From positions 124,001 to 188,000 of the forward strand of contig JAUXNX010000005.1 of assembly GCA_030682575.1 (NCBI GenBank): a DNA stretch of 64,000 nucleotides, given 5' to 3'. Positions 1 to 64,000 of this stretch are shown piece by piece (the first letter of the stretch is position 1; each line of letters begins with the position of its first letter). Source of the stretch: Gammaproteobacteria bacterium. Its GTDB lineage: Bacteria > Pseudomonadota > Gammaproteobacteria > Pseudomonadales > Pseudohongiellaceae. Made by a program: the position numbers and the translations under genes. The notes under the pieces are model-generated. The model saw nothing but the letters and a program-made list of their open reading frames with translations, was not told where the DNA came from and did no database searches.

Positions 1-675
1 GCCGATCTCCTCGAAAGAATCGAAGTAGTGAGTTATAGCACTGGCCGTGTGATTCCCTATTTGCCACGTCAGCATCAAACTGCTCTGCAGATCCGTGCCT
101 CTGGGAAGAAGCGTGTTCTCTGTCACAGGCACCAAAGCACTGTCAAGGACACTGCCGGGTGTAGCCGTGTCGTACAGATAGGTGGATTTGGTGCTGACTA
201 TGAACTGCCCGAAACGGGGTGACTCCCACACATACGAAGCACTGAGATCGATACCATAGGCCTGTTGGCCCGGGGTTACCGTACTCTTTACCGACGGTGC
301 TTCAAGCATGCCTGCGTAGAGATTGGAGTCATCAATGAACAACCCTCCCGGCATGGATGCCGACACCAGCACCTCTGGCATAACCGCTGCTGCCGGCATC
401 TGTCCCTGAACATCAACTCTCCAGGCATCAGCGCGTAGATCCAGACCTTTGACAGGAGAGAACACCATGCCAAGATTCAGGTTACTGATATATTCGCTTG
501 AGAAGGGAGTCTGGACCGCATTGCGGGTGACGTTGAAACCATCAGCTTCGGTACTGAGAAGTGAGGGGTTGAGTGCCTGGGGGACCACCAGACTCTGTGC
601 AGCAGCAGGCGCAGCGGCAACGAAGCCGTACACCAGTCCTGTCAACAAACCAAGTCTGAGTCGTGAGTTGATCAC
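1..675 (-). CDS. TonB-dependent-receptor-like beta-barrel protein, partial
   Basis: Open reading frame cut by the left edge; 225 codons are visible. A GTG at 675 is chosen because an in-frame TAA lies upstream near 733 and an AGGGG ribosome site precedes it by a few bases. The first ~25 residues form a signal peptide (Arg-Leu-Arg, a Leu/Val/Gly core, then APAAAQS). What follows resembles the C-terminal half of a TonB-dependent receptor barrel: SNLNLGMVFSPVKGLDLRAD, then AYGIDLSASYVWES, then SLMLTWQIGNHTASA. These correspond to late barrel strands such as 'NLGVVWQP..LSLSLDYW' and 'GIDVSASY'. No plug domain lies between the signal peptide and this region, so the gene looks like a barrel fragment given its own export signal. 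It could be a degraded receptor or a functional mini-barrel. The family call is inferred from strand motifs only. Confidence 0.6.
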   Translation of the reverse strand, partial: MINSRLRLGLLTGLVYGFVAAAPAAAQSLVVPQALNPSLLSTEADGFNVTRNAVQTPFSSEYISNLNLGMVFSPVKGLDLRADAWRVDVQGQMPAAAVMPEVLVSASMPGGLFIDDSNLYAGMLEAPSVKSTVTPGQQAYGIDLSASYVWESPRFGQFIVSTKSTYLYDTATPGSVLDSALVPVTENTLLPRGTDLQSSLMLTWQIGNHTASAITHYFDSFEEIG

Positions 676-812
676 AATCTGCCCCTTGAAGCATATTTCA
701 GTGTCGCGTATTGCAGCGACATCTCGTTCTATTTAATGCCTGTTGATTTCTTTCGCAACGCACAACAGTCCCGCTTGAACGGGGAGCATCTGGCCGTAGT
801 ATACACGCCGAA

Positions 813-1418
813 TTATAAAGTGACACATGTGTCAGCAATATTAATCCGCTGAATTTTGTCATTCGACTGGACTCCGATTTTCAGGGCCGCCAGCAAATTC
901 TCGACCGAAAGACTCTGCCCTGGCAGGATATGAGCCGGAGCAATCTCTGCAAGAGGCGCAAGCACAAATGCGCGCTGGTGAAGCCGAGGGTGGGGAAGAA
1001 TCAAATCCGATGCCACCACCTGCAAGAAACCGCAGGTTAGCAGATCCAGATCGAGAGTGCGGGCTGTGTTCTGAATATCCCCACGTGTTCTACCGAACTC
1101 CTCTTCAATCCCGTGCAACTGTCCAAGCACTCCCCTGGCAAACGCAAGCACATCTTTGCCGTGGAAGCGCGGCAACAACGCAGCAACAGCGTTGACGAAG
1201 TCCGGAGAACCGGGCGGGCAATCAACAGGTGCCGTACGCCAGAGTGACGACACGATTACGGGAAAATCACTCAGTGCCTGCAGGGCGATAAATGCTCTGT
1301 GCAGAGTTGTCGAAGATGCACCGAGATTCGACCCCAGACCTACCAGCACGAGGGGTATCCCGGTGTCACTCGGCAAATCAGTGATCGTGCCGTTGATGAT
1401 ATTGTTGCGAGAGCTCAT
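813..1418 (-). CDS. folK: 2-amino-4-hydroxy-6-hydroxymethyldihydropteridine pyrophosphokinase (HPPK)
   Basis: HPPK transfers pyrophosphate from ATP to 6-hydroxymethyl-dihydropterin in folate synthesis. The 201-residue protein has the family landmarks in order: GLGSNLG near the N-terminus, [19 protein letters not shown], then [20 protein letters not shown] with the RTLDLDLL metal/ATP-binding motif, and [19 protein letters not shown]. The ATG at 1418 was chosen because the longer frame upstream runs antiframe through hemE and lacks any family resemblance. The start overlaps the end of hemE by 41 bases, implying co-translation with it. The usual 'gPR' before TLDLD is replaced by 'TAR'. Cytoplasmic. 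Confidence 0.9.
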
Positions 1419-2502
1419 GGACAGCCTCGATAAACACTGCAACGTTAGCCGGATTGACGTCCGGTGTGATGCCGTGTCCCAGATTGAAAACGTGCCCCGG
1501 CCCATTGCCGTAGTCGGCCAGGATTCTGTCCACTTCGGCACGAATGCTCGCGGGGGAAGCATACAGAATGGAAGGATCCATGTTGCCCTGCAGAGCCACC
1601 GTGTCGCCGATGCGTGCACGGGCTCGGCCAATGTCGATGGTCCAGTCCAGCCCTACGCAGTCAGCACCGCCGGCAGCGATATCTTCCAGCCATAGACCAC
1701 CGTTCTTGGTGAATACGATGACGGGTACGGAACGTCCTTCGGACTCGCGGGTGAGCCCGGCCACGATCTTGTTCATGTAGGCAAGCGAGAACTCGCGGTA
1801 CGCAGGCGTTGTCAGCACACCGCCCCAGGTATCGAATATCTGCACGGCCTGAGCGCCAGCGGCAATCTGTGCGTTGAGATAGCTGGTCACGGCGATGGCG
1901 AGCTTGTCCAGTAGCAGATGCATGGCGCGGGGCTCGTTGAACATGAAGGCCTTGGCATTGCGGAAATCCTTGCTGCCGCTGCCTTCGATCATGTATGTGG
2001 CCAGTGTCCACGGGCTTCCCGAGAAGCCGATAAGCGGCACAGACCCGTTCAACTCCCGGCGAATCGTTGACACTGCGTCCACCACATAGGTCAGATCCTT
2101 GGCAACATTCAACGTCGGCAGGTCTTCCACATCTTTCTCGCTGCGGACTACCTTGCGAAAGCGCGGCCCTTCACCCTCGGTGAAATACAGCCCCTGCCCC
2201 ATTGCATCGGGTATGGTCAGGATATCGGAGAACAGGATGGCCGCATCCATGGGATAGCGACGCAGGGGCTGCAGTGTCACTTCGCAGGCGAGCTCCGGAG
2301 ACTTGCAGAGACTCATGAAATCCCCCGCCTGCTTGCGCGTGGCACGATATTCAGGCAAATAGCGCCCGGCTTGTCGCATCATCCAGACAGGCGTCATGTC
2401 AACTTCCTGACCCATCAATGCCCGCAAAAATCTGTCGTTCTTCAACGCTGCCAACGCTATTTCCTCACTCAGTGGTGCTGACTTGTGATCAGGATTGATC
2501 AT
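1378..2502 (-). CDS. hemE: Uroporphyrinogen decarboxylase
   Basis: Converts uroporphyrinogen III to coproporphyrinogen III in heme synthesis, a cofactor-free cytoplasmic enzyme. The 374-residue product contains the diagnostic [19 protein letters not shown] near residue 38 and [16 protein letters not shown] near 87, whose Arg and Asp residues hold the substrate, then [16 protein letters not shown] and the C-terminal [19 protein letters not shown]. It is about 18 residues longer at the N-terminus than the E. coli enzyme; the ATG at 2502 is the only nearby ATG that precedes the conserved KNDRFLRAL segment. It lies downstream of damX by about 100 bases and overlaps folK at its 3' end. Confidence 0.97.
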
Positions 2503-2605
2503 CGTAGATGCCGGGATACGGCCTGAGAGCGGCTCCGGATCAAAAGGCTGGCCATTCTACACACCCTGCGAAGTGAGAACAAACCGGACCGCACACAGAG
2601 GTTTC

Positions 2606-4105
2606 TCAGTTTTGTGCGCGAATATCGTTCTGCACATCACCCACACTGCGTACCCAGGGCTGCAGGTTGCGTATTTCAGCGGGCAGGCTGGCAACGGCTG
2701 CCTGTGCTGCATTGCGGGATGCATACGCTCCGTGAATGATCACGAACCAGGGATTGCCATTGTTGCGAGTCTCATACCAGGACAAGGAGCTGGCGGCATG
2801 GCGGGCGACAAATTCCTCGACGTTACGACGCGAAGAGGAACCCAGTACCTGCAGGGTGAATTGAGCAGGGGGCAGTGCCAGTATCCGGGCGCGTTGCGTT
2901 GCCAGCGAGTCTGTGGCCGGGGCCTCAGCTACCGTTAAAGGATTGGTCGGCGCTGGCGCAGGTGGCGTGACCACTGCAACCGCTGGCGCAGGAGTCACTG
3001 GAGTTGTTGCGACCGGTGACTCCAAACTGACTGTCTCTGCCAACGGTGCCGAAGTTGCAGTCTGACCGGGAAGCGCTTCGTCCACAGGAGCAGAGACCAA
3101 CTGTGAGGTTTCTTCAACAGCGACGTCCTGGCCATCAACCACCGCTGCATCCTGCTCTGGAGTTGAACCGGGCAAGGCTACAGGAACCGTAATGGTTCTT
3201 TGCGTACTTTGCGAAACCGCACCCTTGTCTCCTCCGGAGAAGAAGGCAATGGTCAAAACCGCCAGCAGTCCCATCACTGCGAATGCATATTTCCTTGGCA
3301 CGATGTTCAGCAAATCGAGAATCGCGGCGCCACCCTGTGGCGCATTGAGCATCTCTCCTGCCAGAAGATTGATCGCACCTGGCTGGCCTGCTGATTGCTT
3401 GTGGATTTTCTCGATCTGGCGATTGCTGAACGGCAAGGAGCGCGAGTGAGCACCGCGACTGAAGCCCACGCAATTCAGCCTGAAGCGCAGATAGTCGCGG
3501 GTCTCGTCCAGACTCATGGCAGGCAGTTGCAGACTGAGAAACTGCTGGGCACCGTTCTTCAATGGACAGGTGTAGTCCAGCATATCAAACAGTTGCGGCT
3601 CACCCAGCAGAATCAGATGGAACGTGCCATCAACATTGTCGACAAGCGCCAATCGGGTAAGCAGTGCAAAGGCATCGTCACCTAGTTCATGGGCGTCATC
3701 GACGATCAGAACGACGGTGCGGGACTGTCGGTGTACCGCCGCAAAGTAATCCAGCAGAGCAGCTTTGAGGTCGGCGATTGAAGCCTGAGGTGGAAAATCG
3801 AGCACGAAGGCCTTGAACATTTCTTCCAGCAATTGCGAAGGACTGGTCAACAGGCTGGCCCGGGCGCGAGCGACAATCTGATCTCTTGCGGCCTGCCTTG
3901 CGAAGAAGTCTCCGAGTGCAGTCTTGCCGCTGCCAGAGGGGCCCATCAGCGCAATGATGTCCTGGGTCTCGCGGGACAAATGCAGCAGCTGGTCAAGCAT
4001 CGCCCTGCGCATCGCGCCGGGAAAGAGGCTTTCCATGGGGGTTGTCGCCGCGAACGGGTCGGCCGACAGGTTCAGGGCGTCCAGCGTCTCATTTACTCTT
4101 GGCAC
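2606..4105 (-). CDS. damX: DamX-like AAA ATPase with SPOR domain
   Basis: Inner-membrane cell-division protein of the DamX type, recruited to the septum by its peptidoglycan-binding SPOR domain. Residues ~1-270 form an AAA/ExeA-like ATPase module: Walker A GPSGSGKT, Walker [11 protein letters not shown] and sensor-like [11 protein letters not shown] transmembrane helix ([18 protein letters not shown]) sits near residue 275. A long Pro/Ala/Thr/Val-rich periplasmic linker follows, then a SPOR domain over the last ~80 residues ([20 protein letters not shown] ... [20 protein letters not shown]). GTG at 4105 is the start; it overlaps the end of aroB by 13 bases. E. coli DamX also follows aroKB, which supports the name. 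The N-terminal ATPase part is fuller than in E. coli DamX. Confidence 0.88.
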
Positions 4106-5184
4106 AATCCTTCTCTCGCCTCCAGTGTCTGCTGCAACAAGTCAGCATCAATGCCGCTTTCAATCACGGCCTGCCCCAACCCTCGCAGCAGGATAAAACG
4201 GATCTTGCCGCCGAGCACCTTTTTGTCAAAAGCCATCAGTCGCATGAAATCATCGGCTGTCATGGCAGATGGTGGAGAGACGGGCAACCCCGCACGCGCC
4301 AGCAATGTTTTGGCGCGCTGCGCCTCCGCTGGCGGCAGCCAACCGAGACGACATGACAGGTCTGCCGCCATGACCATACCGGCAGCAACTGCCTCGCCAT
4401 GCAGCCACGTGCCATACCCCATCGCAGTCTCGATAGCGTGACCGAAAGTGTGCCCAAGATTGAGCAGCGCACGCACACCGCCCTCCTTTTCATCTGCGGC
4501 GACAATGCGGGCCTTTTCTTCGCAACTCACTCTGACAGCCTCTGCCAACAATGCCCTGTCGCCAGCGATCAAGCCAGACATATTCTCCTCAAGCCAGGCG
4601 AAGAAAGCTGCATTGTCGATCAACCCATACTTGATAACCTCGGCAATGCCGGCCTTCAATTCCTTGTCCGGAAGAGACCCCAGGACGTCGGTATCGGCAA
4701 TCACACATTGCGGCTGATAGAACGCCCCGATCATGTTCTTGCCCAGTGGATGATTGACACCGGTCTTGCCTCCGACAGAAGAATCCACCTGCGCCAGTAA
4801 TGTGGTCGGCACCTGCACGAAATTCACGCCACGCTGATATGTGGCCGCTGCAAAGCCGGTGAGGTCGCCAATCACACCTCCACCGAGCGCAATGAGAGTG
4901 GTGCTGCGTTCATGACGATCTGCAAGCAGTTTGTCATATATAGAGGAGAGGGTTGCCAGCGACTTGGTGTGCTCACCATCGGGCAACACCATGTGATCAC
5001 ACTGGACATTCCCCATACCTGCCTTGAGTTTTTCCAGGTAGAGAGGGGCCACTACCTCATTGGTAATGATCAACGCTCGATGCCCATGGACATGGGGACG
5101 AATCAGGCCGGTCTGTCCCAGCAAACCCGAACCGATGAAAATGGGATAGGTACGTTCTCCGAGATCGACGTCAACTTTGATCAT
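4093..5184 (-). CDS. aroB: 3-dehydroquinate synthase
   Basis: Second step of the shikimate pathway, cyclising DAHP to 3-dehydroquinate with NAD+ and a divalent metal. The 363-residue product has DGEHTKSL, the glycine-rich [39 protein letters not shown] and the metal-ligand stretch [18 protein letters not shown] ... [10 protein letters not shown]. Length is normal. The ATG at 5184 overlaps the aroK stop in an ATGA arrangement, so the two are translationally coupled, and the 3' end overlaps damX. Confidence 0.98.
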
Positions 5185-5720
5185 TGTGCTGATTCCACTG
5201 CTTTGTATTCCTCGATCTGGCGCAGGATTTCCGCAGTCACCGACCGGGGGCTGCGGCGACTGGTGTCGACGGTCACATGCGCCGTCTCCCGGTAAAGCGG
5301 TTCGCGTATCTTGATCAATTCCTTGATCTTGGCCAGCGGATTCTCTGTTTGCAGAAGTGGCCGGTTCTTGTCCTTGCCGGTTCTTTCAAGCTGCTGCGCT
5401 ACCGAGGCACGCAGGTAAACTACAATTCCTCTGCTCTTGAGATTGCTGCGACTCTCCGGGGCGAGAATGGCGCCGCCCCCGGTAGCCAGAATGATCCCTT
5501 CACGACGGGACAAGGTATCGATCATGCGGGCCTCACGAATGCGAAAACCCTGCTCGCCTTCGACATCAAAAATCCAGGGAATGTCCGCGCCCGTGACATA
5601 CTCGATTTCGCGATCCGAATCGAAGAATGGCATGTGCAACTGGGCAGCCAGCAGACGCCCGATAGTGCTTTTGCCAACCCCCATGGGGCCAATTAGAAAG
5701 ATATTGTCCGGCGTGTCCAT
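5181..5720 (-). CDS. aroK: Shikimate kinase
   Basis: Phosphorylates shikimate at O3. The product is 179 residues from the ATG at 5720; a TTG directly before it (5723) is better spaced from the upstream GAGGA and could be used instead. The Walker A loop [15 protein letters not shown], the substrate-binding [19 protein letters not shown] and LATGGGA, and the lid arginine region [12 protein letters not shown] are all present. It is the first gene after pilQ and is coupled to aroB. It is separated from pilQ by ~200 bases containing a hairpin. Confidence 0.97.
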
Positions 5721-5768
5721 CAATAGGCCATTCCTCAGCAGGATTTCCTGAAAAACTCAGTACCCGGT

Positions 5769-5791
5769 TTTTCCGCCGTCAGTGCGGAAAA
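5769..5791. other. Inverted repeat between pilQ and aroK
   Basis: An 8-bp perfect stem TTTTCCGC / GCGGAAAA with a 7-base loop lies in the ~200-base gap between pilQ and aroK. It lacks a clear downstream U-run on either strand, so it may be a weak terminator, a processing site or an mRNA stabiliser. Nothing else was recognised in 5721-5920. Confidence 0.4.
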
Positions 5792-5920
5792 GGCCGCCAT
5801 TGTAACCTTGCCGTGCGGGCAAAATCACTGCTGTTACACAGATCTGCCCGCAACGAACAGCGAGAGAAGGAGTTGAGGAAGGTTACAGCGCTTGCAGGCT
5901 GCTCATCTTTTAGTGAGTTC

Positions 5921-8218
5921 TCAGCGTGTATTGATCTCCGCAATGATTCTCGGAGTGATGAAAATCAGCAGTTCCGTGCGCCGGTTGCTGTTATTGGTGC
6001 GTTTGAACAGGCGGCCTAGGTAGGGAACGTCTCCAAGCACCGGAGTCTTCGTTTCAGTCGTCGTGGTCTCTTCTCTGAAGACCCCTCCAAGTACAATGGT
6101 GTCGCCGTTCTCTACCAGCACGCTGGTATTGATGGAGTTGGTGTTGATCGCCGGTACATTACCACTGCCCGCCGCCACGGAGTCCTGGTGGATATCCAGT
6201 TGCATGATGATTCTGCCATCCGGGGTTATCTGAGGCGTTACCTCCAGAGACAATACAGCATCCACGAACTCGGTAGTCGATCCGCCTGCCGTACCGCCGG
6301 CCTGCGCTTGATATGGAATACGCACCCCCGACTGAATAGTGGCCGTGACCTTGTCCTGTGTTGTCACTTTTGGACGTGCAATCACTTCGCCATTACCACT
6401 GCTCTCCAGTGCCGACAGTTCCAGTTCGATAAGACCGCTATTGCTGGTAAAACCGACCGAAAACGATGAAGCACTCTCATCCTGCACACCCAGATCAATC
6501 GCCAGTGCATCAGGAAAGCTCGTGGTCCCGATGGGAATCGGAACGGCAGCGATCGCCTGTGCCACAATCGCCCCGATGAGGCTCGGGTCAGTGCCATCCT
6601 GCAAGGCGGTTACTCTGGCCGATTCACCCGCAGCAAGCGCCTCACGAATGGCAATACTCTCGGCCACACGGTTATTCTGTTGCTCCAGCGTTGATGCCTG
6701 GCTGCCACCGTAGCGGAAACCATCACGGGAATCGGTTCTGCCTGCCCCCCCCCAGCGGATACCGAGATCCCGTCCAAAGTCAGTGGATACGTTGACAATC
6801 CTTGCTTCTATCAGCACCTGCCGCACGGGCACATCAAGCCTGCTGAGTAATCGCCTGACCTCTTCCAGTTTCTCAGCCACATCACGAATGATGATGATAT
6901 TGGTGCGGGCATCCACCGTTGCGGTACCCCTGCTTGACAGCACACCAGAGTTACCGAATTCGGGAACACCACCGGTCGAATCTGTACTCGTAGAAGCGCT
7001 GCCTGTGGAAGAACCCGTAAGCAAGGTGAGGATGTTCGCAGCATCGGCATAATTGACTTGCACGAACTCGGTGTGGAGCGGTGCGAGAGCCTGTGCCTGT
7101 CGAGACGCATCAAGAGCCTGCTGTTCCTGGGCCGCGATTTCACCTGCAGGAGCCACATACAACACATTACCGACGAGACGTTTATCCAGATTCCGTGATT
7201 GCAGCACCAGATTCAGTGCCTGATCCCAAGGTACATCCTGAAGCTGCAACGTGATGTTGCCAGAGATCGCATCGCTTGCCACGAGATTCAGATTGTTCTC
7301 GTCTGCCAGCAGTTGCAGAACCGATCGTACATCAATGTTCTGGAAGCTCAGCGAGACCAGAGTGCCCGAGTAGACTGATGCAGGATCAGCGCCGGCGGTT
7401 GTCGCTCCGGGCGGCGTCACACTAATGGTGTACTGCCGACCTTGTTGGTAGGCGACATACTCGTACTCTCCATTGAGGTCGATCGCGATCGTCGCATTGC
7501 CGCGCTGCGGATACACATCCACCGTGTTGACCGGTGTAGCAAAATCAGTGACATCAAAGCGCCGATTCAGACGCTCCGGCACATCTGTACCTGCAAACTC
7601 CAGATAGATGCGGGTGCCGATCTGTTCCACGTTTCCCAGCACTTGATCACTGCTGAGACTGATAACAATCAGTCCTTCGTCTGGCTCAGAGCCTCTGCGG
7701 AAGGTGACATCTGCAAGCGTGAGGCCGGAAATCGAAACAGGCGCTGCGGCCGCAGATGAACCTGCTGGCGCTGCAGCCGCAACCACAATGCCACTGCCCA
7801 GTCGCACAACCAGCGTATTGCCCTCAATACGGGTTTCATAATCAACCGGATGGCTCAGATTGAATACCAGACGCGTTCGGTCTGTGGTTTCGAGAATCAT
7901 CACACTCTGTGCATTGTTGGAATCAATATCAAAGCGGCGCTCCGCGAGACTGCTTTGTACATTACTCAAATCGATCGAGATACGAGCCGGGTCTTCCTGC
8001 GCAAACCCAGAGGGTTGCGGTGGCGCCCCATCAAAGTCCAGTCGCACTTCAATGCTGTCGCCAGGCAGGTTGGCAAAACCAATGCTGTGCAGGTTCACCG
8101 CTTGCTGTGCATAGTTTGGCTGCAGACTCAGACAGGCAAACAGAAACGGCAGACACCACTTCCAGACAGCGCGCACGCCCTTGGTTTTGGTAATTGTCGT
8201 CATCGTCACTGTAGACAT
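5921..8218 (-). CDS. pilQ: Type IV pilus secretin PilQ
   Basis: Outer-membrane multimeric channel through which the type IV pilus exits. The 765-residue precursor has an N-terminal signal peptide ending near NYAQQ and two AMIN-type peptidoglycan-binding domains (residues ~40-135 and ~165-265). A secretin short domain follows (SLSFQNIDVRSVLQLLADEN, ~285-355), then an N1-type domain with a Ser/Thr/Gly-rich insertion (~405-430) and the C-terminal secretin pore with VIARPKVTTQDKVTATIQSG, QITPDGRIIMQLDI and VLGDVPYLGRLFKR. Last gene of pilMNOPQ, 100 bases after pilP. Confidence 0.97.
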   Translation of the reverse strand: MSTVTMTTITKTKGVRAVWKWCLPFLFACLSLQPNYAQQAVNLHSIGFANLPGDSIEVRLDFDGAPPQPSGFAQEDPARISIDLSNVQSSLAERRFDIDSNNAQSVMILETTDRTRLVFNLSHPVDYETRIEGNTLVVRLGSGIVVAAAAPAGSSAAAAPVSISGLTLADVTFRRGSEPDEGLIVISLSSDQVLGNVEQIGTRIYLEFAGTDVPERLNRRFDVTDFATPVNTVDVYPQRGNATIAIDLNGEYEYVAYQQGRQYTISVTPPGATTAGADPASVYSGTLVSLSFQNIDVRSVLQLLADENNLNLVASDAISGNITLQLQDVPWDQALNLVLQSRNLDKRLVGNVLYVAPAGEIAAQEQQALDASRQAQALAPLHTEFVQVNYADAANILTLLTGSSTGSASTSTDSTGGVPEFGNSGVLSSRGTATVDARTNIIIIRDVAEKLEEVRRLLSRLDVPVRQVLIEARIVNVSTDFGRDLGIRWGGAGRTDSRDGFRYGGSQASTLEQQNNRVAESIAIREALAAGESARVTALQDGTDPSLIGAIVAQAIAAVPIPIGTTSFPDALAIDLGVQDESASSFSVGFTSNSGLIELELSALESSGNGEVIARPKVTTQDKVTATIQSGVRIPYQAQAGGTAGGSTTEFVDAVLSLEVTPQITPDGRIIMQLDIHQDSVAAGSGNVPAINTNSINTSVLVENGDTIVLGGVFREETTTTETKTPVLGDVPYLGRLFKRTNNSNRRTELLIFITPRIIAEINTR

Positions 8219-8318
8219 TATTTGGTCACCTGGTAAGGCAGCGAACTCCCCGCTGCGGACATTATCCTGTTGCTGTTATCGCACCACCCATGGCGCTGTC
8301 GATTTGCACGTCGTTTCT

Positions 8319-8888
8319 TCATCGCTGCATCGCCAGCGTCTGCGGCCTCTCAAGCCAACCGCCACTGCCGGAAGGAACTATTTCGATGATCTCAGTCTCT
8401 GTAGCTGTCACCCTGATGATCCGGCCATGATTACGACCCAGGTAATTGCCTATACCAACGCGATGTATCATGCCGCTCTCGTCGCGTATCAGTGCAAGGT
8501 AACTGTTGCCTCGGGTGATCATACCCACCATGTTCAGGCTGGGCAGCGAGAAACTTTCCAAAGGTTCCTGCACTCGGTCGAAGTTCGGTTGAACTTGATT
8601 AACAGGCTCGTTGGCAGCGGCTGTACCAGCCATCACGGGAACGTCAAACGGGCTGCGCATGGAGGCAGCGCTGTAGGTAAATGCTTCGTAAGGCAGGAAC
8701 ACCGGCATGGGCTCCACCTCCCCTCCCGGCCGTATCGACACATCGATAATATACTGCTGCAAATCGTCCATATTGCCAGCACGCGAACACGCGACCTGTA
8801 GAAGACATAACAAGCTGATTGTGGTCAGCTTCAACAGACTGATGATGTGACCCGCAATCGCACCGTTATGGAGTGCTGGCAAAGGCAT
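8319..8888 (-). CDS. pilP: Type IV pilus lipoprotein PilP
   Basis: Periplasmic lipoprotein linking the inner-membrane PilMNO complex to the PilQ secretin. The N-terminus carries a lipobox-like LLQVACSR, so the mature protein begins at Cys. The body has the PilP signature DDLQQYIIDVSIRPGGEVEP and the beta-rich C-terminal domain with VGMITRGNSYLALIRDESG and VGIGNYLGRNHGRIIRV. Two ATGs compete: 8897 sits directly on the GGAGG, while 8888 is nine bases from it and is preferred. The start overlaps pilO by 23 bases. 189 residues, normal for the family. Confidence 0.94.
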   Translation of the reverse strand: MPLPALHNGAIAGHIISLLKLTTISLLCLLQVACSRAGNMDDLQQYIIDVSIRPGGEVEPMPVFLPYEAFTYSAASMRSPFDVPVMAGTAAANEPVNQVQPNFDRVQEPLESFSLPSLNMVGMITRGNSYLALIRDESGMIHRVGIGNYLGRNHGRIIRVTATETEIIEIVPSGSGGWLERPQTLAMQR

Positions 8889-9504
8889 TTTGCTCATCCT
8901 CCGTGCGGTAGCGATAGGTTTTTGCAGTGATGGTCATGGAGAGCGCGGCGCGCTGATTCATCGCTGTAATTTCGAAGTCATGCAGTGTAACGATACGAGG
9001 AAGACTGGCAACGCCGCTGACAAAAGTGCCAAAGTCGTGATAGTTGCCCATGACTTCCACTTGAATGGGCTGCTCGATATAGAACTCCTGTGCCAGCTCC
9101 GCATCCAGTTCTATGCGAGAAAATGCAAGGTTGCTACCCAGGCCCGTTTCGGTGATGTCATCGACCAGGTCCGGTACTTCCGTCTGGCTGGGTAACTGTC
9201 TCAGCAGTTCGGAGAACGCCTCTTCCATCTCAACAGTCTGCGCCTTGTACTCTTCAAGGTTCGCGGCCATGACAGCCTTCAGCTCGAATTCGTTCCGCAG
9301 TGTCGACTCCTCTGCCGTCCAGCGCTCCAGTGCTCCCTGCAGATTTCTGATATCGAACCAGAACCCAAGCCCCAGACACAATACAAAAATGAACATTGCG
9401 ATCACGAATTTTACGACACCTGGCCACACACCGATTGATTCGATGTCGCTGAGGTTATTCCAGTCGAAGTTCTGCAGCTCTTTGGTCAGATTCGCAAGTG
9501 CCAT
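8866..9504 (-). CDS. pilO: Type IV pilus inner-membrane protein PilO
   Basis: Forms a heterodimer with PilN in the pilus alignment subcomplex. One transmembrane helix (VVKFVIAMFIFVLCLGLGFW, residues ~28-48), a coiled-coil (~55-95, LRNEFELKAVMAANLEEYKA), then the ferredoxin-like domain including QEFYIEQPIQVEVMGNYHDF and VTLHDFEI. The ATG at 9504 is chosen over an upstream in-frame start because AGGAGG lies six bases before it and pilN stops immediately upstream. 212 residues. Confidence 0.95.
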   Translation of the reverse strand: MALANLTKELQNFDWNNLSDIESIGVWPGVVKFVIAMFIFVLCLGLGFWFDIRNLQGALERWTAEESTLRNEFELKAVMAANLEEYKAQTVEMEEAFSELLRQLPSQTEVPDLVDDITETGLGSNLAFSRIELDAELAQEFYIEQPIQVEVMGNYHDFGTFVSGVASLPRIVTLHDFEITAMNQRAALSMTITAKTYRYRTEDEQNAFASTP

Positions 9505-9505
9505 G

Positions 9506-10077
9506 TCACTCCTCCTGGTCCCGACCAGGTTCATGCAGACCCAGCGTCAGCGAGAAAGCATTGGCAGAGCGTTGATCCGAATTGGCATCTGCACTGGCAG
9601 CGGAGATCTGTTGCAGGCTCGGATTCACAAACCACTCAGAATCATCTAGTCTACGCATCAATTCCGACACCTTGTTGTTGGACTCTGCGATACCTTCAAT
9701 CTCAAGACGATCTCCCCTCCTGATCAGCGAATTGAAATAGACGCCTGTGGGCAGAGACTTAACCATCTCATCGAATATGCGCACAATCACAGGACGAGAA
9801 CCCTGCAGATCCTGAATCACTTCCATACGTGCGTTGATCTGTTCCTTCTGCTGTTTGAGCTGATTGATTTCCGCGATCTGGGCATCCAGCACGAGAATCT
9901 CCCGACGCAGAAAGTCGTTGCGCGATTGTTGATAGCGGATATCACCGCGAAAACTGCGATCAACGAGAAAGATTATGCCGGCAGCAATAATGACAACGCC
10001 CATCAACAGCACAAAGAATTCCCGCTTGCGTTCTTCGCGCAGTTGTTCACGCCACGGCAATAGATTGATACGCGCCA

Positions 10078-10078
<1 letters not shown>
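9506..10078 (-). CDS. pilN: Type IV pilus inner-membrane protein PilN
   Basis: Starts with the diagnostic MARINLLPWREQLREERKRE, the cytoplasmic peptide that docks into PilM. A single transmembrane helix (FVLLMGVVIIAAGIIFLV, ~22-39), a coiled coil and a periplasmic domain with SLPTGVYFNSLIRRGDRLEI follow. The ATG overlaps the pilM stop (TGATG) and AGGAG lies about nine bases before it. 190 residues. Confidence 0.96.
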
Positions 10079-11728
<1,650 letters not shown>

Positions 11729-14119
11729 ATGAAGAAGACCTTAAGGATATTGTTCTGGTTCGGCATCTTCTGTGCCAGCGGTGCAATCATGGTTGCGGCT
11801 GCGGCCTTCCTCTACCTTTCCCCTCAGTTGCCGTCGGCTGAATCCTATCGCCATGTACAGTTGGAAACCCCACTGCGGATATTGACTGCCGATAACAGAT
11901 TGATTGACGAAATCGGCATTCGCCGCGATCCCGTGCCCTTCGAAGAGATCCCTCCGATGATGCTCAATGCAGTCATCGCCAGTGAAGACCCCAGATTCTA
12001 TTCCCATCCCGGCGTGGATATCCGGGGACTGATGCGCGGTTTTTATGGTTTTGTGCGTGGCATCAATCTGGGAGGCGGCAGCACAATCACCATGCAGCTC
12101 GCGAACAATATCTCTTTTGACAGTGACAACGTTTACGCTCGCAAACTCAAGGAAATTCCTTTCGCTCTGCGCATTCAGCGCGAGTTGACCAAAGAAGAGA
12201 TCATCACTCTCTATCTCAATCTTATTTACTTTGGCTCCGGTGCGGATGGAATCAATGCTGCTGCGCTGGCCTACTACGGCAGACCGATAGCCGAATTGGA
12301 GCTACACCAATTCGCGATGCTGACGTCAGTTCTGCCGTGCCCGTCCCCGTGCAACCCCATCGCCGATCCGGAAAGAGCAACCACTCGCCGCAATGTCGTC
12401 CTCACCAAGATGTTCGAGCAGCGGATGATCACGCGAGCCGAATATGAGCAGGCAGTCAACACCATTGACAATGCTCGCCGTCACAGTCGCAGAATCGAGG
12501 TAAATGCACCTTATGTGGCAGAAATGGTGCGCCAGGAACTCTACTCCCAGTACGGTGAAGACATCTATCGCCGGGGATTCGAGGTCACCACCAGTATCCA
12601 CAGCGACAAGCAGGCGGCCGCCAACCGGGCATTGACCAATGGTCTCGAAGAATATTACGACAAGCGCCACGGTTATCGTGGCACAGAAGGCCATGTTGCT
12701 CCCGTCGGTGACGATCCCCTGCCCTCCTGGATCGCAGCTCTTGCCGGGCGTGCGGTGGTCGGCAATCAGCATCCCGGCATTGTGAGCCAGGTCGGTGACA
12801 GGAATATCAGTGTGGTGCTTGGTGATGGCAGCAGCATCAACATCGCCTGGGAAGGACTGAGCTGGGCAGCACCTTTCATCGACCGTGGCAATGCTTGGCC
12901 CCGCCCTCAAAAGGCCAGCGATATCGTCAAGCCGGGGGACATGGTAAGAGTCAAGCAGAACTCCGAAAGTACATGGTCCCTGGGGCAAATCCCTGACCTG
13001 CAGGGGGCGCTTGTTTCCGTTTCTCCTGACAATGGCGACATACTGGCGCTGATCGGTGGCTACGATTTCGGTCTGAGTCAGGTAAATCGGGCAACGTCAC
13101 CTCGGCCACCTGGTTCCGGCTTCAAACCATTCCTGTACGGAGCGGCCCTGGAGAACGGCTATACACCCGCTTCAGTGATCAATGACGCCCCCTTTGCGCG
13201 GGGCGACTATCGCCCCCGAAATTTCGAGAACAACTTCGTTGGGCCCATTACCCTGCGCAACGCTCTGACGAATTCGCGCAACATCCCGGCGGTGCGTCTC
13301 TATGATCAGCTCGGCTCGGAAGTGGTACTGCCATTCGCCAAGCGATTCGGTTTTCGCACCGAGAACTTCCCACGCAACGACCTGACCATCGCACTGGGCA
13401 GTCAGGATGTGCAGCCTATGGAGATGGCAGTGGCATTGGCCACGGTTGCCAATGGCGGCCGCAAGGTTAACCCCACTCTCATCAAACAAATCAGGACGGT
13501 GGATGGCCTTGTACCATTGCCAGAGCAGCCGGCAGTCTGTGATGAAGGTGACTGCGAACAATTTGGCAACTTTGCTATCCCGGCAGAGCAGATTGTCGAC
13601 CCGCGAGTTGCCTACATCATGGGCAGCATGATGCGCTCGGTGATCGAAGAGGGCAGCGGCCGTCGTGTCGGCAGGGAAATCAACAGAAAGGATCTGATGG
13701 GCAAGACCGGCACCACCAATGGCCCAACCGAGTTGTGGTTTTCGGGCTTCAATCGGGACGTATCCACCAGCGTCTTCATCGGCTTCGACCAGCCCCAGGT
13801 ACTGGGCGAAAGCGAGCAGGGCGCAACAGTGCCAGTGCCGATCTGGATTGACTACATGAAGGCCGTACTGGCTGGTACCCCTGAGCGCATGATGGATAGG
13901 CCAGACGGTATCGTCGATCGCCTGGTCAACAAACAAACCGGGCGCATCGCACGCCCCGGACAGGCCAACACCATGTTTGAACTTTTCATGGATGAGAATG
14001 CGCCATCGGAAAACGACAGTCGTCAGCCGCGTACTACCAACACGAACAACACAAATAACAGCACTAACACCAACACCCGCAACTCAGACGACATTCCATC
14101 GATCGAAATTCTGTTCTAA
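11729..14119 (+). CDS. mrcA: Penicillin-binding protein 1A
   Basis: Bifunctional peptidoglycan glycosyltransferase/transpeptidase anchored in the inner membrane. After a short cytoplasmic start and one transmembrane helix (~5-30), the GT51 domain shows VIASEDPRFYSHPGVD with the catalytic Glu and GGGSTITMQLANNI. An OB-like insert precedes the transpeptidase domain with SxxK (Ser463 in PGSGFKPF), SRN (NSRNIPAVRL) and GKTGTTNG. Distal motifs WFSGFN and FIGFDQP are typical. The ATG at 11729 gives the standard MKK start; GTG 11720 and TTG 11687 are in-frame alternatives. The last ~40 residues are an Asn/Thr-rich low-complexity tail. 796 residues. The position next to pilMNOPQ matches ponA of Pseudomonas. 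Confidence 0.97.
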   Translation: MKKTLRILFWFGIFCASGAIMVAAAAFLYLSPQLPSAESYRHVQLETPLRILTADNRLIDEIGIRRDPVPFEEIPPMMLNAVIASEDPRFYSHPGVDIRGLMRGFYGFVRGINLGGGSTITMQLANNISFDSDNVYARKLKEIPFALRIQRELTKEEIITLYLNLIYFGSGADGINAAALAYYGRPIAELELHQFAMLTSVLPCPSPCNPIADPERATTRRNVVLTKMFEQRMITRAEYEQAVNTIDNARRHSRRIEVNAPYVAEMVRQELYSQYGEDIYRRGFEVTTSIHSDKQAAANRALTNGLEEYYDKRHGYRGTEGHVAPVGDDPLPSWIAALAGRAVVGNQHPGIVSQVGDRNISVVLGDGSSINIAWEGLSWAAPFIDRGNAWPRPQKASDIVKPGDMVRVKQNSESTWSLGQIPDLQGALVSVSPDNGDILALIGGYDFGLSQVNRATSPRPPGSGFKPFLYGAALENGYTPASVINDAPFARGDYRPRNFENNFVGPITLRNALTNSRNIPAVRLYDQLGSEVVLPFAKRFGFRTENFPRNDLTIALGSQDVQPMEMAVALATVANGGRKVNPTLIKQIRTVDGLVPLPEQPAVCDEGDCEQFGNFAIPAEQIVDPRVAYIMGSMMRSVIEEGSGRRVGREINRKDLMGKTGTTNGPTELWFSGFNRDVSTSVFIGFDQPQVLGESEQGATVPVPIWIDYMKAVLAGTPERMMDRPDGIVDRLVNKQTGRIARPGQANTMFELFMDENAPSENDSRQPRTTNTNNTNNSTNTNTRNSDDIPSIEILF

Positions 14120-14161
14120 TGGGGCTGGCTTGGGAGCCTGTCTTGAAATGAATAGAAGCAC

Positions 14162-14197
14162 AAAAAGGCGTCAGAACTTCGGCTCTGACGCCTTTTT
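14162..14197. terminator. Bidirectional terminator between mrcA and rpmE
   Basis: AAAAAGGCGTCAGA, short CTTCGG-containing loop, then TCTGACGCCTTTTT. The stem has A-run and T-run flanks, so it can end transcripts from both convergent genes, mrcA and rpmE. Confidence 0.9.
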
Positions 14198-14234
14198 CAT
14201 TTGCGAGACTCACACGATCGAAACGAGGACGCTT

Positions 14235-14447
14235 CTACTTCAGCGTGCGACCAGCAAAGCGCTTGTTGAAGCGATCAACACGGCCGCCAGTATCAAGAAT
14301 CTTCTGTTTTCCAGTGTAGAACGGATGGCACTCGGAACATACGTCGATGAGAATGTCCTTGCCCAGCGTGGAGCGGGTCTTGAGGACATTGCCACAGCTG
14401 CAGGTTGCTGCCATTTCCGTGTAATTGGGGTGGATATCGGGTTTCAT
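14235..14447 (-). CDS. rpmE: 50S ribosomal protein L31, zinc-binding form
   Basis: Large-subunit ribosomal protein of 70 residues. The start MKPDIHPNY at 14447 is the family start and is preceded by GAGG; upstream in-frame ATGs are ignored. Zinc-ligand cysteines are present in ATCSCGN and [14 protein letters not shown], so this is the C+ form, not the zinc-free paralogue. The C-terminal [11 protein letters not shown] is conserved. Convergent with mrcA. Confidence 0.98.
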
Positions 14448-14569
14448 GCCTGACCTCATCATTGGTATTTCACTGGTATCGCCACATCGATCGGTTAGAG
14501 CAAGGGATCAATGCACCACACCTCACGTATTTCCCGACACCGGACGTGCGGCCAGTGAAACGGGCGTGC

Positions 14570-14597
14570 ATTCTACCAAAGAGGAGTATGTTGGCAA
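14570..14597 (-). promoter_or_regulatory. Sigma70 promoter of rpmE
   Basis: Read on the minus strand: TTGCCA (14597-14592), 16-base spacer, TAGAAT (14575-14570). Each hexamer matches consensus at five of six bases, and it lies ~120 bases upstream of rpmE in the right orientation. Confidence 0.65.
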
Positions 14598-14655
14598 TAG
14601 CCCGCGCCAGAAATAACAGACCATGCATAAAAGCAGAAAATCGTGGAAGGCGCGC

Positions 14656-14961
14656 CTACTGCGCAGACTGTTGCTCCTGAATGAGCTTGTGATTCTTCAC
14701 CACTTCACGCATGACGCGCTCGAGGATTTCGGCAACCAGATCCTGATTGACACCATGTTTGGCGCAGACCGCTCGGATATCGGCAAGCTTTCTGCTCTCG
14801 CGCTCAGGGTCCAATGCCTGCAGGCCATGCTCTGCCTTCAATTCCCCCACACGACGCGTCAATGCAAAGCGATTCGCCAGCAGCAGCACCAGACCATGAT
14901 CTATCCGGTCAATCTGCTCTCTCACCAATAACAATTCCGCTGGAATCGGCTCGCTCGCCAT
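14656..14961 (-). CDS. Monofunctional chorismate mutase, AroQ class
   Basis: Converts chorismate to prephenate. The 101-residue all-helical product matches an AroQ/CM type II domain: LLVREQIDRIDHGLVLLLAN (helix 1, with the catalytic-site Arg), RFALTRRVGELKAEHG, then DPERESRKLADIRAVCAKHG and VAEILERVMREVVKNH. No prephenate dehydratase or other domain is attached and no signal peptide is visible, so it is likely cytoplasmic. ATG at 14961 has GGAG seven bases upstream. An isochorismate-pyruvate lyase (PchB-like) activity cannot be excluded by sequence alone. Confidence 0.85.
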   Translation of the reverse strand: MASEPIPAELLLVREQIDRIDHGLVLLLANRFALTRRVGELKAEHGLQALDPERESRKLADIRAVCAKHGVNQDLVAEILERVMREVVKNHKLIQEQQSAQ

Positions 14962-15229
14962 CTCACACTCCGTTCATTGTACGAATAAATTCTTCGGTTT
15001 TTTTGCAAAGCCCGGGCCGCTGGCGCGGTCGAGGACGCGAGTATAAACCAATTGAGCGTTTCTGTGGGCAGCGCGCGCACAACCCGTCCAGACAACCCCT
15101 GAAGTTGCGACAGCAGGGTAATCCCCTTAACATGAGTCGGCTGTTCCGGTTACTCGACCCCCCACCCTGCAGGCTGTCGTCACTTCCATGCCCAAGTCAG
15201 AATCAGCCCGCCATGATCGATCTGCCAGT

Positions 15230-17464
15230 ATGATTCTGCGCCTTGCGGTACCTTCCCCTTTGCGCAGGTTGTTCGATTATCTACCCCCTGTGGAAATGCC
15301 GTCCGCAACAGCATCTGGCCTGCAGCCAGGCATTCGTGTTGTCGTGCCGTTCGGCCCCCGCAAGCTTGTCGCCGTTCTCGTGTCCGTGGAATCCGATACG
15401 TCAGTAACGCACGACAAATTGCGTCACGTGCTGGAGATACTGGATACCGAACCACTGCTGCCTGCCCCACTTCTGACCCTCTACACATGGGCGGCACAAT
15501 ACTATCAGCATCCCCCGGGAGAGGTATTTCACAACATGCTCCCCGCCCTGCTCCGACAAGGTCGTCCGGCCAGCCACCCGGGCAGGAAGATCTGGTGCCT
15601 CAGTGCAGCGGGACAAACTCTAGAGCATAACGCTCTGGGACGGGCACCCAAACAAAAGGAAATAGTCGAGTACCTGCGCGAACATGGAGAGATGGATCGA
15701 GACATGATGACGGAGCTGGAAATCTCGCCGACAGCAATGACGACGCTGCTGAAGGCGGGCCTGATCGAGACCACAAAACGCCTGCCGCGTGCGAAGCAAG
15801 GCCCCGCTGTCAAATCAGCACGCGAGAATGCACTGCAACTCAACGATGAACAACGCACAGCAGTGAGCGCCATTCGCAAATCCCTGAGCGCCTACTCGTG
15901 CTTTCTGTTGGATGGCGTGACTGGTAGCGGCAAGACCGAAGTGTACCTGCAGGTTATTGCTGAAGTGCTGGAGCAGTCACGTCAGGCACTGGTACTGGTG
16001 CCGGAAATCAGCCTGACGCCACAAACCATCAGCCGCTTCCGCAAGCGCTTTCAGTGCCGTATCGCTGTACTGCACTCGGGGCTGACAGACGCGGAACGGC
16101 TGCATGCCTGGCTGGAGGCAAGGGACGGCATTGCCAACATCGTGATCGGTACCCGCTCAGCTCTTTTCACGCCGCTGGCGCGCCCCGGCATCATCATCAT
16201 CGACGAGGAGCACGACAACTCGTTCAAGCAGCAGGATGGTTTTCGCTACTCTGCACGCGACCTCGGCATTGTCCGAGCCCGCAACGAGAACATTGGCATC
16301 GTGCTCGGTTCTGCCACACCAAGTCTGGAGACTCTGCACAACGCTCTCAGTGGCCGCTATCACCATCTGCAATTGACAGATCGTGCAGGCGGTGCGGAAC
16401 GTCCACTGCTGCGTCTGCTGGACACCACTCATGAGGTTCTGCAAGAGGGTTTCTCCTCTACTCTACTGCAACAGATTGGAGAGCATCTGCAGCGTGGCAA
16501 TCAAGTCCTCGTATTCATCAACCGGCGCGGCTTTGCTCCAACGTTGCAATGTGCCGACTGCGGATGGGTTTCCGAATGCACCCACTGCGATGCGCGCATG
16601 ACTCTGCACAAGACCCCCGCACATCTGCGTTGCCATCATTGCGACACCCGCAGAGCGATCGACCGCCACTGCCCGCTTTGCAAATCCAAACAATTGCAGG
16701 CGCTCGGCCTGGGTACGGAGCGCAGCGAGGCATTTCTCTCGGGCATCTTCCCGAACGCAAGAGTGCTGCGCGTGGATCGCGACAGCACGCGCCGCAAGAA
16801 CGAACTCGATATTCTTCTCAATGAAGTTCACCAGGGCGCGCCTTGTATCCTTGTCGGCACCCAGATGCTGGCGAAAGGACATCACTTCCCTCGCGTGACA
16901 CTGGTCGCCGTGCTTGACGCGGATACGGGTCTCTTCAGCGCTGATTTTCGCGGACAGGAGCACACAGCACAGTTGCTGATGCAGGTCGCGGGCCGCTCGG
17001 GGCGCGCGGGACAACCGGGTGAAGTGCTGATACAAACGCGCCATGCCACACACAATACGCTGCAAACACTCATCAACCATGGTTATGGAGCATTCGCCCG
17101 AACATTGTTGATGGAGCGACACGCCGCACACATGCCCCCTTTCGCCCATCTCGCGCTGATTCGCGCTGAAGCAGAGGACTTCCGAACTCCAGAGCTGTTC
17201 CTTAACCTGGTGCGACAATGCGCCGCTCGTTTTCTCGGTGAGAGTGAAGCACCTGATGCAAGTACGGCGGTCATGTTGATGGGGCCATTGCCCGCACCAA
17301 TGGAGAAACGCGCAGGCAAGTTTCGCTCTCAATTGCTGTTGCAGTCCGCACATCGCTCGAATCTGCAACAGTTGTTGAGCAAGTTGTGCCCCGAATTGGA
17401 AGCGCTCAAGGAAAGTCGCGCTGTGCGCTGGTCCATTGATGTAGATCCACAGGATATGATCTGA
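15230..17464 (+). CDS. priA: Primosomal protein N' (replication restart helicase)
   Basis: 3'-to-5' SF2 helicase that reloads the replisome at stalled forks. MILRLAVPSPLRRLFDYLPP begins the DNA-binding domain and aligns with the usual start, so ATG 15230 is preferred to ATG 15188. The helicase core has GVTGSGKTEVYLQV (Walker A), IIIDEEHDNSFKQQ (DEEH box), GSATPSLETL, and QVAGRSGRAGQPGEVLIQTR (motif VI). Between the lobes are paired CxxC zinc sites: CADCGWVSECTHC and CHHCDTRRAIDRHCPLC. 744 residues, normal. Confidence 0.97.
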   Translation: MILRLAVPSPLRRLFDYLPPVEMPSATASGLQPGIRVVVPFGPRKLVAVLVSVESDTSVTHDKLRHVLEILDTEPLLPAPLLTLYTWAAQYYQHPPGEVFHNMLPALLRQGRPASHPGRKIWCLSAAGQTLEHNALGRAPKQKEIVEYLREHGEMDRDMMTELEISPTAMTTLLKAGLIETTKRLPRAKQGPAVKSARENALQLNDEQRTAVSAIRKSLSAYSCFLLDGVTGSGKTEVYLQVIAEVLEQSRQALVLVPEISLTPQTISRFRKRFQCRIAVLHSGLTDAERLHAWLEARDGIANIVIGTRSALFTPLARPGIIIIDEEHDNSFKQQDGFRYSARDLGIVRARNENIGIVLGSATPSLETLHNALSGRYHHLQLTDRAGGAERPLLRLLDTTHEVLQEGFSSTLLQQIGEHLQRGNQVLVFINRRGFAPTLQCADCGWVSECTHCDARMTLHKTPAHLRCHHCDTRRAIDRHCPLCKSKQLQALGLGTERSEAFLSGIFPNARVLRVDRDSTRRKNELDILLNEVHQGAPCILVGTQMLAKGHHFPRVTLVAVLDADTGLFSADFRGQEHTAQLLMQVAGRSGRAGQPGEVLIQTRHATHNTLQTLINHGYGAFARTLLMERHAAHMPPFAHLALIRAEAEDFRTPELFLNLVRQCAARFLGESEAPDASTAVMLMGPLPAPMEKRAGKFRSQLLLQSAHRSNLQQLLSKLCPELEALKESRAVRWSIDVDPQDMI

Positions 17465-17581
17465 TTCGACCACCATAATGACGTGCGGGAATAAGGCTGG
17501 TTGCGCGCCCGGTTTTTCAGGATAATGACGACGCTTCAACAAAACGGCCCCGTACTCGGAACCACGACAGCAGAGACAGAC

Positions 17582-18352
17582 ATGGCACACGATTTCGCCA
17601 AGACCAGAGCCAGGAAAGCCGCACCGGAGCAAAGCCGCACGGAACCCGCGCCGCAACCGACCAAAGGCATGCTGATTACCGGTCTTTTGACAGGGCTGGT
17701 ATTGGGTTTCTTTTCCTTCTTTCTGGTCTATCTGACGGGAATTCTGCCTCCTGTTGACTCCATACTGAGCGATGCAGCAAACCCTGCCAATCCGGATGAG
17801 TTGGCTGCAGCCCAGCAGCGGCGCACAGAGGAACTCGAGTTGGCCGCAGCACGGCTGCAACTGGAGTTCTACAAGGAGCTGCCAAACTACGAAGTCATCG
17901 TCGATAATTCTCCGCAGCCAAGATCGACATCGTCATCTGCAAACACCCTGACAGCCACCGCCACCGCCATTGCGAATATTGCGGCAAATGCCGCTGCCAA
18001 TGCTGCGGCAACGGTAATCCCCTCTGCAGAACCAACTGCAGCCGCAGACTCAGTGCCAATAGAAGATACAGCGCGACCCGTTGCTCAGGCTGACACCCCG
18101 GCACCCAGGCCCGGTGAACCGAGTTTCATGGTGCAGGCAGGTGCCTTTCAGCAGGAAGCTGCAGCCGTTGCTCAGAGTATGCGGTTGAGCGCGCTGGGGC
18201 TTGATGCACGAGTCAAGAAAGAAGCACTGTTAGGCAAGACTCTTTTTCTGGTACAGGCTGGCCCCTACTACTCCCGGGATGAACTCAATCAGGCTGAGCG
18301 ACTGCTGCGCACCAACAGCATCGATAGTATGCGGATCGGCGTCAGTCCATAA
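17582..18352 (+). CDS. ftsN: FtsN-like SPOR-domain cell division protein
   Basis: Small bitopic membrane protein. The cytoplasmic N-terminus MAHDFAKTRARKAAP is of the FtsN/SPOR type, followed by a transmembrane helix (MLITGLLTGLVLGFFSFFLV, ~30-50). A Glu/Arg/Leu helix (EELELAAARLQLEFYKELPN) precedes the motif YEVIVDN, then an Ala-rich linker and a C-terminal SPOR domain (SFMVQAGAFQQEAAAVAQSM ... LFLVQAGPYYSRDELNQAER). Start choice: the ATG at 17582 gives a family-like N-terminus; ATG 17525 and TTG 17501 are in frame. In Pseudomonas an FtsN-like gene also sits between priA and hslV, supporting the name. 256 residues. Confidence 0.85.
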   Translation: MAHDFAKTRARKAAPEQSRTEPAPQPTKGMLITGLLTGLVLGFFSFFLVYLTGILPPVDSILSDAANPANPDELAAAQQRRTEELELAAARLQLEFYKELPNYEVIVDNSPQPRSTSSSANTLTATATAIANIAANAAANAAATVIPSAEPTAAADSVPIEDTARPVAQADTPAPRPGEPSFMVQAGAFQQEAAAVAQSMRLSALGLDARVKKEALLGKTLFLVQAGPYYSRDELNQAERLLRTNSIDSMRIGVSP

Positions 18353-18472
18353 CCCGCCTGCTCCCACAAGCTTGAATTTCAACAGCAACTTCCCCATATC
18401 CCGAGAATACATACGCACGTCGGTGCGAGAACCCCTTCACGAACCGGCGCATGCACCGGCAGGAGACTCAGT

Positions 18473-19012
18473 TTGGAACAACTTCACGGCACGACCATTG
18501 TCTCGGTCAGACGCGGCAACAAAGTTGTGGTAGGCGGCGACGGACAGGTCTCCCAGGGCAATACCGTCATGAAAGGCAATGCCCGCAAGGTGCGTCGTCT
18601 CTACAAGGATCAGGTGATTGCGGGATTTGCCGGTGGCACCGCCGATGCCTTCACGCTCTTCGAGCGCTTCGAGGAACAACTCGAAAAACATCACGGCAAG
18701 CTTGTGCGCTCGGCCGTTGAACTTGCCAAACTGTGGCGCACTGATCGTATGCTGCGCCGCCTGGAAGCACTGCTGATTGTGGCTGACCGCGAAGCCTCGC
18801 TTATCATTACCGGCAACGGCGACGTGATCGAACCGGAAGAAGGCATCATGGCAATTGGCTCCGGTGGCTCATTCGCGCTGTCGGCAGCACGCGCGCTCTA
18901 TCGCCACACCGATCTCGACGCTCTCAACATCGTCAAGCACAGCCTTGGTATCGCCGCCGACATCTGTGTCTACACCAACCAGAATCACACCATCGAAGAG
19001 CTCGAGTTTTAA
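18473..19012 (+). CDS. hslV: ATP-dependent protease subunit HslV
   Basis: Proteolytic dodecamer partner of HslU. TTG start at 18473 with AGGAG eight bases upstream; no in-frame ATG fits. The N-terminus reads [14 protein letters not shown], so a six-residue propeptide must be removed to expose the catalytic N-terminal Thr7. Other hallmarks are [55 protein letters not shown] and [12 protein letters not shown]. 179 residues. Confidence 0.97.
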
Positions 19013-19041
19013 GTGACTCGCAAGCCATCAGGAATCGAATA

Positions 19042-20379
19042 ATGTCCAGCATGACACCGCGAGAAATCGCCTCCGAACTCGACAGATATATCGTGGGCCA
19101 GAGTGCCGCCAAGCGCGCTGTGGCAATAGCATTGCGCAATCGTTGGCGACGCATGCAACTGGGTGAGAACATCCGTCAGGAAATCACGCCCAAGAATATT
19201 CTCATGATCGGCCCCACCGGCGTGGGCAAAACCGAAATTGCGCGGCGCCTCGCGAAGCTTGCCAACGCGCCCTTCATCAAGGTGGAAGCCACCAAGTTCA
19301 CCGAAGTGGGTTATGTGGGTCGCGATGTCGACTCCATCATCCGCGACCTGATCGATATCGCGGTGAAGATGCTGCGCGAGGAACAGATCCGCAAAGTGCA
19401 GCACGTTGCGGAGAATGCCGCTGAAGACAGGATACTCGACGCATTGCTGCCCCCCGCACGCAGCGACGGCGAAAGTGAAAGCGCTGACAAGTCCGCCTCT
19501 GCCACGCGGCAGATTTTCCGCAAGAAATTGCGCGAAGGCGAATTGGACGACAAGGAGATCGAGATCAAGGTCGCCGATTCCGTGACTGGTGTGGAGATCA
19601 TGGCGCCGCCCGGATTGGAGGAAATGACGAGCCAGCTGAAGAGCATGTTCTCCAACATGAACGCCGGAAAGAAGAAGACCCGACGCCTTCCAATCAGAGA
19701 AGCATTCAAGCTCCTCAAGGAAGAGGAAGCCGGAAAACTGGTCAACGAAGAAGACATTCGCAATCGAGCGATTCAGGCGACAGAGCAGACCGGAATCGTC
19801 TTCATCGACGAGATCGACAAGGTGACAGTGCGCAATGACAGCGGCAACAGTGGCGTGTCCCGCGAAGGGGTACAGCGTGATCTGCTGCCACTGATTGAAG
19901 GGTCCACGGTCACGACGAAGTATGGCAGTGTGAAGACCGACCACATCCTGTTCATCGCCTCAGGTGCGTTCCATCTTTCCAAGCCCTCGGATCTGATTCC
20001 CGAATTACAGGGACGCCTGCCGATTCGCGTGGAACTGGATGCGCTCACAGCTCACGATTTCGAGCGCATTCTTTCCGAACCAAACTGTTCACTGACCGAA
20101 CAATATCAGGCGCTGCTGGGAACCGAAAATCTGCGCATCCGCTTCACACCTGATGGCATCGCGAAAATCGCCGAGACTGCATTTCAGGTCAATGAGCGCA
20201 CAGAGAATATCGGTGCGCGCCGTCTGCACACCGTGATGGAGAGACTGCTGGAAGAAGTGTCGTTCTCGGCATCCGATGTCGGCATTGGCGACGAGGAGCT
20301 GGTGATCGACGCCGCCTATGTCGACAAGCAATTGAGCGAACTGGCACGAGATGAAGACTTGAGCCGATTTATCCTTTAA
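19042..20379 (+). CDS. hslU: HslUV protease ATPase subunit HslU
   Basis: AAA+ unfoldase. N-terminal [20 protein letters not shown]; Walker [16 protein letters not shown]; the family-specific [15 protein letters not shown]; an intermediate domain (~residues 110-235) with [15 protein letters not shown]; Walker [11 protein letters not shown]; sensor 2 [15 protein letters not shown]; and the conserved C-terminal tail LSRFIL that docks into HslV. 445 residues. Follows hslV by 29 bases. Confidence 0.98.
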
Positions 20380-20395
20380 TAGAGTACAGAAGACC

Positions 20396-20824
20396 ATGCC
20401 AAGCTCTCCTGCAGAGATTCGCCTGCGCCGCAAGTCCGGTGTGCTGACGCTGGTATACGCGAATGGTACAAGCTATGACCTGAGTGCCGAGTTCCTGCGC
20501 GTCCATTCGCCGTCTGCCGAAGTGCGCGGGCATGGCAAGGGTCAGGGTATATTGCAGACAGGCAAGCGCAATGTCGCACTCATAGGCGTCGAGCCAGTAG
20601 GCAGTTATGCCATCAAGCTTGTGTTCGATGACCGCCATGACTCCGGGATCTACAGCTGGGACTACCTCTACCAACTGTGCACACAGTACGACACGATGTG
20701 GCAGAGTTATTTGCAAAGCCTGAAGGACGCTGGCGCCAGCCGCGACCCTGTGCCGTCCGGCCAGTCGTTGTCAGAGGCAGTGCAAGTGATTAAGATACAG
20801 CCCCTGTCGCCCCCTCAAACCTGA
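20396..20824 (+). CDS. DUF971 / GBBH-like N-terminal domain protein
   Basis: 142 residues with the DUF971 fold related to the N-terminal domain of gamma-butyrobetaine hydroxylase: IRLRRKSGVLTLVYANGTSY, LSAEFLRVHSPSAEVRGHG, VEPVGSYAIKLVFDDRHDSG and IYSWDYLYQLCTQYD. No catalytic dioxygenase domain is attached. The biochemical role is not established for the stand-alone proteins; they commonly follow hslVU in gammaproteobacteria and DUF971 occurs in proteins linked to Fe-S biology. 16 bases after hslU, so probably cotranscribed. Confidence 0.85.
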   Translation: MPSSPAEIRLRRKSGVLTLVYANGTSYDLSAEFLRVHSPSAEVRGHGKGQGILQTGKRNVALIGVEPVGSYAIKLVFDDRHDSGIYSWDYLYQLCTQYDTMWQSYLQSLKDAGASRDPVPSGQSLSEAVQVIKIQPLSPPQT

Positions 20825-20872
20825 AGCCAACTATTTTCAAGCCCCTGTTCTCAAGCCCAATCTGGAAAAACC

Positions 20873-21667
20873 ATGTCGAGTGAAAACAAGCCAGTAAGTC
20901 CTGATTCACAAGACAAGCCCCGCACGACCCACTTCGGTTATCAGCAGGTACCAGTTGAGGAAAAAGTCAGTCGCGTAGGTCAGGTGTTCCATTCCGTGGC
21001 CAGCAAGTACGACGTGATGAACGATCTCATGTCTCTTGGCACTCACCGTCTCATCAAGCGTTTCACTGTGGAGCTGAGTGGTGTGCGTGAAGGGCAACGG
21101 GTTCTTGATCTGGCGGGCGGCACAGGTGACTTCAGCATCCGCTTCTCAGCACTGGTGGGCAAGACCGGTCAGGTAGTACTCGCAGACATCAACGACTCCA
21201 TGTTGCGGGTCGGGCGTGATCGCCTCATCGACAAGGGTATTACCAGTAATGTCTCCTACACACAGCTCAATGCCGAGAAACTGCCGTTCTCTCCCGATAC
21301 ATTCGACTGTATCTGTATCGCTTACGGTTTGCGTAATGTCACTGACAAGGATGCCGCGCTGCGCTCCATGTTCGAGGTATTGAAGCCGGGCGGTCGCGCT
21401 CTGGTACTGGAGTTCTCCAAGCCGCGCAATCCTCTGGTCGGCAAGGCCTACGACGGCTACTCGGCGCTGTGGCCGATAGTCGGCAAACTGGTCACGGGCG
21501 ATGCCGACAGTTACCGCTACCTGGTGGAGTCGATTCGCATGCACCCGGATCAGGAAGCGCTCAAAGGCATGATGGAAACTGCCGGTTTCAGCGATTGCCG
21601 CTACCACGATGTCATGGGTGGCATCTGCGCCATCCATCTGGGCTTCAAACCAATGACAAGCAACTGA
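20873..21667 (+). CDS. ubiE: Ubiquinone/menaquinone biosynthesis C-methyltransferase
   Basis: SAM-dependent methyltransferase of ubiquinone synthesis. [12 protein letters not shown] is motif [19 protein letters not shown] motif II, and [20 protein letters not shown] and [20 protein letters not shown] are UbiE/COQ5 signatures; it ends [12 protein letters not shown]. 264 residues, with a ~30-residue N-terminal extension typical of gammaproteobacteria. Followed 13 bases later by ubiJ. Confidence 0.97.
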
Positions 21668-21680
21668 CAGACGACCAGAC

Positions 21681-22319
21681 ATGAATCCCCTTCTGAGCTC
21701 AGCCATCAGCGCACCCGTGGAAGCCTTGCTCAACGCAGTGCTGGCACAGGACCCTGTGGCGGCGAAGAAACTGAGTCGCCATCAAGGCCGAGCTGTCAGT
21801 GTGGAATGTACTACCCCTCTGTCATGGCAACTATTCGTGCTGATTCAGGATGGCACGCTGGCCATCCGTTCTGTATACGAACCTGTACCCGATGCAGGCA
21901 TTTGTGGCTCCGTTGGTGCGTTCAGTCGTCTGCTGCTGAGCAGCAATCAGACTGACGCTCTCTTCTCCCCGACAATCCAGCTCAGTGGTGACACGCACCT
22001 GATTCAGGATCTGCACGCAATCCTCGCGGGTCTGGAAATCGACTGGGAAGATCACTTTGGCAATATCTTCGGCGATATCGCTACACATCAGTTAGGTCAA
22101 CTGTTCAGTCGCACACATACGTGGAGCACCGAGGCGAAGGAGACCTTGCTGAATGACATCGAGGAATACGTGCACGAAGAGGCGCGAATCTTTCCCTCGC
22201 GCAGTGAAGCCAACCACTTCAGCAACCGCGTCGATGAACTGCGGCTTGCAGTTGATCGTATGACAGCAAGACAGGAGCGTCTGTTCAGAAAACTGCAACA
22301 GATAGCTGCCAGCGTGTAA
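21681..22319 (+). CDS. ubiJ: Ubiquinone biosynthesis accessory factor UbiJ (SCP2-like)
   Basis: Lipid-binding accessory protein of the Ubi complex. An SCP2-like domain spans ~residues 15-110 (LNAVLAQDPVAAKKLSRHQG ... GICGSVGAFSRLLLSSNQ ... IQLSGDTHLIQDLHAILAGL), followed by EIDWEDHFGNIFGDIATHQL and a C-terminal coiled coil (NRVDELRLAVDRMTARQERL) matching UbiJ. 212 residues. In most relatives ubiB follows directly; here three other genes intervene. Confidence 0.93.
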   Translation: MNPLLSSAISAPVEALLNAVLAQDPVAAKKLSRHQGRAVSVECTTPLSWQLFVLIQDGTLAIRSVYEPVPDAGICGSVGAFSRLLLSSNQTDALFSPTIQLSGDTHLIQDLHAILAGLEIDWEDHFGNIFGDIATHQLGQLFSRTHTWSTEAKETLLNDIEEYVHEEARIFPSRSEANHFSNRVDELRLAVDRMTARQERLFRKLQQIAASV

Positions 22320-22390
22320 TGGATGCCGCTTCGCAGCGGTCTCCCACGCATCACAATCTGTGACAAAGTGCCGCAGCTCCCGCAAAGACC

Positions 22391-22418
22391 TTGTAATCGG
22401 CGTATAGAGTAGGATAAT
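22391..22418 (+). promoter_or_regulatory. Candidate promoter of the bufferin cassette
   Basis: TTGTAA (22391-22396), 16-base spacer, GATAAT (22413-22418), about 65 bases before the precursor ATG. It lies in the 163-base gap after ubiJ, so the cassette need not depend on ubi operon transcription. Match quality is moderate. Confidence 0.4.
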
Positions 22419-22482
22419 CGAATCAAATTTGGCCTCCGGAGCAACCCACCGATACCGGCGACCACAATCAGGAGACGACGCA

Positions 22483-23001
22483 ATGAGAACCACTGACGGC
22501 TTCAAGATGGCCTCTTCCGCTGCAGCCCTGCTGCTGGCCAGCGCCGCGATATCCTCAGGCGCAAGCGCCGCAGACGTTGCCGAGCCGGTCAAGATCAGCC
22601 AGTGTCAGGGCCTGACTTCCTGCCATGGCATGAGTGCCTGCAAAGGCTTTGGCAACGACGTCGGCGCTGGCAAGAACTCCTGCGGCGGCATTGGTTTCGT
22701 CAGCTTTGCCAGTGGTCACGCGATGGTCTCCAAGAGCTTTTGCGAGAAGCTGGGCGGCAAGGAAGTCGCTTCAGTATCTGCCGTCCCCGCTGCTGCGCCA
22801 CTTGAAGGCGTGCAGGTTGCATACTGCAACGACCTGTTCAGTTGCAACACCTTCAGTGCCTGCAAGGGCAATGGCAACGACAACTGTGCAGGCAAGAACA
22901 GTTGTCATGGCATCGGCTTTGTGGCTATTGCCACCGGGAACATGACGCTTTCCGAGCAACTGTGCAGCAAGCTCGGCGGCAACTTGATCTCCGGACTTTA
23001 A
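22483..23001 (+). CDS. Cys-rich bufferin-type RiPP precursor with two tandem modules
   Basis: 172-residue exported peptide precursor and likely substrate of the adjacent DUF692 enzyme. Residues 1-30 form a signal peptide ending ASAAD. Two homologous modules follow. Module 1 (~39-92) has C41, C47, C53, C67 and C87 with the motif SACKGFGND..AGKNSC. Module 2 (~113-166) has C115, C121, C127, C141 and C161 at identical spacing (shift of 74) plus an extra C135, with SACKGNGNDNCAGKNSCHG. Both end C(E/S)KLGG. A ~20-residue Ala/Pro/Val linker joins them. The ACKG/AGKNSC pattern resembles BufA2-type bufferin metallophores, in which cysteines are turned into thiooxazoles that bind copper; that chemistry is inferred here. 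Start chosen by AGGAG nine bases upstream. Most family members have one module. Confidence 0.85.
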   Translation: MRTTDGFKMASSAAALLLASAAISSGASAADVAEPVKISQCQGLTSCHGMSACKGFGNDVGAGKNSCGGIGFVSFASGHAMVSKSFCEKLGGKEVASVSAVPAAAPLEGVQVAYCNDLFSCNTFSACKGNGNDNCAGKNSCHGIGFVAIATGNMTLSEQLCSKLGGNLISGL

Positions 23002-23065
23002 CACACTGCCCTGTTCAGGCCTCGCTCATGACACACCGGGAGAGTGCCGGGGGAGAGAGTACGCA

Positions 23066-23920
23066 ATGCTTGGCTATGGACTGGGTCTGCGCAGTGTCCA
23101 CTACGATCATGTACTGACACACAGACCTGCAGTCGACTGGTTCGAACTCATCACTGAAAACTATCTCGCTCCAGGCGGCAGGCCGCGTGCGGTTCTGCGC
23201 GAAATCCGCGCAAACTACCCCGTTGTCCTCCATGGCCTGTCCTTCAACGTGGGCACCGATGATCCGCTTGACTTCCACTACCTCGACCAACTCAAGCGTC
23301 TGATCGCCGAGGTGCAACCAGAGTGGGTATCCGACCATCTGTGCTGGACCGGCCTGCATGGCTACACCTCCCACGACCTGTTGCCCATTGCCTATACCGA
23401 CGACAATCTGCAACGTTGCGCCGACAAGATCAGCCGCATTCAGGATTATCTTCAGCACCGTATCGTGCTGGAGAATCCTTCTGTCTACATTGGTTTTCGC
23501 TCCAATACGATGACCGAGCCAGAGTTCATCAATGCTCTGGTGCGCCAGACCGGTTGCGAGGTCCTGCTCGATATCAACAACGTGTATGTCAGTGGCTTCA
23601 ACCTGGGTTTCGACCCCCGTGCCTATATCGATACCCTTATCCCTTCTGCGATTCGACAGTTCCATCTCGCAGGCCATACCAACAACGTCACCCACATCAT
23701 CGATACACACGACCACCCGGTCTGCGACGAAGTTTGGGAATTGTACCGGCATGCCTGTCAGCGCTTCGGTCCTGTGGCCACACTGCTTGAACGGGACGAT
23801 CATATTCCCGAGTTTACAGAGCTGATGACCGAACTCGCCCACGCTCGTCAAGTCCAGGAATCAGTGACCCGCCCTGCGGAAACGATGACGACCCACGACA
23901 GTAGTGGATTGCAACCATGA
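23066..23920 (+). CDS. bufB: DUF692 multinuclear non-heme iron oxidative enzyme (BufB/MNIO-like)
   Basis: 284-residue TIM-barrel enzyme of the MbnB/TglH/BufB family, which uses two or three iron ions to modify Cys residues of peptide precursors. Candidate metal ligands and signatures: ENY (Glu31), LHG (His56), SDHLCW (Asp90, His91), LENPS (Glu136), LLDINNVYVS (Asp169), FHLAGH (His200, His204) and DTHDHPV (Asp213, His215, His217), then LLERDDHIPEF. All usual positions appear intact, so it is probably active. The substrate is presumably the two-module precursor 64 bases upstream. It overlaps the next gene by four bases (ATGA). Confidence 0.93.
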   Translation: MLGYGLGLRSVHYDHVLTHRPAVDWFELITENYLAPGGRPRAVLREIRANYPVVLHGLSFNVGTDDPLDFHYLDQLKRLIAEVQPEWVSDHLCWTGLHGYTSHDLLPIAYTDDNLQRCADKISRIQDYLQHRIVLENPSVYIGFRSNTMTEPEFINALVRQTGCEVLLDINNVYVSGFNLGFDPRAYIDTLIPSAIRQFHLAGHTNNVTHIIDTHDHPVCDEVWELYRHACQRFGPVATLLERDDHIPEFTELMTELAHARQVQESVTRPAETMTTHDSSGLQP

Positions 23921-24804
23921 ATTGGCGTCAGGAGCAGGAACAGTTCTGGAGCTGGATCAATCAGCCGCAAGATCTGGACACTCAGGCCAACGAGATTGCC
24001 AGTCTGCTCGCACCCCACAGCCATCTCTCCCAGGCCGAGGCTCTTTCTATATACAACAATGCCTATCACCAGCGACTTGTGGAGGTATCCAGCGCTCTGT
24101 TCCCGATCCTGTTCAATACTCTCGGGCGGGATATCTATACCCGCCTCTGGATCGGCTACATGGGCAAGTACCCACCCCGCAACGGCCCTATCCACCGCGT
24201 GGGAGAATTCCTGCGCGACTATGTCAGCAGCCATGAACAGTTCAGCAACCTCCCCGCCGTTGCCGATATCATCCATATGGAGGGGCTGTTGATTTCTCTG
24301 TTCGACGTGGCAGATGAGGCTGCTTATACGCTCGCTGAATTGCAATCCCTGCCAGCAGAAAAATGGCCAGCGATGCGGTGGCAGGCGAAACAGGACTGGG
24401 CTCTCCTGGAAAGTCGTTTCAATCTGGAGAAGTACTGGCAGCAGATGCATGGATTCATGGCCTCGGGAGGAGAGCCTGGGGAGGCGGAGTTCGGAATTGA
24501 ATTGGTCAAGAGGCCTGAGGATGAGGGGACAATCATTCGCGAGCAAAACCCACTCTTGCAGAGAAGATATCCGAGCAATCTGATCTACCGTAAGCGGCAC
24601 AGGATGCAGTTTCAGCCCATTGCTGCAGATATGGCGCTGTTTCTTCAGGCCGTGCGGGAAGGCGAGACTTTCGCGCAGATTTGTGAGCATCTGGCCGCTG
24701 CTTTTCCTATGCAGGATATTCCTCAACTGAGCCTCAACCTGTTATTCAAGGCTATCGAACTGGGACTGCTCTGCAGCTCCAACGATCGGGTTAATGCCAA
24801 CTAA
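23917..24804 (+). CDS. bufC: DUF2063 MNIO partner protein (BufC-like)
   Basis: 295-residue partner that recruits precursor peptides to DUF692 enzymes. The N-terminal DUF2063 domain (~5-100) shows LSIYNNAYHQRLVEVSSALF, and VLF-type segments through LRDYVSSHEQFSNLPAVADI. The C-terminal half (~105-290) contains IHMEGLLISLFDVADE, LVKRPEDEG and a winged-helix-like end (GETFAQICEHLAAAFP ... LNLLFKAIELGLL). Translationally coupled to the DUF692 gene. No metal-binding or transmembrane feature is evident. Function is inferred from the family and from gene order. Confidence 0.88.
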   Translation: MNWRQEQEQFWSWINQPQDLDTQANEIASLLAPHSHLSQAEALSIYNNAYHQRLVEVSSALFPILFNTLGRDIYTRLWIGYMGKYPPRNGPIHRVGEFLRDYVSSHEQFSNLPAVADIIHMEGLLISLFDVADEAAYTLAELQSLPAEKWPAMRWQAKQDWALLESRFNLEKYWQQMHGFMASGGEPGEAEFGIELVKRPEDEGTIIREQNPLLQRRYPSNLIYRKRHRMQFQPIAADMALFLQAVREGETFAQICEHLAAAFPMQDIPQLSLNLLFKAIELGLLCSSNDRVNAN

Positions 24805-24942
24805 CGCCTCCCCTTGCAGCCCTTGTCGCCATCCACGCTTAGTGCTATCTTTGCCAGCCCTTGCGAAGGCAAATGTAAACGCCTGATATTTCAACAAATA
24901 CTCACACAGCACACCCCCGGCAGCATGTTGAAGGCTTAATTC

Positions 24943-26583
24943 GTGTCCCATCTTCCCCGACTACTGACACTACTCAACACTGCCGCCCGCTACGGCCTCG
25001 ATCAGGTGTCGCCTCAGGTACAACCCTCTGGCGTAGTCGGAGCGCTGTTCAAGCTCTGGAGCCTGCCATGGCGCCTGCACCCTTCACGCCGCCTCGCACC
25101 GGAAGTGCGTCTGCGCATGGCGCTGGAAGAACTTGGACCGATCTACATCAAATTCGGTCAACTGCTTTCCACTCGCAGAGATTTTCTGCCGCTCGAACTT
25201 GCCGATGAATTGCAGTCACTGCAGGACAACGTGCCCGGTTTCAGCGATCCCCCCATTCAGTTTCTGGTCGAGCAGGCATTGGCTCGCCCCTGGCAGGAAG
25301 TGTTCAGCGAGCTGAATACCGAGGCATTGGCTTCCGCATCGGTCGCGCAGGTCCACGCTGCACGCCTGCTCACTGGCGAAGAAGTCGTCGTCAAGGTGAT
25401 CCGGCCCGGCATCGAAAAGACCATCGTGGAAGACATCAAGCTGCTGAAGTGGATAGCCGGACTGGTGGAAGAACACATTCCCGAAGGCCGCAGACTGAGA
25501 CCTCGCGAGGTAGTAAGCGATTACGAGAAGATCATTCTCGACGAACTCAACCTGCTCTCTGAAGGCGCCAATGCCACCCAGTTACGCCGCAATTTCGAGC
25601 ACTCGCCGCAGCTCTATGTGCCCCGAGTCTACTGGGAATACTCACGCAGCAACCTGTTGGTGATGGAGCGCATTTATGGCACCCCAGTGGCCGACATCAA
25701 CAGTCTGCGCGCCCAGGGCGTGAATCTGAAGAAACTGGCGGAAACCGGTGTGGAGATCTTCTTTACTCAGGTGTTCAACCACAGTTTCTTCCACGCCGAC
25801 ATGCATCCCGGCAACATCTTTGTAGCGAAGCACAGTCCGGAGAACCCCCAGTACATCGCCATCGACTGCGCCATCATCGGCTCGTTGAGCAAAAGCGATC
25901 AGCAGTATCTGGCCCGCAATCTGTTGGCCATCTTCCAGCGCGACTACCGCAAGGTGGCTCAGTTGCACGTGGAATGTGGCTGGGTGCCAAAGGATACCCG
26001 CGTGCATGAATTCGAGGCTGCGATGCGCTCGGTATGTGAGCCTGTATTCGAGAAACCCCTGAAGGACATTTCTTTCGGCTATCTGCTCGTGCAATTGTTC
26101 CGCACAGCGGGTCGTTTCAACATGGAGGTCCAGCCTTCGCTGGTGCTGCTGCAGAAAACCCTGCTCAATGTCGAAGGGCTGGGCAGGCAGCTCTACCCTG
26201 AGCTGGACCTGTGGACGACAGCCCTGCCCTTCCTGGAAGACTGGAACCGTCGGCGCATGCGCCCGTCCACTCTCTTCAACGCACTGAAGGAAAATGTGCC
26301 AGACTGGATCGAGCAACTGCCTTACCTGCCGCAACTGATGATCGACTCATTGACACAGTCAAAACAGCTTACCGCCATCAACGAGACACTGCAGCAGCGC
26401 CTGCTGGAAGAACAGATACAGCATCACAAGCGCCGCAGGCGATCCATACAGGGTGGACTGGCACTTCTCGCAGTTGCCATTATTGCGTTCTTGCCAGGGG
26501 GCGAATCACTGGCCTCAGAACTCTCGCTGTCAGGCCTCCTGCTGGGCGCAGCGGCGGTTTACCTTTTGTGTTTTAACCGCTGA
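24943..26583 (+). CDS. ubiB: Ubiquinone biosynthesis ADCK-family kinase-like protein UbiB
   Basis: Atypical kinase-like ATPase required for ubiquinone synthesis. The family KxGQ motif is at Lys70-Gln73 (YIKFGQLLSTRRDFLP); SASVAQVHAARL is the Ala-rich nucleotide loop, EVVVKVIRPGIEKTI carries the Lys, and FFHADMHPGNIF and IAIDCAIIGSLS are the catalytic/metal loops. In the last, the usual Asp-Phe-Gly is Asp-Cys-Ala. Two C-terminal membrane helices (~ALLAVAIIAFLPG and LSLSGLLLGAAAVYLLCF). GTG start at 24943, 138 bases after the cassette; no strong ribosome site. 546 residues. Confidence 0.96.
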   Translation: MSHLPRLLTLLNTAARYGLDQVSPQVQPSGVVGALFKLWSLPWRLHPSRRLAPEVRLRMALEELGPIYIKFGQLLSTRRDFLPLELADELQSLQDNVPGFSDPPIQFLVEQALARPWQEVFSELNTEALASASVAQVHAARLLTGEEVVVKVIRPGIEKTIVEDIKLLKWIAGLVEEHIPEGRRLRPREVVSDYEKIILDELNLLSEGANATQLRRNFEHSPQLYVPRVYWEYSRSNLLVMERIYGTPVADINSLRAQGVNLKKLAETGVEIFFTQVFNHSFFHADMHPGNIFVAKHSPENPQYIAIDCAIIGSLSKSDQQYLARNLLAIFQRDYRKVAQLHVECGWVPKDTRVHEFEAAMRSVCEPVFEKPLKDISFGYLLVQLFRTAGRFNMEVQPSLVLLQKTLLNVEGLGRQLYPELDLWTTALPFLEDWNRRRMRPSTLFNALKENVPDWIEQLPYLPQLMIDSLTQSKQLTAINETLQQRLLEEQIQHHKRRRRSIQGGLALLAVAIIAFLPGGESLASELSLSGLLLGAAAVYLLCFNR

Positions 26584-26631
26584 CATAGCATACTAGCGCG
26601 CATGAAAGAGGCAGGAGAAACAGCGTTGTCG

Positions 26632-27030
26632 ATGAGCTGGCTGGATCAGGTGAACTGGAGCAGTGATGGCCTGGTTCCCGTCATCACACAGGATTTCAAG
26701 ACATCGCGGGTCCTCACTCACGCTTGGTTGAATCGCGATGCTCTGGCTCTGGCAGTACTGGAAAACAGAGCAATCTACTGGTCACGCTCACGTCAGAAGT
26801 TGTGGCGCAAAGGTGAAGAGTCCGGTCACATCCAGAAGTTGCACAAGGTTTTTCTGGACTGCGATGGAGACACCGTGTGTTACGTTGTCGAACAAGTGGG
26901 AGGCATTGCCTGTCACACCGGCCGCGAGAGTTGCTTCTATCGCCAGCTGAGTGATGGTCAGTGGCAGACAATTGATCCTGTGCTGAAGAACCCTGATGAG
27001 ATGTACGCGAAGAAACACGACACGCAGTGA
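26632..27030 (+). CDS. hisI: Phosphoribosyl-AMP cyclohydrolase
   Basis: Third step of histidine synthesis. Family motifs: [57 protein letters not shown] (metal-binding Asp/Cys) and [13 protein letters not shown]. The Pseudomonas-type start MSWLDQVNW at 26632 is preferred; ATG 26602 and TTG 26626 are in-frame options, the TTG being nearest to AGGAG. 132 residues; monofunctional, with hisE as a separate overlapping gene. Confidence 0.95.
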
Positions 27031-27038
27031 GCACTGGC

Positions 27039-27395
27039 ATGAATGACACTCTGAGCCAATTGAGCGAGATTCTGGAACAACGCAAGAGTGCAGATGCAGG
27101 TGAATCCTACGTTGCCAGTCTGCACCAGAAGGGCCTGAACAAGATTCTGGAAAAGGTGGGCGAAGAAGCCACCGAGACCATCATCGCAGCCAAGGATGTA
27201 GGCAATGCTGATGATCACGAAGCGGCACTGAATGCACTGGTGAAGGAAACTGCGGACCTGTGGTTCCACACTCTGGTCATGTTGAGCCACCTTGGGCTGG
27301 GTCCGGAACAAGTCCTGGAAGAACTGAGAGAGCGTTTCAACATCTCCGGGCTGGTCGAGAAAGCTTCACGAAAAAATGGCGTCACGAAAAACTGA
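27039..27395 (+). CDS. hisE: Phosphoribosyl-ATP pyrophosphatase
   Basis: Second step of histidine synthesis, hydrolysing PR-ATP. MazG-like helical protein with [45 protein letters not shown] and [19 protein letters not shown], carrying the acidic Mg-binding E..E and E..D pairs. ATG 27039 matches family N-termini; a GTG at 27027 overlaps the hisI stop and may be used for coupling. 118 residues. The hisI-hisE-tatABC order is the same as in Pseudomonas. Confidence 0.94.
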
Positions 27396-27415
27396 ATTAG
27401 TAACCTGGAGGCAGT

Positions 27416-27655
27416 ATGGGTTTTGGCGGAATCGGTATATGGCAATTGATCATCATTCTGGTGATCGTAGTGATGTTGTTCGGCACCAAGAAGCTGCGCA
27501 ATCTGGGCTCAGACCTGGGCGGTGCACTGAAAGGCTTCAAGACTGCCATGAAAGATGAAGACGGCAAGGACACTGACAGCGACGACGATGGCACCGTGAA
27601 GAAAGTGGGCGATGCCACCACGATGAAATCCGAAAAGGCAGAGGACAAGGACTGA
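27416..27655 (+). CDS. tatA: Twin-arginine translocase subunit TatA
   Basis: 79-residue pore-forming component: N-terminal helix [20 protein letters not shown], hinge [20 protein letters not shown] forming the amphipathic helix, and an acidic/charged tail. Strong GGAGG ribosome site. First of tatABC. Confidence 0.96.
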
Positions 27656-27730
27656 ACCCTGTCCTTGCCAACCTCTCCTGCAAGGTTGTTGCCTCCTCCT
27701 TTCAACTCACTCTGAAGCCGGACTAAACTG

Positions 27731-28351
27731 ATGCTTGATATTGGTTTCATGGAACTGGTGCTGATAGCCATTGTTTCGCTGCTCGTCATCGGCCCGGAAC
27801 GGTTGCCGGGGGCTGTCAGAACCGCGAGTCTGTGGATCGGCAGAGCCAAGCGCAGTTTCAATCAGGTGAAAACTGAGATCGAGCGCGAGATCAATGCAGA
27901 CGAGATTCGCCGTCAGTTACACAACGAATCCATTTTGGCTGATTTGGACAAGGCCAGAAAGAAGGCAGATTCGTTCGTGCAGGATACCCGCAAGAACATC
28001 GATGACATGAGTGCAGAAGTGAATGCCACGCTAAAGGAAGAAGAAAGAAAGATTACTGGCACTCCTCTCAAACCGGTCTTTGAATCTCCCGCTGAAGATC
28101 AAATCCCAACGATCCTGCCCCCGAAAGTTGCAGAAACACCTACTGCTGCAGACGATCCTGCACGCTTCGATGAGGACTACGTGGAGCCTGAACCTGCAGC
28201 GGCGTCCGAGCCTGCTCCAGCAGTGAAAGCCGAACCGGTCGAGGACTTCTACAACAATCCACCTGCCGGAACCATCCGCCTGCAAGGTGGCGCCTACACC
28301 AGCGTGCCACCAAAAACCGATGACCAGAAGGATCAACAGAGGAAAGAATGA
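27731..28351 (+). CDS. tatB: Twin-arginine translocase subunit TatB
   Basis: Substrate-receptor partner of Tat[21 protein letters not shown] is the membrane helix, followed by [20 protein letters not shown] with the conserved Gly-Pro-Glu-Arg-Leu-Pro. A long amphipathic helix and a Pro/Glu/Ala-rich C-terminal region to 206 residues follow. Overlaps tatC by four bases. Confidence 0.96.
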
Positions 28352-29115
28352 GCGACCCTCATGATCCAAAGACAGGCGCGGAGCTGACACTGATCGATCA
28401 CCTGATCGAACTGCGCGACCGCATCATGAAATCACTGGTTGCCGTTCTGGTAATTTTTCTGAGCCTGTTCTATTTCGCGAACGACATCTACACATTCGTT
28501 GCAGACCCACTGATGTCCGTGCTGCCCGAAAACATGGGCATGATTGCAATTGATCCAACATCACCTTTTTTCGCGCCATTCAAGCTGACATTCTACGTCT
28601 CACTGTTTATCGCGGCTCCTTACATTCTTTACCAACTCTGGTCGTTCATTGCACCAGGCTTGTACAAGAATGAGAAAGCACTCGCGATCCCGCTGTTCAT
28701 CTCCAGCGTGCTGCTGTTTTATGCCGGGATTGCGTTTGCCTATTATGTGCTGTTCGGTTTTGTATTTTCTTTCTTCGTATCTGTTGCACCAGACGGCATT
28801 CTGGTCATGCCGGATATCAACAGTTTTCTTAGCTTTGCGCTGGCAATTTTTTTCGCATTCGGCATCGCATTCGAGATCCCCATCGCAGTTTTTCTATTGA
28901 TCTGGACAGGCATTGTCGAGCCAGATGATCTGACCAGGAAACGGCCATACGTTGTTGTCTGTTGCTTCATCGTTGGCATGCTGTTGACACCCCCTGATCC
29001 GTTTACGCAATCGATGCTTGCCATTCCGATGTGGATGCTGTTCGAGGTGGGAATTTTCTTTGGCAGATTTGCAAGAAAAAAGAAAGAGCAGCAAGAAGCG
29101 AAAGATTCTGCATGA
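28348..29115 (+). CDS. tatC: Twin-arginine translocase subunit TatC
   Basis: Six-helix receptor for twin-arginine signal peptides. [20 protein letters not shown] carries the conserved H-L-E-L-R-x-R N-terminal motif; [19 protein letters not shown] (family 'PtEpF' region with Ser-Pro here) and [21 protein letters not shown] are further landmarks. 255 residues. The C-terminus is Lys/Glu-rich. Ends the tat operon; a REP-like palindrome follows. Confidence 0.97.
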
Positions 29116-29131
29116 TCAATACGCTCGTGAA

Positions 29132-29151
29132 GGAGAGGGCCCGCTCCTGCA
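29132..29151. repeat. REP-like palindrome between tatC and dtd
   Basis: GGAGAGGGCCCGCTCC followed by TGCA; the reverse reading TGCAGGAGCGGGC resembles the dispersed GCAGGAGC-type repeat seen elsewhere in the window. It lies between two convergent genes, where it could also act as a terminator. Confidence 0.5.
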
Positions 29152-29183
29152 ACCAGTAGTACCGATGCAGGGCAATCGAGACT

Positions 29184-29621
29184 TCATATCCTCAGCAAAA
29201 AAGTCACTGGCCCATCGTTCTCCAGCGCCACTTTCATATCGGCACCGAACTCACCTGTTGCCAGCGTGATCTTCTGCACGGATGCCTGCTGCACCATATA
29301 GTCGTAGAGCGACTCCGCCTGGGCAGGCGGCATTGCTGTAGAAAAACCAGGCCGCAATCCCTTGTCAGTCGTTGCCGCCAGTGTGAATTGCGACACGAGC
29401 AGCAGATCACCGCCAATATCCAACAGCGAAAGGTTCATCTTCCCTTCCGCATCAGCAAACACGCGATACGACAGCAGCCGATGCAGCAACCGATCTGCCT
29501 TGCCTTCGTCGTCGTCCATTTCCACGCCGACAAACACTACCAACCCTTTGCCGATCTCGCAGCGCTGTTGACCATCTATAGTCAGTCGCGCCCAGTTAGC
29601 TCGTTGCAACAATGCAATCAC
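29184..29621 (-). CDS. dtd: D-aminoacyl-tRNA deacylase
   Basis: Removes D-amino acids from mischarged tRNA. IALLQRANWARLTIDGQ N-terminus, GLVVFVGVEMDDDEGKADRL, MNLSLLDIGGDLLLVSQFTL (SQFTL active-site motif) and the cross-dimer motif NDGPVTFLL. 145 residues, GTG start with GGAG nine bases upstream. Probably cotranscribed with pip, which ends 43 bases upstream. Confidence 0.96.
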   Translation of the reverse strand: MIALLQRANWARLTIDGQQRCEIGKGLVVFVGVEMDDDEGKADRLLHRLLSYRVFADAEGKMNLSLLDIGGDLLLVSQFTLAATTDKGLRPGFSTAMPPAQAESLYDYMVQQASVQKITLATGEFGADMKVALENDGPVTFLLRI

Positions 29622-29664
29622 TCGAATATCTCCGGGCTGTTATGCGAGAGTTGTTCAAAAACAT

Positions 29665-30630
29665 TCACGACACGTGCTCCGGGCGAAACAGCTTTGCCAT
29701 CTCACCCGTGGCGCGGATCAGTGCGTCCGTGATGCCAGGCTCCATGGCAGCATGCCCTGCGTCGCGCACGATCAGCAGTTCGGAATCAGGCCAGAGTTTG
29801 TGCAGTGCCGTGGCGTTATCCAAAGGGCAAACCACATCATAACGACCGTGCACGATGATACCGGGGATGCCGTGCAGCTTGTGCACATTATTCAGGATCT
29901 GATTTTCTTTCATGAAAGCCTGATTCATGAAGTAGTGTGCTTCGATGCGCGCCAGAGACATGGCCAGATGCGGGTCGGAAAAACGCTCTACAACCTGGGT
30001 GTTTGGGCGAAGCGTCAGACAGCGCCCCTCCCAGAGCGACCAGTTTTTCGCCGCACCCATGCGGGCGATTTCGTCCTGCCCGGTCAGTCGCTTGTAGTAC
30101 GCGGCGATCATGTTGTCGCGCTCTGCTACGGGTATGTGCTCGTAATAGTCTTCCCAGTAATCCGGGAACAGTCGGCTGGCACCACTCTGGTAGAACCATT
30201 GCAAGTCCTCATCACGACAGAGGAAGATGCCGCGCAGGATCAACCCCATTACGTATTCAGGATGCGTTTGCGCGTAGACAAGGGAAAGGGTCGAACCCCA
30301 GGAGCCGCCGAACAACACCCATTTGTCGATGCTGAGAAAGTGCCGGATGGCTTCCATATCCGCGACCAGTGTTTGCGTGGTGTTGTCTTCAAGTTCAGCG
30401 TGAGGTGTCGAGCGCCCTGCTCCGCGCTGATCGAACACAACGATGCGGTAGATATCAGGATCGAAGAAGCGCCGACTCGAGGCCTCGCTGCCAGCGCCGG
30501 GGCCGCCATGAACAAAGGCCACAGGAATGCCGTCAGGATTGCCGACTTCTTCAAGATACAACTCGTGAAGATCCGACACCTTGAGGCGGTGTGTTGCGTA
30601 GGGTTTTATTTCGGGGTAGAGAATCAGCAT
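29665..30630 (-). CDS. pip: Proline iminopeptidase
   Basis: Alpha/beta-hydrolase releasing N-terminal proline from peptides (peptidase S33). VHGGPGAG forms the oxyanion region, FGGSWGSTLSLVYA holds the nucleophile Ser, GRYDVVCP the Asp and DAGHAAMEPG the His. FDQRGAGRSTPH is typical. The ATG at 30630 is preferred because GAGGAG lies six bases upstream; a longer frame to 30678 runs through a palindrome. 321 residues. Pseudomonas also has dtd next to pip. Confidence 0.95.
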   Translation of the reverse strand: MLILYPEIKPYATHRLKVSDLHELYLEEVGNPDGIPVAFVHGGPGAGSEASSRRFFDPDIYRIVVFDQRGAGRSTPHAELEDNTTQTLVADMEAIRHFLSIDKWVLFGGSWGSTLSLVYAQTHPEYVMGLILRGIFLCRDEDLQWFYQSGASRLFPDYWEDYYEHIPVAERDNMIAAYYKRLTGQDEIARMGAAKNWSLWEGRCLTLRPNTQVVERFSDPHLAMSLARIEAHYFMNQAFMKENQILNNVHKLHGIPGIIVHGRYDVVCPLDNATALHKLWPDSELLIVRDAGHAAMEPGITDALIRATGEMAKLFRPEHVS

Positions 30631-30649
30631 GGCAACTCCTCGATAACGC

Positions 30650-30672
30650 GAAGCGCCCGATTCGGGCGCTTC
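30650..30672. other. Perfect palindrome upstream of pip
   Basis: An 11-base arm GAAGCGCCCGA and its complement meet around a single T. It lies just before the pip ribosome site and after typA on the same strand. No U-run follows in the direction of transcription, so it is either a non-canonical terminator of typA or a hairpin in the pip leader. Confidence 0.55.
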
Positions 30673-30718
30673 ACTCATGAGGGCAATCTTAGGATAGAAA
30701 GCTGATTATGGCGACTAC

Positions 30719-30747
30719 CTGTGGGAGCAACGCTCGCTCCTGCACAG
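30719..30747. repeat. REP-like palindrome downstream of typA
   Basis: CTGTGGGAGC, a short spacer, then GCTCCTGCACAG: an imperfect palindrome of the GGAGC...GCTCC type. It lies just past the typA stop and resembles Pseudomonas REP elements. Confidence 0.6.
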
Positions 30748-30753
30748 ACAGAC

Positions 30754-32574
30754 TTACCCGCGCGGGCTGCGACCAGCGCGCTTGCGCTCGCTCTCGGTCA
30801 GCAGCTTCTTGCGCAGACGAATGTGGTTCGGCGTGATCTCGACCAGTTCATCTTCTTCAATGAACTCCATGGCCTGTTCCAGAGTGTGTTTCACTGGCGT
30901 AGTCAGCACGATGTTTTCGTCCGTACCGGAGGCACGCACGTTGGTCAGCTGCTTGCCCTTGGTCGGGTTCACCACCAGATCGTTGTCGCGGCTGTGCAGC
31001 CCCACGATCATGCCTTCATACACTTCCACGTTCGGGTCCACGAACAGACGACCGCGCTCCTGCAGGAACCACAGGCCGTAGCCCAGTGTCTTGCCCTTGA
31101 CCATGGACACCAGCACGCCATTCTTGCGCTGCCCGATGTTGCCGGCCTTGATCGGACCGTAGTGGTCGAACACGTGGTTCATCATGCCGCTGCCGGAGGT
31201 CATGCTCAGAAACTGTGAACGGAAACCGATCAACCCGCGAGTGGGGACGATGTACTTCAGGCGCACACGACCTTTACCATCCAGAGTCATGTCCTGCAGG
31301 TCCGCCTTGCGCAGACCCAGCTCTTCCATGACTGAACCCTGGTGCTGCTCGTCGCAGTCGATCACCAGTGCTTCGTGCGGTTCCTGCATGACGCCGTCGA
31401 TTTCCTGCACGATTACTTCCGGGCGCGACACAGCCAGCTCGAATCCTTCGCGGCGCATGTTCTCGATCAGCACCGACAAATGCAATTCACCACGGCCAGA
31501 CACCTTGTATTTGTCCGGCGTCTCGCCCGGCTCGACGCGCAGAGCCACGTTGTAAATCAGTTCGCGTTCGAGGCGGTCACGCAGATTACGAGTGGTCACG
31601 AACTTGCCATCCTGACCAGCAAACGGTGAGTCGTTCACCTGGAAAGTCATGCTGATGGTGGGTTTGTCGACGGTCAACGGCGGCATGGCGACCACGTGAT
31701 CCGGATCGCACAACGTGTCGGAGATGTTCAACTTGTCGATACCGGTGATACAGACGATCTCGCCAGCCCGCGCTTCAGGTACATCGACGCGCTCCAGGCC
31801 CAGGTGACTCTTCACCTGCAGGATCTTGCCCTTGCGGGTGTTGCCTTCGCGGTCGATGATCACGACCTGCTGGTTGACCTTTGCGGTACCGCCGGTCACC
31901 CGTCCGATGCCGATAACGCCGACGTAGCTGCTGTAGTCCAAGGCACTGATCTGCATCTGGAAGGGCGCGTCAACGGCCACCGGGGGCGGCGGCACACGAT
32001 CGATCACGGTCTGGAACAGCGGGGTCATGTCGTCGGCCATCTGATCCAGTTCAAGGCCAGCAAAACCATTCAAGGCAGAGGCATACACCACCGGGAAGTC
32101 CAACTGCTCGTCAGTGGCACCAAGTCGGTCAAACAGGTCGAACACTTCATTCAATACCCAGTCCGGACGCGCGCCGTCACGGTCAACCTTGTTGATCACG
32201 ACGATCGGCTTGAGGCCCTGGTCGAAGGCCTTCTGGGTCACGAAACGGGTCTGTGGCATCGGGCCGTCGACTGCATCAACCAGCAGCAGCACGCTGTCCA
32301 CCATCGACATCACGCGTTCCACTTCGCCACCAAAGTCGGCGTGGCCGGGGGTGTCGACGATATTGATGTGGTAGCCCTGCCACATGATGGCGGTGTTCTT
32401 CGCCAGAATGGTGATTCCGCGCTCGCGCTCCTGATCGTTCGAGTCCATCACACGCTCGACGGCCTTGCCACGATCTTCCAGCGTGCCGGACTGTTGCAGC
32501 AGTTTGTCAACGAGGGTGGTCTTGCCATGGTCAACGTGGGCAATGATGGCGATGTTGCGAATTTTCTCGATCAC
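30754..32574 (-). CDS. typA: Translational GTPase TypA/BipA
   Basis: Ribosome-associated GTPase of 606 residues. GTPase motifs [15 protein letters not shown] (G1), RERGITI (G2 region), [18 protein letters not shown] (G3) and VVINKVDR (G4), then EF-G-like domains III and V and the TypA-specific C-terminus with [18 protein letters not shown] and [12 protein letters not shown] start at 32574, matching the family N-terminus (M)[16 protein letters not shown]. Confidence 0.98.
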
Positions 32575-32716
32575 GAGTGGTATACCTGTGGTTTGCTTGA
32601 ATTGAATTAAGGAACTGAATTAAAAGGGCTGCCGGGGCAAAAAGGGGCTGGAGTATACACTACGGCTGCAGGCCGTGCCTACAAATAGAATGTTACGGTT
32701 GCGGGGCATCTAACCA

Positions 32717-33400
32717 CTACTTGCCGCCGAGGAAGCGGTAGCCAACGCCGGGCTCCGTTTCAAGGTACCGCGGGGCTGCCGGATCATCGGCGAGTTTCGC
32801 ACGCAGTCGGGCAATCACTATCCGCAGATAGTGAGAGTCCTCCACATGGGTCTTGCCCCACACCTCCGTCAGCAACTGACGTTGGGTCACGATGCGCCCC
32901 CGGTAGGAAATCAGCAGGCGCAGCAACTCAAACTCCTTTCTCGACAAGCGCAGGGGCGCGCCCGCCAGCAGCACCTTGCGCTGCACGATGTCCACATGCA
33001 GGACACCGTCGTCGAAGACTTCAGGCAGTACGTCCATATCGCCCTGCTGACGCAGGAGTGAGCGTATCCGTGCCAGCAGTTCCTGGATGCCGAAGGGTTT
33101 GACGACGTAGTCATTGGCGCCCGCATCCAGAGCCCTGACCTTCTCCGATTCATGGTGACGCACCGAAAGGATGATAATCGGTCCGGTGTAGAATTCGCGC
33201 AGTTGCTCCAGCACTTTCTGTCCATCCTGATCCGGAAGGCCCAGATCCAGAATGATGAGACGTGGTGACTCCAGTACGGCTTTCTCCAGCCCCTGCTTTG
33301 CAGTCTCAGCCTCGATGACGTCATAGTGCTGGGCATTCAGGCCAATTCGCAGAAAGCGCCGGATCTGCGGTTCATCGTCAATCACCAGGATCGTGTTCAT
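32717..33400 (-). CDS. kdpE: KdpE-like OmpR-family response regulator
   Basis: 227-residue two-component regulator. Receiver domain with acidic pocket (IDDEPQ), phosphoacceptor Asp52 (LDLGLPDQDG) and Lys in VVKPFG; C-terminal winged helix (RLSRKEFELLRLLISYRGRI ... DSHYLRIVIARLRAKL). The DSHYLRI..ARLRAKLADDP wording is typical of KdpE. The start at 33400 gives MNTILVIDDEP. Just downstream of the KdpD-like kinase in a trkH operon; no kdpFABC is seen in the window, so the regulon may be Trk instead. Confidence 0.9.
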   Translation of the reverse strand: MNTILVIDDEPQIRRFLRIGLNAQHYDVIEAETAKQGLEKAVLESPRLIILDLGLPDQDGQKVLEQLREFYTGPIIILSVRHHESEKVRALDAGANDYVVKPFGIQELLARIRSLLRQQGDMDVLPEVFDDGVLHVDIVQRKVLLAGAPLRLSRKEFELLRLLISYRGRIVTQRQLLTEVWGKTHVEDSHYLRIVIARLRAKLADDPAAPRYLETEPGVGYRFLGGK

Positions 33401-33445
33401 CTCGCTCACCCTTCTCACTCCCGAATGGCCTTTTGGGAATTGCCT

Positions 33446-34537
33446 TCAGCCGACCTGGGAATTTTCGTTCTGGTCTGCCACTGGAATGCTTATGCGCACC
33501 AGGCAGCCGGTTCCATGCACAGCATCTGCGATTTCGACTGAACCACCATGTGCGCCGATCATACCCTTGCAGATTGCCAGTCCCAGTCCGCTGCCCGCCA
33601 CACGGCGATCACCCTTCTCAGCGGTATGGAACATGCGAAATACATTCTCCCTTTCAGACACTTCAATGCCGGGCCCTTCGTCGCTGATTTCCACCACCAG
33701 CACTCTGCCAGGCACAGTGCGTGACTCATGGCAACTCAAGCGCACCGTACTGCCAGCAGGAGAAAACTTCAGCGAGTTATGCAGGACATTGAAGATTGCC
33801 TGTTCGATAAGTGCCGGGTGCACGCGCAACAACGGCAGCGAAGGAGCCATGTTGACGTCAAGCTGATGATTTTCTGCCAATGGCCGGATCCGTTTCAAAG
33901 TCACGTTGATGATTTCTTCGATGCTGACCCAACTGCGCTCCAGCCGCAGATCACCTCGACCAAGACGCGTCATGTCCAGAAGGTTCTGGGTGTAATTGTT
34001 CAAGCGCTCTGCTTCGGAAAGTACCGACTCCAGAAGCTCTCTCTTCTGCTCCCTGCTCAGGGTGTCTCCCATCTCCATCAATGTTGTTGTGGCGCCAATC
34101 ATCGCCGTGAGCGGAGTGCGGAAATCGTGTGACACGGAAGAAAGCAATGAAGACCGTAGCAACTCCGTTTCTTTCTCCATACGCTCCTGTGCAAGATCAG
34201 TCAGCAGACGGGTACGGCGGGCCGCAAGCGGCCCGACCAGCAATGCAATCATCACCAGAAATCCCGCCGTCAACGCATCTTCACGCGAGCTTATCAAAAA
34301 AGTGCCACGCGGCTCCGTGAAGAAAAAATTGAACACAAGAAAACTGCTGAATGCACTCAGCAAGGCTGGACCAGTGGCAGTGTAGACAGAAGTAATGATG
34401 ACTGCGGCCATGTAGATCAATGCAAGATTGCTGGCGGGCAGTGCGTGCTGCAGAAACCAGTCAATAAGCGTTGCAACAAGCGTCAGCGATAACGCAAATG
34501 CGTATGGACGGAGTTTCTGTATTGCGTTGGCATTCAT
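33446..34537 (-). CDS. Short KdpD-like sensor histidine kinase
   Basis: 363 residues. Four transmembrane helices of the DUF4118/KdpD type fill residues ~10-105. A HisKA domain holds phospho-His137 (SSVSHDFRTPLTAMIGA), and a HATPase domain shows NVLHNSLKFSPAGS (N box), ISDEGPGI (G1) and GSGLGLAICKG (G2). The cytoplasmic KdpD sensor and universal-stress-like domains that normally form the first ~390 residues, and the GAF region, are absent, so it is less than half the usual length. It lies five bases after trkH. It probably senses potassium or membrane state through its TM part; the signal is not readable. Confidence 0.88.
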   Translation of the reverse strand: MNANAIQKLRPYAFALSLTLVATLIDWFLQHALPASNLALIYMAAVIITSVYTATGPALLSAFSSFLVFNFFFTEPRGTFLISSREDALTAGFLVMIALLVGPLAARRTRLLTDLAQERMEKETELLRSSLLSSVSHDFRTPLTAMIGATTTLMEMGDTLSREQKRELLESVLSEAERLNNYTQNLLDMTRLGRGDLRLERSWVSIEEIINVTLKRIRPLAENHQLDVNMAPSLPLLRVHPALIEQAIFNVLHNSLKFSPAGSTVRLSCHESRTVPGRVLVVEISDEGPGIEVSERENVFRMFHTAEKGDRRVAGSGLGLAICKGMIGAHGGSVEIADAVHGTGCLVRISIPVADQNENSQVG

Positions 34538-34542
34538 AGCAA

Positions 34543-35994
34543 TCAGCGCCGCCAGAAAGCAGGACTCAACAAAACTATAATGGTCAGGAATTCAAGTCGA
34601 CCCATGATCATCCCCAGACACAGAACCCATTTCGCCACCGCTGACAATGTTGAGAAATTTCCAGAAGGACCAACAATATCGCCGAGACCAGGCCCCACAT
34701 TCATCAGCGCCGTCGCAGAGGCCGTCAGACTCGTCACCAGATCCAACCCGGTGGCGGCCAGTATCAGCGTCAAGATCGTCAAGCTGAGCGCCATCACGAA
34801 CAGAAAGCCGACAAGTGAGGTGACAATGTCATCACTCACATTATTACCGTTGTAGCGCCTCGCCAGTGTAGCGCGCGGATGAATCGCCTTGGCGATCTGT
34901 TCCCTGATCACAGTGAAGCACAATTGCACCCGGAAAGTCTTTATACCGCCACTGGTCGATCCCGAACATCCCCCCAGGAAAGTCGCGAAGAAGAAGATTG
35001 CGATCACAAAGCTCCCCCACTGCATGTAATCAGCACTCGCGTAACCTGTGGTGGTAACTACCGAAACGATGTTGAAAGTTGCATGGGTCAGCGCCTGTGC
35101 GAAGGGCAGGTCCCGCTCCAGAATCACTGCACCCGTTATCACTACCGCGAGCGTCGCCAGGATTGCCAGCATGCCGCGCACTTGTGCGTCTGCAAACACC
35201 AACAGACTCCTGTGTCGCAGGAAGCGGATATACAGCACAAACGGGATGGCCCCCATGATCATGAACACAATGGCTATCCAATGCAGCGGGAGAGAGGTGA
35301 ACTGCGAGAAGGAGTTATCGGATGTCGAGTAACCGCCTGTGGATATGGTCGACATGGCATGATTCACTGCATTGAACCAGCCCATGCCAAAACCCCGGTA
35401 GCTCAACGCGCACAGCAGTGTCAGCACCATGTAGCTGTACACCATATGTTTGAGCAATTGCTGTGTTCGTGGAAGAGACTTGTCCGACCAGTCCGACGAC
35501 TCGGTGCGGAAGAGCTTCATGCCACCCACGCTCAGGAATGGCAGTACCGCAATCGCCATCCCGATGATCCCCATACCGCCGAACCACTGCAGCAGGGATC
35601 GCCACAGCAGAACGTCCGCAGTCATTGCGGCGAGTCCAACAAACACAGTGGAACCCGTGGTCGTCATGCCTGACACCGACTCGAATACCGCATCAGTGAA
35701 TGTCAACCCGTCGCCGTGAAGGATCAATGGCAAAGCGCCGAAGCAGGGCACGACCAGCCAGGCACTGGCTGTGATGAGAAACATCTGTCGGGGCTGCAGA
35801 TTGGAGGTTCGGTAATGGTTGCCGATAACAGCCAGCGTCGTCCCCACGGCACTGGTCACTGCGGCACTGGTGAAAAAAGCAGCATGATTGCCGGATTCGA
35901 GCACCATGGCGAGTGTCGCTGGTATCAACTGGAAGGCAGCGAGAGCGTTGAGCACCACCCCCAACACCAACAGGCTTGGACTGATGAGTTTCAT
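34543..35994 (-). CDS. trkH: Trk/Ktr-type potassium uptake protein TrkH
   Basis: Integral membrane potassium-translocating subunit. About ten hydrophobic helices in 483 residues with the four-fold pore loops: TDAVFESVSGMTTTGSTVF, NHAMSTISTGGYSTSDNS, FNIVSVVTTTGYASADY and SATALMNVGPGLG, and the FLGGCSGSTSGGIKTFR intramembrane segment. The TrkA partner is not in the window. First gene of the trkH-kinase-regulator operon. Confidence 0.95.
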   Translation of the reverse strand: MKLISPSLLVLGVVLNALAAFQLIPATLAMVLESGNHAAFFTSAAVTSAVGTTLAVIGNHYRTSNLQPRQMFLITASAWLVVPCFGALPLILHGDGLTFTDAVFESVSGMTTTGSTVFVGLAAMTADVLLWRSLLQWFGGMGIIGMAIAVLPFLSVGGMKLFRTESSDWSDKSLPRTQQLLKHMVYSYMVLTLLCALSYRGFGMGWFNAVNHAMSTISTGGYSTSDNSFSQFTSLPLHWIAIVFMIMGAIPFVLYIRFLRHRSLLVFADAQVRGMLAILATLAVVITGAVILERDLPFAQALTHATFNIVSVVTTTGYASADYMQWGSFVIAIFFFATFLGGCSGSTSGGIKTFRVQLCFTVIREQIAKAIHPRATLARRYNGNNVSDDIVTSLVGFLFVMALSLTILTLILAATGLDLVTSLTASATALMNVGPGLGDIVGPSGNFSTLSAVAKWVLCLGMIMGRLEFLTIIVLLSPAFWRR

Positions 35995-36198
35995 GCCTGC
36001 ATGGTAGGAGCTCGTCGCGTAAATTCTCCAGATTGCAAACGACAGGTTTGCGTAAAAATCACGTAAATAGCTTCACGACTGCGAAGCGGCGGTAATTGGT
36101 GGCATTTTGATCCGATTCCAGCGCCGAGCGTATATACCGATACGCCTGTATACTGCACGCCGATTACTCTGGCCTGTTGTTTATCTGAGGATTTGAAA
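35995..36198. promoter_or_regulatory. Divergent trkH / RND intergenic region
   Basis: About 200 bases between divergent trkH and the RND adaptor gene. It contains GTAGGAGCTCGTCGCG at 36004-36019, a possible degenerate REP unit. No confident promoter was identified. Confidence 0.35.
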
Positions 36199-37359
36199 TT
36201 GAAACGAATCATTCTGCCCGTCGCGATACTGGTCGGCGCATTCCTGGTATTCACGTTCCTGGTGCGCAATCCCGAGCGATTGGAAGCGGTAGCGCCCGAG
36301 CAGGCTCTGGCTACCGTTCGAGTTGCCACAGTGCAGCCGCAAAGCGTCACATTGACGGTGAGCTCACAGGGTAAAGTACAGGCAAGCCGTCGTGTCAGCC
36401 TTTCCGCAGCAGCAACCGGACCGGTGTCGTGGATATCACCCGCTCTTGTGGCCGGTGGATACTTCGCGGCAGACGATGTCATCCTGCGCCTGGATGCCAG
36501 CGATTACATGAATGCCGTTGCGCGCAGCCAGACCAGCCTGGAGCAGGCCGAGACAGAAGCAAGACATTCCGCCAGCGAACTGGAACGCTACAGGGAGCTG
36601 GCTGCCCGTCGTCTGATCAGCGATTCGCAGTTACAGGATTTGCAAAGGCAGGCAGACATCAGTGCCGGACGCGTCCGCGATGCACAGGCTGCTCTGTCAC
36701 AGTCGCAACTTGACATGCGCCGCAGTGAAATCCGCGCACCGTTCGCCAGCATTGTGGAGTCAACCAGCATCGAGCTTGGGCAACATGTGAACCGTGGCCA
36801 GGAGCTCGCTACCCTCCTGAGCGCAGACGATGTGGAAGTGCGCCTGCCCCTGGCACTGACCCAACTCGGCTATCTGGACATTCCCTTGGGATTCCGCGGC
36901 GAACTGCCTGCCGACATCGCTCCCGACGTCACTCTGCGGGGGATGTTCGGCGGACAAATGCACACCTGGATCGGACGTCTGGTCCGTACCGAAGCCGGAA
37001 TTGACACCACCAACAATGCCGTACAAGCCATAGTGCGCGTGGAGCAGTCGACAGCCCAGGGGGCCAACGGTGAGGAAGTCACCGCGATCCCCTTGCCCGT
37101 GGGACTCTACATCGAAGCCAGCATCAGCGGCAAAACTGTCAACAACATTTTTGCCCTCCCACGCGAGGTAATTCGCGGCAACAGCCAGGTGCTGGTAGTG
37201 GATGCCGAGAACAAGATGTACTTCCGCGACGTGGAGATCCTGCGCCTCGAGAATGAGCGCGTACTGATCCAATCCGGCCTGCGGGCGGGCGAGCGCATCT
37301 GCATGTCACCGATCCAGGCAGTGGTGAACGGCATGTCAGTGCAGGTCATTGAAGAATGA
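36199..37359 (+). CDS. RND efflux periplasmic adaptor (membrane fusion protein)
   Basis: 386 residues, HlyD/MFP family. N-terminal membrane anchor (KRIILPVAILVGAFLVFTFL). Barrel-sandwich half motif VSSQGKVQASRRVSLSAAAT, a coiled-coil hairpin (~115-185, SQLQDLQRQADISAGRVRDA), then RAPFASIVESTSIELGQHVN and a beta-barrel. TTG at 36199 is preferred over TTG 36193 because GAGG then lies eight bases upstream. Overlaps the pump gene by four bases. No outer-membrane factor gene is nearby. Confidence 0.92.
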   Translation: MKRIILPVAILVGAFLVFTFLVRNPERLEAVAPEQALATVRVATVQPQSVTLTVSSQGKVQASRRVSLSAAATGPVSWISPALVAGGYFAADDVILRLDASDYMNAVARSQTSLEQAETEARHSASELERYRELAARRLISDSQLQDLQRQADISAGRVRDAQAALSQSQLDMRRSEIRAPFASIVESTSIELGQHVNRGQELATLLSADDVEVRLPLALTQLGYLDIPLGFRGELPADIAPDVTLRGMFGGQMHTWIGRLVRTEAGIDTTNNAVQAIVRVEQSTAQGANGEEVTAIPLPVGLYIEASISGKTVNNIFALPREVIRGNSQVLVVDAENKMYFRDVEILRLENERVLIQSGLRAGERICMSPIQAVVNGMSVQVIEE

Positions 37360-40300
37360 AGACCGTTATCTACTGGTTCATCGACAATCCGATAGCCTCC
37401 AATCTGTTGATGATGGTTTTTATCGTCGCAGGCACAATCTCGTTCCTGAACCTGCGTCAGGAAGAATTTCCCAGCATCGAAACAGGCACCATCCAGATCA
37501 ACATCGCGTATCCCGGTGCTGCACCGGAGGAAGCAGAGAAGGCCGTGTGTCTGCCTCTGGAAGAAGCACTGGAGACCGTCGAGAACGTCGAGCGCATGAC
37601 CTCCACCGCACGCGAAGGCGCGTGCGCGGCAACTGTGGTGCTTGCCCCTGGCGCAGATCTGAATCGCATGCTCAACGATGTCAAGAGCGCAGTGGATGGC
37701 ATCATCGGCTTGCCAGCCGATATCGAAAGCCCCATCGTCGCATCATTCTCTCCTACCTCTACCGTGATGTCTCTGGCTGTCGCAGCAGATACAGATGCTG
37801 CAAGCCTGAAGGAAATCGCCGAGGAGATTCGCCTCGATCTGGTTGACCTGGATGGCATCTCGCGCGTCGAAGTGAACTACATCCGCCCTTACGAGATCGC
37901 CGTCGAAATTTCCGAGTTCACACTGCGCCAGTACAACCTGACATTGAATCAGGTTGCCACGGCCATCAACAACTCCGCGATGGATATGCCAGCTGGCACC
38001 CTGCGCACAACAGGCGGCGATATTCTGCTGCGCAGCATGGGCCGCATCTCCAGCGGCGCAGAGTATGAAAACATCATCGTGCGCTCATATCCGGACGGGT
38101 CGCAATTACGGCTGGGTGACATCGCTACAGTTATCGACGGTTTTGAAGAGGGTTACCTGACAGCACGCGTGGATGGCAAGAGTGCCGCCATCATTGAGAT
38201 CTATCGGGTTGGCGACGAAGACACAGTGGCATCTGCAAAACTGATCAAGGAATATGTAGAACAGAAGCGCCCCCGTCTGCCCGCGAGCATCGAACTTTCA
38301 ATTCTGACCGACGATGCCCGCGCTCTGCAGGAGCGCATCTCGACAGTGGCGAGCAATGCCTACTCTGGTTTCGCGCTGGTGTTGCTGGTATTGACCCTGT
38401 TTCTGCGCTTCAAACTTGCAGTCTGGGTTGCAGCGGGCATTCCAATCGCAATGCTCGGCGCGCTGACAATCTTCCCCTCTCTTGGGCTCACCATCAGCTC
38501 CCTGACGATCATGGGATTCATCCTGGTCATCGGCATCGTGGTTGACGATGCCATCGTGGTTGCGGAACGAATATTCGTTTATGAACAAAAGGGCATGTCC
38601 AGCCGCGATGCTGCAGGTGCGGGCACCATGAGTGTTGCAGTTCCCGTAGTCTTTGGCGTGTTCACTTCCATCGCTGCGTTCCTGCCATTGTTGCTGCTGG
38701 ATGGTCAGATGGGTTCGTTTTTCAACGTCATCGGCGCGGTCGTTGCACTTTGTCTGATTGGTAGCCTGATTGAATCACAGTTGATTCTTCCTGGGCACCT
38801 GGCGCATCGCCGTACCACAGGTTACTGGCTGGAGGGCACACCAATCGTCGAGAAATGGCTGCAACTGCAGAAGAAAATTGCCTCAGGCCTCGAGTACTTT
38901 GCCCACCATTATTACCAGCCAGCGCTACGCTCCTGTTTACACCACCGTTACGCAGCATGGGCAACTGCCACAGCAGTCATTTTGATTACTGTGGGGCTGC
39001 TGATGAGTGGACGTGTCGTGTTCCAGTTCTTCCCCGCTGTGGAAGGTGATCGCATCTACGCAACCGTGCAAATGCCGGAGGGTGTTGCAGTGGCCGTTAC
39101 CGAGCAGGCATTGCAGCGTATCGAGACCGCAGCAGCGGAACTTACACAGGAGCTTGAAGCGGAACTGGCAGATCGCATTGCACGGGGTATTGCCCCGGCA
39201 ACAGCCAGCAGTGTTGTGGACAAGACACTGACAACACTCGGCGCTCGAATCAATCGTGGTGGTCCTGGTGGCGGCAGTCGTGGCGCGGGTGGCAGTCACA
39301 TTGCCGAGGTGGTGTTGATACTGAACTCTTACGAGGCGCGTGGCCAGATCAGTGCAAACGAGGTACGTGACCGCTGGCGTGAAAAGGTTGGCTTCATTCC
39401 CGATGCATTGGAGCTCGGATTTGTGTCAGATTCGTTCTCTGCCGGACAGGCACTGAGTTTCCGACTTGAAGGGCGCAGTGAAGAGAATCTACGGTTGGCA
39501 ACTGCAGAGTTGCGTGAAGCACTGGCCCGCTATCCCGGCGTGTTTGATGTCAGCGATTCTTTCCGAGCAGGCAAGCAGGAAGTGCAGATCGAAATTCTTC
39601 GCGAAGGCGAACTTCTTGGCTTTACACTGGACGATATTTCCAGGCAAGTGCGGCAGGCTTTCTATGGTGCCGAGTCGCAGCGCATTCAGCGCGGCTCTGA
39701 TCAGATCAAGGTGATGGTTCGCTATCCCGAAAGCGAGAGAAGATCGCTTGGCAATCTTGAGGACATGCTGTTGCGCACGCCTGGTGGTGGTGAAGTGCCG
39801 CTCTCCAGCGTCGCGAAACTTTCACTGGGAAATGGATATTCCAGCATCAATCGTCAGGACGGCAGGCGCGTGATTACTGTGAATGCCGATATCAATCGCT
39901 CCGTCAGTACTCCGGAACAGGTCACGCGCGAAATCAGCACGGAGTTCAGGGAAAGATGGGAAACTGACTATCAGATATCCATGAGATTGAGCGGAGAAGG
40001 CGAACAGCGTAACGCTTCTCTCGCGGGACTGCTATCCAGTTATCCTCTGGCTCTGCTGATCATATTCGCGCTGCTGGCGATACCGCTGAAGTCCTATGCC
40101 CAGCCGCTGATCATCATGAGTGTCATCCCGTTTGGTGCGATCGGCGCCATCATCGGACACTTCATCATGAATACCGAACTGGTGTTCTTCTCGCTGATCG
40201 GTATCGTCGCGCTGGGTGGCGTGGTAGTGAACTCGAGCCTCGTGCTGGTGGACTACATCAATAGAGAAGTGACTGCGGGACATTCGCTGCACGATGCGGT

Positions 40301-40577
40301 CGCACAAGCAGGTGCTGCGCGATTCAGACCGATTTTTCTGACATCCGTGACTACTTTCATCGGCCTTGTGCCATTGATGGCAAACCCGACACCAGCAACA
40401 TTCTTCATAGTACCGATGGCAATCTCTCTCGGCTTTGGTGTGTTGTTTGCGACGCTCATCACGCTGTTTCTGGTACCGAGCCTTTATTTGATTCTCTACG
40501 ATTTCACGACGCATAGCGCTGAGGAAACGGCCCGCACTGATGCAGGAGCAAGTCTGCTTGCAAACGATGCCTTCTGA
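37356..40577 (+). CDS. RND-family efflux transporter (AcrB/HAE-type)
   Basis: 1,073-residue proton-driven inner-membrane pump. The N-terminus IDNPIASNLLMMVFIVAG and RQEEFPSIETGTIQINIAYP are typical, and the TM4 region GIVVDDAIVVAERIFVYE carries the conserved Asp pair. Two large periplasmic loops each follow a TM1-like helix, with twelve expected TM helices. There is a Gly/Arg-rich stretch in the second loop (NRGGPGGGSRGAGGSH). Substrate cannot be read from the sequence. The C-terminal end lies in a REP-like unit (LLAND codons near 40550-40570). Confidence 0.95.
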   Translation: MKTVIYWFIDNPIASNLLMMVFIVAGTISFLNLRQEEFPSIETGTIQINIAYPGAAPEEAEKAVCLPLEEALETVENVERMTSTAREGACAATVVLAPGADLNRMLNDVKSAVDGIIGLPADIESPIVASFSPTSTVMSLAVAADTDAASLKEIAEEIRLDLVDLDGISRVEVNYIRPYEIAVEISEFTLRQYNLTLNQVATAINNSAMDMPAGTLRTTGGDILLRSMGRISSGAEYENIIVRSYPDGSQLRLGDIATVIDGFEEGYLTARVDGKSAAIIEIYRVGDEDTVASAKLIKEYVEQKRPRLPASIELSILTDDARALQERISTVASNAYSGFALVLLVLTLFLRFKLAVWVAAGIPIAMLGALTIFPSLGLTISSLTIMGFILVIGIVVDDAIVVAERIFVYEQKGMSSRDAAGAGTMSVAVPVVFGVFTSIAAFLPLLLLDGQMGSFFNVIGAVVALCLIGSLIESQLILPGHLAHRRTTGYWLEGTPIVEKWLQLQKKIASGLEYFAHHYYQPALRSCLHHRYAAWATATAVILITVGLLMSGRVVFQFFPAVEGDRIYATVQMPEGVAVAVTEQALQRIETAAAELTQELEAELADRIARGIAPATASSVVDKTLTTLGARINRGGPGGGSRGAGGSHIAEVVLILNSYEARGQISANEVRDRWREKVGFIPDALELGFVSDSFSAGQALSFRLEGRSEENLRLATAELREALARYPGVFDVSDSFRAGKQEVQIEILREGELLGFTLDDISRQVRQAFYGAESQRIQRGSDQIKVMVRYPESERRSLGNLEDMLLRTPGGGEVPLSSVAKLSLGNGYSSINRQDGRRVITVNADINRSVSTPEQVTREISTEFRERWETDYQISMRLSGEGEQRNASLAGLLSSYPLALLIIFALLAIPLKSYAQPLIIMSVIPFGAIGAIIGHFIMNTELVFFSLIGIVALGGVVVNSSLVLVDYINREVTAGHSLHDAVAQAGAARFRPIFLTSVTTFIGLVPLMANPTPATFFIVPMAISLGFGVLFATLITLFLVPSLYLILYDFTTHSAEETARTDAGASLLANDAF

Positions 40578-40607
40578 TCCTGGAGCAATCATGCGAGCGA
40601 CTACAGG
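40541..40607. repeat. Pair of REP-like units at the 3' end of the RND gene
   Basis: GCAGGAGCAAGTCTGCTTGC (from 40542) overlaps the last codons of the pump gene; TCCTGGAGCAATC...GCGAGCGACTACAGG (40578-40607) follows the stop. Both resemble GGAGCGAGCTTGCTCGC-type REP units, arranged between two convergent genes. Confidence 0.5.
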
Positions 40608-40618
40608 CAGCAGAATCT

Positions 40619-42073
40619 TCAGATCGGACGATACACCGCCACATTGACATGACCCGCATCACGAAGATGCGAGGCATGCAGGCGGCTCATCATGCCACGC
40701 TCACAGTAGAGCAGATACTGCCGGTCTTTCGGCAATTGTGCGAAGCGGGTTCGCAGCTCATAGAAGGGAATTTTCTTCACAGGAATATCAGCGACAAGCG
40801 GGCATTTCTCTTCTTCCTCCGGGTGCCGGATATCGATGATGGTTGCCGCCGAATCCGGTTCCGCAACCTCATCCACCCTTACCGCTCTGTTACCCAACCC
40901 CTCAATCACGCGATCAATCATCTGGATTTCGCAATTATCAATCGCAGTTTCCAGAATTCCGAAATCGAACAGCGCCTCTTCCGATTCTATCTTGGGCAAC
41001 CTGGCTCTGGTGGTTGGTTTGACTGAGATCACTCCACAGTATTCGGGCACATTCTTCGAAAAATCTTCCGTGCCAATCTGACGCGCAATGTCGATGATTT
41101 CCTGCTTGTCTGTCGTGATCAGCGGACGCAACACCAACTTTGTTGTTACCGCATCGATGATCGCAAGGTTTGCCAGCGTCTGACTTGCCACCTGGGCCAC
41201 ACTTTCGCCTGTCACCAGAGCTTCCAGCTTGAGCATGCTCGCAACTCTTTCGGCTGCCCGCAGCATCATCCGTTTCAACACCACACCCATCTGCGTCTTG
41301 CCTACCTTGGTGACAATCTCTTCGACTACCCTTTCAAAGGGAACACTCACAAATTTCACTCGGTGAGAGGCGCCATATTTCATCCAGAGGTACAAAGCGA
41401 CCTCCTTCACGGCAAGCTCATGCTCCCGACCACCAAGATTGAAGAAGCAGTAATGAGTCAACAGGCCGCGACGAATACACATGAAGCTCGACACGGAGGA
41501 ATCGAAGCCGCCAGAGATTAGCGACAGCACACCATCCTGAGTGCCCAGCGGATAACCACCCAACCCCTTGATCCAACGTTCCACCACAAACAATTCATCA
41601 TGATGAATCTCGATCTTCACCTCGACGTCAGGATTATTGAGATTGACTCCCCCCGTACCACCTGCCATGAGCAGCCCCGCTCCGACGTAGCGCTCAACAT
41701 CCATGGAATTGAAACTGTGGTTGCCTTGTCTCTTGCAGCGCACAGCAAAGGTCTTGCCTTGCAGAAGCAGCGTGTAACTCCTGCGGGTCAATTCAAGAAT
41801 ACCTTCCAGATCCGGCAGTGGGCATTTGCTGACCTGCATGACCGAGGCGATGCCCGGCGTGTTGGCCAGTAGCGTGAGCATTCTGTCCAATCGTTCGGGT
41901 TCGGTGACAGCAGTACGGATTTCCAGATTGTCCCACTCACCGACGATGCTGATTCCCTCATCCATGGCACCGAGCTGCGTCCGCAGACTCCTGCGCAATA
42001 CGCGGATGAAACGCCGCCGTACGGCTCGGCTCTTGATCGTTATCTCGGGAAAAAATCGAACCACGAACAGCAT
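40619..42073 (-). CDS. thiI: tRNA 4-thiouridine synthetase ThiI with rhodanese domain
   Basis: Sulfur carrier for s4U8 in tRNA and for thiazole synthesis. Ferredoxin-like/THUMP region (FFPEITIKSRAVRRRFIRVL, GKTFAVRCKRQGNHSFNSMD), PP-loop VLSLISGGFDSSVSSFM, and a C-terminal rhodanese domain with active-site Cys457 in YCERGMMSRLHASHL. 484 residues, the long gammaproteobacterial form. Convergent with the RND gene, divergent from glnA. Confidence 0.97.
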   Translation of the reverse strand: MLFVVRFFPEITIKSRAVRRRFIRVLRRSLRTQLGAMDEGISIVGEWDNLEIRTAVTEPERLDRMLTLLANTPGIASVMQVSKCPLPDLEGILELTRRSYTLLLQGKTFAVRCKRQGNHSFNSMDVERYVGAGLLMAGGTGGVNLNNPDVEVKIEIHHDELFVVERWIKGLGGYPLGTQDGVLSLISGGFDSSVSSFMCIRRGLLTHYCFFNLGGREHELAVKEVALYLWMKYGASHRVKFVSVPFERVVEEIVTKVGKTQMGVVLKRMMLRAAERVASMLKLEALVTGESVAQVASQTLANLAIIDAVTTKLVLRPLITTDKQEIIDIARQIGTEDFSKNVPEYCGVISVKPTTRARLPKIESEEALFDFGILETAIDNCEIQMIDRVIEGLGNRAVRVDEVAEPDSAATIIDIRHPEEEEKCPLVADIPVKKIPFYELRTRFAQLPKDRQYLLYCERGMMSRLHASHLRDAGHVNVAVYRPI

Positions 42074-42116
42074 TGAACAGACTCACAGAAGCTGACGAAC
42101 AGAAAAGACAAGTGAT

Positions 42117-42163
42117 TGCACCAAAATGAATCACCAAGATTTTTAATGCACTAAATTGGTGCC
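42117..42163 (+). promoter_or_regulatory. NtrC operators upstream of glnA
   Basis: TGCACTAAATTGGTGCC at 42147-42163 closely matches the TGCACC-N5-GGTGCA dyad. TGCACCAAAATGAATCA at 42117-42133 has one perfect half-site. Their centres fall ~108 and ~138 bases before the start predicted from the sigma54 box, the geometry known for E. coli glnAp2. Confidence 0.8.
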
Positions 42164-42236
42164 TCAGGTTTGCGCGCAAGGGAAAAGGAAGATGCTCCGA
42201 GGCCCGTAAATGCTGGCATTGCAGGGGGTTTCCTGC

Positions 42237-42252
42237 TGGCATATATTTTGCT
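42237..42252 (+). promoter_or_regulatory. Sigma54 promoter of glnA
   Basis: TGGCATATATTTTGCT: GG at 42238-42239 and GC at 42250-42251 with exactly ten bases between, matching TGGCAC-N5-TTGCA. The predicted transcription start is near 42263, leaving a ~185-base leader before the glnA ATG; nothing else was recognised in that leader. Confidence 0.85.
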
Positions 42253-42446
42253 CCTCCCCCTGCACACAAGGCCCGCTTGCGCGCTATTATAGTACTGAGA
42301 GAGCTACTTGTTGAGTGCAGACTCTGCGCCCCACCGGTTATCAACGCTCAAGCAAGGTTTTACACAGGAATCCCGAATCCCCGGCGGTTCCAGCCATTAA
42401 CCCGTGACCTAAGCCGTCACATTCTCGATCGCACGGAGGATCAAGA

Positions 42447-43856
42447 ATGTCTGCAAAGACTTTGAAACTGATTAAAGACAACGATGTAAAGTGGGTTGAC
42501 CTCCGTTTTACAGATACCAAGGGCAAAGAACAGCACGTGACCTTCCCGGCCGCAGTTGTGAACGAGACTTTCATGGAAGGCGTGATGTTCGACGGCTCCT
42601 CCGTAGCTGGCTGGAAAGGCATCAATGAGTCAGACATGATCCTGCGTCCGGACGACGAATCTGCCGTGCTTGACCCGTTTGCAGATGAACCACAGCTCAA
42701 CCTGACCTGCGACATCATCGAACCAAAGACCATGCAGGGATACAACCGCGATCCACGCTCTGTTGCGCGCCGCGCGGAAGAGTACCTGAAGTCCACTGGT
42801 ATAGGCGACAAGGCCTTCTTCGGCCCGGAGCCGGAGTTCTTCGTATTCGACGAAGTGAAGTGGAAGACTGAAATGAACCGCTCCTTCTTCGAGATTGTCT
42901 CAGACGAAGCAGCCTGGTCTTCAGACAGAGCCATTGAAGGTGGCAACAAAGGACACCGTCCAAAAGTCAAAGGCGGCTACTTCCCGGTTCCTCCAATCGA
43001 CTCCTTGCACGATCTGCGTTGCGCCATGTGCGACACCATGACTGAAATGGGCCTGGTCATCGAACTGCACCACCACGAAGTGGGTAATGCCGGCCAACTG
43101 GAAATCGGTGCCAAATTCAACACTCTGGTGAAGAAAGCCGACGAAGTACAGATCCTGAAATACTGTGTACACAACACAGCGGATGCATATGGCAAGACAG
43201 CGACCTTCATGCCCAAGCCTCTGGTAGGCGACAACGGCAGCGGTATGCACGTGCATATGTCCATCTCCAAAGACGGCAAGAACGTGTTTGCGGGCGACCA
43301 GTATGCCGGCCTGTCCATGGAAGCTTTGTACTACATCGGCGGTATCATCAAGCACGCCAAGGCGCTGAACGCCTTCGGCAACGCCTCCACCAACTCTTAC
43401 AAGCGTCTGGTGAAAGGCTTCGAAGCCCCGACTTTGCTGGCCTACTCTTCACGTAACCGCTCTGCAGCGATCCGTATTCCTTATGTTCTTGGCGGCAACC
43501 CACGCGCCATCCGAATCGAAGTGCGTTTCGGTGATCCTTCAGCAAACCCCTACCTGTTCTTCGCAGCGATGCTGATGGCCGGCCTCGACGGCATCAAGAA
43601 CAAGATCCATCCGGGCGAAGCTGCATCCAAGGATCTCTATGACCTGGAGCCGGAAGAAGAGGCGCTGATCCCACGCGTTTGCTACTCCCTGGACGAAGCT
43701 TTGGAGTCTCTTGACAAGGACCGCGACTTCCTCAAGCAGGGCGGCGTGTTCTGCGACGACCTGATTGATGCCTACATCGAGCTGAAGTCACAGGATTGCA
43801 CACGCCTGAACATGTCTACTCACCCTGTCGAGTTTGATATGTACTACAGCGTGTAA
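42447..43856 (+). CDS. glnA: Glutamine synthetase type I
   Basis: Dodecameric enzyme making glutamine from glutamate and ammonia. [47 protein letters not shown] (metal ligands), [11 protein letters not shown]-type motif ([20 protein letters not shown]), [20 protein letters not shown], and the adenylylation site Tyr398 in [10 protein letters not shown], so it is of the adenylyltransferase-controlled beta subtype. 469 residues. Strong GGAGG. Controlled by sigma54 and NtrC from the sites upstream. Confidence 0.98.
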
Positions 43857-43873
43857 TCCGCTGAAACAGAAAT

Positions 43874-43904
43874 AAAAAAACCCGGCCAGCGCCGGGTTTT
43901 TTTT
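43874..43904 (+). terminator. Rho-independent terminator of glnA
   Basis: ACCCGGC-CAGC-GCCGGGT stem-loop flanked by an A-run and followed by eight T's, 18 bases after the glnA stop. It separates glnA from ntrBC, which have their own promoter. Confidence 0.95.
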
Positions 43905-43916
43905 GCCTGCAATAAC

Positions 43917-43958
43917 TGCAGGAGCCAGCAGGCACGTTTCTGCAGGTGAGCGTGCACC
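43917..43958. repeat. Possible degenerate REP unit after the glnA terminator
   Basis: TGCAGGAGCCAGCAGGCACG and a second TGCAGG 15 bases on. It resembles the GCAGGAGC core of the other repeats in the window, but the match is weak. Confidence 0.3.
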
Positions 43959-43993
43959 ATCAAACCAATCTGGAACACACGTTGTTTGCCTGA

Positions 43994-44010
43994 AGCACCA
44001 TTTTGGTGCA
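43994..44010 (+). promoter_or_regulatory. NtrC operator upstream of ntrBC
   Basis: AGCACCATTTTGGTGCA, a near-perfect TGCACC-N5-GGTGCA dyad, ~96 bases before the start predicted from the adjacent sigma54 box. It implies autoregulation of ntrBC. Confidence 0.85.
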
Positions 44011-44072
44011 TAGTGATTCCTGAATATCCTCAGTTTACCTGCAAACCACGTAAATAAAGGCTTCAGCGACAT

Positions 44073-44088
44073 TGGTTTGGTATTTGCA
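44073..44088 (+). promoter_or_regulatory. Sigma54 promoter of ntrBC
   Basis: TGGTTTGGTATTTGCA: GG at 44074-44075 and GC at 44086-44087 with ten bases between; the -12 part TTTGCA is good, the -24 part weaker (TGGTTT for TGGCAC). Predicted start ~26 bases before the ntrB ATG. Confidence 0.7.
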
Positions 44089-44123
44089 TAATCAGCAGAG
44101 CAACCGCGCCAAAGGCAGTTTTG

Positions 44124-45254
44124 ATGCACCTTGAAAGAGCAGTTCCCTTGACTATCGACAATCTTCACAGACGATTATTGGATCATCTCAGCACGGGCGT
44201 GATCGTTTTCGATCACGAACTGCGGCTGGGCTATATCAATCTGGCCGCCGAAAGCATTCTTGCCATCAGTGGACGGCAGGTTCAGGGCGCCTGGATTGGC
44301 GATATCTTCCTCAACTCGGCGCAGGACATAGCGGAAATCCGCAATGCCCAAACCAGCAACCACAGCTTTACCAAGCGCAAGACCGAGCTGACAACACTGC
44401 AGAATCAAACCATGAGTGTGGACTATACGATCACCCCACTGACCGATATGGACGATGCCCACATACTCATGGAAATCCAGGCCATCAACTATGCTGAACG
44501 GATCAGCAAGGAAGAGGCTCTGATTTCCACCCACGAGACTACACGGGAGCTGGTACGGGGCCTGGCGCACGAGATCAAGAATCCTCTGGGCGGCATTCGC
44601 GGCGCCGCCCAACTGCTGGCGCGCGAATTACCGGACAGCGATCTGACCGACTACACCAATGTCATCATCGAAGAGGCTGACCGCCTGCACAAACTCGTCG
44701 ACCGTCTGGTTGGCTCCCGCAAACTGCCGGAGCTGAAACTGGTCAACATTCACGAAGTGCTGGAGCGGGTGCGCAGCCTCATCGAAGCCGAAGTCGTCGA
44801 CAAGGACATCCGCATCGAGCGCAACTACGACCCCAGCATTCCCGATGTCATGGCGGACTCCGAACAACTGATCCAGGCTGTGCTCAACATAGTGCGCAAT
44901 GCCATGCAGGCGCTCGAAAGTCCGAACGTGCGACACAACACCGGCACCATCGAACTGACTACACGTGTACTGCGCAACGTCACCATCGGTTCAGTATTCC
45001 ATCGCCTGGCGGCACGCATCGAAATCACTGATAACGGTCCCGGTATCCCTGACGACCTGATCGGCAGCATCTTCTATCCAATGATCAGCGGCCGCGCCGA
45101 AGGGACTGGTCTGGGGCTGTCAATCGCCCACTCCATCATCACACAGCATAAAGGCATGATTGAGTGCAGCAGCAAACCTGGCAAGACGCGTTTCGCCATT
45201 TTCATTCCTGTTGCTCCCCGAGCACGCAACAAACGCAAGTTGGCAGAATCATGA
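44124..45254 (+). CDS. glnL: Nitrogen regulation sensor kinase NtrB
   Basis: Cytoplasmic histidine kinase/phosphatase acting on NtrC, controlled by PII. N-terminal PAS domain (~12-120, HLSTGVIVFDHELRLGYINL), HisKA with His149 (RGLAHEIKNPLGGIRGAAQL), HATPase with NIVRNAMQAL (N box), DNGPGIPDDL and GTGLGLSIAHSII. 376 residues. ATG 44124 directly follows an in-frame TTG. Confidence 0.96.
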   Translation: MHLERAVPLTIDNLHRRLLDHLSTGVIVFDHELRLGYINLAAESILAISGRQVQGAWIGDIFLNSAQDIAEIRNAQTSNHSFTKRKTELTTLQNQTMSVDYTITPLTDMDDAHILMEIQAINYAERISKEEALISTHETTRELVRGLAHEIKNPLGGIRGAAQLLARELPDSDLTDYTNVIIEEADRLHKLVDRLVGSRKLPELKLVNIHEVLERVRSLIEAEVVDKDIRIERNYDPSIPDVMADSEQLIQAVLNIVRNAMQALESPNVRHNTGTIELTTRVLRNVTIGSVFHRLAARIEITDNGPGIPDDLIGSIFYPMISGRAEGTGLGLSIAHSIITQHKGMIECSSKPGKTRFAIFIPVAPRARNKRKLAES

Positions 45255-45315
45255 TGTATTACCTATTCCAATCTTCACCGCACGGGCGATCTAGCCGCAA
45301 AAGGAGCCCACAGTC

Positions 45316-46740
45316 ATGAACAAGCACAATTCAGTATGGGTACTGGATGATGACAAATCCATTCGCTGGGTTCTGGAGAAGTCCCTGACCAAAACGGGAC
45401 TGAATACCACCTGCTTCGAGAACGGTGAGGACCTGTTGCACCGCCTCGAAAAAGAGCGACCAGATGCCATCATCAGCGATATTCGCATGCCCGGCATCAA
45501 CGGCCTCGACCTGCTCTCTACGGTTCACGATCAATATCCGCAATTACCAGTGATCATCATGACCGCGCATTCGGATCTGGACAGCGCGGTGTCGTCCTAC
45601 AGTCGCGGCGCATTCGAGTATCTGCCCAAGCCGTTCGACATCGACGAAGCCGTCGCCATGACTGTCCGCGCACTTGAACATGCTCGCGAGAAGAACGTGG
45701 AAATTCCGGCACCCATTCTGGAAAGCCGCAAGGACATCATTGGCGAAGCACCCGCGATGCAGGAAGTGTTTCGCGCGATAGGCAGATTGTCTCAATCCAA
45801 CATCACCGTATTGATCAACGGTGAATCCGGCACGGGCAAGGAGCTGGTGGCACACGCTCTGCACCGCCACAGCCCCCGCAAGAAGAATCAGTTCATCGCG
45901 CTGAACGTGGCGGCGATTCCGAAGGACCTTATCGAATCCGAACTGTTCGGTCATGAAAAAGGGGCATTCACCGGCGCCAGCTCACAGCGCACCGGCCGCT
46001 TCGAACAGGCCAATGGCGGCACGCTGTTTCTCGACGAGATCGGCGATATGCCTGCAGAAACCCAGACACGCCTGCTGCGCGTGCTTTCCGACGGAGAGTT
46101 CTACCGCGTCGGTGGACACACGCCGATCAAGGTGGATGTGCGTATCATTGCCGCAACACACCAGAATCTGGAAGTGCTCGTATCCAAGCATCTGTTCCGG
46201 GAAGACCTGTTCCACAGGCTGAACGTGATCCGCATTCACATTCCGCGCCTGCGCGACAGACGCGAGGACATTCCACGTCTTGCCCAGCACTTCCTCGCCA
46301 AGGCCGCAGAAGAACTGGAAACCGAACCAAAGGTTCTGCGCTCCGAAACGGAGAAATACCTCACAGGCCTCAACTGGCCGGGCAACGTCCGTCAGCTTGA
46401 AAACTTCTGTCGCTGGATCACCGTCATGGCCTCCAGCCGCGAAGTCCACATTGACGACCTGCCGCCTGAACTGCTGGAGACACAGGCACAGAGCAGCAGC
46501 TCCGGTAGCTGGTCACAGTTGCTGTACAACTGGGCCGATCAGGAATTGAATCTGGGGCATAAAGAGATTCTCGATCAGGCCACTCCCATCTTCGAACGCA
46601 CCATGATTGAAGTGGCGCTCAAGCACACGGCAGGTCGCCGCCGCGATGCTGCTCTGCTGCTGGGCTGGGGCCGCAACACGCTGACGCGCAAGATCAAGGA
46701 ACTGGAGATTGAGGGCGAAGGCGAGACGGACGACGAGTAA
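45316..46740 (+). CDS. glnG: Nitrogen regulation response regulator NtrC
   Basis: Sigma54-dependent activator. Receiver with Asp55 ([14 protein letters not shown]), AAA+ domain with [14 protein letters not shown] (Walker A), [15 protein letters not shown] (the GAFTGA loop contacting sigma54), [13 protein letters not shown] (Walker B) and [14 protein letters not shown], and a C-terminal Fis-type HTH ([20 protein letters not shown]). 474 residues; AAGGAG ribosome site. Confidence 0.98.
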
Positions 46741-46759
46741 AATGAAAATCAGTCCGTTC

Positions 46760-46800
46760 ATCCTTGCCAATTGAAAACCGGATTTTCAATTTGCAAGGAT
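46760..46800. terminator. Bidirectional hairpin between ntrC and mshQ-like gene
   Basis: A long stem, ATCCTTGC-c-AATTGAAAA on the left and TTTTCAATT-t-GCAAGGAT on the right, with a five-base loop. It sits between two convergent genes and probably terminates both, although the flanking T-runs are short. Confidence 0.65.
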
Positions 46801-46808
46801 GATGGAAT

Positions 46809-49800
46809 TTACGGCGTCGTCGGACGGTTGTAGATTTCCTGCCAGTTGATCACGCGGTCGTGATTGCGGAACTGGCCGAACTCGATCTGACCCTGCGGAT
46901 TGTCATCGTAGTCTTCGCCCGGATCGTCATTCTCATCAAGATCATCCCACTCGAAACTGAGAAACTTCAGCCCCGCCGCATCCAGATCCAGTTCGACATC
47001 CACTGTACCGCTGTTGCCTTCGCCAGGAGCAGATGTCTGCAATGGATAGTCCTTCGGTGTCAGCGGCAGCAGCACATCTTCCAGCCCCTGGGTTTGGCCT
47101 TCGAGGAAGGTCACTGTGTCCGGCGAGGTCAATATGGTGTCCCCATCATCGAGATCGCCGTCGTAAGTGCCAGGCACGAACCCAAGATCATCCACATTGA
47201 TAAACGTACAGCTATCAAGTGTATTACGCACAAATCGCGACCCGTCGAAGTACTCCACCACAAATGTCAGCGCCAGGTCTTCTGTCTCTGGTCCGTAAGC
47301 ATTGTTGATGATAAGGCGCCCGTAACGGAACTCGTGTTCTGCAATGAGGAAAAACTCATCATCGCCAGGTTCCGCCATGCCATCGTCGAGATCCACGTTC
47401 AGCACGTCAGTAGGCGTGAGTCCGTCACGCTCAGGATCTATTGTCACTCCGGCATCACCGTTCTCTGCTGGCTTGAACGCGATCTGCATGGTGGCAAAAG
47501 GGCCATCCGGCACAGCAGGATTGTCGCGCTCGAATATCATGTTGCCACTGAGAACAAGCACACCATTGGTCCAGGTTCCAGCGAAGGTCTCAGGAATGCT
47601 CACATTCGCCAATCGCGCTGTCATATCCTGATCGATATCACCATCAATATCGCGAATCGCCACCAGACCAAGCTCCGCAAACGTATCCAGCTTGGCGTAA
47701 ACCCCACGATAGTTCACTGTGGTGTAGGTGCCCGCTTCGCTCAAGCCTTTCGCCGTCAACTCCAGTTCCAGCTCGAATTCTTCTCCCATATAAGTGAACA
47801 GGGATTCGGGCGAACAGCTCATGTTGATCCGTGATGACAACACAACATCATTCACCGTGAACAGGTTGGGATAGAAGCGTCCAACATCACGCACCAGCCC
47901 TCGCACGTTCTCCGTATTCATGTACGGAATTTCTGTAGTGTCATGGTTGTTGACGATTCTCGCGCTCAGGTCGATGATGCCGACCTCGTTGTAACTGATC
48001 GTGTGTTCTACAAATCCTGATGTGAACGCATCGAAGAATCTTTCTGTCAAGATGCCGCGGTCTCCACCAAGTGCTTCGACCCGGTTTTCGTCTACTGAGA
48101 GCATCACCCGGTAATTGGCGGCACCGCTGTCCTGATCGAAGTTCGGTGTGGGACGATTGTCTGACAGATCCGCGCCAGCATCCGGGATGCCATCGTTATT
48201 GGTGTCATCCTGAGCCTCCCAACCGACTGCTGTCACGGTTGTCGAGAACGACTCACCCGCAATTTTCCACAATGATCCTGTGTGGTCTGCTGCATAGGAC
48301 TGATCGACGTCATCAGCGCGATCATCTTCGAAGTCGATATCGAATGCGAAAGGTCTGACAATAAAGCTTCTGCTGATAGTCAACCTGTCACCTGACTTCG
48401 GCGCCAGTGCCGGAGGCAACAACTCGTCATCCAGTGGAATGTCGAAACTGGCGTGCAGCACCATCTCGCCCACATCGGTGTAGCGGATCACAATCGGCGC
48501 GCTGGGATTGCCACCGTAGTTCTCGAGTTCCATGTTCACAACCGCGTAGTTGATCGGGTCGCCATCATCAATGAGCGGGATTTGTTCAGGCGCTGCCTGG
48601 TTGGGCGTCAACTCGAAGATCTCGGGATCCATTCCACCGTTGTTGCAAGTACCCGGGTTGTCACACACGGCAGCAAACTCGAATTCAAGAGTCTGCCCGA
48701 CATCGAACAGTACCTCACACGCTCCCGGCTCGTCGTCGCTGGAAGTGACAAACTGCAGCAGGATCACCGCTGCCAGCGGATTGACATCGGATGGCTTGCC
48801 GGCAATCTGCAGCGGAATGGGTGATGCGTCATCATCAGTGTCGAAATTCAACATGCGCAAGCCAACCTGTGAGACCGCAAGGTTCGGATCTTCCGCAGGG
48901 ATCTCTGTCACCAGGCTGCCATCTTCCACATTGATATTGACGATCTCGGGATCGACAGCAGGATCGGTGTAGGAAAAACGGAACGTGACGCTGTTCTCGT
49001 CGGCAGGGAAGTTGTAGGTGGCCTCGCCATTGACTGTGGCACCAAGACTGCCTGACCCGACCAGTACCCGGCTCCAGATGCCCTTGTTGGTGCTGGTTCT
49101 GAGAGTCAGTGGAATGGCTCCCGGCAGAATACTTCCATGACCAACATCATGCGCTGTTATCTTCACGTCCGACGCGACACAGGCCACCCCGCTTGCAGTG
49201 CCGGAGGTTATGCCATTGATCTCGATTTCGTAATGGTGCACGCCGAGCGGAGCGATGTTGCATGATGTCGTTGACCCCGACAGCTTCACGTCATCTATGG
49301 AGAATGTTGTACCAGTGGTTGCGTAGCCAGTGTTGATACGGAAACGAATCTGCGTAGTGGCGGTAGGAGTCCCCGCCAGCACCGCACTGACATTCAGATT
49401 TACAGCCGCAGCATTGCCACTGAGAGTATTCGGCAGGCCAGTGCCACGCTTGTAGAAAGCCACCTGCTGCCATGCAGGATTACCCACAGAGGTATGCCGC
49501 GCTTCCACCACAAACTCATCGGCCAGATTCAGGTTGGCCCACGCGTAGTTGAAGGACAACAGCAGCGGAGCGTCCAGTGTTGCGCCGCTCAGGTCAACTG
49601 CCCGCATCAGGCTGGGCTGAGTCGTGCCGCCGGTGCGGGTGAATACTGCGGCGCCACCTGTCACACGCACATCGCCAGCCGCCACTCCCGCGATCAGATC
49701 CGTCTCCACCCAGTTGCCGGACCAGCCACTGCTGCCATTCTGATTGCCGAACGAGGCCACGTTGAAGTTGTCCCGATAGTTCAGAATCACGCCCTGGTCA

Positions 49801-52800
49801 AAGGTGATGGTAGGCGCCTCAGGGCCTACTCCTGGCGGATGCCCCTCGCGGGCAATGCCATTGGTCACATCGACGTTGACGACGCCAGGATCAGGGTGTG
49901 ACAAGGCAAGAATCACCGTGCCACCATCGCCGGGAACAAACGTATAGGTAGCGACACCATCCTCCGTATCAACGCCATTGCTGAACGCACCACCGCCAGT
50001 GATTTTCGACCAGCTGCCCTTGTTGGTATTCGTGGTCAGGCGTATGGAACCGAAGTAGTCGGTATCGCGATCATGTGAAAGTCCTTCATGCTTGCTGATC
50101 CTGATCTGCACCCCAGCCTCGGAACATACTGTCGGCTCTCCCCCGACTTCCGAAATCCTGAAGTGACCTATGTAGCGATCCTCGATCACATGGAGAGCAC
50201 TGATATAGAGATCATCCGGATCTCCGTTGGTCTGGAATATCCCCAACTCCGTGTCGCCCAGGAAAAGATTGCCGGTTTCCTGTTCTGTGATATTGATCTG
50301 GGTGACATCGTCGTGAGTGAACAACGTACCAGTGTCTGGCTCCCACTCGGCAATACCCCCGATCGTGATGGTGTCGCCGTTGGCATTCGAGGCCGAAATG
50401 ACGAGGGTGTTGATATTCGCATTCGAGTTGTTTGGGTCCACCCGCAGATAGAAACCGTTGATGGTCACGTCATCTTCGGGGGCGAAATAAGTCGCTCCTT
50501 CGAAGAACAGGCTGGCCACTCCGGTGAGGGGGTTATAGCTGATCAGATCGGCACTGGTGAACGGTAATTCATTACTGCCGATTGTGCTGCCACCCGCTGC
50601 AGGTGTCGCAGCAAATATGATCGTGCAGTTGTATGGCGGAGGATCAAGACGACAATCCCCCTGCAGATACACTGCCGTGATATTGACCTCGGCTGGATCG
50701 CCCACTCCTCCAAACAGTGTTGAACCATCAAACAGCATGCGGGCGGTGCCGATAATCGGATCGTAGACCACCAGATCCCCCGGCTCGAACGGGAGGGCGT
50801 TGGTCCCCACCGTACTGCCAGCCTGCGCGGCAGAGATCACGATCTGGCCATTCTTCATCAAGTGCACAGCGTCGGCGTCGCGAATATCGAAACCGTCACC
50901 GTCAAAGCCATAACTGTTGTCCAGGAACATGGTGGCGGTATCTGTCACCGGGTCGTAGATGATGTAATCGTGGTCTTCGAAATCGGTGAGACCGCCGATG
51001 GAAGTCAGCCCGCCGAGAGAGCTTACCGACATCAGGAATTTCTCCTGCGACGCCACCGGCGGGCCGACAATCTGGGTAAGGTCGGTGTCGGAATTGTTGC
51101 CAGGATTGATATCGAAATTGAACGGCCCGGCATTCACCGTCGCAGTGTTGCTTACCGGGAAACCATCCGCTCCGGTGATCTGCACCTGCACCAGAATATC
51201 CGTGCTCGCACCGATCCCCAGAGGGTCGGCGTGTGTACAGGACAAGTTGCCTGGCGGTGTAGGACAACTCCAGCCGATGCCAGTGGCAGAGATGAATTGA
51301 ACCCCGGCGGGCGGCTCCAGATCTGTCACAGTAATGGGGGCCGTGGTCGCGTCCGGTCCAGCGTTGGTCACACGCAGCACATACAAACCGATCTCACCGA
51401 TTTCCAGGATGCCGTTGTCGCCATAGTTCAGCACCACCTCATTGATCTCGTCATAGTCGATGATCTCGCCCACGAACTTGTTCATTCGCAGATCGACTTC
51501 CACACCCTTGACGACTGTCGTGACGCTGTCAACGTTGTTGTTGTTTTCCTGCTTGTCATCAAGATCATTCACGTCAATGATGCCACCTTCGAGATCGTTG
51601 ACGTTGTCGAACTGAGGTGAGCGCAGGCACGTGGTGGGCTCCGGGATCAGACCAATGGCGGCTGTGCATGGATAACCGGGACCTGCGCCACCGGAATGCA
51701 GGATTCGCACGCTGTTCTTGGCGTTGTTGTTACGATCGGGGAAAAAGAACGAGTCGCCTATGACAACATCGACCGTGATCAGCGGCAAACTCTCGTTCGC
51801 CGCCAACTGTTCAGGTTCGGCACCACCATACCAGTCTTCAGCGATGTCATATCGACAGGTAAACGCACCGGGATCCAGTGTCACACTACAACTCCAGTCC
51901 TCGCCCCCCACGTCACCGGCGTTGGCGAACGTCATGCCGGCAGGCAGGATATCTGCAACGATGACTTCACCGTCGGCAAACCCGCCATCAAATCCCCCGT
52001 TACCATTGTTGGTGACCAGTATCTCGTATCGTCCTGTCGTGTTGACCTTGAAGGTTCCCACCTCAGACTTGAAGACTTCCAGGTCGGCAATCGGGAAATT
52101 GGTCACGCTGATCACTTCCGAGATCAACATCACGAGGTCTCGTGCCGCCCGATATCGCGTTGTCAGCTGCTCGGCCTCCTCACCAAGAAAACCGAACTCG
52201 TAAAGTACTTCGCCAGGATTGGCACCCTGCAGGTAATGGGTATCGATGTCCCATCCCCAGGTTGATCCGATTTCTCTGTCTTCGACCGGATCGATGCGAT
52301 CCGCTATCAACACGTGCGGTCCGGGAAAATCGATACCGTAACCGTCTCCATTGGGTCCTGCTGTGCTCTGAAATTCAAAATAGCCTGTATCGTCATCAAT
52401 AGCGTAGATCGGATACGTTATGGTCGAGTTGAACTCCTGGCCGGCAGGATTGAGGCTCGAAATGATATTGGTGAAGAATGGCGAATTCGGTTCGTCCTGA
52501 ATACCCAGCCCTTCAGTCCCATCATCTCCCATGAGCTGGGTTTCATCTCCCTCCAGCGTTATGTGGGTGACCTGCCCATTCGGTAGAAATTTTTCCGGAT
52601 CATGGGACGCCATGCGGAAGTTGCGTGGAACCAGAGTGAAAGAAGAGTCCTGGAATGGCTGAAAGCCATGGAACAGATTCAGCACGCGCAGTCGTTCATT
52701 TTGATGCTCGAATACCACTACCAGCGCCCATCCTCCGGCACAGCCCTGAGCAGATTCCCAGGGGTCACCATCTTGAACGACCAGATTCTTTACTGTGTAG

Positions 52801-55800
52801 GTACCATTGCCTTCCATCAATGTTGTGACATCCCGATATCCGGCAAAGAAATCCATATTGTTGGCTACACCGACATCATCGACGATGAAAATTTCCTGGG
52901 CCGAAACAGACTCCTCGTGATTCGATGGCGCCACGAATGTGACTTCGGAATCCACCTGACCCAGAGAATCGTCACCTGAACCAGCCCAGTACAGGTAGGC
53001 CGCCTTGATGATTGAATCATCAGGGAGATCGAGATTGGTCGAGCTTCCCACGCTGAAGTCCACAAAGTTGCATCCCAGAGGTGCAGGGCCCGTTGCGTTG
53101 GAAGTACTGCGCAGCGTATTACCGATGGCGCGATAACTCATGTTGCCCGAGAAAGTCTTGTACAACACCACCGGCTTGTAGGATCCGGCCAAAGGCGCAC
53201 CGGAAATCAATGGTTCAAACGCCGCCACAAGCTGTGTGCCTACCGCTGCGGCGATGGGGAACAAGACATCAATCGCTGTGTTGACGCCGGCGGCGGGTTG
53301 GCGCCCGATACTGCCGCCGAAACGCGCGCCAAGGCCTCCAGGATCCGCGATAGGTGTTGCACCCTGCCCCCAGATACGAGTCATATAATCTGGCGCCGGT
53401 GGCTCCAGCGTAAAGAATGGCAGTCCGTCGAAATTGACTGCGCTCACCACCAGAGAGTTGTTGGCAGTTGTGGTAAACGTGGTACTTCTGGTGGTACCGG
53501 CACCCTGATCACCATTCACCGGACCAGCGGCGGCAATGGGTGAAGCCTCTACGGGAAGCACCTGCCTCACCTGATCCACAGCAAGCAGACACATGGCTGA
53601 GCCCGCGGGGCCACCGGTGTATGTCCCTTCGTAACTCCCCGCCGAAATTGGAAGCTGCGCGTCCAGAATTCCCCATATCTCGAGGATGCTGCCCTCTCCG
53701 GTGGAACTGACCTCTCTCTTGATCCGCACCATAGGAACGGTGTTGAAGAAGGCATCATCAATCAGCGTGTCGCCGGCACCGGCGATGACCATAAGCACCA
53801 TGCGTCCACGCTGACTTGCAACACCAGAGCGCGCGGGGATGGTGAGCATATCGTTGTCATCCACGGCGCACTGCGCCGTGCCAAACAGATCCGGCAGGCA
53901 CGAGGTGATAAACAGATTTGCATCGGCATCGGGGTCTACGAGAATGGCGCCATCCTCGGCGTTGAAATTCACCGCCTCAGCATAGGGATTGCTGAAATCA
54001 AGTACCGCCACACCAGCATCGGATGTCACGAACTGATAGGTGGCCACACCGTTGTCATCGTTGGGGGTATCTACCAGAAATCCATCTGCATCATTTGCGT
54101 ACCAGTTGCCATGGTTGGTACTGGTGCTCAGTGACAGCGTGCCAATATAGTTTGTGGCGATATTGCCCCCGCTATCACGAATGGTGAACTCTACCGTGGC
54201 AACTTCACACGCGGAATTACTGCCGTTGTGAACTATCTCGACGGTACAAACAGCGACCGAGAGGTTCTGATCGTGTGGGCTTGCCGGATTCTGTGGATCA
54301 AACGTGTAGCTGTCCGAGATGTTGATGTTGACAGGGCCGGCGCTGGACATGTGCCGGAAGTTCAACTTGATGCTCCCCTGGTCTGCCAGCACGAATTGAT
54401 AACTGGCGTTGCCGTCCTCGTCCACCGGGTCACTCAGCGTGCCCTGGGCATCTGCAAACACGCCAGTGGTGCGCCAGGTGCCGTCTCCGGTGGAGGTGCT
54501 GAGATTGATGTTGCCCGTATAGTTCTCCACGGTAACACCATCGAAATCCACCAGCGTGATAGTCACTTCTTCGATCGAACACACATCAGTGCTGCCGCTG
54601 TGTGAAATTCGGAAAGTACAAGACCTGACGACCAGATTGTCATCGTAGGGAGCAACGGGCGCACTGACACCGGCGGCAGTGATGTTGAAATTGACAGTCT
54701 CTGCCGTGTTGTCCTGGAAGTTCAGTTTTATTTCACCAGCGTCGGCCGCAACGAAAGTATAAACTGCGGCGCCGTCATTGAGCGGTCCACCGTCAGGTGG
54801 CCCATCCTTCAGGGTACCCAGCGCATCGCCAACATTAGCAGTCTTGGTCCAGTTGCCACCCGTCACGGTCGCTGTGCTGATGTTGATATCGCCTGCGAAG
54901 TTCACCAGTGCGTTGTTGGCGTAAACACCGATAGTGATCTCTTCCACAGAGCACACGTTGGCCTGACCATCGTGACTGATGCGGAAGGAGCAGGAATAGA
55001 TCACCAGTTCCGGATCATTTGCACCAGAGGGGGGGCTGACATTACCCGCAGCAGCTACAACGTTGAAGTTGGCCGTTCCAACGTTGGCCCGGAAATTCAC
55101 CGCAATGTTGCCGCCATCGGCCAATACGAAATTGTAGGTGGCTATACCGTCATTAGGAGGCGGGTTGACCAAGGTGCCATTGGTGTCGCCACCAATTCCA
55201 GTGGTACTCCAGTTGCCGTTGGCAACACCCGCACTGCTGAGGGTCACGTTGCCCACATAATCAGTGACAAGACCGGCCGAGGTGTAAACACCAATCTGGA
55301 TGGTTTCCGGCGCGCAACTGCCAGCGCTCAAGTCGTGGGAAATCCGGAATTCGCATGCGAGTACGTCGAGGTCAATGGTGTAGTTTTGTGTTGTGATGGT
55401 GCCGGAGACTGCGTTGAACTCGTAGGTACCAGGATCTGTGGTAGTGAAGTCGAGAATAAGGACGCCCTGATCGGCGGGATCAAACTCGTACTCGGCTTCT
55501 CCATCATCGGCGGTGCCATTGTCCAGGTTGGCAGGGGTGCCTGTGTTGACTGTGTAGTCACCGTTTCCCAGGTTGTTGGTGATGGTCACCACACCCGCGA
55601 AGTCTTCGACAACCGCATTGGTACTATCGTAAACCGTGATGGTGACTGCGGTGGCACTGGAGCAGACTCCGGCGGTCAGAGCATGAGTGATTTCAAAGCG
55701 GTAGCTGACCACATTGATATTCTCTGTCTCGACGAAATCAGTAGAGTTTGGCACGGTGAAACTGATGCGGTGATTGCCCGTCTGACTAGAGATGCTGAGA

Positions 55801-57803
55801 TTGTTGAAAATGGCATGGCCATTGGAGTCGGTGACTACGGCCGTTGTGCCGCCCAAGGTGCCGGTGCCAAAGCTGCGTGTCGCAGTCACAGTGACGCCCA
55901 CAAGCGGCGTGATGCCATCGGGACCCATCAACTCTATGACAATGTCTTCGGAGAAGGCAGCACCGATCAGCGCCTTGCGCGGCGGAGTCAACTGTTCAAT
56001 TATTTCCATGGTCGCTGGCCGATAACGCACCGCCACGGTGCCGGTACCACCGGCGGCGCCGGTCTGGGCATCAGTGTCACCGCCACGTCCACCGCCACCG
56101 CCACCGGTGCCATTAGTACCTGCTGATGGCGCATCAGCCGCGCCACTGCCCGACCCACCGCCTCCTGGACCTCCAATACCGCCATTGCCGTCGCGCTTGC
56201 CACCACCACCGCCGCCTGCCACCCAGCCAGCAGCGCCAAGACCAGTACCGAAGTAGATGCCATATTCCAGACCCGGACCACCTGCGCCACCAAAGCCTGT
56301 ATTCGTGCCGGTGCCTATGGTTCCAGTACCACCGGCACCACCACCACCGCCACCACGATCGTCGGAGTTGCCACCGTCAAATGCGACAGCGCCTGGAAAG
56401 CCCTGTGTCGCTGTACCGCCAGTAGTGGTATTCGAGGGCCCACCGGCACCACCACCGGACCCGCCATTACCCCCGTTTGCAGGCGTATCTCCGCGTCCAC
56501 CACCACCGCCACCATTGCCTACCACGGTCACAGCATTGAAGGTGGAGTTGCCGCCTGGGCTGCCGCTGCCAGTACCAGTACCCCCAGCTCCTACAGTGCC
56601 CACACCGACTGCATAATTGGTTCCGGGTGTGACAACGACGTTTGGCACCCGACTGACACCGCCGCCGCCGCCGCCACCACCGCCGCGTCTGTCGCCACCA
56701 CCGCCACCACCACCGCCTACCGCCAGCACATCCACGGAGTTCACACCGGTAGGAGGATTGAAGTTCTGATTGGTGGTGAAAACGTGAACACGATAATTCG
56801 CTGCCGGTGTAGTAGGAGTGAGATAGCGGACGATGACGACGCCGTCCGCGCCGTCGCCGCCGTTGTTGCCGTTCCTGCCTCCGCCACCACCACTGCCCGA
56901 GTTTTCAACGGTTGCACTGGCGCCTGCCGTAGTTCCCCCATCACCACCACCTCCAAGTCCACCGGCTCCGCCGCTTGTGGGGCCGCTGCCACCACCGCCA
57001 GCGGCATATCGGGTGCCTACTCCTGTAATCGACGACAGGTAACCATCACCGCCAGCACCACCATTCCCTGCAGTTGCATCACCGCCAGGTCCGTTACCGC
57101 CGGTATCACCTCCACCACCTCCACCGCCTGCTCGTTGCGGGTTGGTTCCACCAAAACTGCTACCACCATTGTTGCCCTGCGAGCCAGTTCCCCCCGCTCG
57201 CAACGTGCCGTTACTGCCGCCACCGCCACCGCTGCCACCGTCAAGGCCTACGACGTTGGCCGTTGCACCGCCACCACCACCTACTGCTGTGATAGGAACG
57301 GTACTGTTGAAGATCGAGTTTCCGCCGCTGCCTCCATTCGCATTAGTGGTCGCACCAAGTCCCGCTGCACCTACAGTAACTGTTACCGGCCCTGACACCG
57401 CAGTATTTGCGCTGTACTGCACACCACCGCCACCTCCACCACCAGTTCCTGTGTTGTTGCCCGCTCGACCACCGCCGCCACCGCCGCCGACGACGAGCAC
57501 CTCTACTGAAGTAACCCCTTCAGGCGGCAGGAACACACCGCCGCTGGTGAAGCGATGAACCGTGTAGAGACCAGCAGTGGAAATCTCGCCACCTGAACCG
57601 ACCAACGAGGGTGTAACGGTAGCCTCGGTTCCGCCCGAACCAGTGACAGGTATGGGGCCGGCCTGCTGCGCAAACACTACACCACTGCTGAACCATACCC
57701 CCAGGATCAACGCACGAGACAGTACGCGACGGACAGTGTTGTACACGCTGCGCAGCGGTGTTCTTGCCGTTGAATGATCTGGTTGTATGGGCGGGTAGGT
57801 CAT
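46809..57803 (-). CDS. mshQ: Giant MshQ-like MSHA-locus adhesin
   Basis: 3,664-residue exported protein at the usual mshQ position after mshP. Signal-type segment RRVLSRALILGVWFSSGVVF ends near residue 46. Two Gly-rich domains follow (~95-330 and ~355-593), each opening with a 'GVTSVEVLVVGGGG' type strand. An invasin-like Ig domain (~603-690) precedes modules that open with F-R-I-S-H-x-G and hold paired Cys (near 702, 822, 940, 1065, 1189; further copies near 2547 and 2855). A DUF3344-like domain lies at ~1550-1735, DUF11-like domains at ~1907-2002 and ~2102-2239, three repeats of the 'DLxxYDPxTGTA' type at ~2258-2452, and a lectin-like fold at ~2678-2845. A DUF6701-type C-terminus (~3050-3660) contains FRYGRLIINNAYGPETEDL and ends FGQFRNHDRVINWQ, as in MshQ. 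A thrombospondin-3-like DTNNDGIPDAGAD lies near 3200. Probably a pilus-associated adhesin; no ribosome site is obvious. Confidence 0.85.
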   Translation of the reverse strand: MTYPPIQPDHSTARTPLRSVYNTVRRVLSRALILGVWFSSGVVFAQQAGPIPVTGSGGTEATVTPSLVGSGGEISTAGLYTVHRFTSGGVFLPPEGVTSVEVLVVGGGGGGGRAGNNTGTGGGGGGGVQYSANTAVSGPVTVTVGAAGLGATTNANGGSGGNSIFNSTVPITAVGGGGGATANVVGLDGGSGGGGGSNGTLRAGGTGSQGNNGGSSFGGTNPQRAGGGGGGGDTGGNGPGGDATAGNGGAGGDGYLSSITGVGTRYAAGGGGSGPTSGGAGGLGGGGDGGTTAGASATVENSGSGGGGGRNGNNGGDGADGVVIVRYLTPTTPAANYRVHVFTTNQNFNPPTGVNSVDVLAVGGGGGGGGDRRGGGGGGGGGVSRVPNVVVTPGTNYAVGVGTVGAGGTGTGSGSPGGNSTFNAVTVVGNGGGGGGRGDTPANGGNGGSGGGAGGPSNTTTGGTATQGFPGAVAFDGGNSDDRGGGGGGAGGTGTIGTGTNTGFGGAGGPGLEYGIYFGTGLGAAGWVAGGGGGGKRDGNGGIGGPGGGGSGSGAADAPSAGTNGTGGGGGGRGGDTDAQTGAAGGTGTVAVRYRPATMEIIEQLTPPRKALIGAAFSEDIVIELMGPDGITPLVGVTVTATRSFGTGTLGGTTAVVTDSNGHAIFNNLSISSQTGNHRISFTVPNSTDFVETENINVVSYRFEITHALTAGVCSSATAVTITVYDSTNAVVEDFAGVVTITNNLGNGDYTVNTGTPANLDNGTADDGEAEYEFDPADQGVLILDFTTTDPGTYEFNAVSGTITTQNYTIDLDVLACEFRISHDLSAGSCAPETIQIGVYTSAGLVTDYVGNVTLSSAGVANGNWSTTGIGGDTNGTLVNPPPNDGIATYNFVLADGGNIAVNFRANVGTANFNVVAAAGNVSPPSGANDPELVIYSCSFRISHDGQANVCSVEEITIGVYANNALVNFAGDINISTATVTGGNWTKTANVGDALGTLKDGPPDGGPLNDGAAVYTFVAADAGEIKLNFQDNTAETVNFNITAAGVSAPVAPYDDNLVVRSCTFRISHSGSTDVCSIEEVTITLVDFDGVTVENYTGNINLSTSTGDGTWRTTGVFADAQGTLSDPVDEDGNASYQFVLADQGSIKLNFRHMSSAGPVNINISDSYTFDPQNPASPHDQNLSVAVCTVEIVHNGSNSACEVATVEFTIRDSGGNIATNYIGTLSLSTSTNHGNWYANDADGFLVDTPNDDNGVATYQFVTSDAGVAVLDFSNPYAEAVNFNAEDGAILVDPDADANLFITSCLPDLFGTAQCAVDDNDMLTIPARSGVASQRGRMVLMVIAGAGDTLIDDAFFNTVPMVRIKREVSSTGEGSILEIWGILDAQLPISAGSYEGTYTGGPAGSAMCLLAVDQVRQVLPVEASPIAAAGPVNGDQGAGTTRSTTFTTTANNSLVVSAVNFDGLPFFTLEPPAPDYMTRIWGQGATPIADPGGLGARFGGSIGRQPAAGVNTAIDVLFPIAAAVGTQLVAAFEPLISGAPLAGSYKPVVLYKTFSGNMSYRAIGNTLRSTSNATGPAPLGCNFVDFSVGSSTNLDLPDDSIIKAAYLYWAGSGDDSLGQVDSEVTFVAPSNHEESVSAQEIFIVDDVGVANNMDFFAGYRDVTTLMEGNGTYTVKNLVVQDGDPWESAQGCAGGWALVVVFEHQNERLRVLNLFHGFQPFQDSSFTLVPRNFRMASHDPEKFLPNGQVTHITLEGDETQLMGDDGTEGLGIQDEPNSPFFTNIISSLNPAGQEFNSTITYPIYAIDDDTGYFEFQSTAGPNGDGYGIDFPGPHVLIADRIDPVEDREIGSTWGWDIDTHYLQGANPGEVLYEFGFLGEEAEQLTTRYRAARDLVMLISEVISVTNFPIADLEVFKSEVGTFKVNTTGRYEILVTNNGNGGFDGGFADGEVIVADILPAGMTFANAGDVGGEDWSCSVTLDPGAFTCRYDIAEDWYGGAEPEQLAANESLPLITVDVVIGDSFFFPDRNNNAKNSVRILHSGGAGPGYPCTAAIGLIPEPTTCLRSPQFDNVNDLEGGIIDVNDLDDKQENNNNVDSVTTVVKGVEVDLRMNKFVGEIIDYDEINEVVLNYGDNGILEIGEIGLYVLRVTNAGPDATTAPITVTDLEPPAGVQFISATGIGWSCPTPPGNLSCTHADPLGIGASTDILVQVQITGADGFPVSNTATVNAGPFNFDINPGNNSDTDLTQIVGPPVASQEKFLMSVSSLGGLTSIGGLTDFEDHDYIIYDPVTDTATMFLDNSYGFDGDGFDIRDADAVHLMKNGQIVISAAQAGSTVGTNALPFEPGDLVVYDPIIGTARMLFDGSTLFGGVGDPAEVNITAVYLQGDCRLDPPPYNCTIIFAATPAAGGSTIGSNELPFTSADLISYNPLTGVASLFFEGATYFAPEDDVTINGFYLRVDPNNSNANINTLVISASNANGDTITIGGIAEWEPDTGTLFTHDDVTQINITEQETGNLFLGDTELGIFQTNGDPDDLYISALHVIEDRYIGHFRISEVGGEPTVCSEAGVQIRISKHEGLSHDRDTDYFGSIRLTTNTNKGSWSKITGGGAFSNGVDTEDGVATYTFVPGDGGTVILALSHPDPGVVNVDVTNGIAREGHPPGVGPEAPTITFDQGVILNYRDNFNVASFGNQNGSSGWSGNWVETDLIAGVAAGDVRVTGGAAVFTRTGGTTQPSLMRAVDLSGATLDAPLLLSFNYAWANLNLADEFVVEARHTSVGNPAWQQVAFYKRGTGLPNTLSGNAAAVNLNVSAVLAGTPTATTQIRFRINTGYATTGTTFSIDDVKLSGSTTSCNIAPLGVHHYEIEINGITSGTASGVACVASDVKITAHDVGHGSILPGAIPLTLRTSTNKGIWSRVLVGSGSLGATVNGEATYNFPADENSVTFRFSYTDPAVDPEIVNINVEDGSLVTEIPAEDPNLAVSQVGLRMLNFDTDDDASPIPLQIAGKPSDVNPLAAVILLQFVTSSDDEPGACEVLFDVGQTLEFEFAAVCDNPGTCNNGGMDPEIFELTPNQAAPEQIPLIDDGDPINYAVVNMELENYGGNPSAPIVIRYTDVGEMVLHASFDIPLDDELLPPALAPKSGDRLTISRSFIVRPFAFDIDFEDDRADDVDQSYAADHTGSLWKIAGESFSTTVTAVGWEAQDDTNNDGIPDAGADLSDNRPTPNFDQDSGAANYRVMLSVDENRVEALGGDRGILTERFFDAFTSGFVEHTISYNEVGIIDLSARIVNNHDTTEIPYMNTENVRGLVRDVGRFYPNLFTVNDVVLSSRINMSCSPESLFTYMGEEFELELELTAKGLSEAGTYTTVNYRGVYAKLDTFAELGLVAIRDIDGDIDQDMTARLANVSIPETFAGTWTNGVLVLSGNMIFERDNPAVPDGPFATMQIAFKPAENGDAGVTIDPERDGLTPTDVLNVDLDDGMAEPGDDEFFLIAEHEFRYGRLIINNAYGPETEDLALTFVVEYFDGSRFVRNTLDSCTFINVDDLGFVPGTYDGDLDDGDTILTSPDTVTFLEGQTQGLEDVLLPLTPKDYPLQTSAPGEGNSGTVDVELDLDAAGLKFLSFEWDDLDENDDPGEDYDDNPQGQIEFGQFRNHDRVINWQEIYNRPTTP

Positions 57804-58085
57804 GGCTACGAGAGACCGGCTATGAGGCGAAAGTGTTGAGTAACTGCAAGCGTTCTTGCGAAGCTCGGATTTTCCAGCAATTTTAGAAGCTTAGGCATTT
57901 TATCGGATAAATACTGTGAGCGCCGCCATAGCTTCATAAATGTTCCGTAAATTGTCCCTAATTCGCCCCCGTCAAACGTGCGAAAACATTGCAATATCAG
58001 AGTTCAAGACAGAGAATACGGCCATTCTCACGCGCTCAAAAACGCCTGATTCGATCAATCATTTGACAACAAACCGGAGCTCACA
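57804..58085. promoter_or_regulatory. Intergenic region upstream of mshQ-like gene and small membrane gene
   Basis: About 280 bases between divergent genes. Nothing was recognised beyond the likely ribosome site of the plus-strand gene (GGAG at ~58076). It presumably holds both promoters, so mshQ may be transcribed apart from mshA-P. Confidence 0.35.
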
Positions 58086-58379
58086 ATGGAACTGGAATAC
58101 AAAGTCGTACAGTCAACGACCCCTCTGTTTGCGACAAGCAAGAAAATTGAAGAGATCATGGCGGAAGAGTCAAAGGCCGGCTGGCAGTTGGTGGAAAAGT
58201 TCGACAACTACAAGATGCGCCTGCAGCGCGACATCAGCCATCGCGCCAATGACAAGAATCTGGGATTTGATGCATACAGAAGTCAGGTGGGCGTGAACAA
58301 CATCATCGTTTATGGCATCACTACCTTATTGACGCTGGCAGTGGTCTACGCGATATTTGTATTGGTGGGCGCGGTTTAA
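58086..58379 (+). CDS. Small DUF4177-like protein with C-terminal membrane helix
   Basis: 97 residues. The start MELEYKVVQSTTPLFATSKK and EEIMAEESKAGWQLVEKFDN resemble the DUF4177 pattern (YKVV... GWELV). Residues ~72-96 (NIIVYGITTLLTLAVVYAIF) form one transmembrane helix at the C-terminus, suggesting a tail-anchored protein. GGAG lies seven bases before the ATG. It is on the opposite strand between mshP and mshQ, breaking the operon. Function unknown. Confidence 0.75.
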   Translation: MELEYKVVQSTTPLFATSKKIEEIMAEESKAGWQLVEKFDNYKMRLQRDISHRANDKNLGFDAYRSQVGVNNIIVYGITTLLTLAVVYAIFVLVGAV

Positions 58380-58420
58380 TTCTCTACCCGCGCTTGGGGT
58401 TAAATTGCAGATTCAGTGTT

Positions 58421-58455
58421 GCATGTCATCGCGAGCCAGATTCGCTCCTGCAAGG
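58421..58455. repeat. REP-like element after mshP
   Basis: GCATGTCATCGCGAGCCAGA then TTCGCTCCTGCAAGG; on the minus strand it reads GCAGGAGCGAATCTGGCTCG followed by CGATGACATGC, very like Pseudomonas GGAGCGAGCTTGCTCGCGATGAC REP units. It lies between the convergent mshP and the small membrane gene. Confidence 0.7.
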
Positions 58456-58457
58456 GC

Positions 58458-58931
58458 CTATGGTTCGAAGCTGGTGCGGACCTGCACCGTGCGGGTCACA
58501 TCCGAGCAGGTGCCAGCGCTGGTGATGGTGTAGTACTCCACACCATCTACAATGGCATCCACCACGCAGCTTACGGATACCTGGCAACTGTTGAGGCCTT
58601 CCGCAGTCAGCGCGTACAAACGGGGCCCGACATCGCAGATCGCGGTATTGTTCAACTCACTCTGGTAACGCGGAAACTCCTCTGGCGGGAACAAGGCATT
58701 CAGTGCGAAACCGGCACCGGATTCCGCCGCATAAAACGCCCGCGTCAGCAACACCTCTTCTTGAAAGGTTTCAGAGTTCTGCGACACCAATTCGTTGATC
58801 GCCACGGCCAGCAACGCAAGAATCGTGATCACGAACAAGGCCGCTGGCACACCAATGCCACGCTGGCGCACATCCACCATTCTCTTCATCACTTTCCTGT
58901 TGAACCTGTTTCTCACAAACCCGTTAGTCAT
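58458..58931 (-). CDS. mshP: MSHA biogenesis protein MshP
   Basis: 157-residue prepilin-like protein. The N-terminus RQRGIGVPAALFVITILALL resembles the PilX/MshP class, with a processing-like Arg-Gly boundary but no Glu5. RAFYAAESGAGFALNALFP is the class signature, followed by a Cys-containing C-terminal domain. ATG overlaps the mshO stop (ATGA). Confidence 0.87.
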   Translation of the reverse strand: MTNGFVRNRFNRKVMKRMVDVRQRGIGVPAALFVITILALLAVAINELVSQNSETFQEEVLLTRAFYAAESGAGFALNALFPPEEFPRYQSELNNTAICDVGPRLYALTAEGLNSCQVSVSCVVDAIVDGVEYYTITSAGTCSDVTRTVQVRTSFEP

Positions 58932-59914
58932 GGCACGTTTCTCATGAGAACTTCATGTTTCAGCGTAATCACGTCACCCTGATCCGCGAAATTGAGATTC
59001 AGCGAAATGATCGCGTTGCGCCGCAGACTTTGTTCAATCAGAGTGAAAGCGTCCAACCCATCGTTGTCGAGACGATCAGTGATCAGATGACGGCCCTCGA
59101 TAGCGTTGTCAGGCAGACAGGTCCCCGGATTGCATTGCGCGGAATGGAATCCGTAGTTCTCGTAGCGATAGATCTTGTCGTCCACCACACAAAAACTCAC
59201 CGGCTGCGTGGCCAAGTACATGCGCTGCACGGGTGAGCGGCGTGAGAAGCGGAACTCCACCGGATCATTGTCTTCATCGACAAGACAAACAGTGGTGCGG
59301 CCATCATCGTCGGCATCAAGGTCGTCAAGATCTTCGGCAGTCTCAGCGCAGACATCTTCAGGTGGAGCCGGATCATCGTCATAGGTGCTGCGCATCTTGC
59401 CAACTCGCACAATGGGCCCGGGCCCGACTGTGGCAAGGCCCGCATAAAGGGCTGCGGTATTGATCGGGTAGATCACGGCATACACCTCTTCCTCACCCAG
59501 ATCAGCGGGGGTTTCCATACGCAGCGGCGGGTGAAAATCGACAATCTCGAACTGATCGCTGCCACTGCTCGTGAACGATGGGTCCAGATAGGTTGTCGCG
59601 CCAAGGAAGGGCACCATCTCCAGACACTGGTTGCCACCGGGTTGCACTGTGTTGGTGACACGGATGCTGTTCGGTACCGCGTTGTGCAGCTCCAGCGCCA
59701 CGCGATCAATCACAGTGCGGCCCGAACTGGCAAGTCGGTTGCGATTGGCAGTCGATGAAAAGCCCTCCACGGAATCACCGATGTAGGTGACGATACCCGC
59801 CGCCATGATGGCAGCAATGATGATGGTCACCACCATCTCGATGATCGTGAACCCCTTGCTCACCCTGTAGGAGCCTGCCTTGCAAGCGCACATCACGACC
59901 ACCCTGTTTCCCAT
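58928..59914 (-). CDS. mshO: MSHA minor pilin MshO
   Basis: 328 residues from the ATG at 59914, which overlaps the mshD stop (TGATG). Type III prepilin signal VSKG|FTIIEMVVTIIIAAIM with the conserved Glu5 after the cleaved Gly. The leader is unusually long (~25 residues, MGNRVVVMCACKAGSYRVSK) and its codons coincide with a REP-like repeat. A highly acidic stretch lies in the middle (AEDLDDLDADDDGRTTV). Named by position and by resemblance to MshO/PilW-type minor pilins. Confidence 0.87.
   Translation of the reverse strand: MGNRVVVMCACKAGSYRVSKGFTIIEMVVTIIIAAIMAAGIVTYIGDSVEGFSSTANRNRLASSGRTVIDRVALELHNAVPNSIRVTNTVQPGGNQCLEMVPFLGATTYLDPSFTSSGSDQFEIVDFHPPLRMETPADLGEEEVYAVIYPINTAALYAGLATVGPGPIVRVGKMRSTYDDDPAPPEDVCAETAEDLDDLDADDDGRTTVCLVDEDNDPVEFRFSRRSPVQRMYLATQPVSFCVVDDKIYRYENYGFHSAQCNPGTCLPDNAIEGRHLITDRLDNDGLDAFTLIEQSLRRNAIISLNLNFADQGDVITLKHEVLMRNVP
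59866..59897. repeat. REP-like unit inside the mshO leader codons
   Basis: TGTAGGAGCCTGCCTTGCAA followed by GCGCACATCACG. It closely resembles GTAGGAGCCTGCTTGCAGGCGATC-type REP units and encodes part of the mshO leader (CACKAGS). Confidence 0.6.
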
Positions 59915-60579
59915 CAAAAATTCGTCTTGTAAACGCTGAACGGCCACCCACCCTGATTGGTTGGATGACGAATCGTTACCGTGATCAATTTGGCGTCCTG
60001 ATCATTGTTCAGGTCAGTCTGATCTTCCTCGTCAGGCAGCGCACTGTCCACGCCAAGAAATTCCTCTTCACCGCCGATGCCTGTCTGCAGATACCGCACG
60101 GAAATTTCCACACTGAAGTTCTCGTAGCCAACGCGGTCCAGACCTTCGGCATCCTGCAACGGTGTTGGTCGGCCCCAGCCTTCGTGAAGACCGTGGTAGT
60201 CATCGACATCGTCGTAATCGATGCGACTGTCTTCATTGCTGTCGGGGCGTCCATCCAATCCATCTTCAGGGCCAAACAACGATTCGTCTGTGCAATTCGT
60301 CCGGCAAGGTGGAATGCCGCGCGGGTTGGAAGCATCGTCAAACCGTTTGCCGAATATCTCGTCCAGGTAACTCTGCGCCAGTGCGACGGCGCGGGTTTCC
60401 AGCAACGTGTTGGAGCTGCTGCGCAGTCCGGTGCCGATCATCTGTGTTATGCCAACCAGGGAAATGGCGAGGATCACAATGGTGATCACCATTTCGATGA
60501 TGGTGATGCCCTTGCTTCGCACCAAGGCGCGTCGTCGGCCTGTTTTTGCAATATTCGGTCCTGGAATACGATCACGCAT
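59914..60579 (-). CDS. mshD: MSHA minor pilin MshD
   Basis: 221 residues. Prepilin signal SKG|ITIIEMVITIVILAISLV with Glu5; QSYLDEIFGKRFDDASNPRG is typical of MshD. An insertion carries DSNEDSRIDYDD, which fits the 12-position EF-hand/dockerin calcium loop (D-x-N-x-D-x-x-I-x-x-x-D). C-terminal domain with GYENFSVEISVRYLQTG and LITVTIRHPTNQGG. Overlaps mshC by eight bases. Confidence 0.88.
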   Translation of the reverse strand: MRDRIPGPNIAKTGRRRALVRSKGITIIEMVITIVILAISLVGITQMIGTGLRSSSNTLLETRAVALAQSYLDEIFGKRFDDASNPRGIPPCRTNCTDESLFGPEDGLDGRPDSNEDSRIDYDDVDDYHGLHEGWGRPTPLQDAEGLDRVGYENFSVEISVRYLQTGIGGEEEFLGVDSALPDEEDQTDLNNDQDAKLITVTIRHPTNQGGWPFSVYKTNF

Positions 60580-61123
60580 CGCAGTCCCCTACGTAGGCAA
60601 AACCTGCGGCAGAGACACAGATCGACATTAAAGGATCGTTGTTGAGGCAGATACGCATGCCGGTGGTAATACTCGTCGGGTAGGTTGGCGCACCATCAAC
60701 AACGCCGCCATTTTTAAGATCACCAAGCGCGTCGAACTCCACGATAAGTGGTTTGAGATTCGTGATTGCATTAGCGGGATCAGGAGGAGTAGAGCAACTC
60801 GTGAGGTTATTGGAATCGCTGCGGATCCCGACAGTAGCCAACGGTGTACGAACAGGATCAATGATGTCGAAGCCACTGGCTTCGAGGGTTATAACCAGTT
60901 CGTCGGCTACAGGCCTTAGAGTAAACACAACGTCTTCATGACCGATTGCGCGCTGCTGAGCCATACGAAGTACAGAGACAATTTGCTCACGAGCGGTAAT
61001 GACGTTGAAGGCGTTGGCATTCAGAATCCGACTCATGGCTATGGCGCCGATTATGCCCATCACGATTATGGCGATGATCAATTCGACCAAAGAGAAACCT
61101 GAACTCCTGAAACATCTGTTCAT
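60572..61123 (-). CDS. mshC: MSHA minor pilin MshC
   Basis: 183-residue GspH-like pseudopilin. Short leader MNRCFRSSG|FSLVELIIAIIVMGIIGAIA with Glu5. ITAREQIVSVLRMAQQRAIG is a GspH/FimT-type helix end. Two Cys near the C-terminus (RICLNNDPLMSICVSAAG) may pair. It lies downstream of a terminator that follows the major pilin gene, so it is reached by read-through or its own promoter. Confidence 0.87.
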   Translation of the reverse strand: MNRCFRSSGFSLVELIIAIIVMGIIGAIAMSRILNANAFNVITAREQIVSVLRMAQQRAIGHEDVVFTLRPVADELVITLEASGFDIIDPVRTPLATVGIRSDSNNLTSCSTPPDPANAITNLKPLIVEFDALGDLKNGGVVDGAPTYPTSITTGMRICLNNDPLMSICVSAAGFAYVGDCDA

Positions 61124-61154
61124 GACATTCTTTGCTTGCTCAAAGATACAACTT

Positions 61155-61193
61155 CAAAAAAGAAAACGCCCTTGGGTCGAAACACAAAGGCGT
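61155..61193 (-). terminator. Terminator downstream of the mshA/B-like pilin gene
   Basis: On the minus strand ACGCCTTTG, ~11-base loop, CAAGGGCGT, then TTTTCTTTTTT. A nine-base stem with one G-T pair and a U-run. It would cut most transcripts after the pilin gene and lower expression of mshC-D-O-P. Confidence 0.8.
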
Positions 61194-61264
61194 CATCAAG
61201 ATTGCGGAATCCGTCGTCAGAGCCTCAACTCAAGAGCGTTGACTCAATTCGACGCAAGGAATAC

Positions 61265-62059
61265 TTATGCATCCGGCTCGAAGCCATATGTTTCACGGCT
61301 GATCTCACCTGTAGTCAGGTTGAACCTCAACACCGGAACTGACAAGGCCGCAGCGGCAGTCTTGAACTGTCCAACATAGACATACAAGCAAGACCCCGCC
61401 GGCGCGAGTCCTGGAAGTTCGCCCTCATTTGGCCCACCGTTGTCTACCAAAGTGGTCAAACCCGCATCCGTGTAGTATTCGTCGTTCAAACATCCCCCAG
61501 CACCATCATTTTCACAGTAATAGGCTGTCGTGTTTGCAGAAGCCTGATCCAAGATAGCAATAAACTCGACTGTAGCGGCTGCAGACTGGACAGAAGTGGA
61601 GGTCGCGCCTTGGAAGGAGGTAGTAATCGTTTCTCCGGCATCGTCATCCTCATCTTCGTTCTGCGCTACTGCTCCAAGTTGGTCCACACCAGCAACCTGA
61701 GGTCTGCCAGACTGCAAAAGCTCGTTGTAGACAGCGGCGCAACCAGCGCTATTAGTAGTAGGCAATCCTGGATAGCCCTGCGTGTTTGCAATTACATTGC
61801 CATCCCCGAAACCTGTGACTATGGTGGGTTGCCCTTCCGCAAACCATTGCGCACGCAACAGTGCTGAGCCTGTTGCCAGTCCACCCTGCACAGCATCGAC
61901 CACAGCCTCATGCGCCTGGTCAGTCACATCCATAAATCGTGGCAACGCCGTCGCAGCCAGAATTCCCAGCAGCAGAATCACCACTACCAGCTCGATAATC
62001 GTAAAACCTTTTTGTTTACGCGCTTGTCTCAGTGACTGCACTCTTTGCATCATTTGCAT
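61265..62059 (-). CDS. mshB: MSHA pilin (MshA/MshB-like)
   Basis: 264 residues. Prepilin signal RKQKG|FTIIELVVVILLLGILAA with Glu5; ATALPRFMDVTDQAHEAVVD and AVQGGLATGSALLRAQWFAE match MshA/MshB. Longer than usual MshA (~170-190), with an acidic insertion (NEDEDDDAGE) and two Cys pairs (YYCENDGAGGC and SAGCAAVYNE...SCLYVYVGQF). Only one such gene lies here, whereas Vibrio has mshB and mshA side by side, so it may be the major pilin. AGGAG ten bases upstream; a terminator follows. Confidence 0.85.
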   Translation of the reverse strand: MQMMQRVQSLRQARKQKGFTIIELVVVILLLGILAATALPRFMDVTDQAHEAVVDAVQGGLATGSALLRAQWFAEGQPTIVTGFGDGNVIANTQGYPGLPTTNSAGCAAVYNELLQSGRPQVAGVDQLGAVAQNEDEDDDAGETITTSFQGATSTSVQSAAATVEFIAILDQASANTTAYYCENDGAGGCLNDEYYTDAGLTTLVDNGGPNEGELPGLAPAGSCLYVYVGQFKTAAAALSVPVLRFNLTTGEISRETYGFEPDA

Positions 62060-62289
62060 CGTTCTTGCTCCTCGTTGTCGCTCTTCTTCGTTGCACGCAG
62101 CTTACAGAAACCGTGAACCACATCACACTGATTTAGAGCCAAAAATTAAACACTTAAATCGTTAATTGAACCCAGCTTATCACCATTGAAATGATGCTAG
62201 CACTCACGCCCCCCTCAAACCACCTGTACCCTCTCGTTTCACGCCCATTCCACCCTAATTGTCCCTTTTTTATCCCGTTTACCCGGCCA
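62060..62289. promoter_or_regulatory. AT-rich region upstream of the MSHA pilin gene
   Basis: 230 bases between mshF-like and the pilin gene on the same strand, AT-rich near 62130-62180. With the terminator after the pilin gene it suggests a separate, strong pilin transcript. No promoter can be fixed by eye. Confidence 0.35.
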
Positions 62290-62898
62290 TTACCGCCCTA
62301 CCGATGCAGTCACCTGTCGTGGCAGCTCCAGCCCGATAGTTCCCCACTCGTAATGCCGCGTGGGTTCGAGCACCAAACCTTCCCAGCTCTGTTGATCGCC
62401 ACTGCGATACTTCATGGTGATACGAAAGCGCAACTCATCTGTTTGCAATCGCCCCTCGTCCATCACCACATAAAGATTAGTGGCATCATTTGCGATATAG
62501 ACGAGCTCTCCGGTCGATGGATCGAAATACCAAATGCGCGCAGGCATGCCATCCATGTCCATCACACTCAACTGTCCGACATAATTTGTCGGCGTTTCCA
62601 GCATCAAGTCCATGGGATTACTCCCTTCAAGAGCTCGCAATTCATCCCAGTTGCCACTGGCTATGCCATTCATCATGCGCATGTTCACGCCAGCCTTGAG
62701 CTGCATCATCACGGCCATGAAATTCGCGCGTTCCGCCTCTCCGGGAAAATCCCCAAAGCGGTTATAGGCAACGGATGCCGTGATCGCCACCACCAGGATA
62801 TACGCCACCAATTCGAACAGGGTAAAGCCGCGCTGCCTGTTATGCCGCGCCGAAACCGAACCTGTTTTTTTTCTGCCCGGATTTTCCATAGCATTCAT
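62290..62898 (-). CDS. mshF: MSHA prepilin-like protein (MshF position)
   Basis: 202 residues. Prepilin-type N-terminus NRQRG|FTLFELVAYILVVAITAS with Glu5 and a ~24-residue basic leader. The rest (VMMQLKAGVNMRMMNGIASG ... GMPARIWYFDPSTGELVYIA ... LRFRITMKYRSGD) is beta-rich. Overlaps the mshG stop (ATGA). It occupies the mshF place between mshG and the pilin gene; the name rests on position and pilin fold. Confidence 0.75.
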   Translation of the reverse strand: MNAMENPGRKKTGSVSARHNRQRGFTLFELVAYILVVAITASVAYNRFGDFPGEAERANFMAVMMQLKAGVNMRMMNGIASGNWDELRALEGSNPMDLMLETPTNYVGQLSVMDMDGMPARIWYFDPSTGELVYIANDATNLYVVMDEGRLQTDELRFRITMKYRSGDQQSWEGLVLEPTRHYEWGTIGLELPRQVTASVGR

Positions 62899-64000
62899 CG
62901 ATTCGCTGCACTGCTCAAATCCCAGATCGGCAGGAACACACCCAGTGCCAGGACCAGAACCATGCCTGCAATTATCATGATCAGAATTGGCTCGATCGCC
63001 TCACTCAAACGCTTGAGATTGTATTCCACCTCAGCATCGTAGAACTCTGCTACTTCGGCCATCAGATCGTCGATCGTGCCACTTTCTTCACCTACCGAAA
63101 GCATCTGTAGTACCAACGGCGTAAACATGCCGCTGTTCTGCGCCGTGCGATATAGCGATTCACCCCGCGTTACACCATCCTGCATGCCCAGAATATTTTT
63201 CGAGATCCATGCATTGCCTACCGCCCCCGCCACAACAGACATACCATGCACGATGGGCACACCCGCTTTCAGAATCATGGCGAAGGCTCGGGCAAAGCGC
63301 GCCAGTGCAATCTGCTCAAACAAAGTCCCGGCCAGCGGCAACTGCATCTTGCGGCGATCCCAAGTCAAACGCCCGTCCTTGGTTCTGATCCAGGTTCTTA
63401 CAGCCAGCACCAGCGCCAGGGTGCCACCAATCATGAATGGCCACCATGCGATCACGAAATCCGAGATGGCAATCAAGATTCGTGTTTCCAACGGCAGTTC
63501 CGCCTGCAGACGCCGAAAGGTATCGGCAAACGCTGGGATCACGAACACGGTAATGACCGCAAGCGCCACTGCAATCGTGAGAAGTACAAAAATCGGATAA
63601 CGCGTTGCCGTCTTGATTTGCTTGCGTGTGTTCTTCTCCAATTCCAGATACTTGCCGACCTGTTCAAACGCCATGTCGAGCCGCCCGGTGTTCTCGCCCA
63701 CACTCACCAGTGAGAGAAACAGAGGGCTGAAAATCTTCGGATGCCTTCCCAGCGCCGCAGCCAAATCCTGACCGCTCTCCAAACCTTTCAGCACATCCTG
63801 CAGCACCGATTTGAACAGCGGGTTTTTCAGCGAAGCCTGCAATCCGTTCAATGCACGATCCAGAGGCAGCCCCGCTCTTGTGAGGCTTTGCATCTGCCTG
63901 GCAAATACGATCAGTTCATTGATCGGAACTTTCTTGCCCGCCAGGAACATGTTGATCTTTTCTACTGTTGTCAGGTCGTCCTCGGGTTTTTTCACCTTCA
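62895..64000 (-). CDS. mshG: MSHA inner-membrane platform protein MshG, partial
   Basis: Type II secretion F / PilC-like platform protein, cut by the right edge. Two GspF domains: FARQMQSLTRAGLPLDRALN with FLSLVSVGENTGRLDMAFEQ, and FARAFAMILKAGVPIVHGMS with LQMLSVGEESGTIDDLMAEV; three hydrophobic helices including the C-terminal LIMIIAGMVLVLALGVFLPI. The usual ~30-40 N-terminal residues lie outside the window; a GTG at 63995 is in frame but is probably internal. Confidence 0.92.
   Translation of the reverse strand, partial: KVKKPEDDLTTVEKINMFLAGKKVPINELIVFARQMQSLTRAGLPLDRALNGLQASLKNPLFKSVLQDVLKGLESGQDLAAALGRHPKIFSPLFLSLVSVGENTGRLDMAFEQVGKYLELEKNTRKQIKTATRYPIFVLLTIAVALAVITVFVIPAFADTFRRLQAELPLETRILIAISDFVIAWWPFMIGGTLALVLAVRTWIRTKDGRLTWDRRKMQLPLAGTLFEQIALARFARAFAMILKAGVPIVHGMSVVAGAVGNAWISKNILGMQDGVTRGESLYRTAQNSGMFTPLVLQMLSVGEESGTIDDLMAEVAEFYDAEVEYNLKRLSEAIEPILIMIIAGMVLVLALGVFLPIWDLSSAANR

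What the first reader, a model, noticed from the sequence alone, without database searches (positions are those of the whole stretch)
22320..24942. Bufferin-type RiPP cassette inserted between ubiJ and ubiB
In many gammaproteobacteria ubiE, ubiJ and ubiB are adjacent. Here a Cys-rich precursor, a DUF692 enzyme and a DUF2063 partner sit exactly between ubiJ and ubiB, with their own candidate promoter at 22391-22418 and a 138-base gap before ubiB. DUF692/DUF2063 pairs modify exported Cys-rich peptides, and the known bufferins protect against copper. The insertion point inside a respiratory quinone operon is unusual and may link metal defence to respiration, or may simply be a neutral acquisition.
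Basis: partly seen in the sequence, partly recalled or inferred. Interest (0 to 1): 0.85.

Follow-up and report, generated by a model that had tools for sequence, protein, structure and literature searches.

The report
Tandem bufferin wired to copper-uptake operator
A three-gene cassette for a copper-binding modified peptide sits in a quinone-gene neighbourhood by descent from a common ancestor, and its promoter carries the same DNA switch as this family's copper-uptake genes but not its copper-export genes, which suggests that it may help bacteria take up or hold copper rather than only protect them from excess copper.

Summary
In detail: ubiE-ubiJ-[bufA-bufB-bufC]-ubiB at the stated coordinates, with a 138-nt gap before ubiB. 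BufB is an MNIO bufferin maturase (NCBIfam cutoff met) and BufC a DUF2063 partner. BufA is a tandem two-module Buf2-type precursor (5+6 Cys; 54.9 bits against a cutoff of 60). The position is clade-fixed: ubiJ-bufABC occurs in every readable genome of three genera, ubiE and BufB trees broadly agree, and sister genera have ubiJ directly against ubiB. bufA and ubiB each have a conserved promoter of their own, and in one genus ubiB lies elsewhere, so a functional link to quinone synthesis is not supported. New: immediately upstream of the bufA promoter is a conserved inverted repeat, TGYGNCA-N3-TGNCRCA. The same box precedes all 10 TonB copper receptors found in the family (6 exact, 4 degenerate), MbnP (3 exact of 4), and several CopC, a Csp1 and MbnH-like genes. 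It precedes 0 of 30 CopA export ATPases and 0 of 74 bufferin clusters outside the clade. The box occurs in genera lacking bufABC, so the cassette was probably recruited into an older copper-uptake regulon. The regulator, the sign of regulation and the chemistry remain untested.

The parts
22359..22375 (+). operator box TGTGACA-AAG-TGCCGCA (clade consensus TGYGNCA-N3-TGNCRCA)
   Evidence: conserved upstream of bufA in g1, g5 and g6 with arms that change together (G034 TGCGTCA-ATT-TGACGCA, G046 TGCGACA-AAA-TGTCGCA); same box upstream of copper-uptake genes
22391..22418 (+). bufA promoter: -35 TTGTAA, 16-nt spacer, -10 GATAAT
   Evidence: 16-nt spacer in all 23 loci scored; box-to--35 gap is 4-5 nt or exactly 15 nt (about one helical turn)
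22483..23001 (+). bufA: exported tandem Buf2-type precursor, N-module Cys 41/47/53/67/87, C-module Cys 115/121/127/135/141/161
   Evidence: NF050166 BufA2 E 7.7e-15, 54.9 bits (cutoff 60), two stretches; alignment of 23 relatives
23066..23920 (+). bufB: MNIO (DUF692) bufferin maturase
   Evidence: NF050167 355 bits, cutoff 310; PF05114 348.9 bits; aligns with 3BWW over H56, H91, E136/N137, D169, H200, H215, E242
23917..24804 (+). bufC: DUF2063 partner protein (PME type 1 by family)
   Evidence: PF09836 38.5 bits, cutoff 27.2; ATGA overlap with bufB
24823..24851 (+). conserved promoter-like block of ubiB (TTGTCG-17-TATCTT)
   Evidence: conserved in all 12 g1/g5 genomes aligned while the flanks diverge; no experimental support
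20873..22319 (+). ubiE and ubiJ, the upstream neighbours by descent
24943..26583 (+). ubiB, the downstream neighbour
   Evidence: NF003404 715.8 bits

Best explanation
This is a Buf2-type bufferin (captophorin) cassette. BufB-BufC would convert inner-loop cysteines of the two-module BufA precursor to 5-thiooxazoles before Sec export, giving a periplasmic copper chelator; the outer Cys pair of each module probably forms a structural disulfide. The cassette entered the ubiJ-ubiB junction once in an ancestor of three genera and has been inherited there since; its quinone neighbours are incidental. It is transcribed from its own promoter under a palindromic operator, placed like an activator site just upstream of the -35, that it shares with TonB copper receptors, MbnP/MbnH, CopC and Csp1-type genes and not with CopA exporters. 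So the cassette belongs to the copper-uptake and periplasmic copper-handling regulon of this family, and most likely buffers or holds copper while importers are on. Shown by sequence: gene content, fixed position, broadly matching trees, operator sharing and its absence from CopA. Inferred: the chemistry, disulfides, activator role, and the direction (copper limitation).
For: Families. Position and descent. Box at bufA: (found in every g1, g5 and g6 promoter aligned). Genome-wide exact box: about 49 sites against 7 for the reversed control in 21 genomes; variant form 25 against 1 in 9 genomes. TonB copper receptor TIGR01778: all 10 in the family carry it, 6 exact, 2 with one mismatch, 2 with tandem two-mismatch copies; G028, G038 and G039 came from the box scan, the other seven are independent. 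MbnP TIGR04052: 3 of 4 exact. CopC, Csp1, MbnH-like downstream of the box. CopA TIGR01511: 0 of 30 with up to 1 mismatch in 1.5 kb, six with CueR-like sites. Outside clade: 0 of 74 bufferin loci; background 2 exact hits in 804 kb. Published: TonB copper transporters bfrG and oprC are down-regulated by copper, and CopC, MbnPH and AhpC/TSA genes keep company with such operons (PMC9426467; PMC7558416).
Against: No expression data. The regulator is not identified. Csp proteins are reported as up-regulated at high copper (PMC7558416), so the regulon need not be a pure starvation response; P. aeruginosa OprC is also described as induced at low Cu(II) through CueR. Known bufferins protect against excess copper (PMC12452194). 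Some box sites lie next to genes with no clear copper role. BufA is below the BufA2 curated cutoff. In the own genome, copper assignment of the two other box genes rests on family resemblance (TonB receptor 160 bits to TIGR01778, cutoff 472; MauG/MbnH-like).
Confidence: 0.62

Rival explanations
1. Ordinary copper-defence bufferin: the shared operator marks a general copper-responsive regulator that turns on bufABC in excess copper, and acts differently at importer genes.
For: Known bufferins enhance growth in excess copper (PMC12452194); a Csp1-type gene also carries the box; a dual regulator is possible.
Against: 0 of 30 CopA exporters carry the box and some carry CueR-like sites; the box has a similar position, at or just upstream of the -35, at bufA and at the receptors.
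Confidence: 0.28
2. Functional link to respiration: insertion in the ubi operon co-expresses the bufferin with quinone synthesis.
For: Adjacency kept in three genera; no clear terminator between ubiJ and bufA, so read-through is possible; an unrelated bufABC lies upstream of ubiE in G242.
Against: Separate conserved promoters; ubiB elsewhere in genus g6; 0 of 74 bufferin loci outside the family lie near ubi genes.
Confidence: 0.07
3. The box belongs to a broader respiratory or redox regulator (Crp/Fnr or ArsR type) rather than to a copper sensor; copper genes are part of that regulon.
For: MauG/CCP-like and c-type cytochromes are in the set; a Crp/Fnr gene in the own genome and an ArsR-type gene in G038, G039 and G042 lie divergent to a box-bearing MauG gene.
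Against: All 10 copper receptors and all 4 MbnP genes carry full or degenerate boxes; the 7-3-7 spacing does not match the even-spaced Crp or Fnr sites (own knowledge).
Confidence: 0.2

Closest known systems
Buf2 (Buf_6/12Cys) bufferins, Antoine et al. 2025 PMC12452194
   Same: bufA-bufB-bufC order, signal-peptide-like N-terminus, MNIO maturase plus DUF2063 partner; duplicated 12-Cys precursors already described
   Different: 11 Cys here; across the clade the first module lost its inner Cys loop at least four times on the tree but kept its two outer cysteines; no doxX next to it; operator shared with copper-uptake genes
Captophorins (fontiphorin, oxazolin, gonophorin), PMC12668002
   Same: MNIO plus PME1 pair; expected 5-thiooxazole and copper binding
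   Different: no EGKCG repeats; modification not tested here
Copper-regulated TonB operons (bfrG/cruR in Bordetella, oprC/nosA in Pseudomonas), PMC9426467 and PMC7558416
   Same: overlapping gene set: TonB copper receptor, CopC, MbnPH, AhpC/TSA
   Different: here linked by a DNA palindrome at promoters and including a bufferin cassette; the cruR mechanism is a post-transcriptional uORF
Methanobactin clusters (MbnB, MbnPH, MbnT)
   Same: MNIO-made copper chelator alongside MbnPH and TonB receptor genes; methanobactin serves acquisition
   Different: BufB matches MbnB far below cutoff (82.7 against 325); precursor has a signal-peptide-like N-terminus; the copper genes here are not clustered with bufABC

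Membership tests
Bufferin (Buf2) cluster | MNIO maturase of the BufB family | tested here: met
   NF050167 355 bits, cutoff 310
Bufferin (Buf2) cluster | Buf2/BufA2-type precursor by profile | tested here: inconclusive
   NF050166 E 7.7e-15 with two stretches, but 54.9 bits is below the cutoff of 60
Bufferin (Buf2) cluster | 6 or 12 conserved Cys in one or two modules | tested here: inconclusive
   two modules with 5 and 6 Cys; relatives 6-11 in all
Bufferin (Buf2) cluster | DUF2063 partner gene after the MNIO gene (bufABC order) | tested here: met
   PF09836 above gathering score, gene order
Bufferin (Buf2) cluster | Sec signal peptide on the precursor | tested here: inconclusive
   hydrophobic N-terminus then ASA/AD by eye; a helix at residues 3-25 in a low-confidence model; no signal-peptide program run
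Bufferin / captophorin | Cys-derived 5-thiooxazole and copper binding | not testable with these tools
   needs expression and mass spectrometry
Copper-uptake operator regulon of this family | 7-3-7 palindrome at or just upstream of the -35 | tested here: met
   22359-22375; all 23 loci scored within one mismatch
Copper-uptake operator regulon of this family | same box at copper receptor and MbnP genes, absent from CopA | tested here: met
Copper-uptake operator regulon of this family | response to copper through an identified regulator | not testable with these tools
   regulator not found; only divergent Crp/Fnr and ArsR-type neighbours seen

The most novel reading that the evidence does not exclude
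In this clade a bufferin is made as part of copper acquisition: it is expressed together with TonB copper importers in copper limitation and captures or hands on incoming copper in the periplasm, a methanobactin-like role for a peptide class known for copper protection, reached by recruiting the cassette into an older copper-uptake regulon.
Probability: 0.42. Interest if true: 0.82.

Novelty: new variant of a known kind. Interest (0 to 1): 0.62.

Why it matters
Bufferins and relatives number in the tens of thousands and are described as protection against excess copper. A clade in which the cassette shares its operator with copper importers, and not with the exporter, would show that the same chemistry can serve supply as well as defence, and gives a direct test: does bufA rise or fall when copper is removed? 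The repeated loss of only the inner Cys loop of one module, with the outer pair kept, is also a natural test of which cysteines are modified and which hold the fold.

Tried and rejected
Link to quinone synthesis: rejected as above. Recent horizontal insertion: not supported, BufB and UbiE trees both separate the own genus from g6, with the single g5 genome not firmly placed; nearest outside relatives about 53% identical. BufA2 as a Pfam family: no Pfam hit. Looser first box pattern with one mismatch in the own genome gave 17 hits against 10 for the control, mostly chance. Own-genome site C8:91852 lies between convergent genes and is more likely a terminator hairpin. AlphaFold of BufA gave mean pLDDT 53, too low to use beyond a rough strand-helix-strand repeat, so no fold search was run. 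BufC found no relative among solved structures by sequence. Literature searches found no published regulator for this box.

Full report
What is there. The window holds hslU-DUF971-ubiE-ubiJ-bufA-bufB-bufC-ubiB-hisI on the plus strand. BufB passes the NCBIfam cutoff for the MNIO bufferin maturase and aligns with the solved DUF692 protein 3BWW over the expected metal-site residues; that those residues are ligands is recalled, not tested. BufC carries DUF2063 above cutoff. BufA has two stretches matching the BufA2 model, 54.9 bits in all against a cutoff of 60: two tandem modules with 5 and 6 cysteines. Duplicated 12-Cys Buf2 precursors are already described (PMC12452194).

Position. In 137 genomes of the family, BufB relatives at 65-100% identity occur in 13 of 14 genomes of the own genus g1, the single genome of g5 and 15 of 15 of g6; elsewhere there are only three distant hits. 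In every g1 and g5 locus read the order is ubiJ-bufABC-ubiB as far as the contig allows; in 12 of 12 g6 loci read ubiJ-bufABC is kept but ubiB-hisI lies elsewhere. Seven loci from g3, g4 and g8 have ubiJ about 100-190 nt from ubiB with nothing between. In a g2 genome other genes fill that junction. Quick trees of BufB and UbiE both separate g1 from g6; the g5 genome is loosely placed and inner branching of g1 differs in part, so the agreement is broad but not full. Outside the family, 0 of 74 related bufferin loci lie near ubi genes; one order-level genome, G242, has a different tandem bufABC upstream of ubiE.

Two promoters. The ubiJ-bufA spacer diverges except for a block made of a palindrome, a TTGTAA/T -35 and a GATAAT -10. 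The -35/-10 spacer is 16 nt in all 23 loci scored, and the palindrome lies 4-5 nt upstream of the -35 in 20 and exactly 15 nt in 3; two more loci, read from the alignment, also have 15. A shift of about one helical turn is what an activator on one face of DNA would tolerate; this is inference. The bufC-ubiB spacer has its own conserved promoter-like block. I take the two as separate transcription units, though read-through was not tested.

The box. Exact TGYGWCA-N3-TGWCRCA sites number about 49 against 7 for the reversed control in 21 genomes; a variant form gives 25 against 1 in 9 genomes. Genes roughly 20-130 nt downstream include TonB receptors in two groups of seven, MauG/MbnH-like di-haem proteins, CopC, a CopC fused to DJ-1, MbnP, a Csp1 copper storage protein, cytochromes and redoxins. 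Not every site has a copper gene next to it.

Tests of the box. TIGR01778 copper receptors: 5 in the 26 genomes of g1, g5 and g6, then 10 in the whole family. All 10 carry it: 6 exact (G028, G038, G039, G040, G086, G127), 2 with one mismatch (G001, G093), 2 with tandem two-mismatch copies (G019, G077). G028, G038 and G039 came from the box scan; the other seven were found by protein family alone. G001, G077, G086, G093 and G127 belong to genera without this cassette, so the operator is probably older than the cassette. MbnP: 3 of 4 exact, the fourth a half site. CopA export ATPases: 0 of 30 even with one mismatch in 1.5 kb upstream, six with CueR-like sites. Bufferin loci outside the clade: 0 of 74. 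Background: 2 exact sites in 804 kb. The pattern used in these last tests was widened after seeing the first sites, so the counts are not blind, but the controls used the same pattern.

Reading. TonB copper transporters are down-regulated by copper in Bordetella and Pseudomonas, and CopC, MbnPH and AhpC/TSA genes accompany such operons (PMC9426467; PMC7558416). By that analogy the box regulon is the copper-uptake side, which makes a supply role for this bufferin likely but unproven; Csp1 and known bufferin function pull the other way. The regulator is unknown; a Crp/Fnr gene in the own genome and an ArsR-type gene in three relatives lie next to box-bearing MauG genes.

Own genome. Besides bufA, box sites precede a TonB receptor (C24:334626; 160 bits to TIGR01778, below cutoff) and a MauG-like gene (C32:237099). 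A true TIGR01778 receptor was not found in it.

Precursor evolution. In eight genomes the first module has lost the inner Cys loop yet keeps the two outer cysteines; at least four changes on the BufB tree. This fits an outer disulfide and inner modified cysteines. The AlphaFold model is too poor to add to it.

Noticed in passing
L102 (G242:C3:40000-52000, minus strand): A different tandem 12-Cys bufABC lies directly upstream of ubiE-ubiJ-ubiB-hisI in another family, with a LuxR-like gene upstream: a second bufferin-ubi neighbourhood on the other side.
   Followed up: partly
L111:3348-6585 (G004): The ubiJ-ubiB junction of a g2 genome holds other genes (a beta-lactamase-family hydrolase and a glycosyltransferase-like ORF by eye), so the junction accepts inserts.
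   Followed up: no
window 22483-23001 and relatives (alignment A5): First BufA module repeatedly lost its inner Cys loop while the outer Cys pair stayed.
   Followed up: yes
L288 (G000:C24:332100-337100): Own-genome box-bearing TonB receptor sits next to ORFs that look like pqqC and pqqE by sequence.
   Followed up: no
L239:2645-2977, L281:2639-2977, L249:2586-3266: ArsR-type (BigR-like, below cutoff) and Crp/Fnr-type regulators lie divergent to box-bearing MauG genes; candidate regulators.
   Followed up: partly
L280:1348-3449: Box-bearing MbnP gene followed by a 383-aa ORF that looks like MbnH.
   Followed up: no
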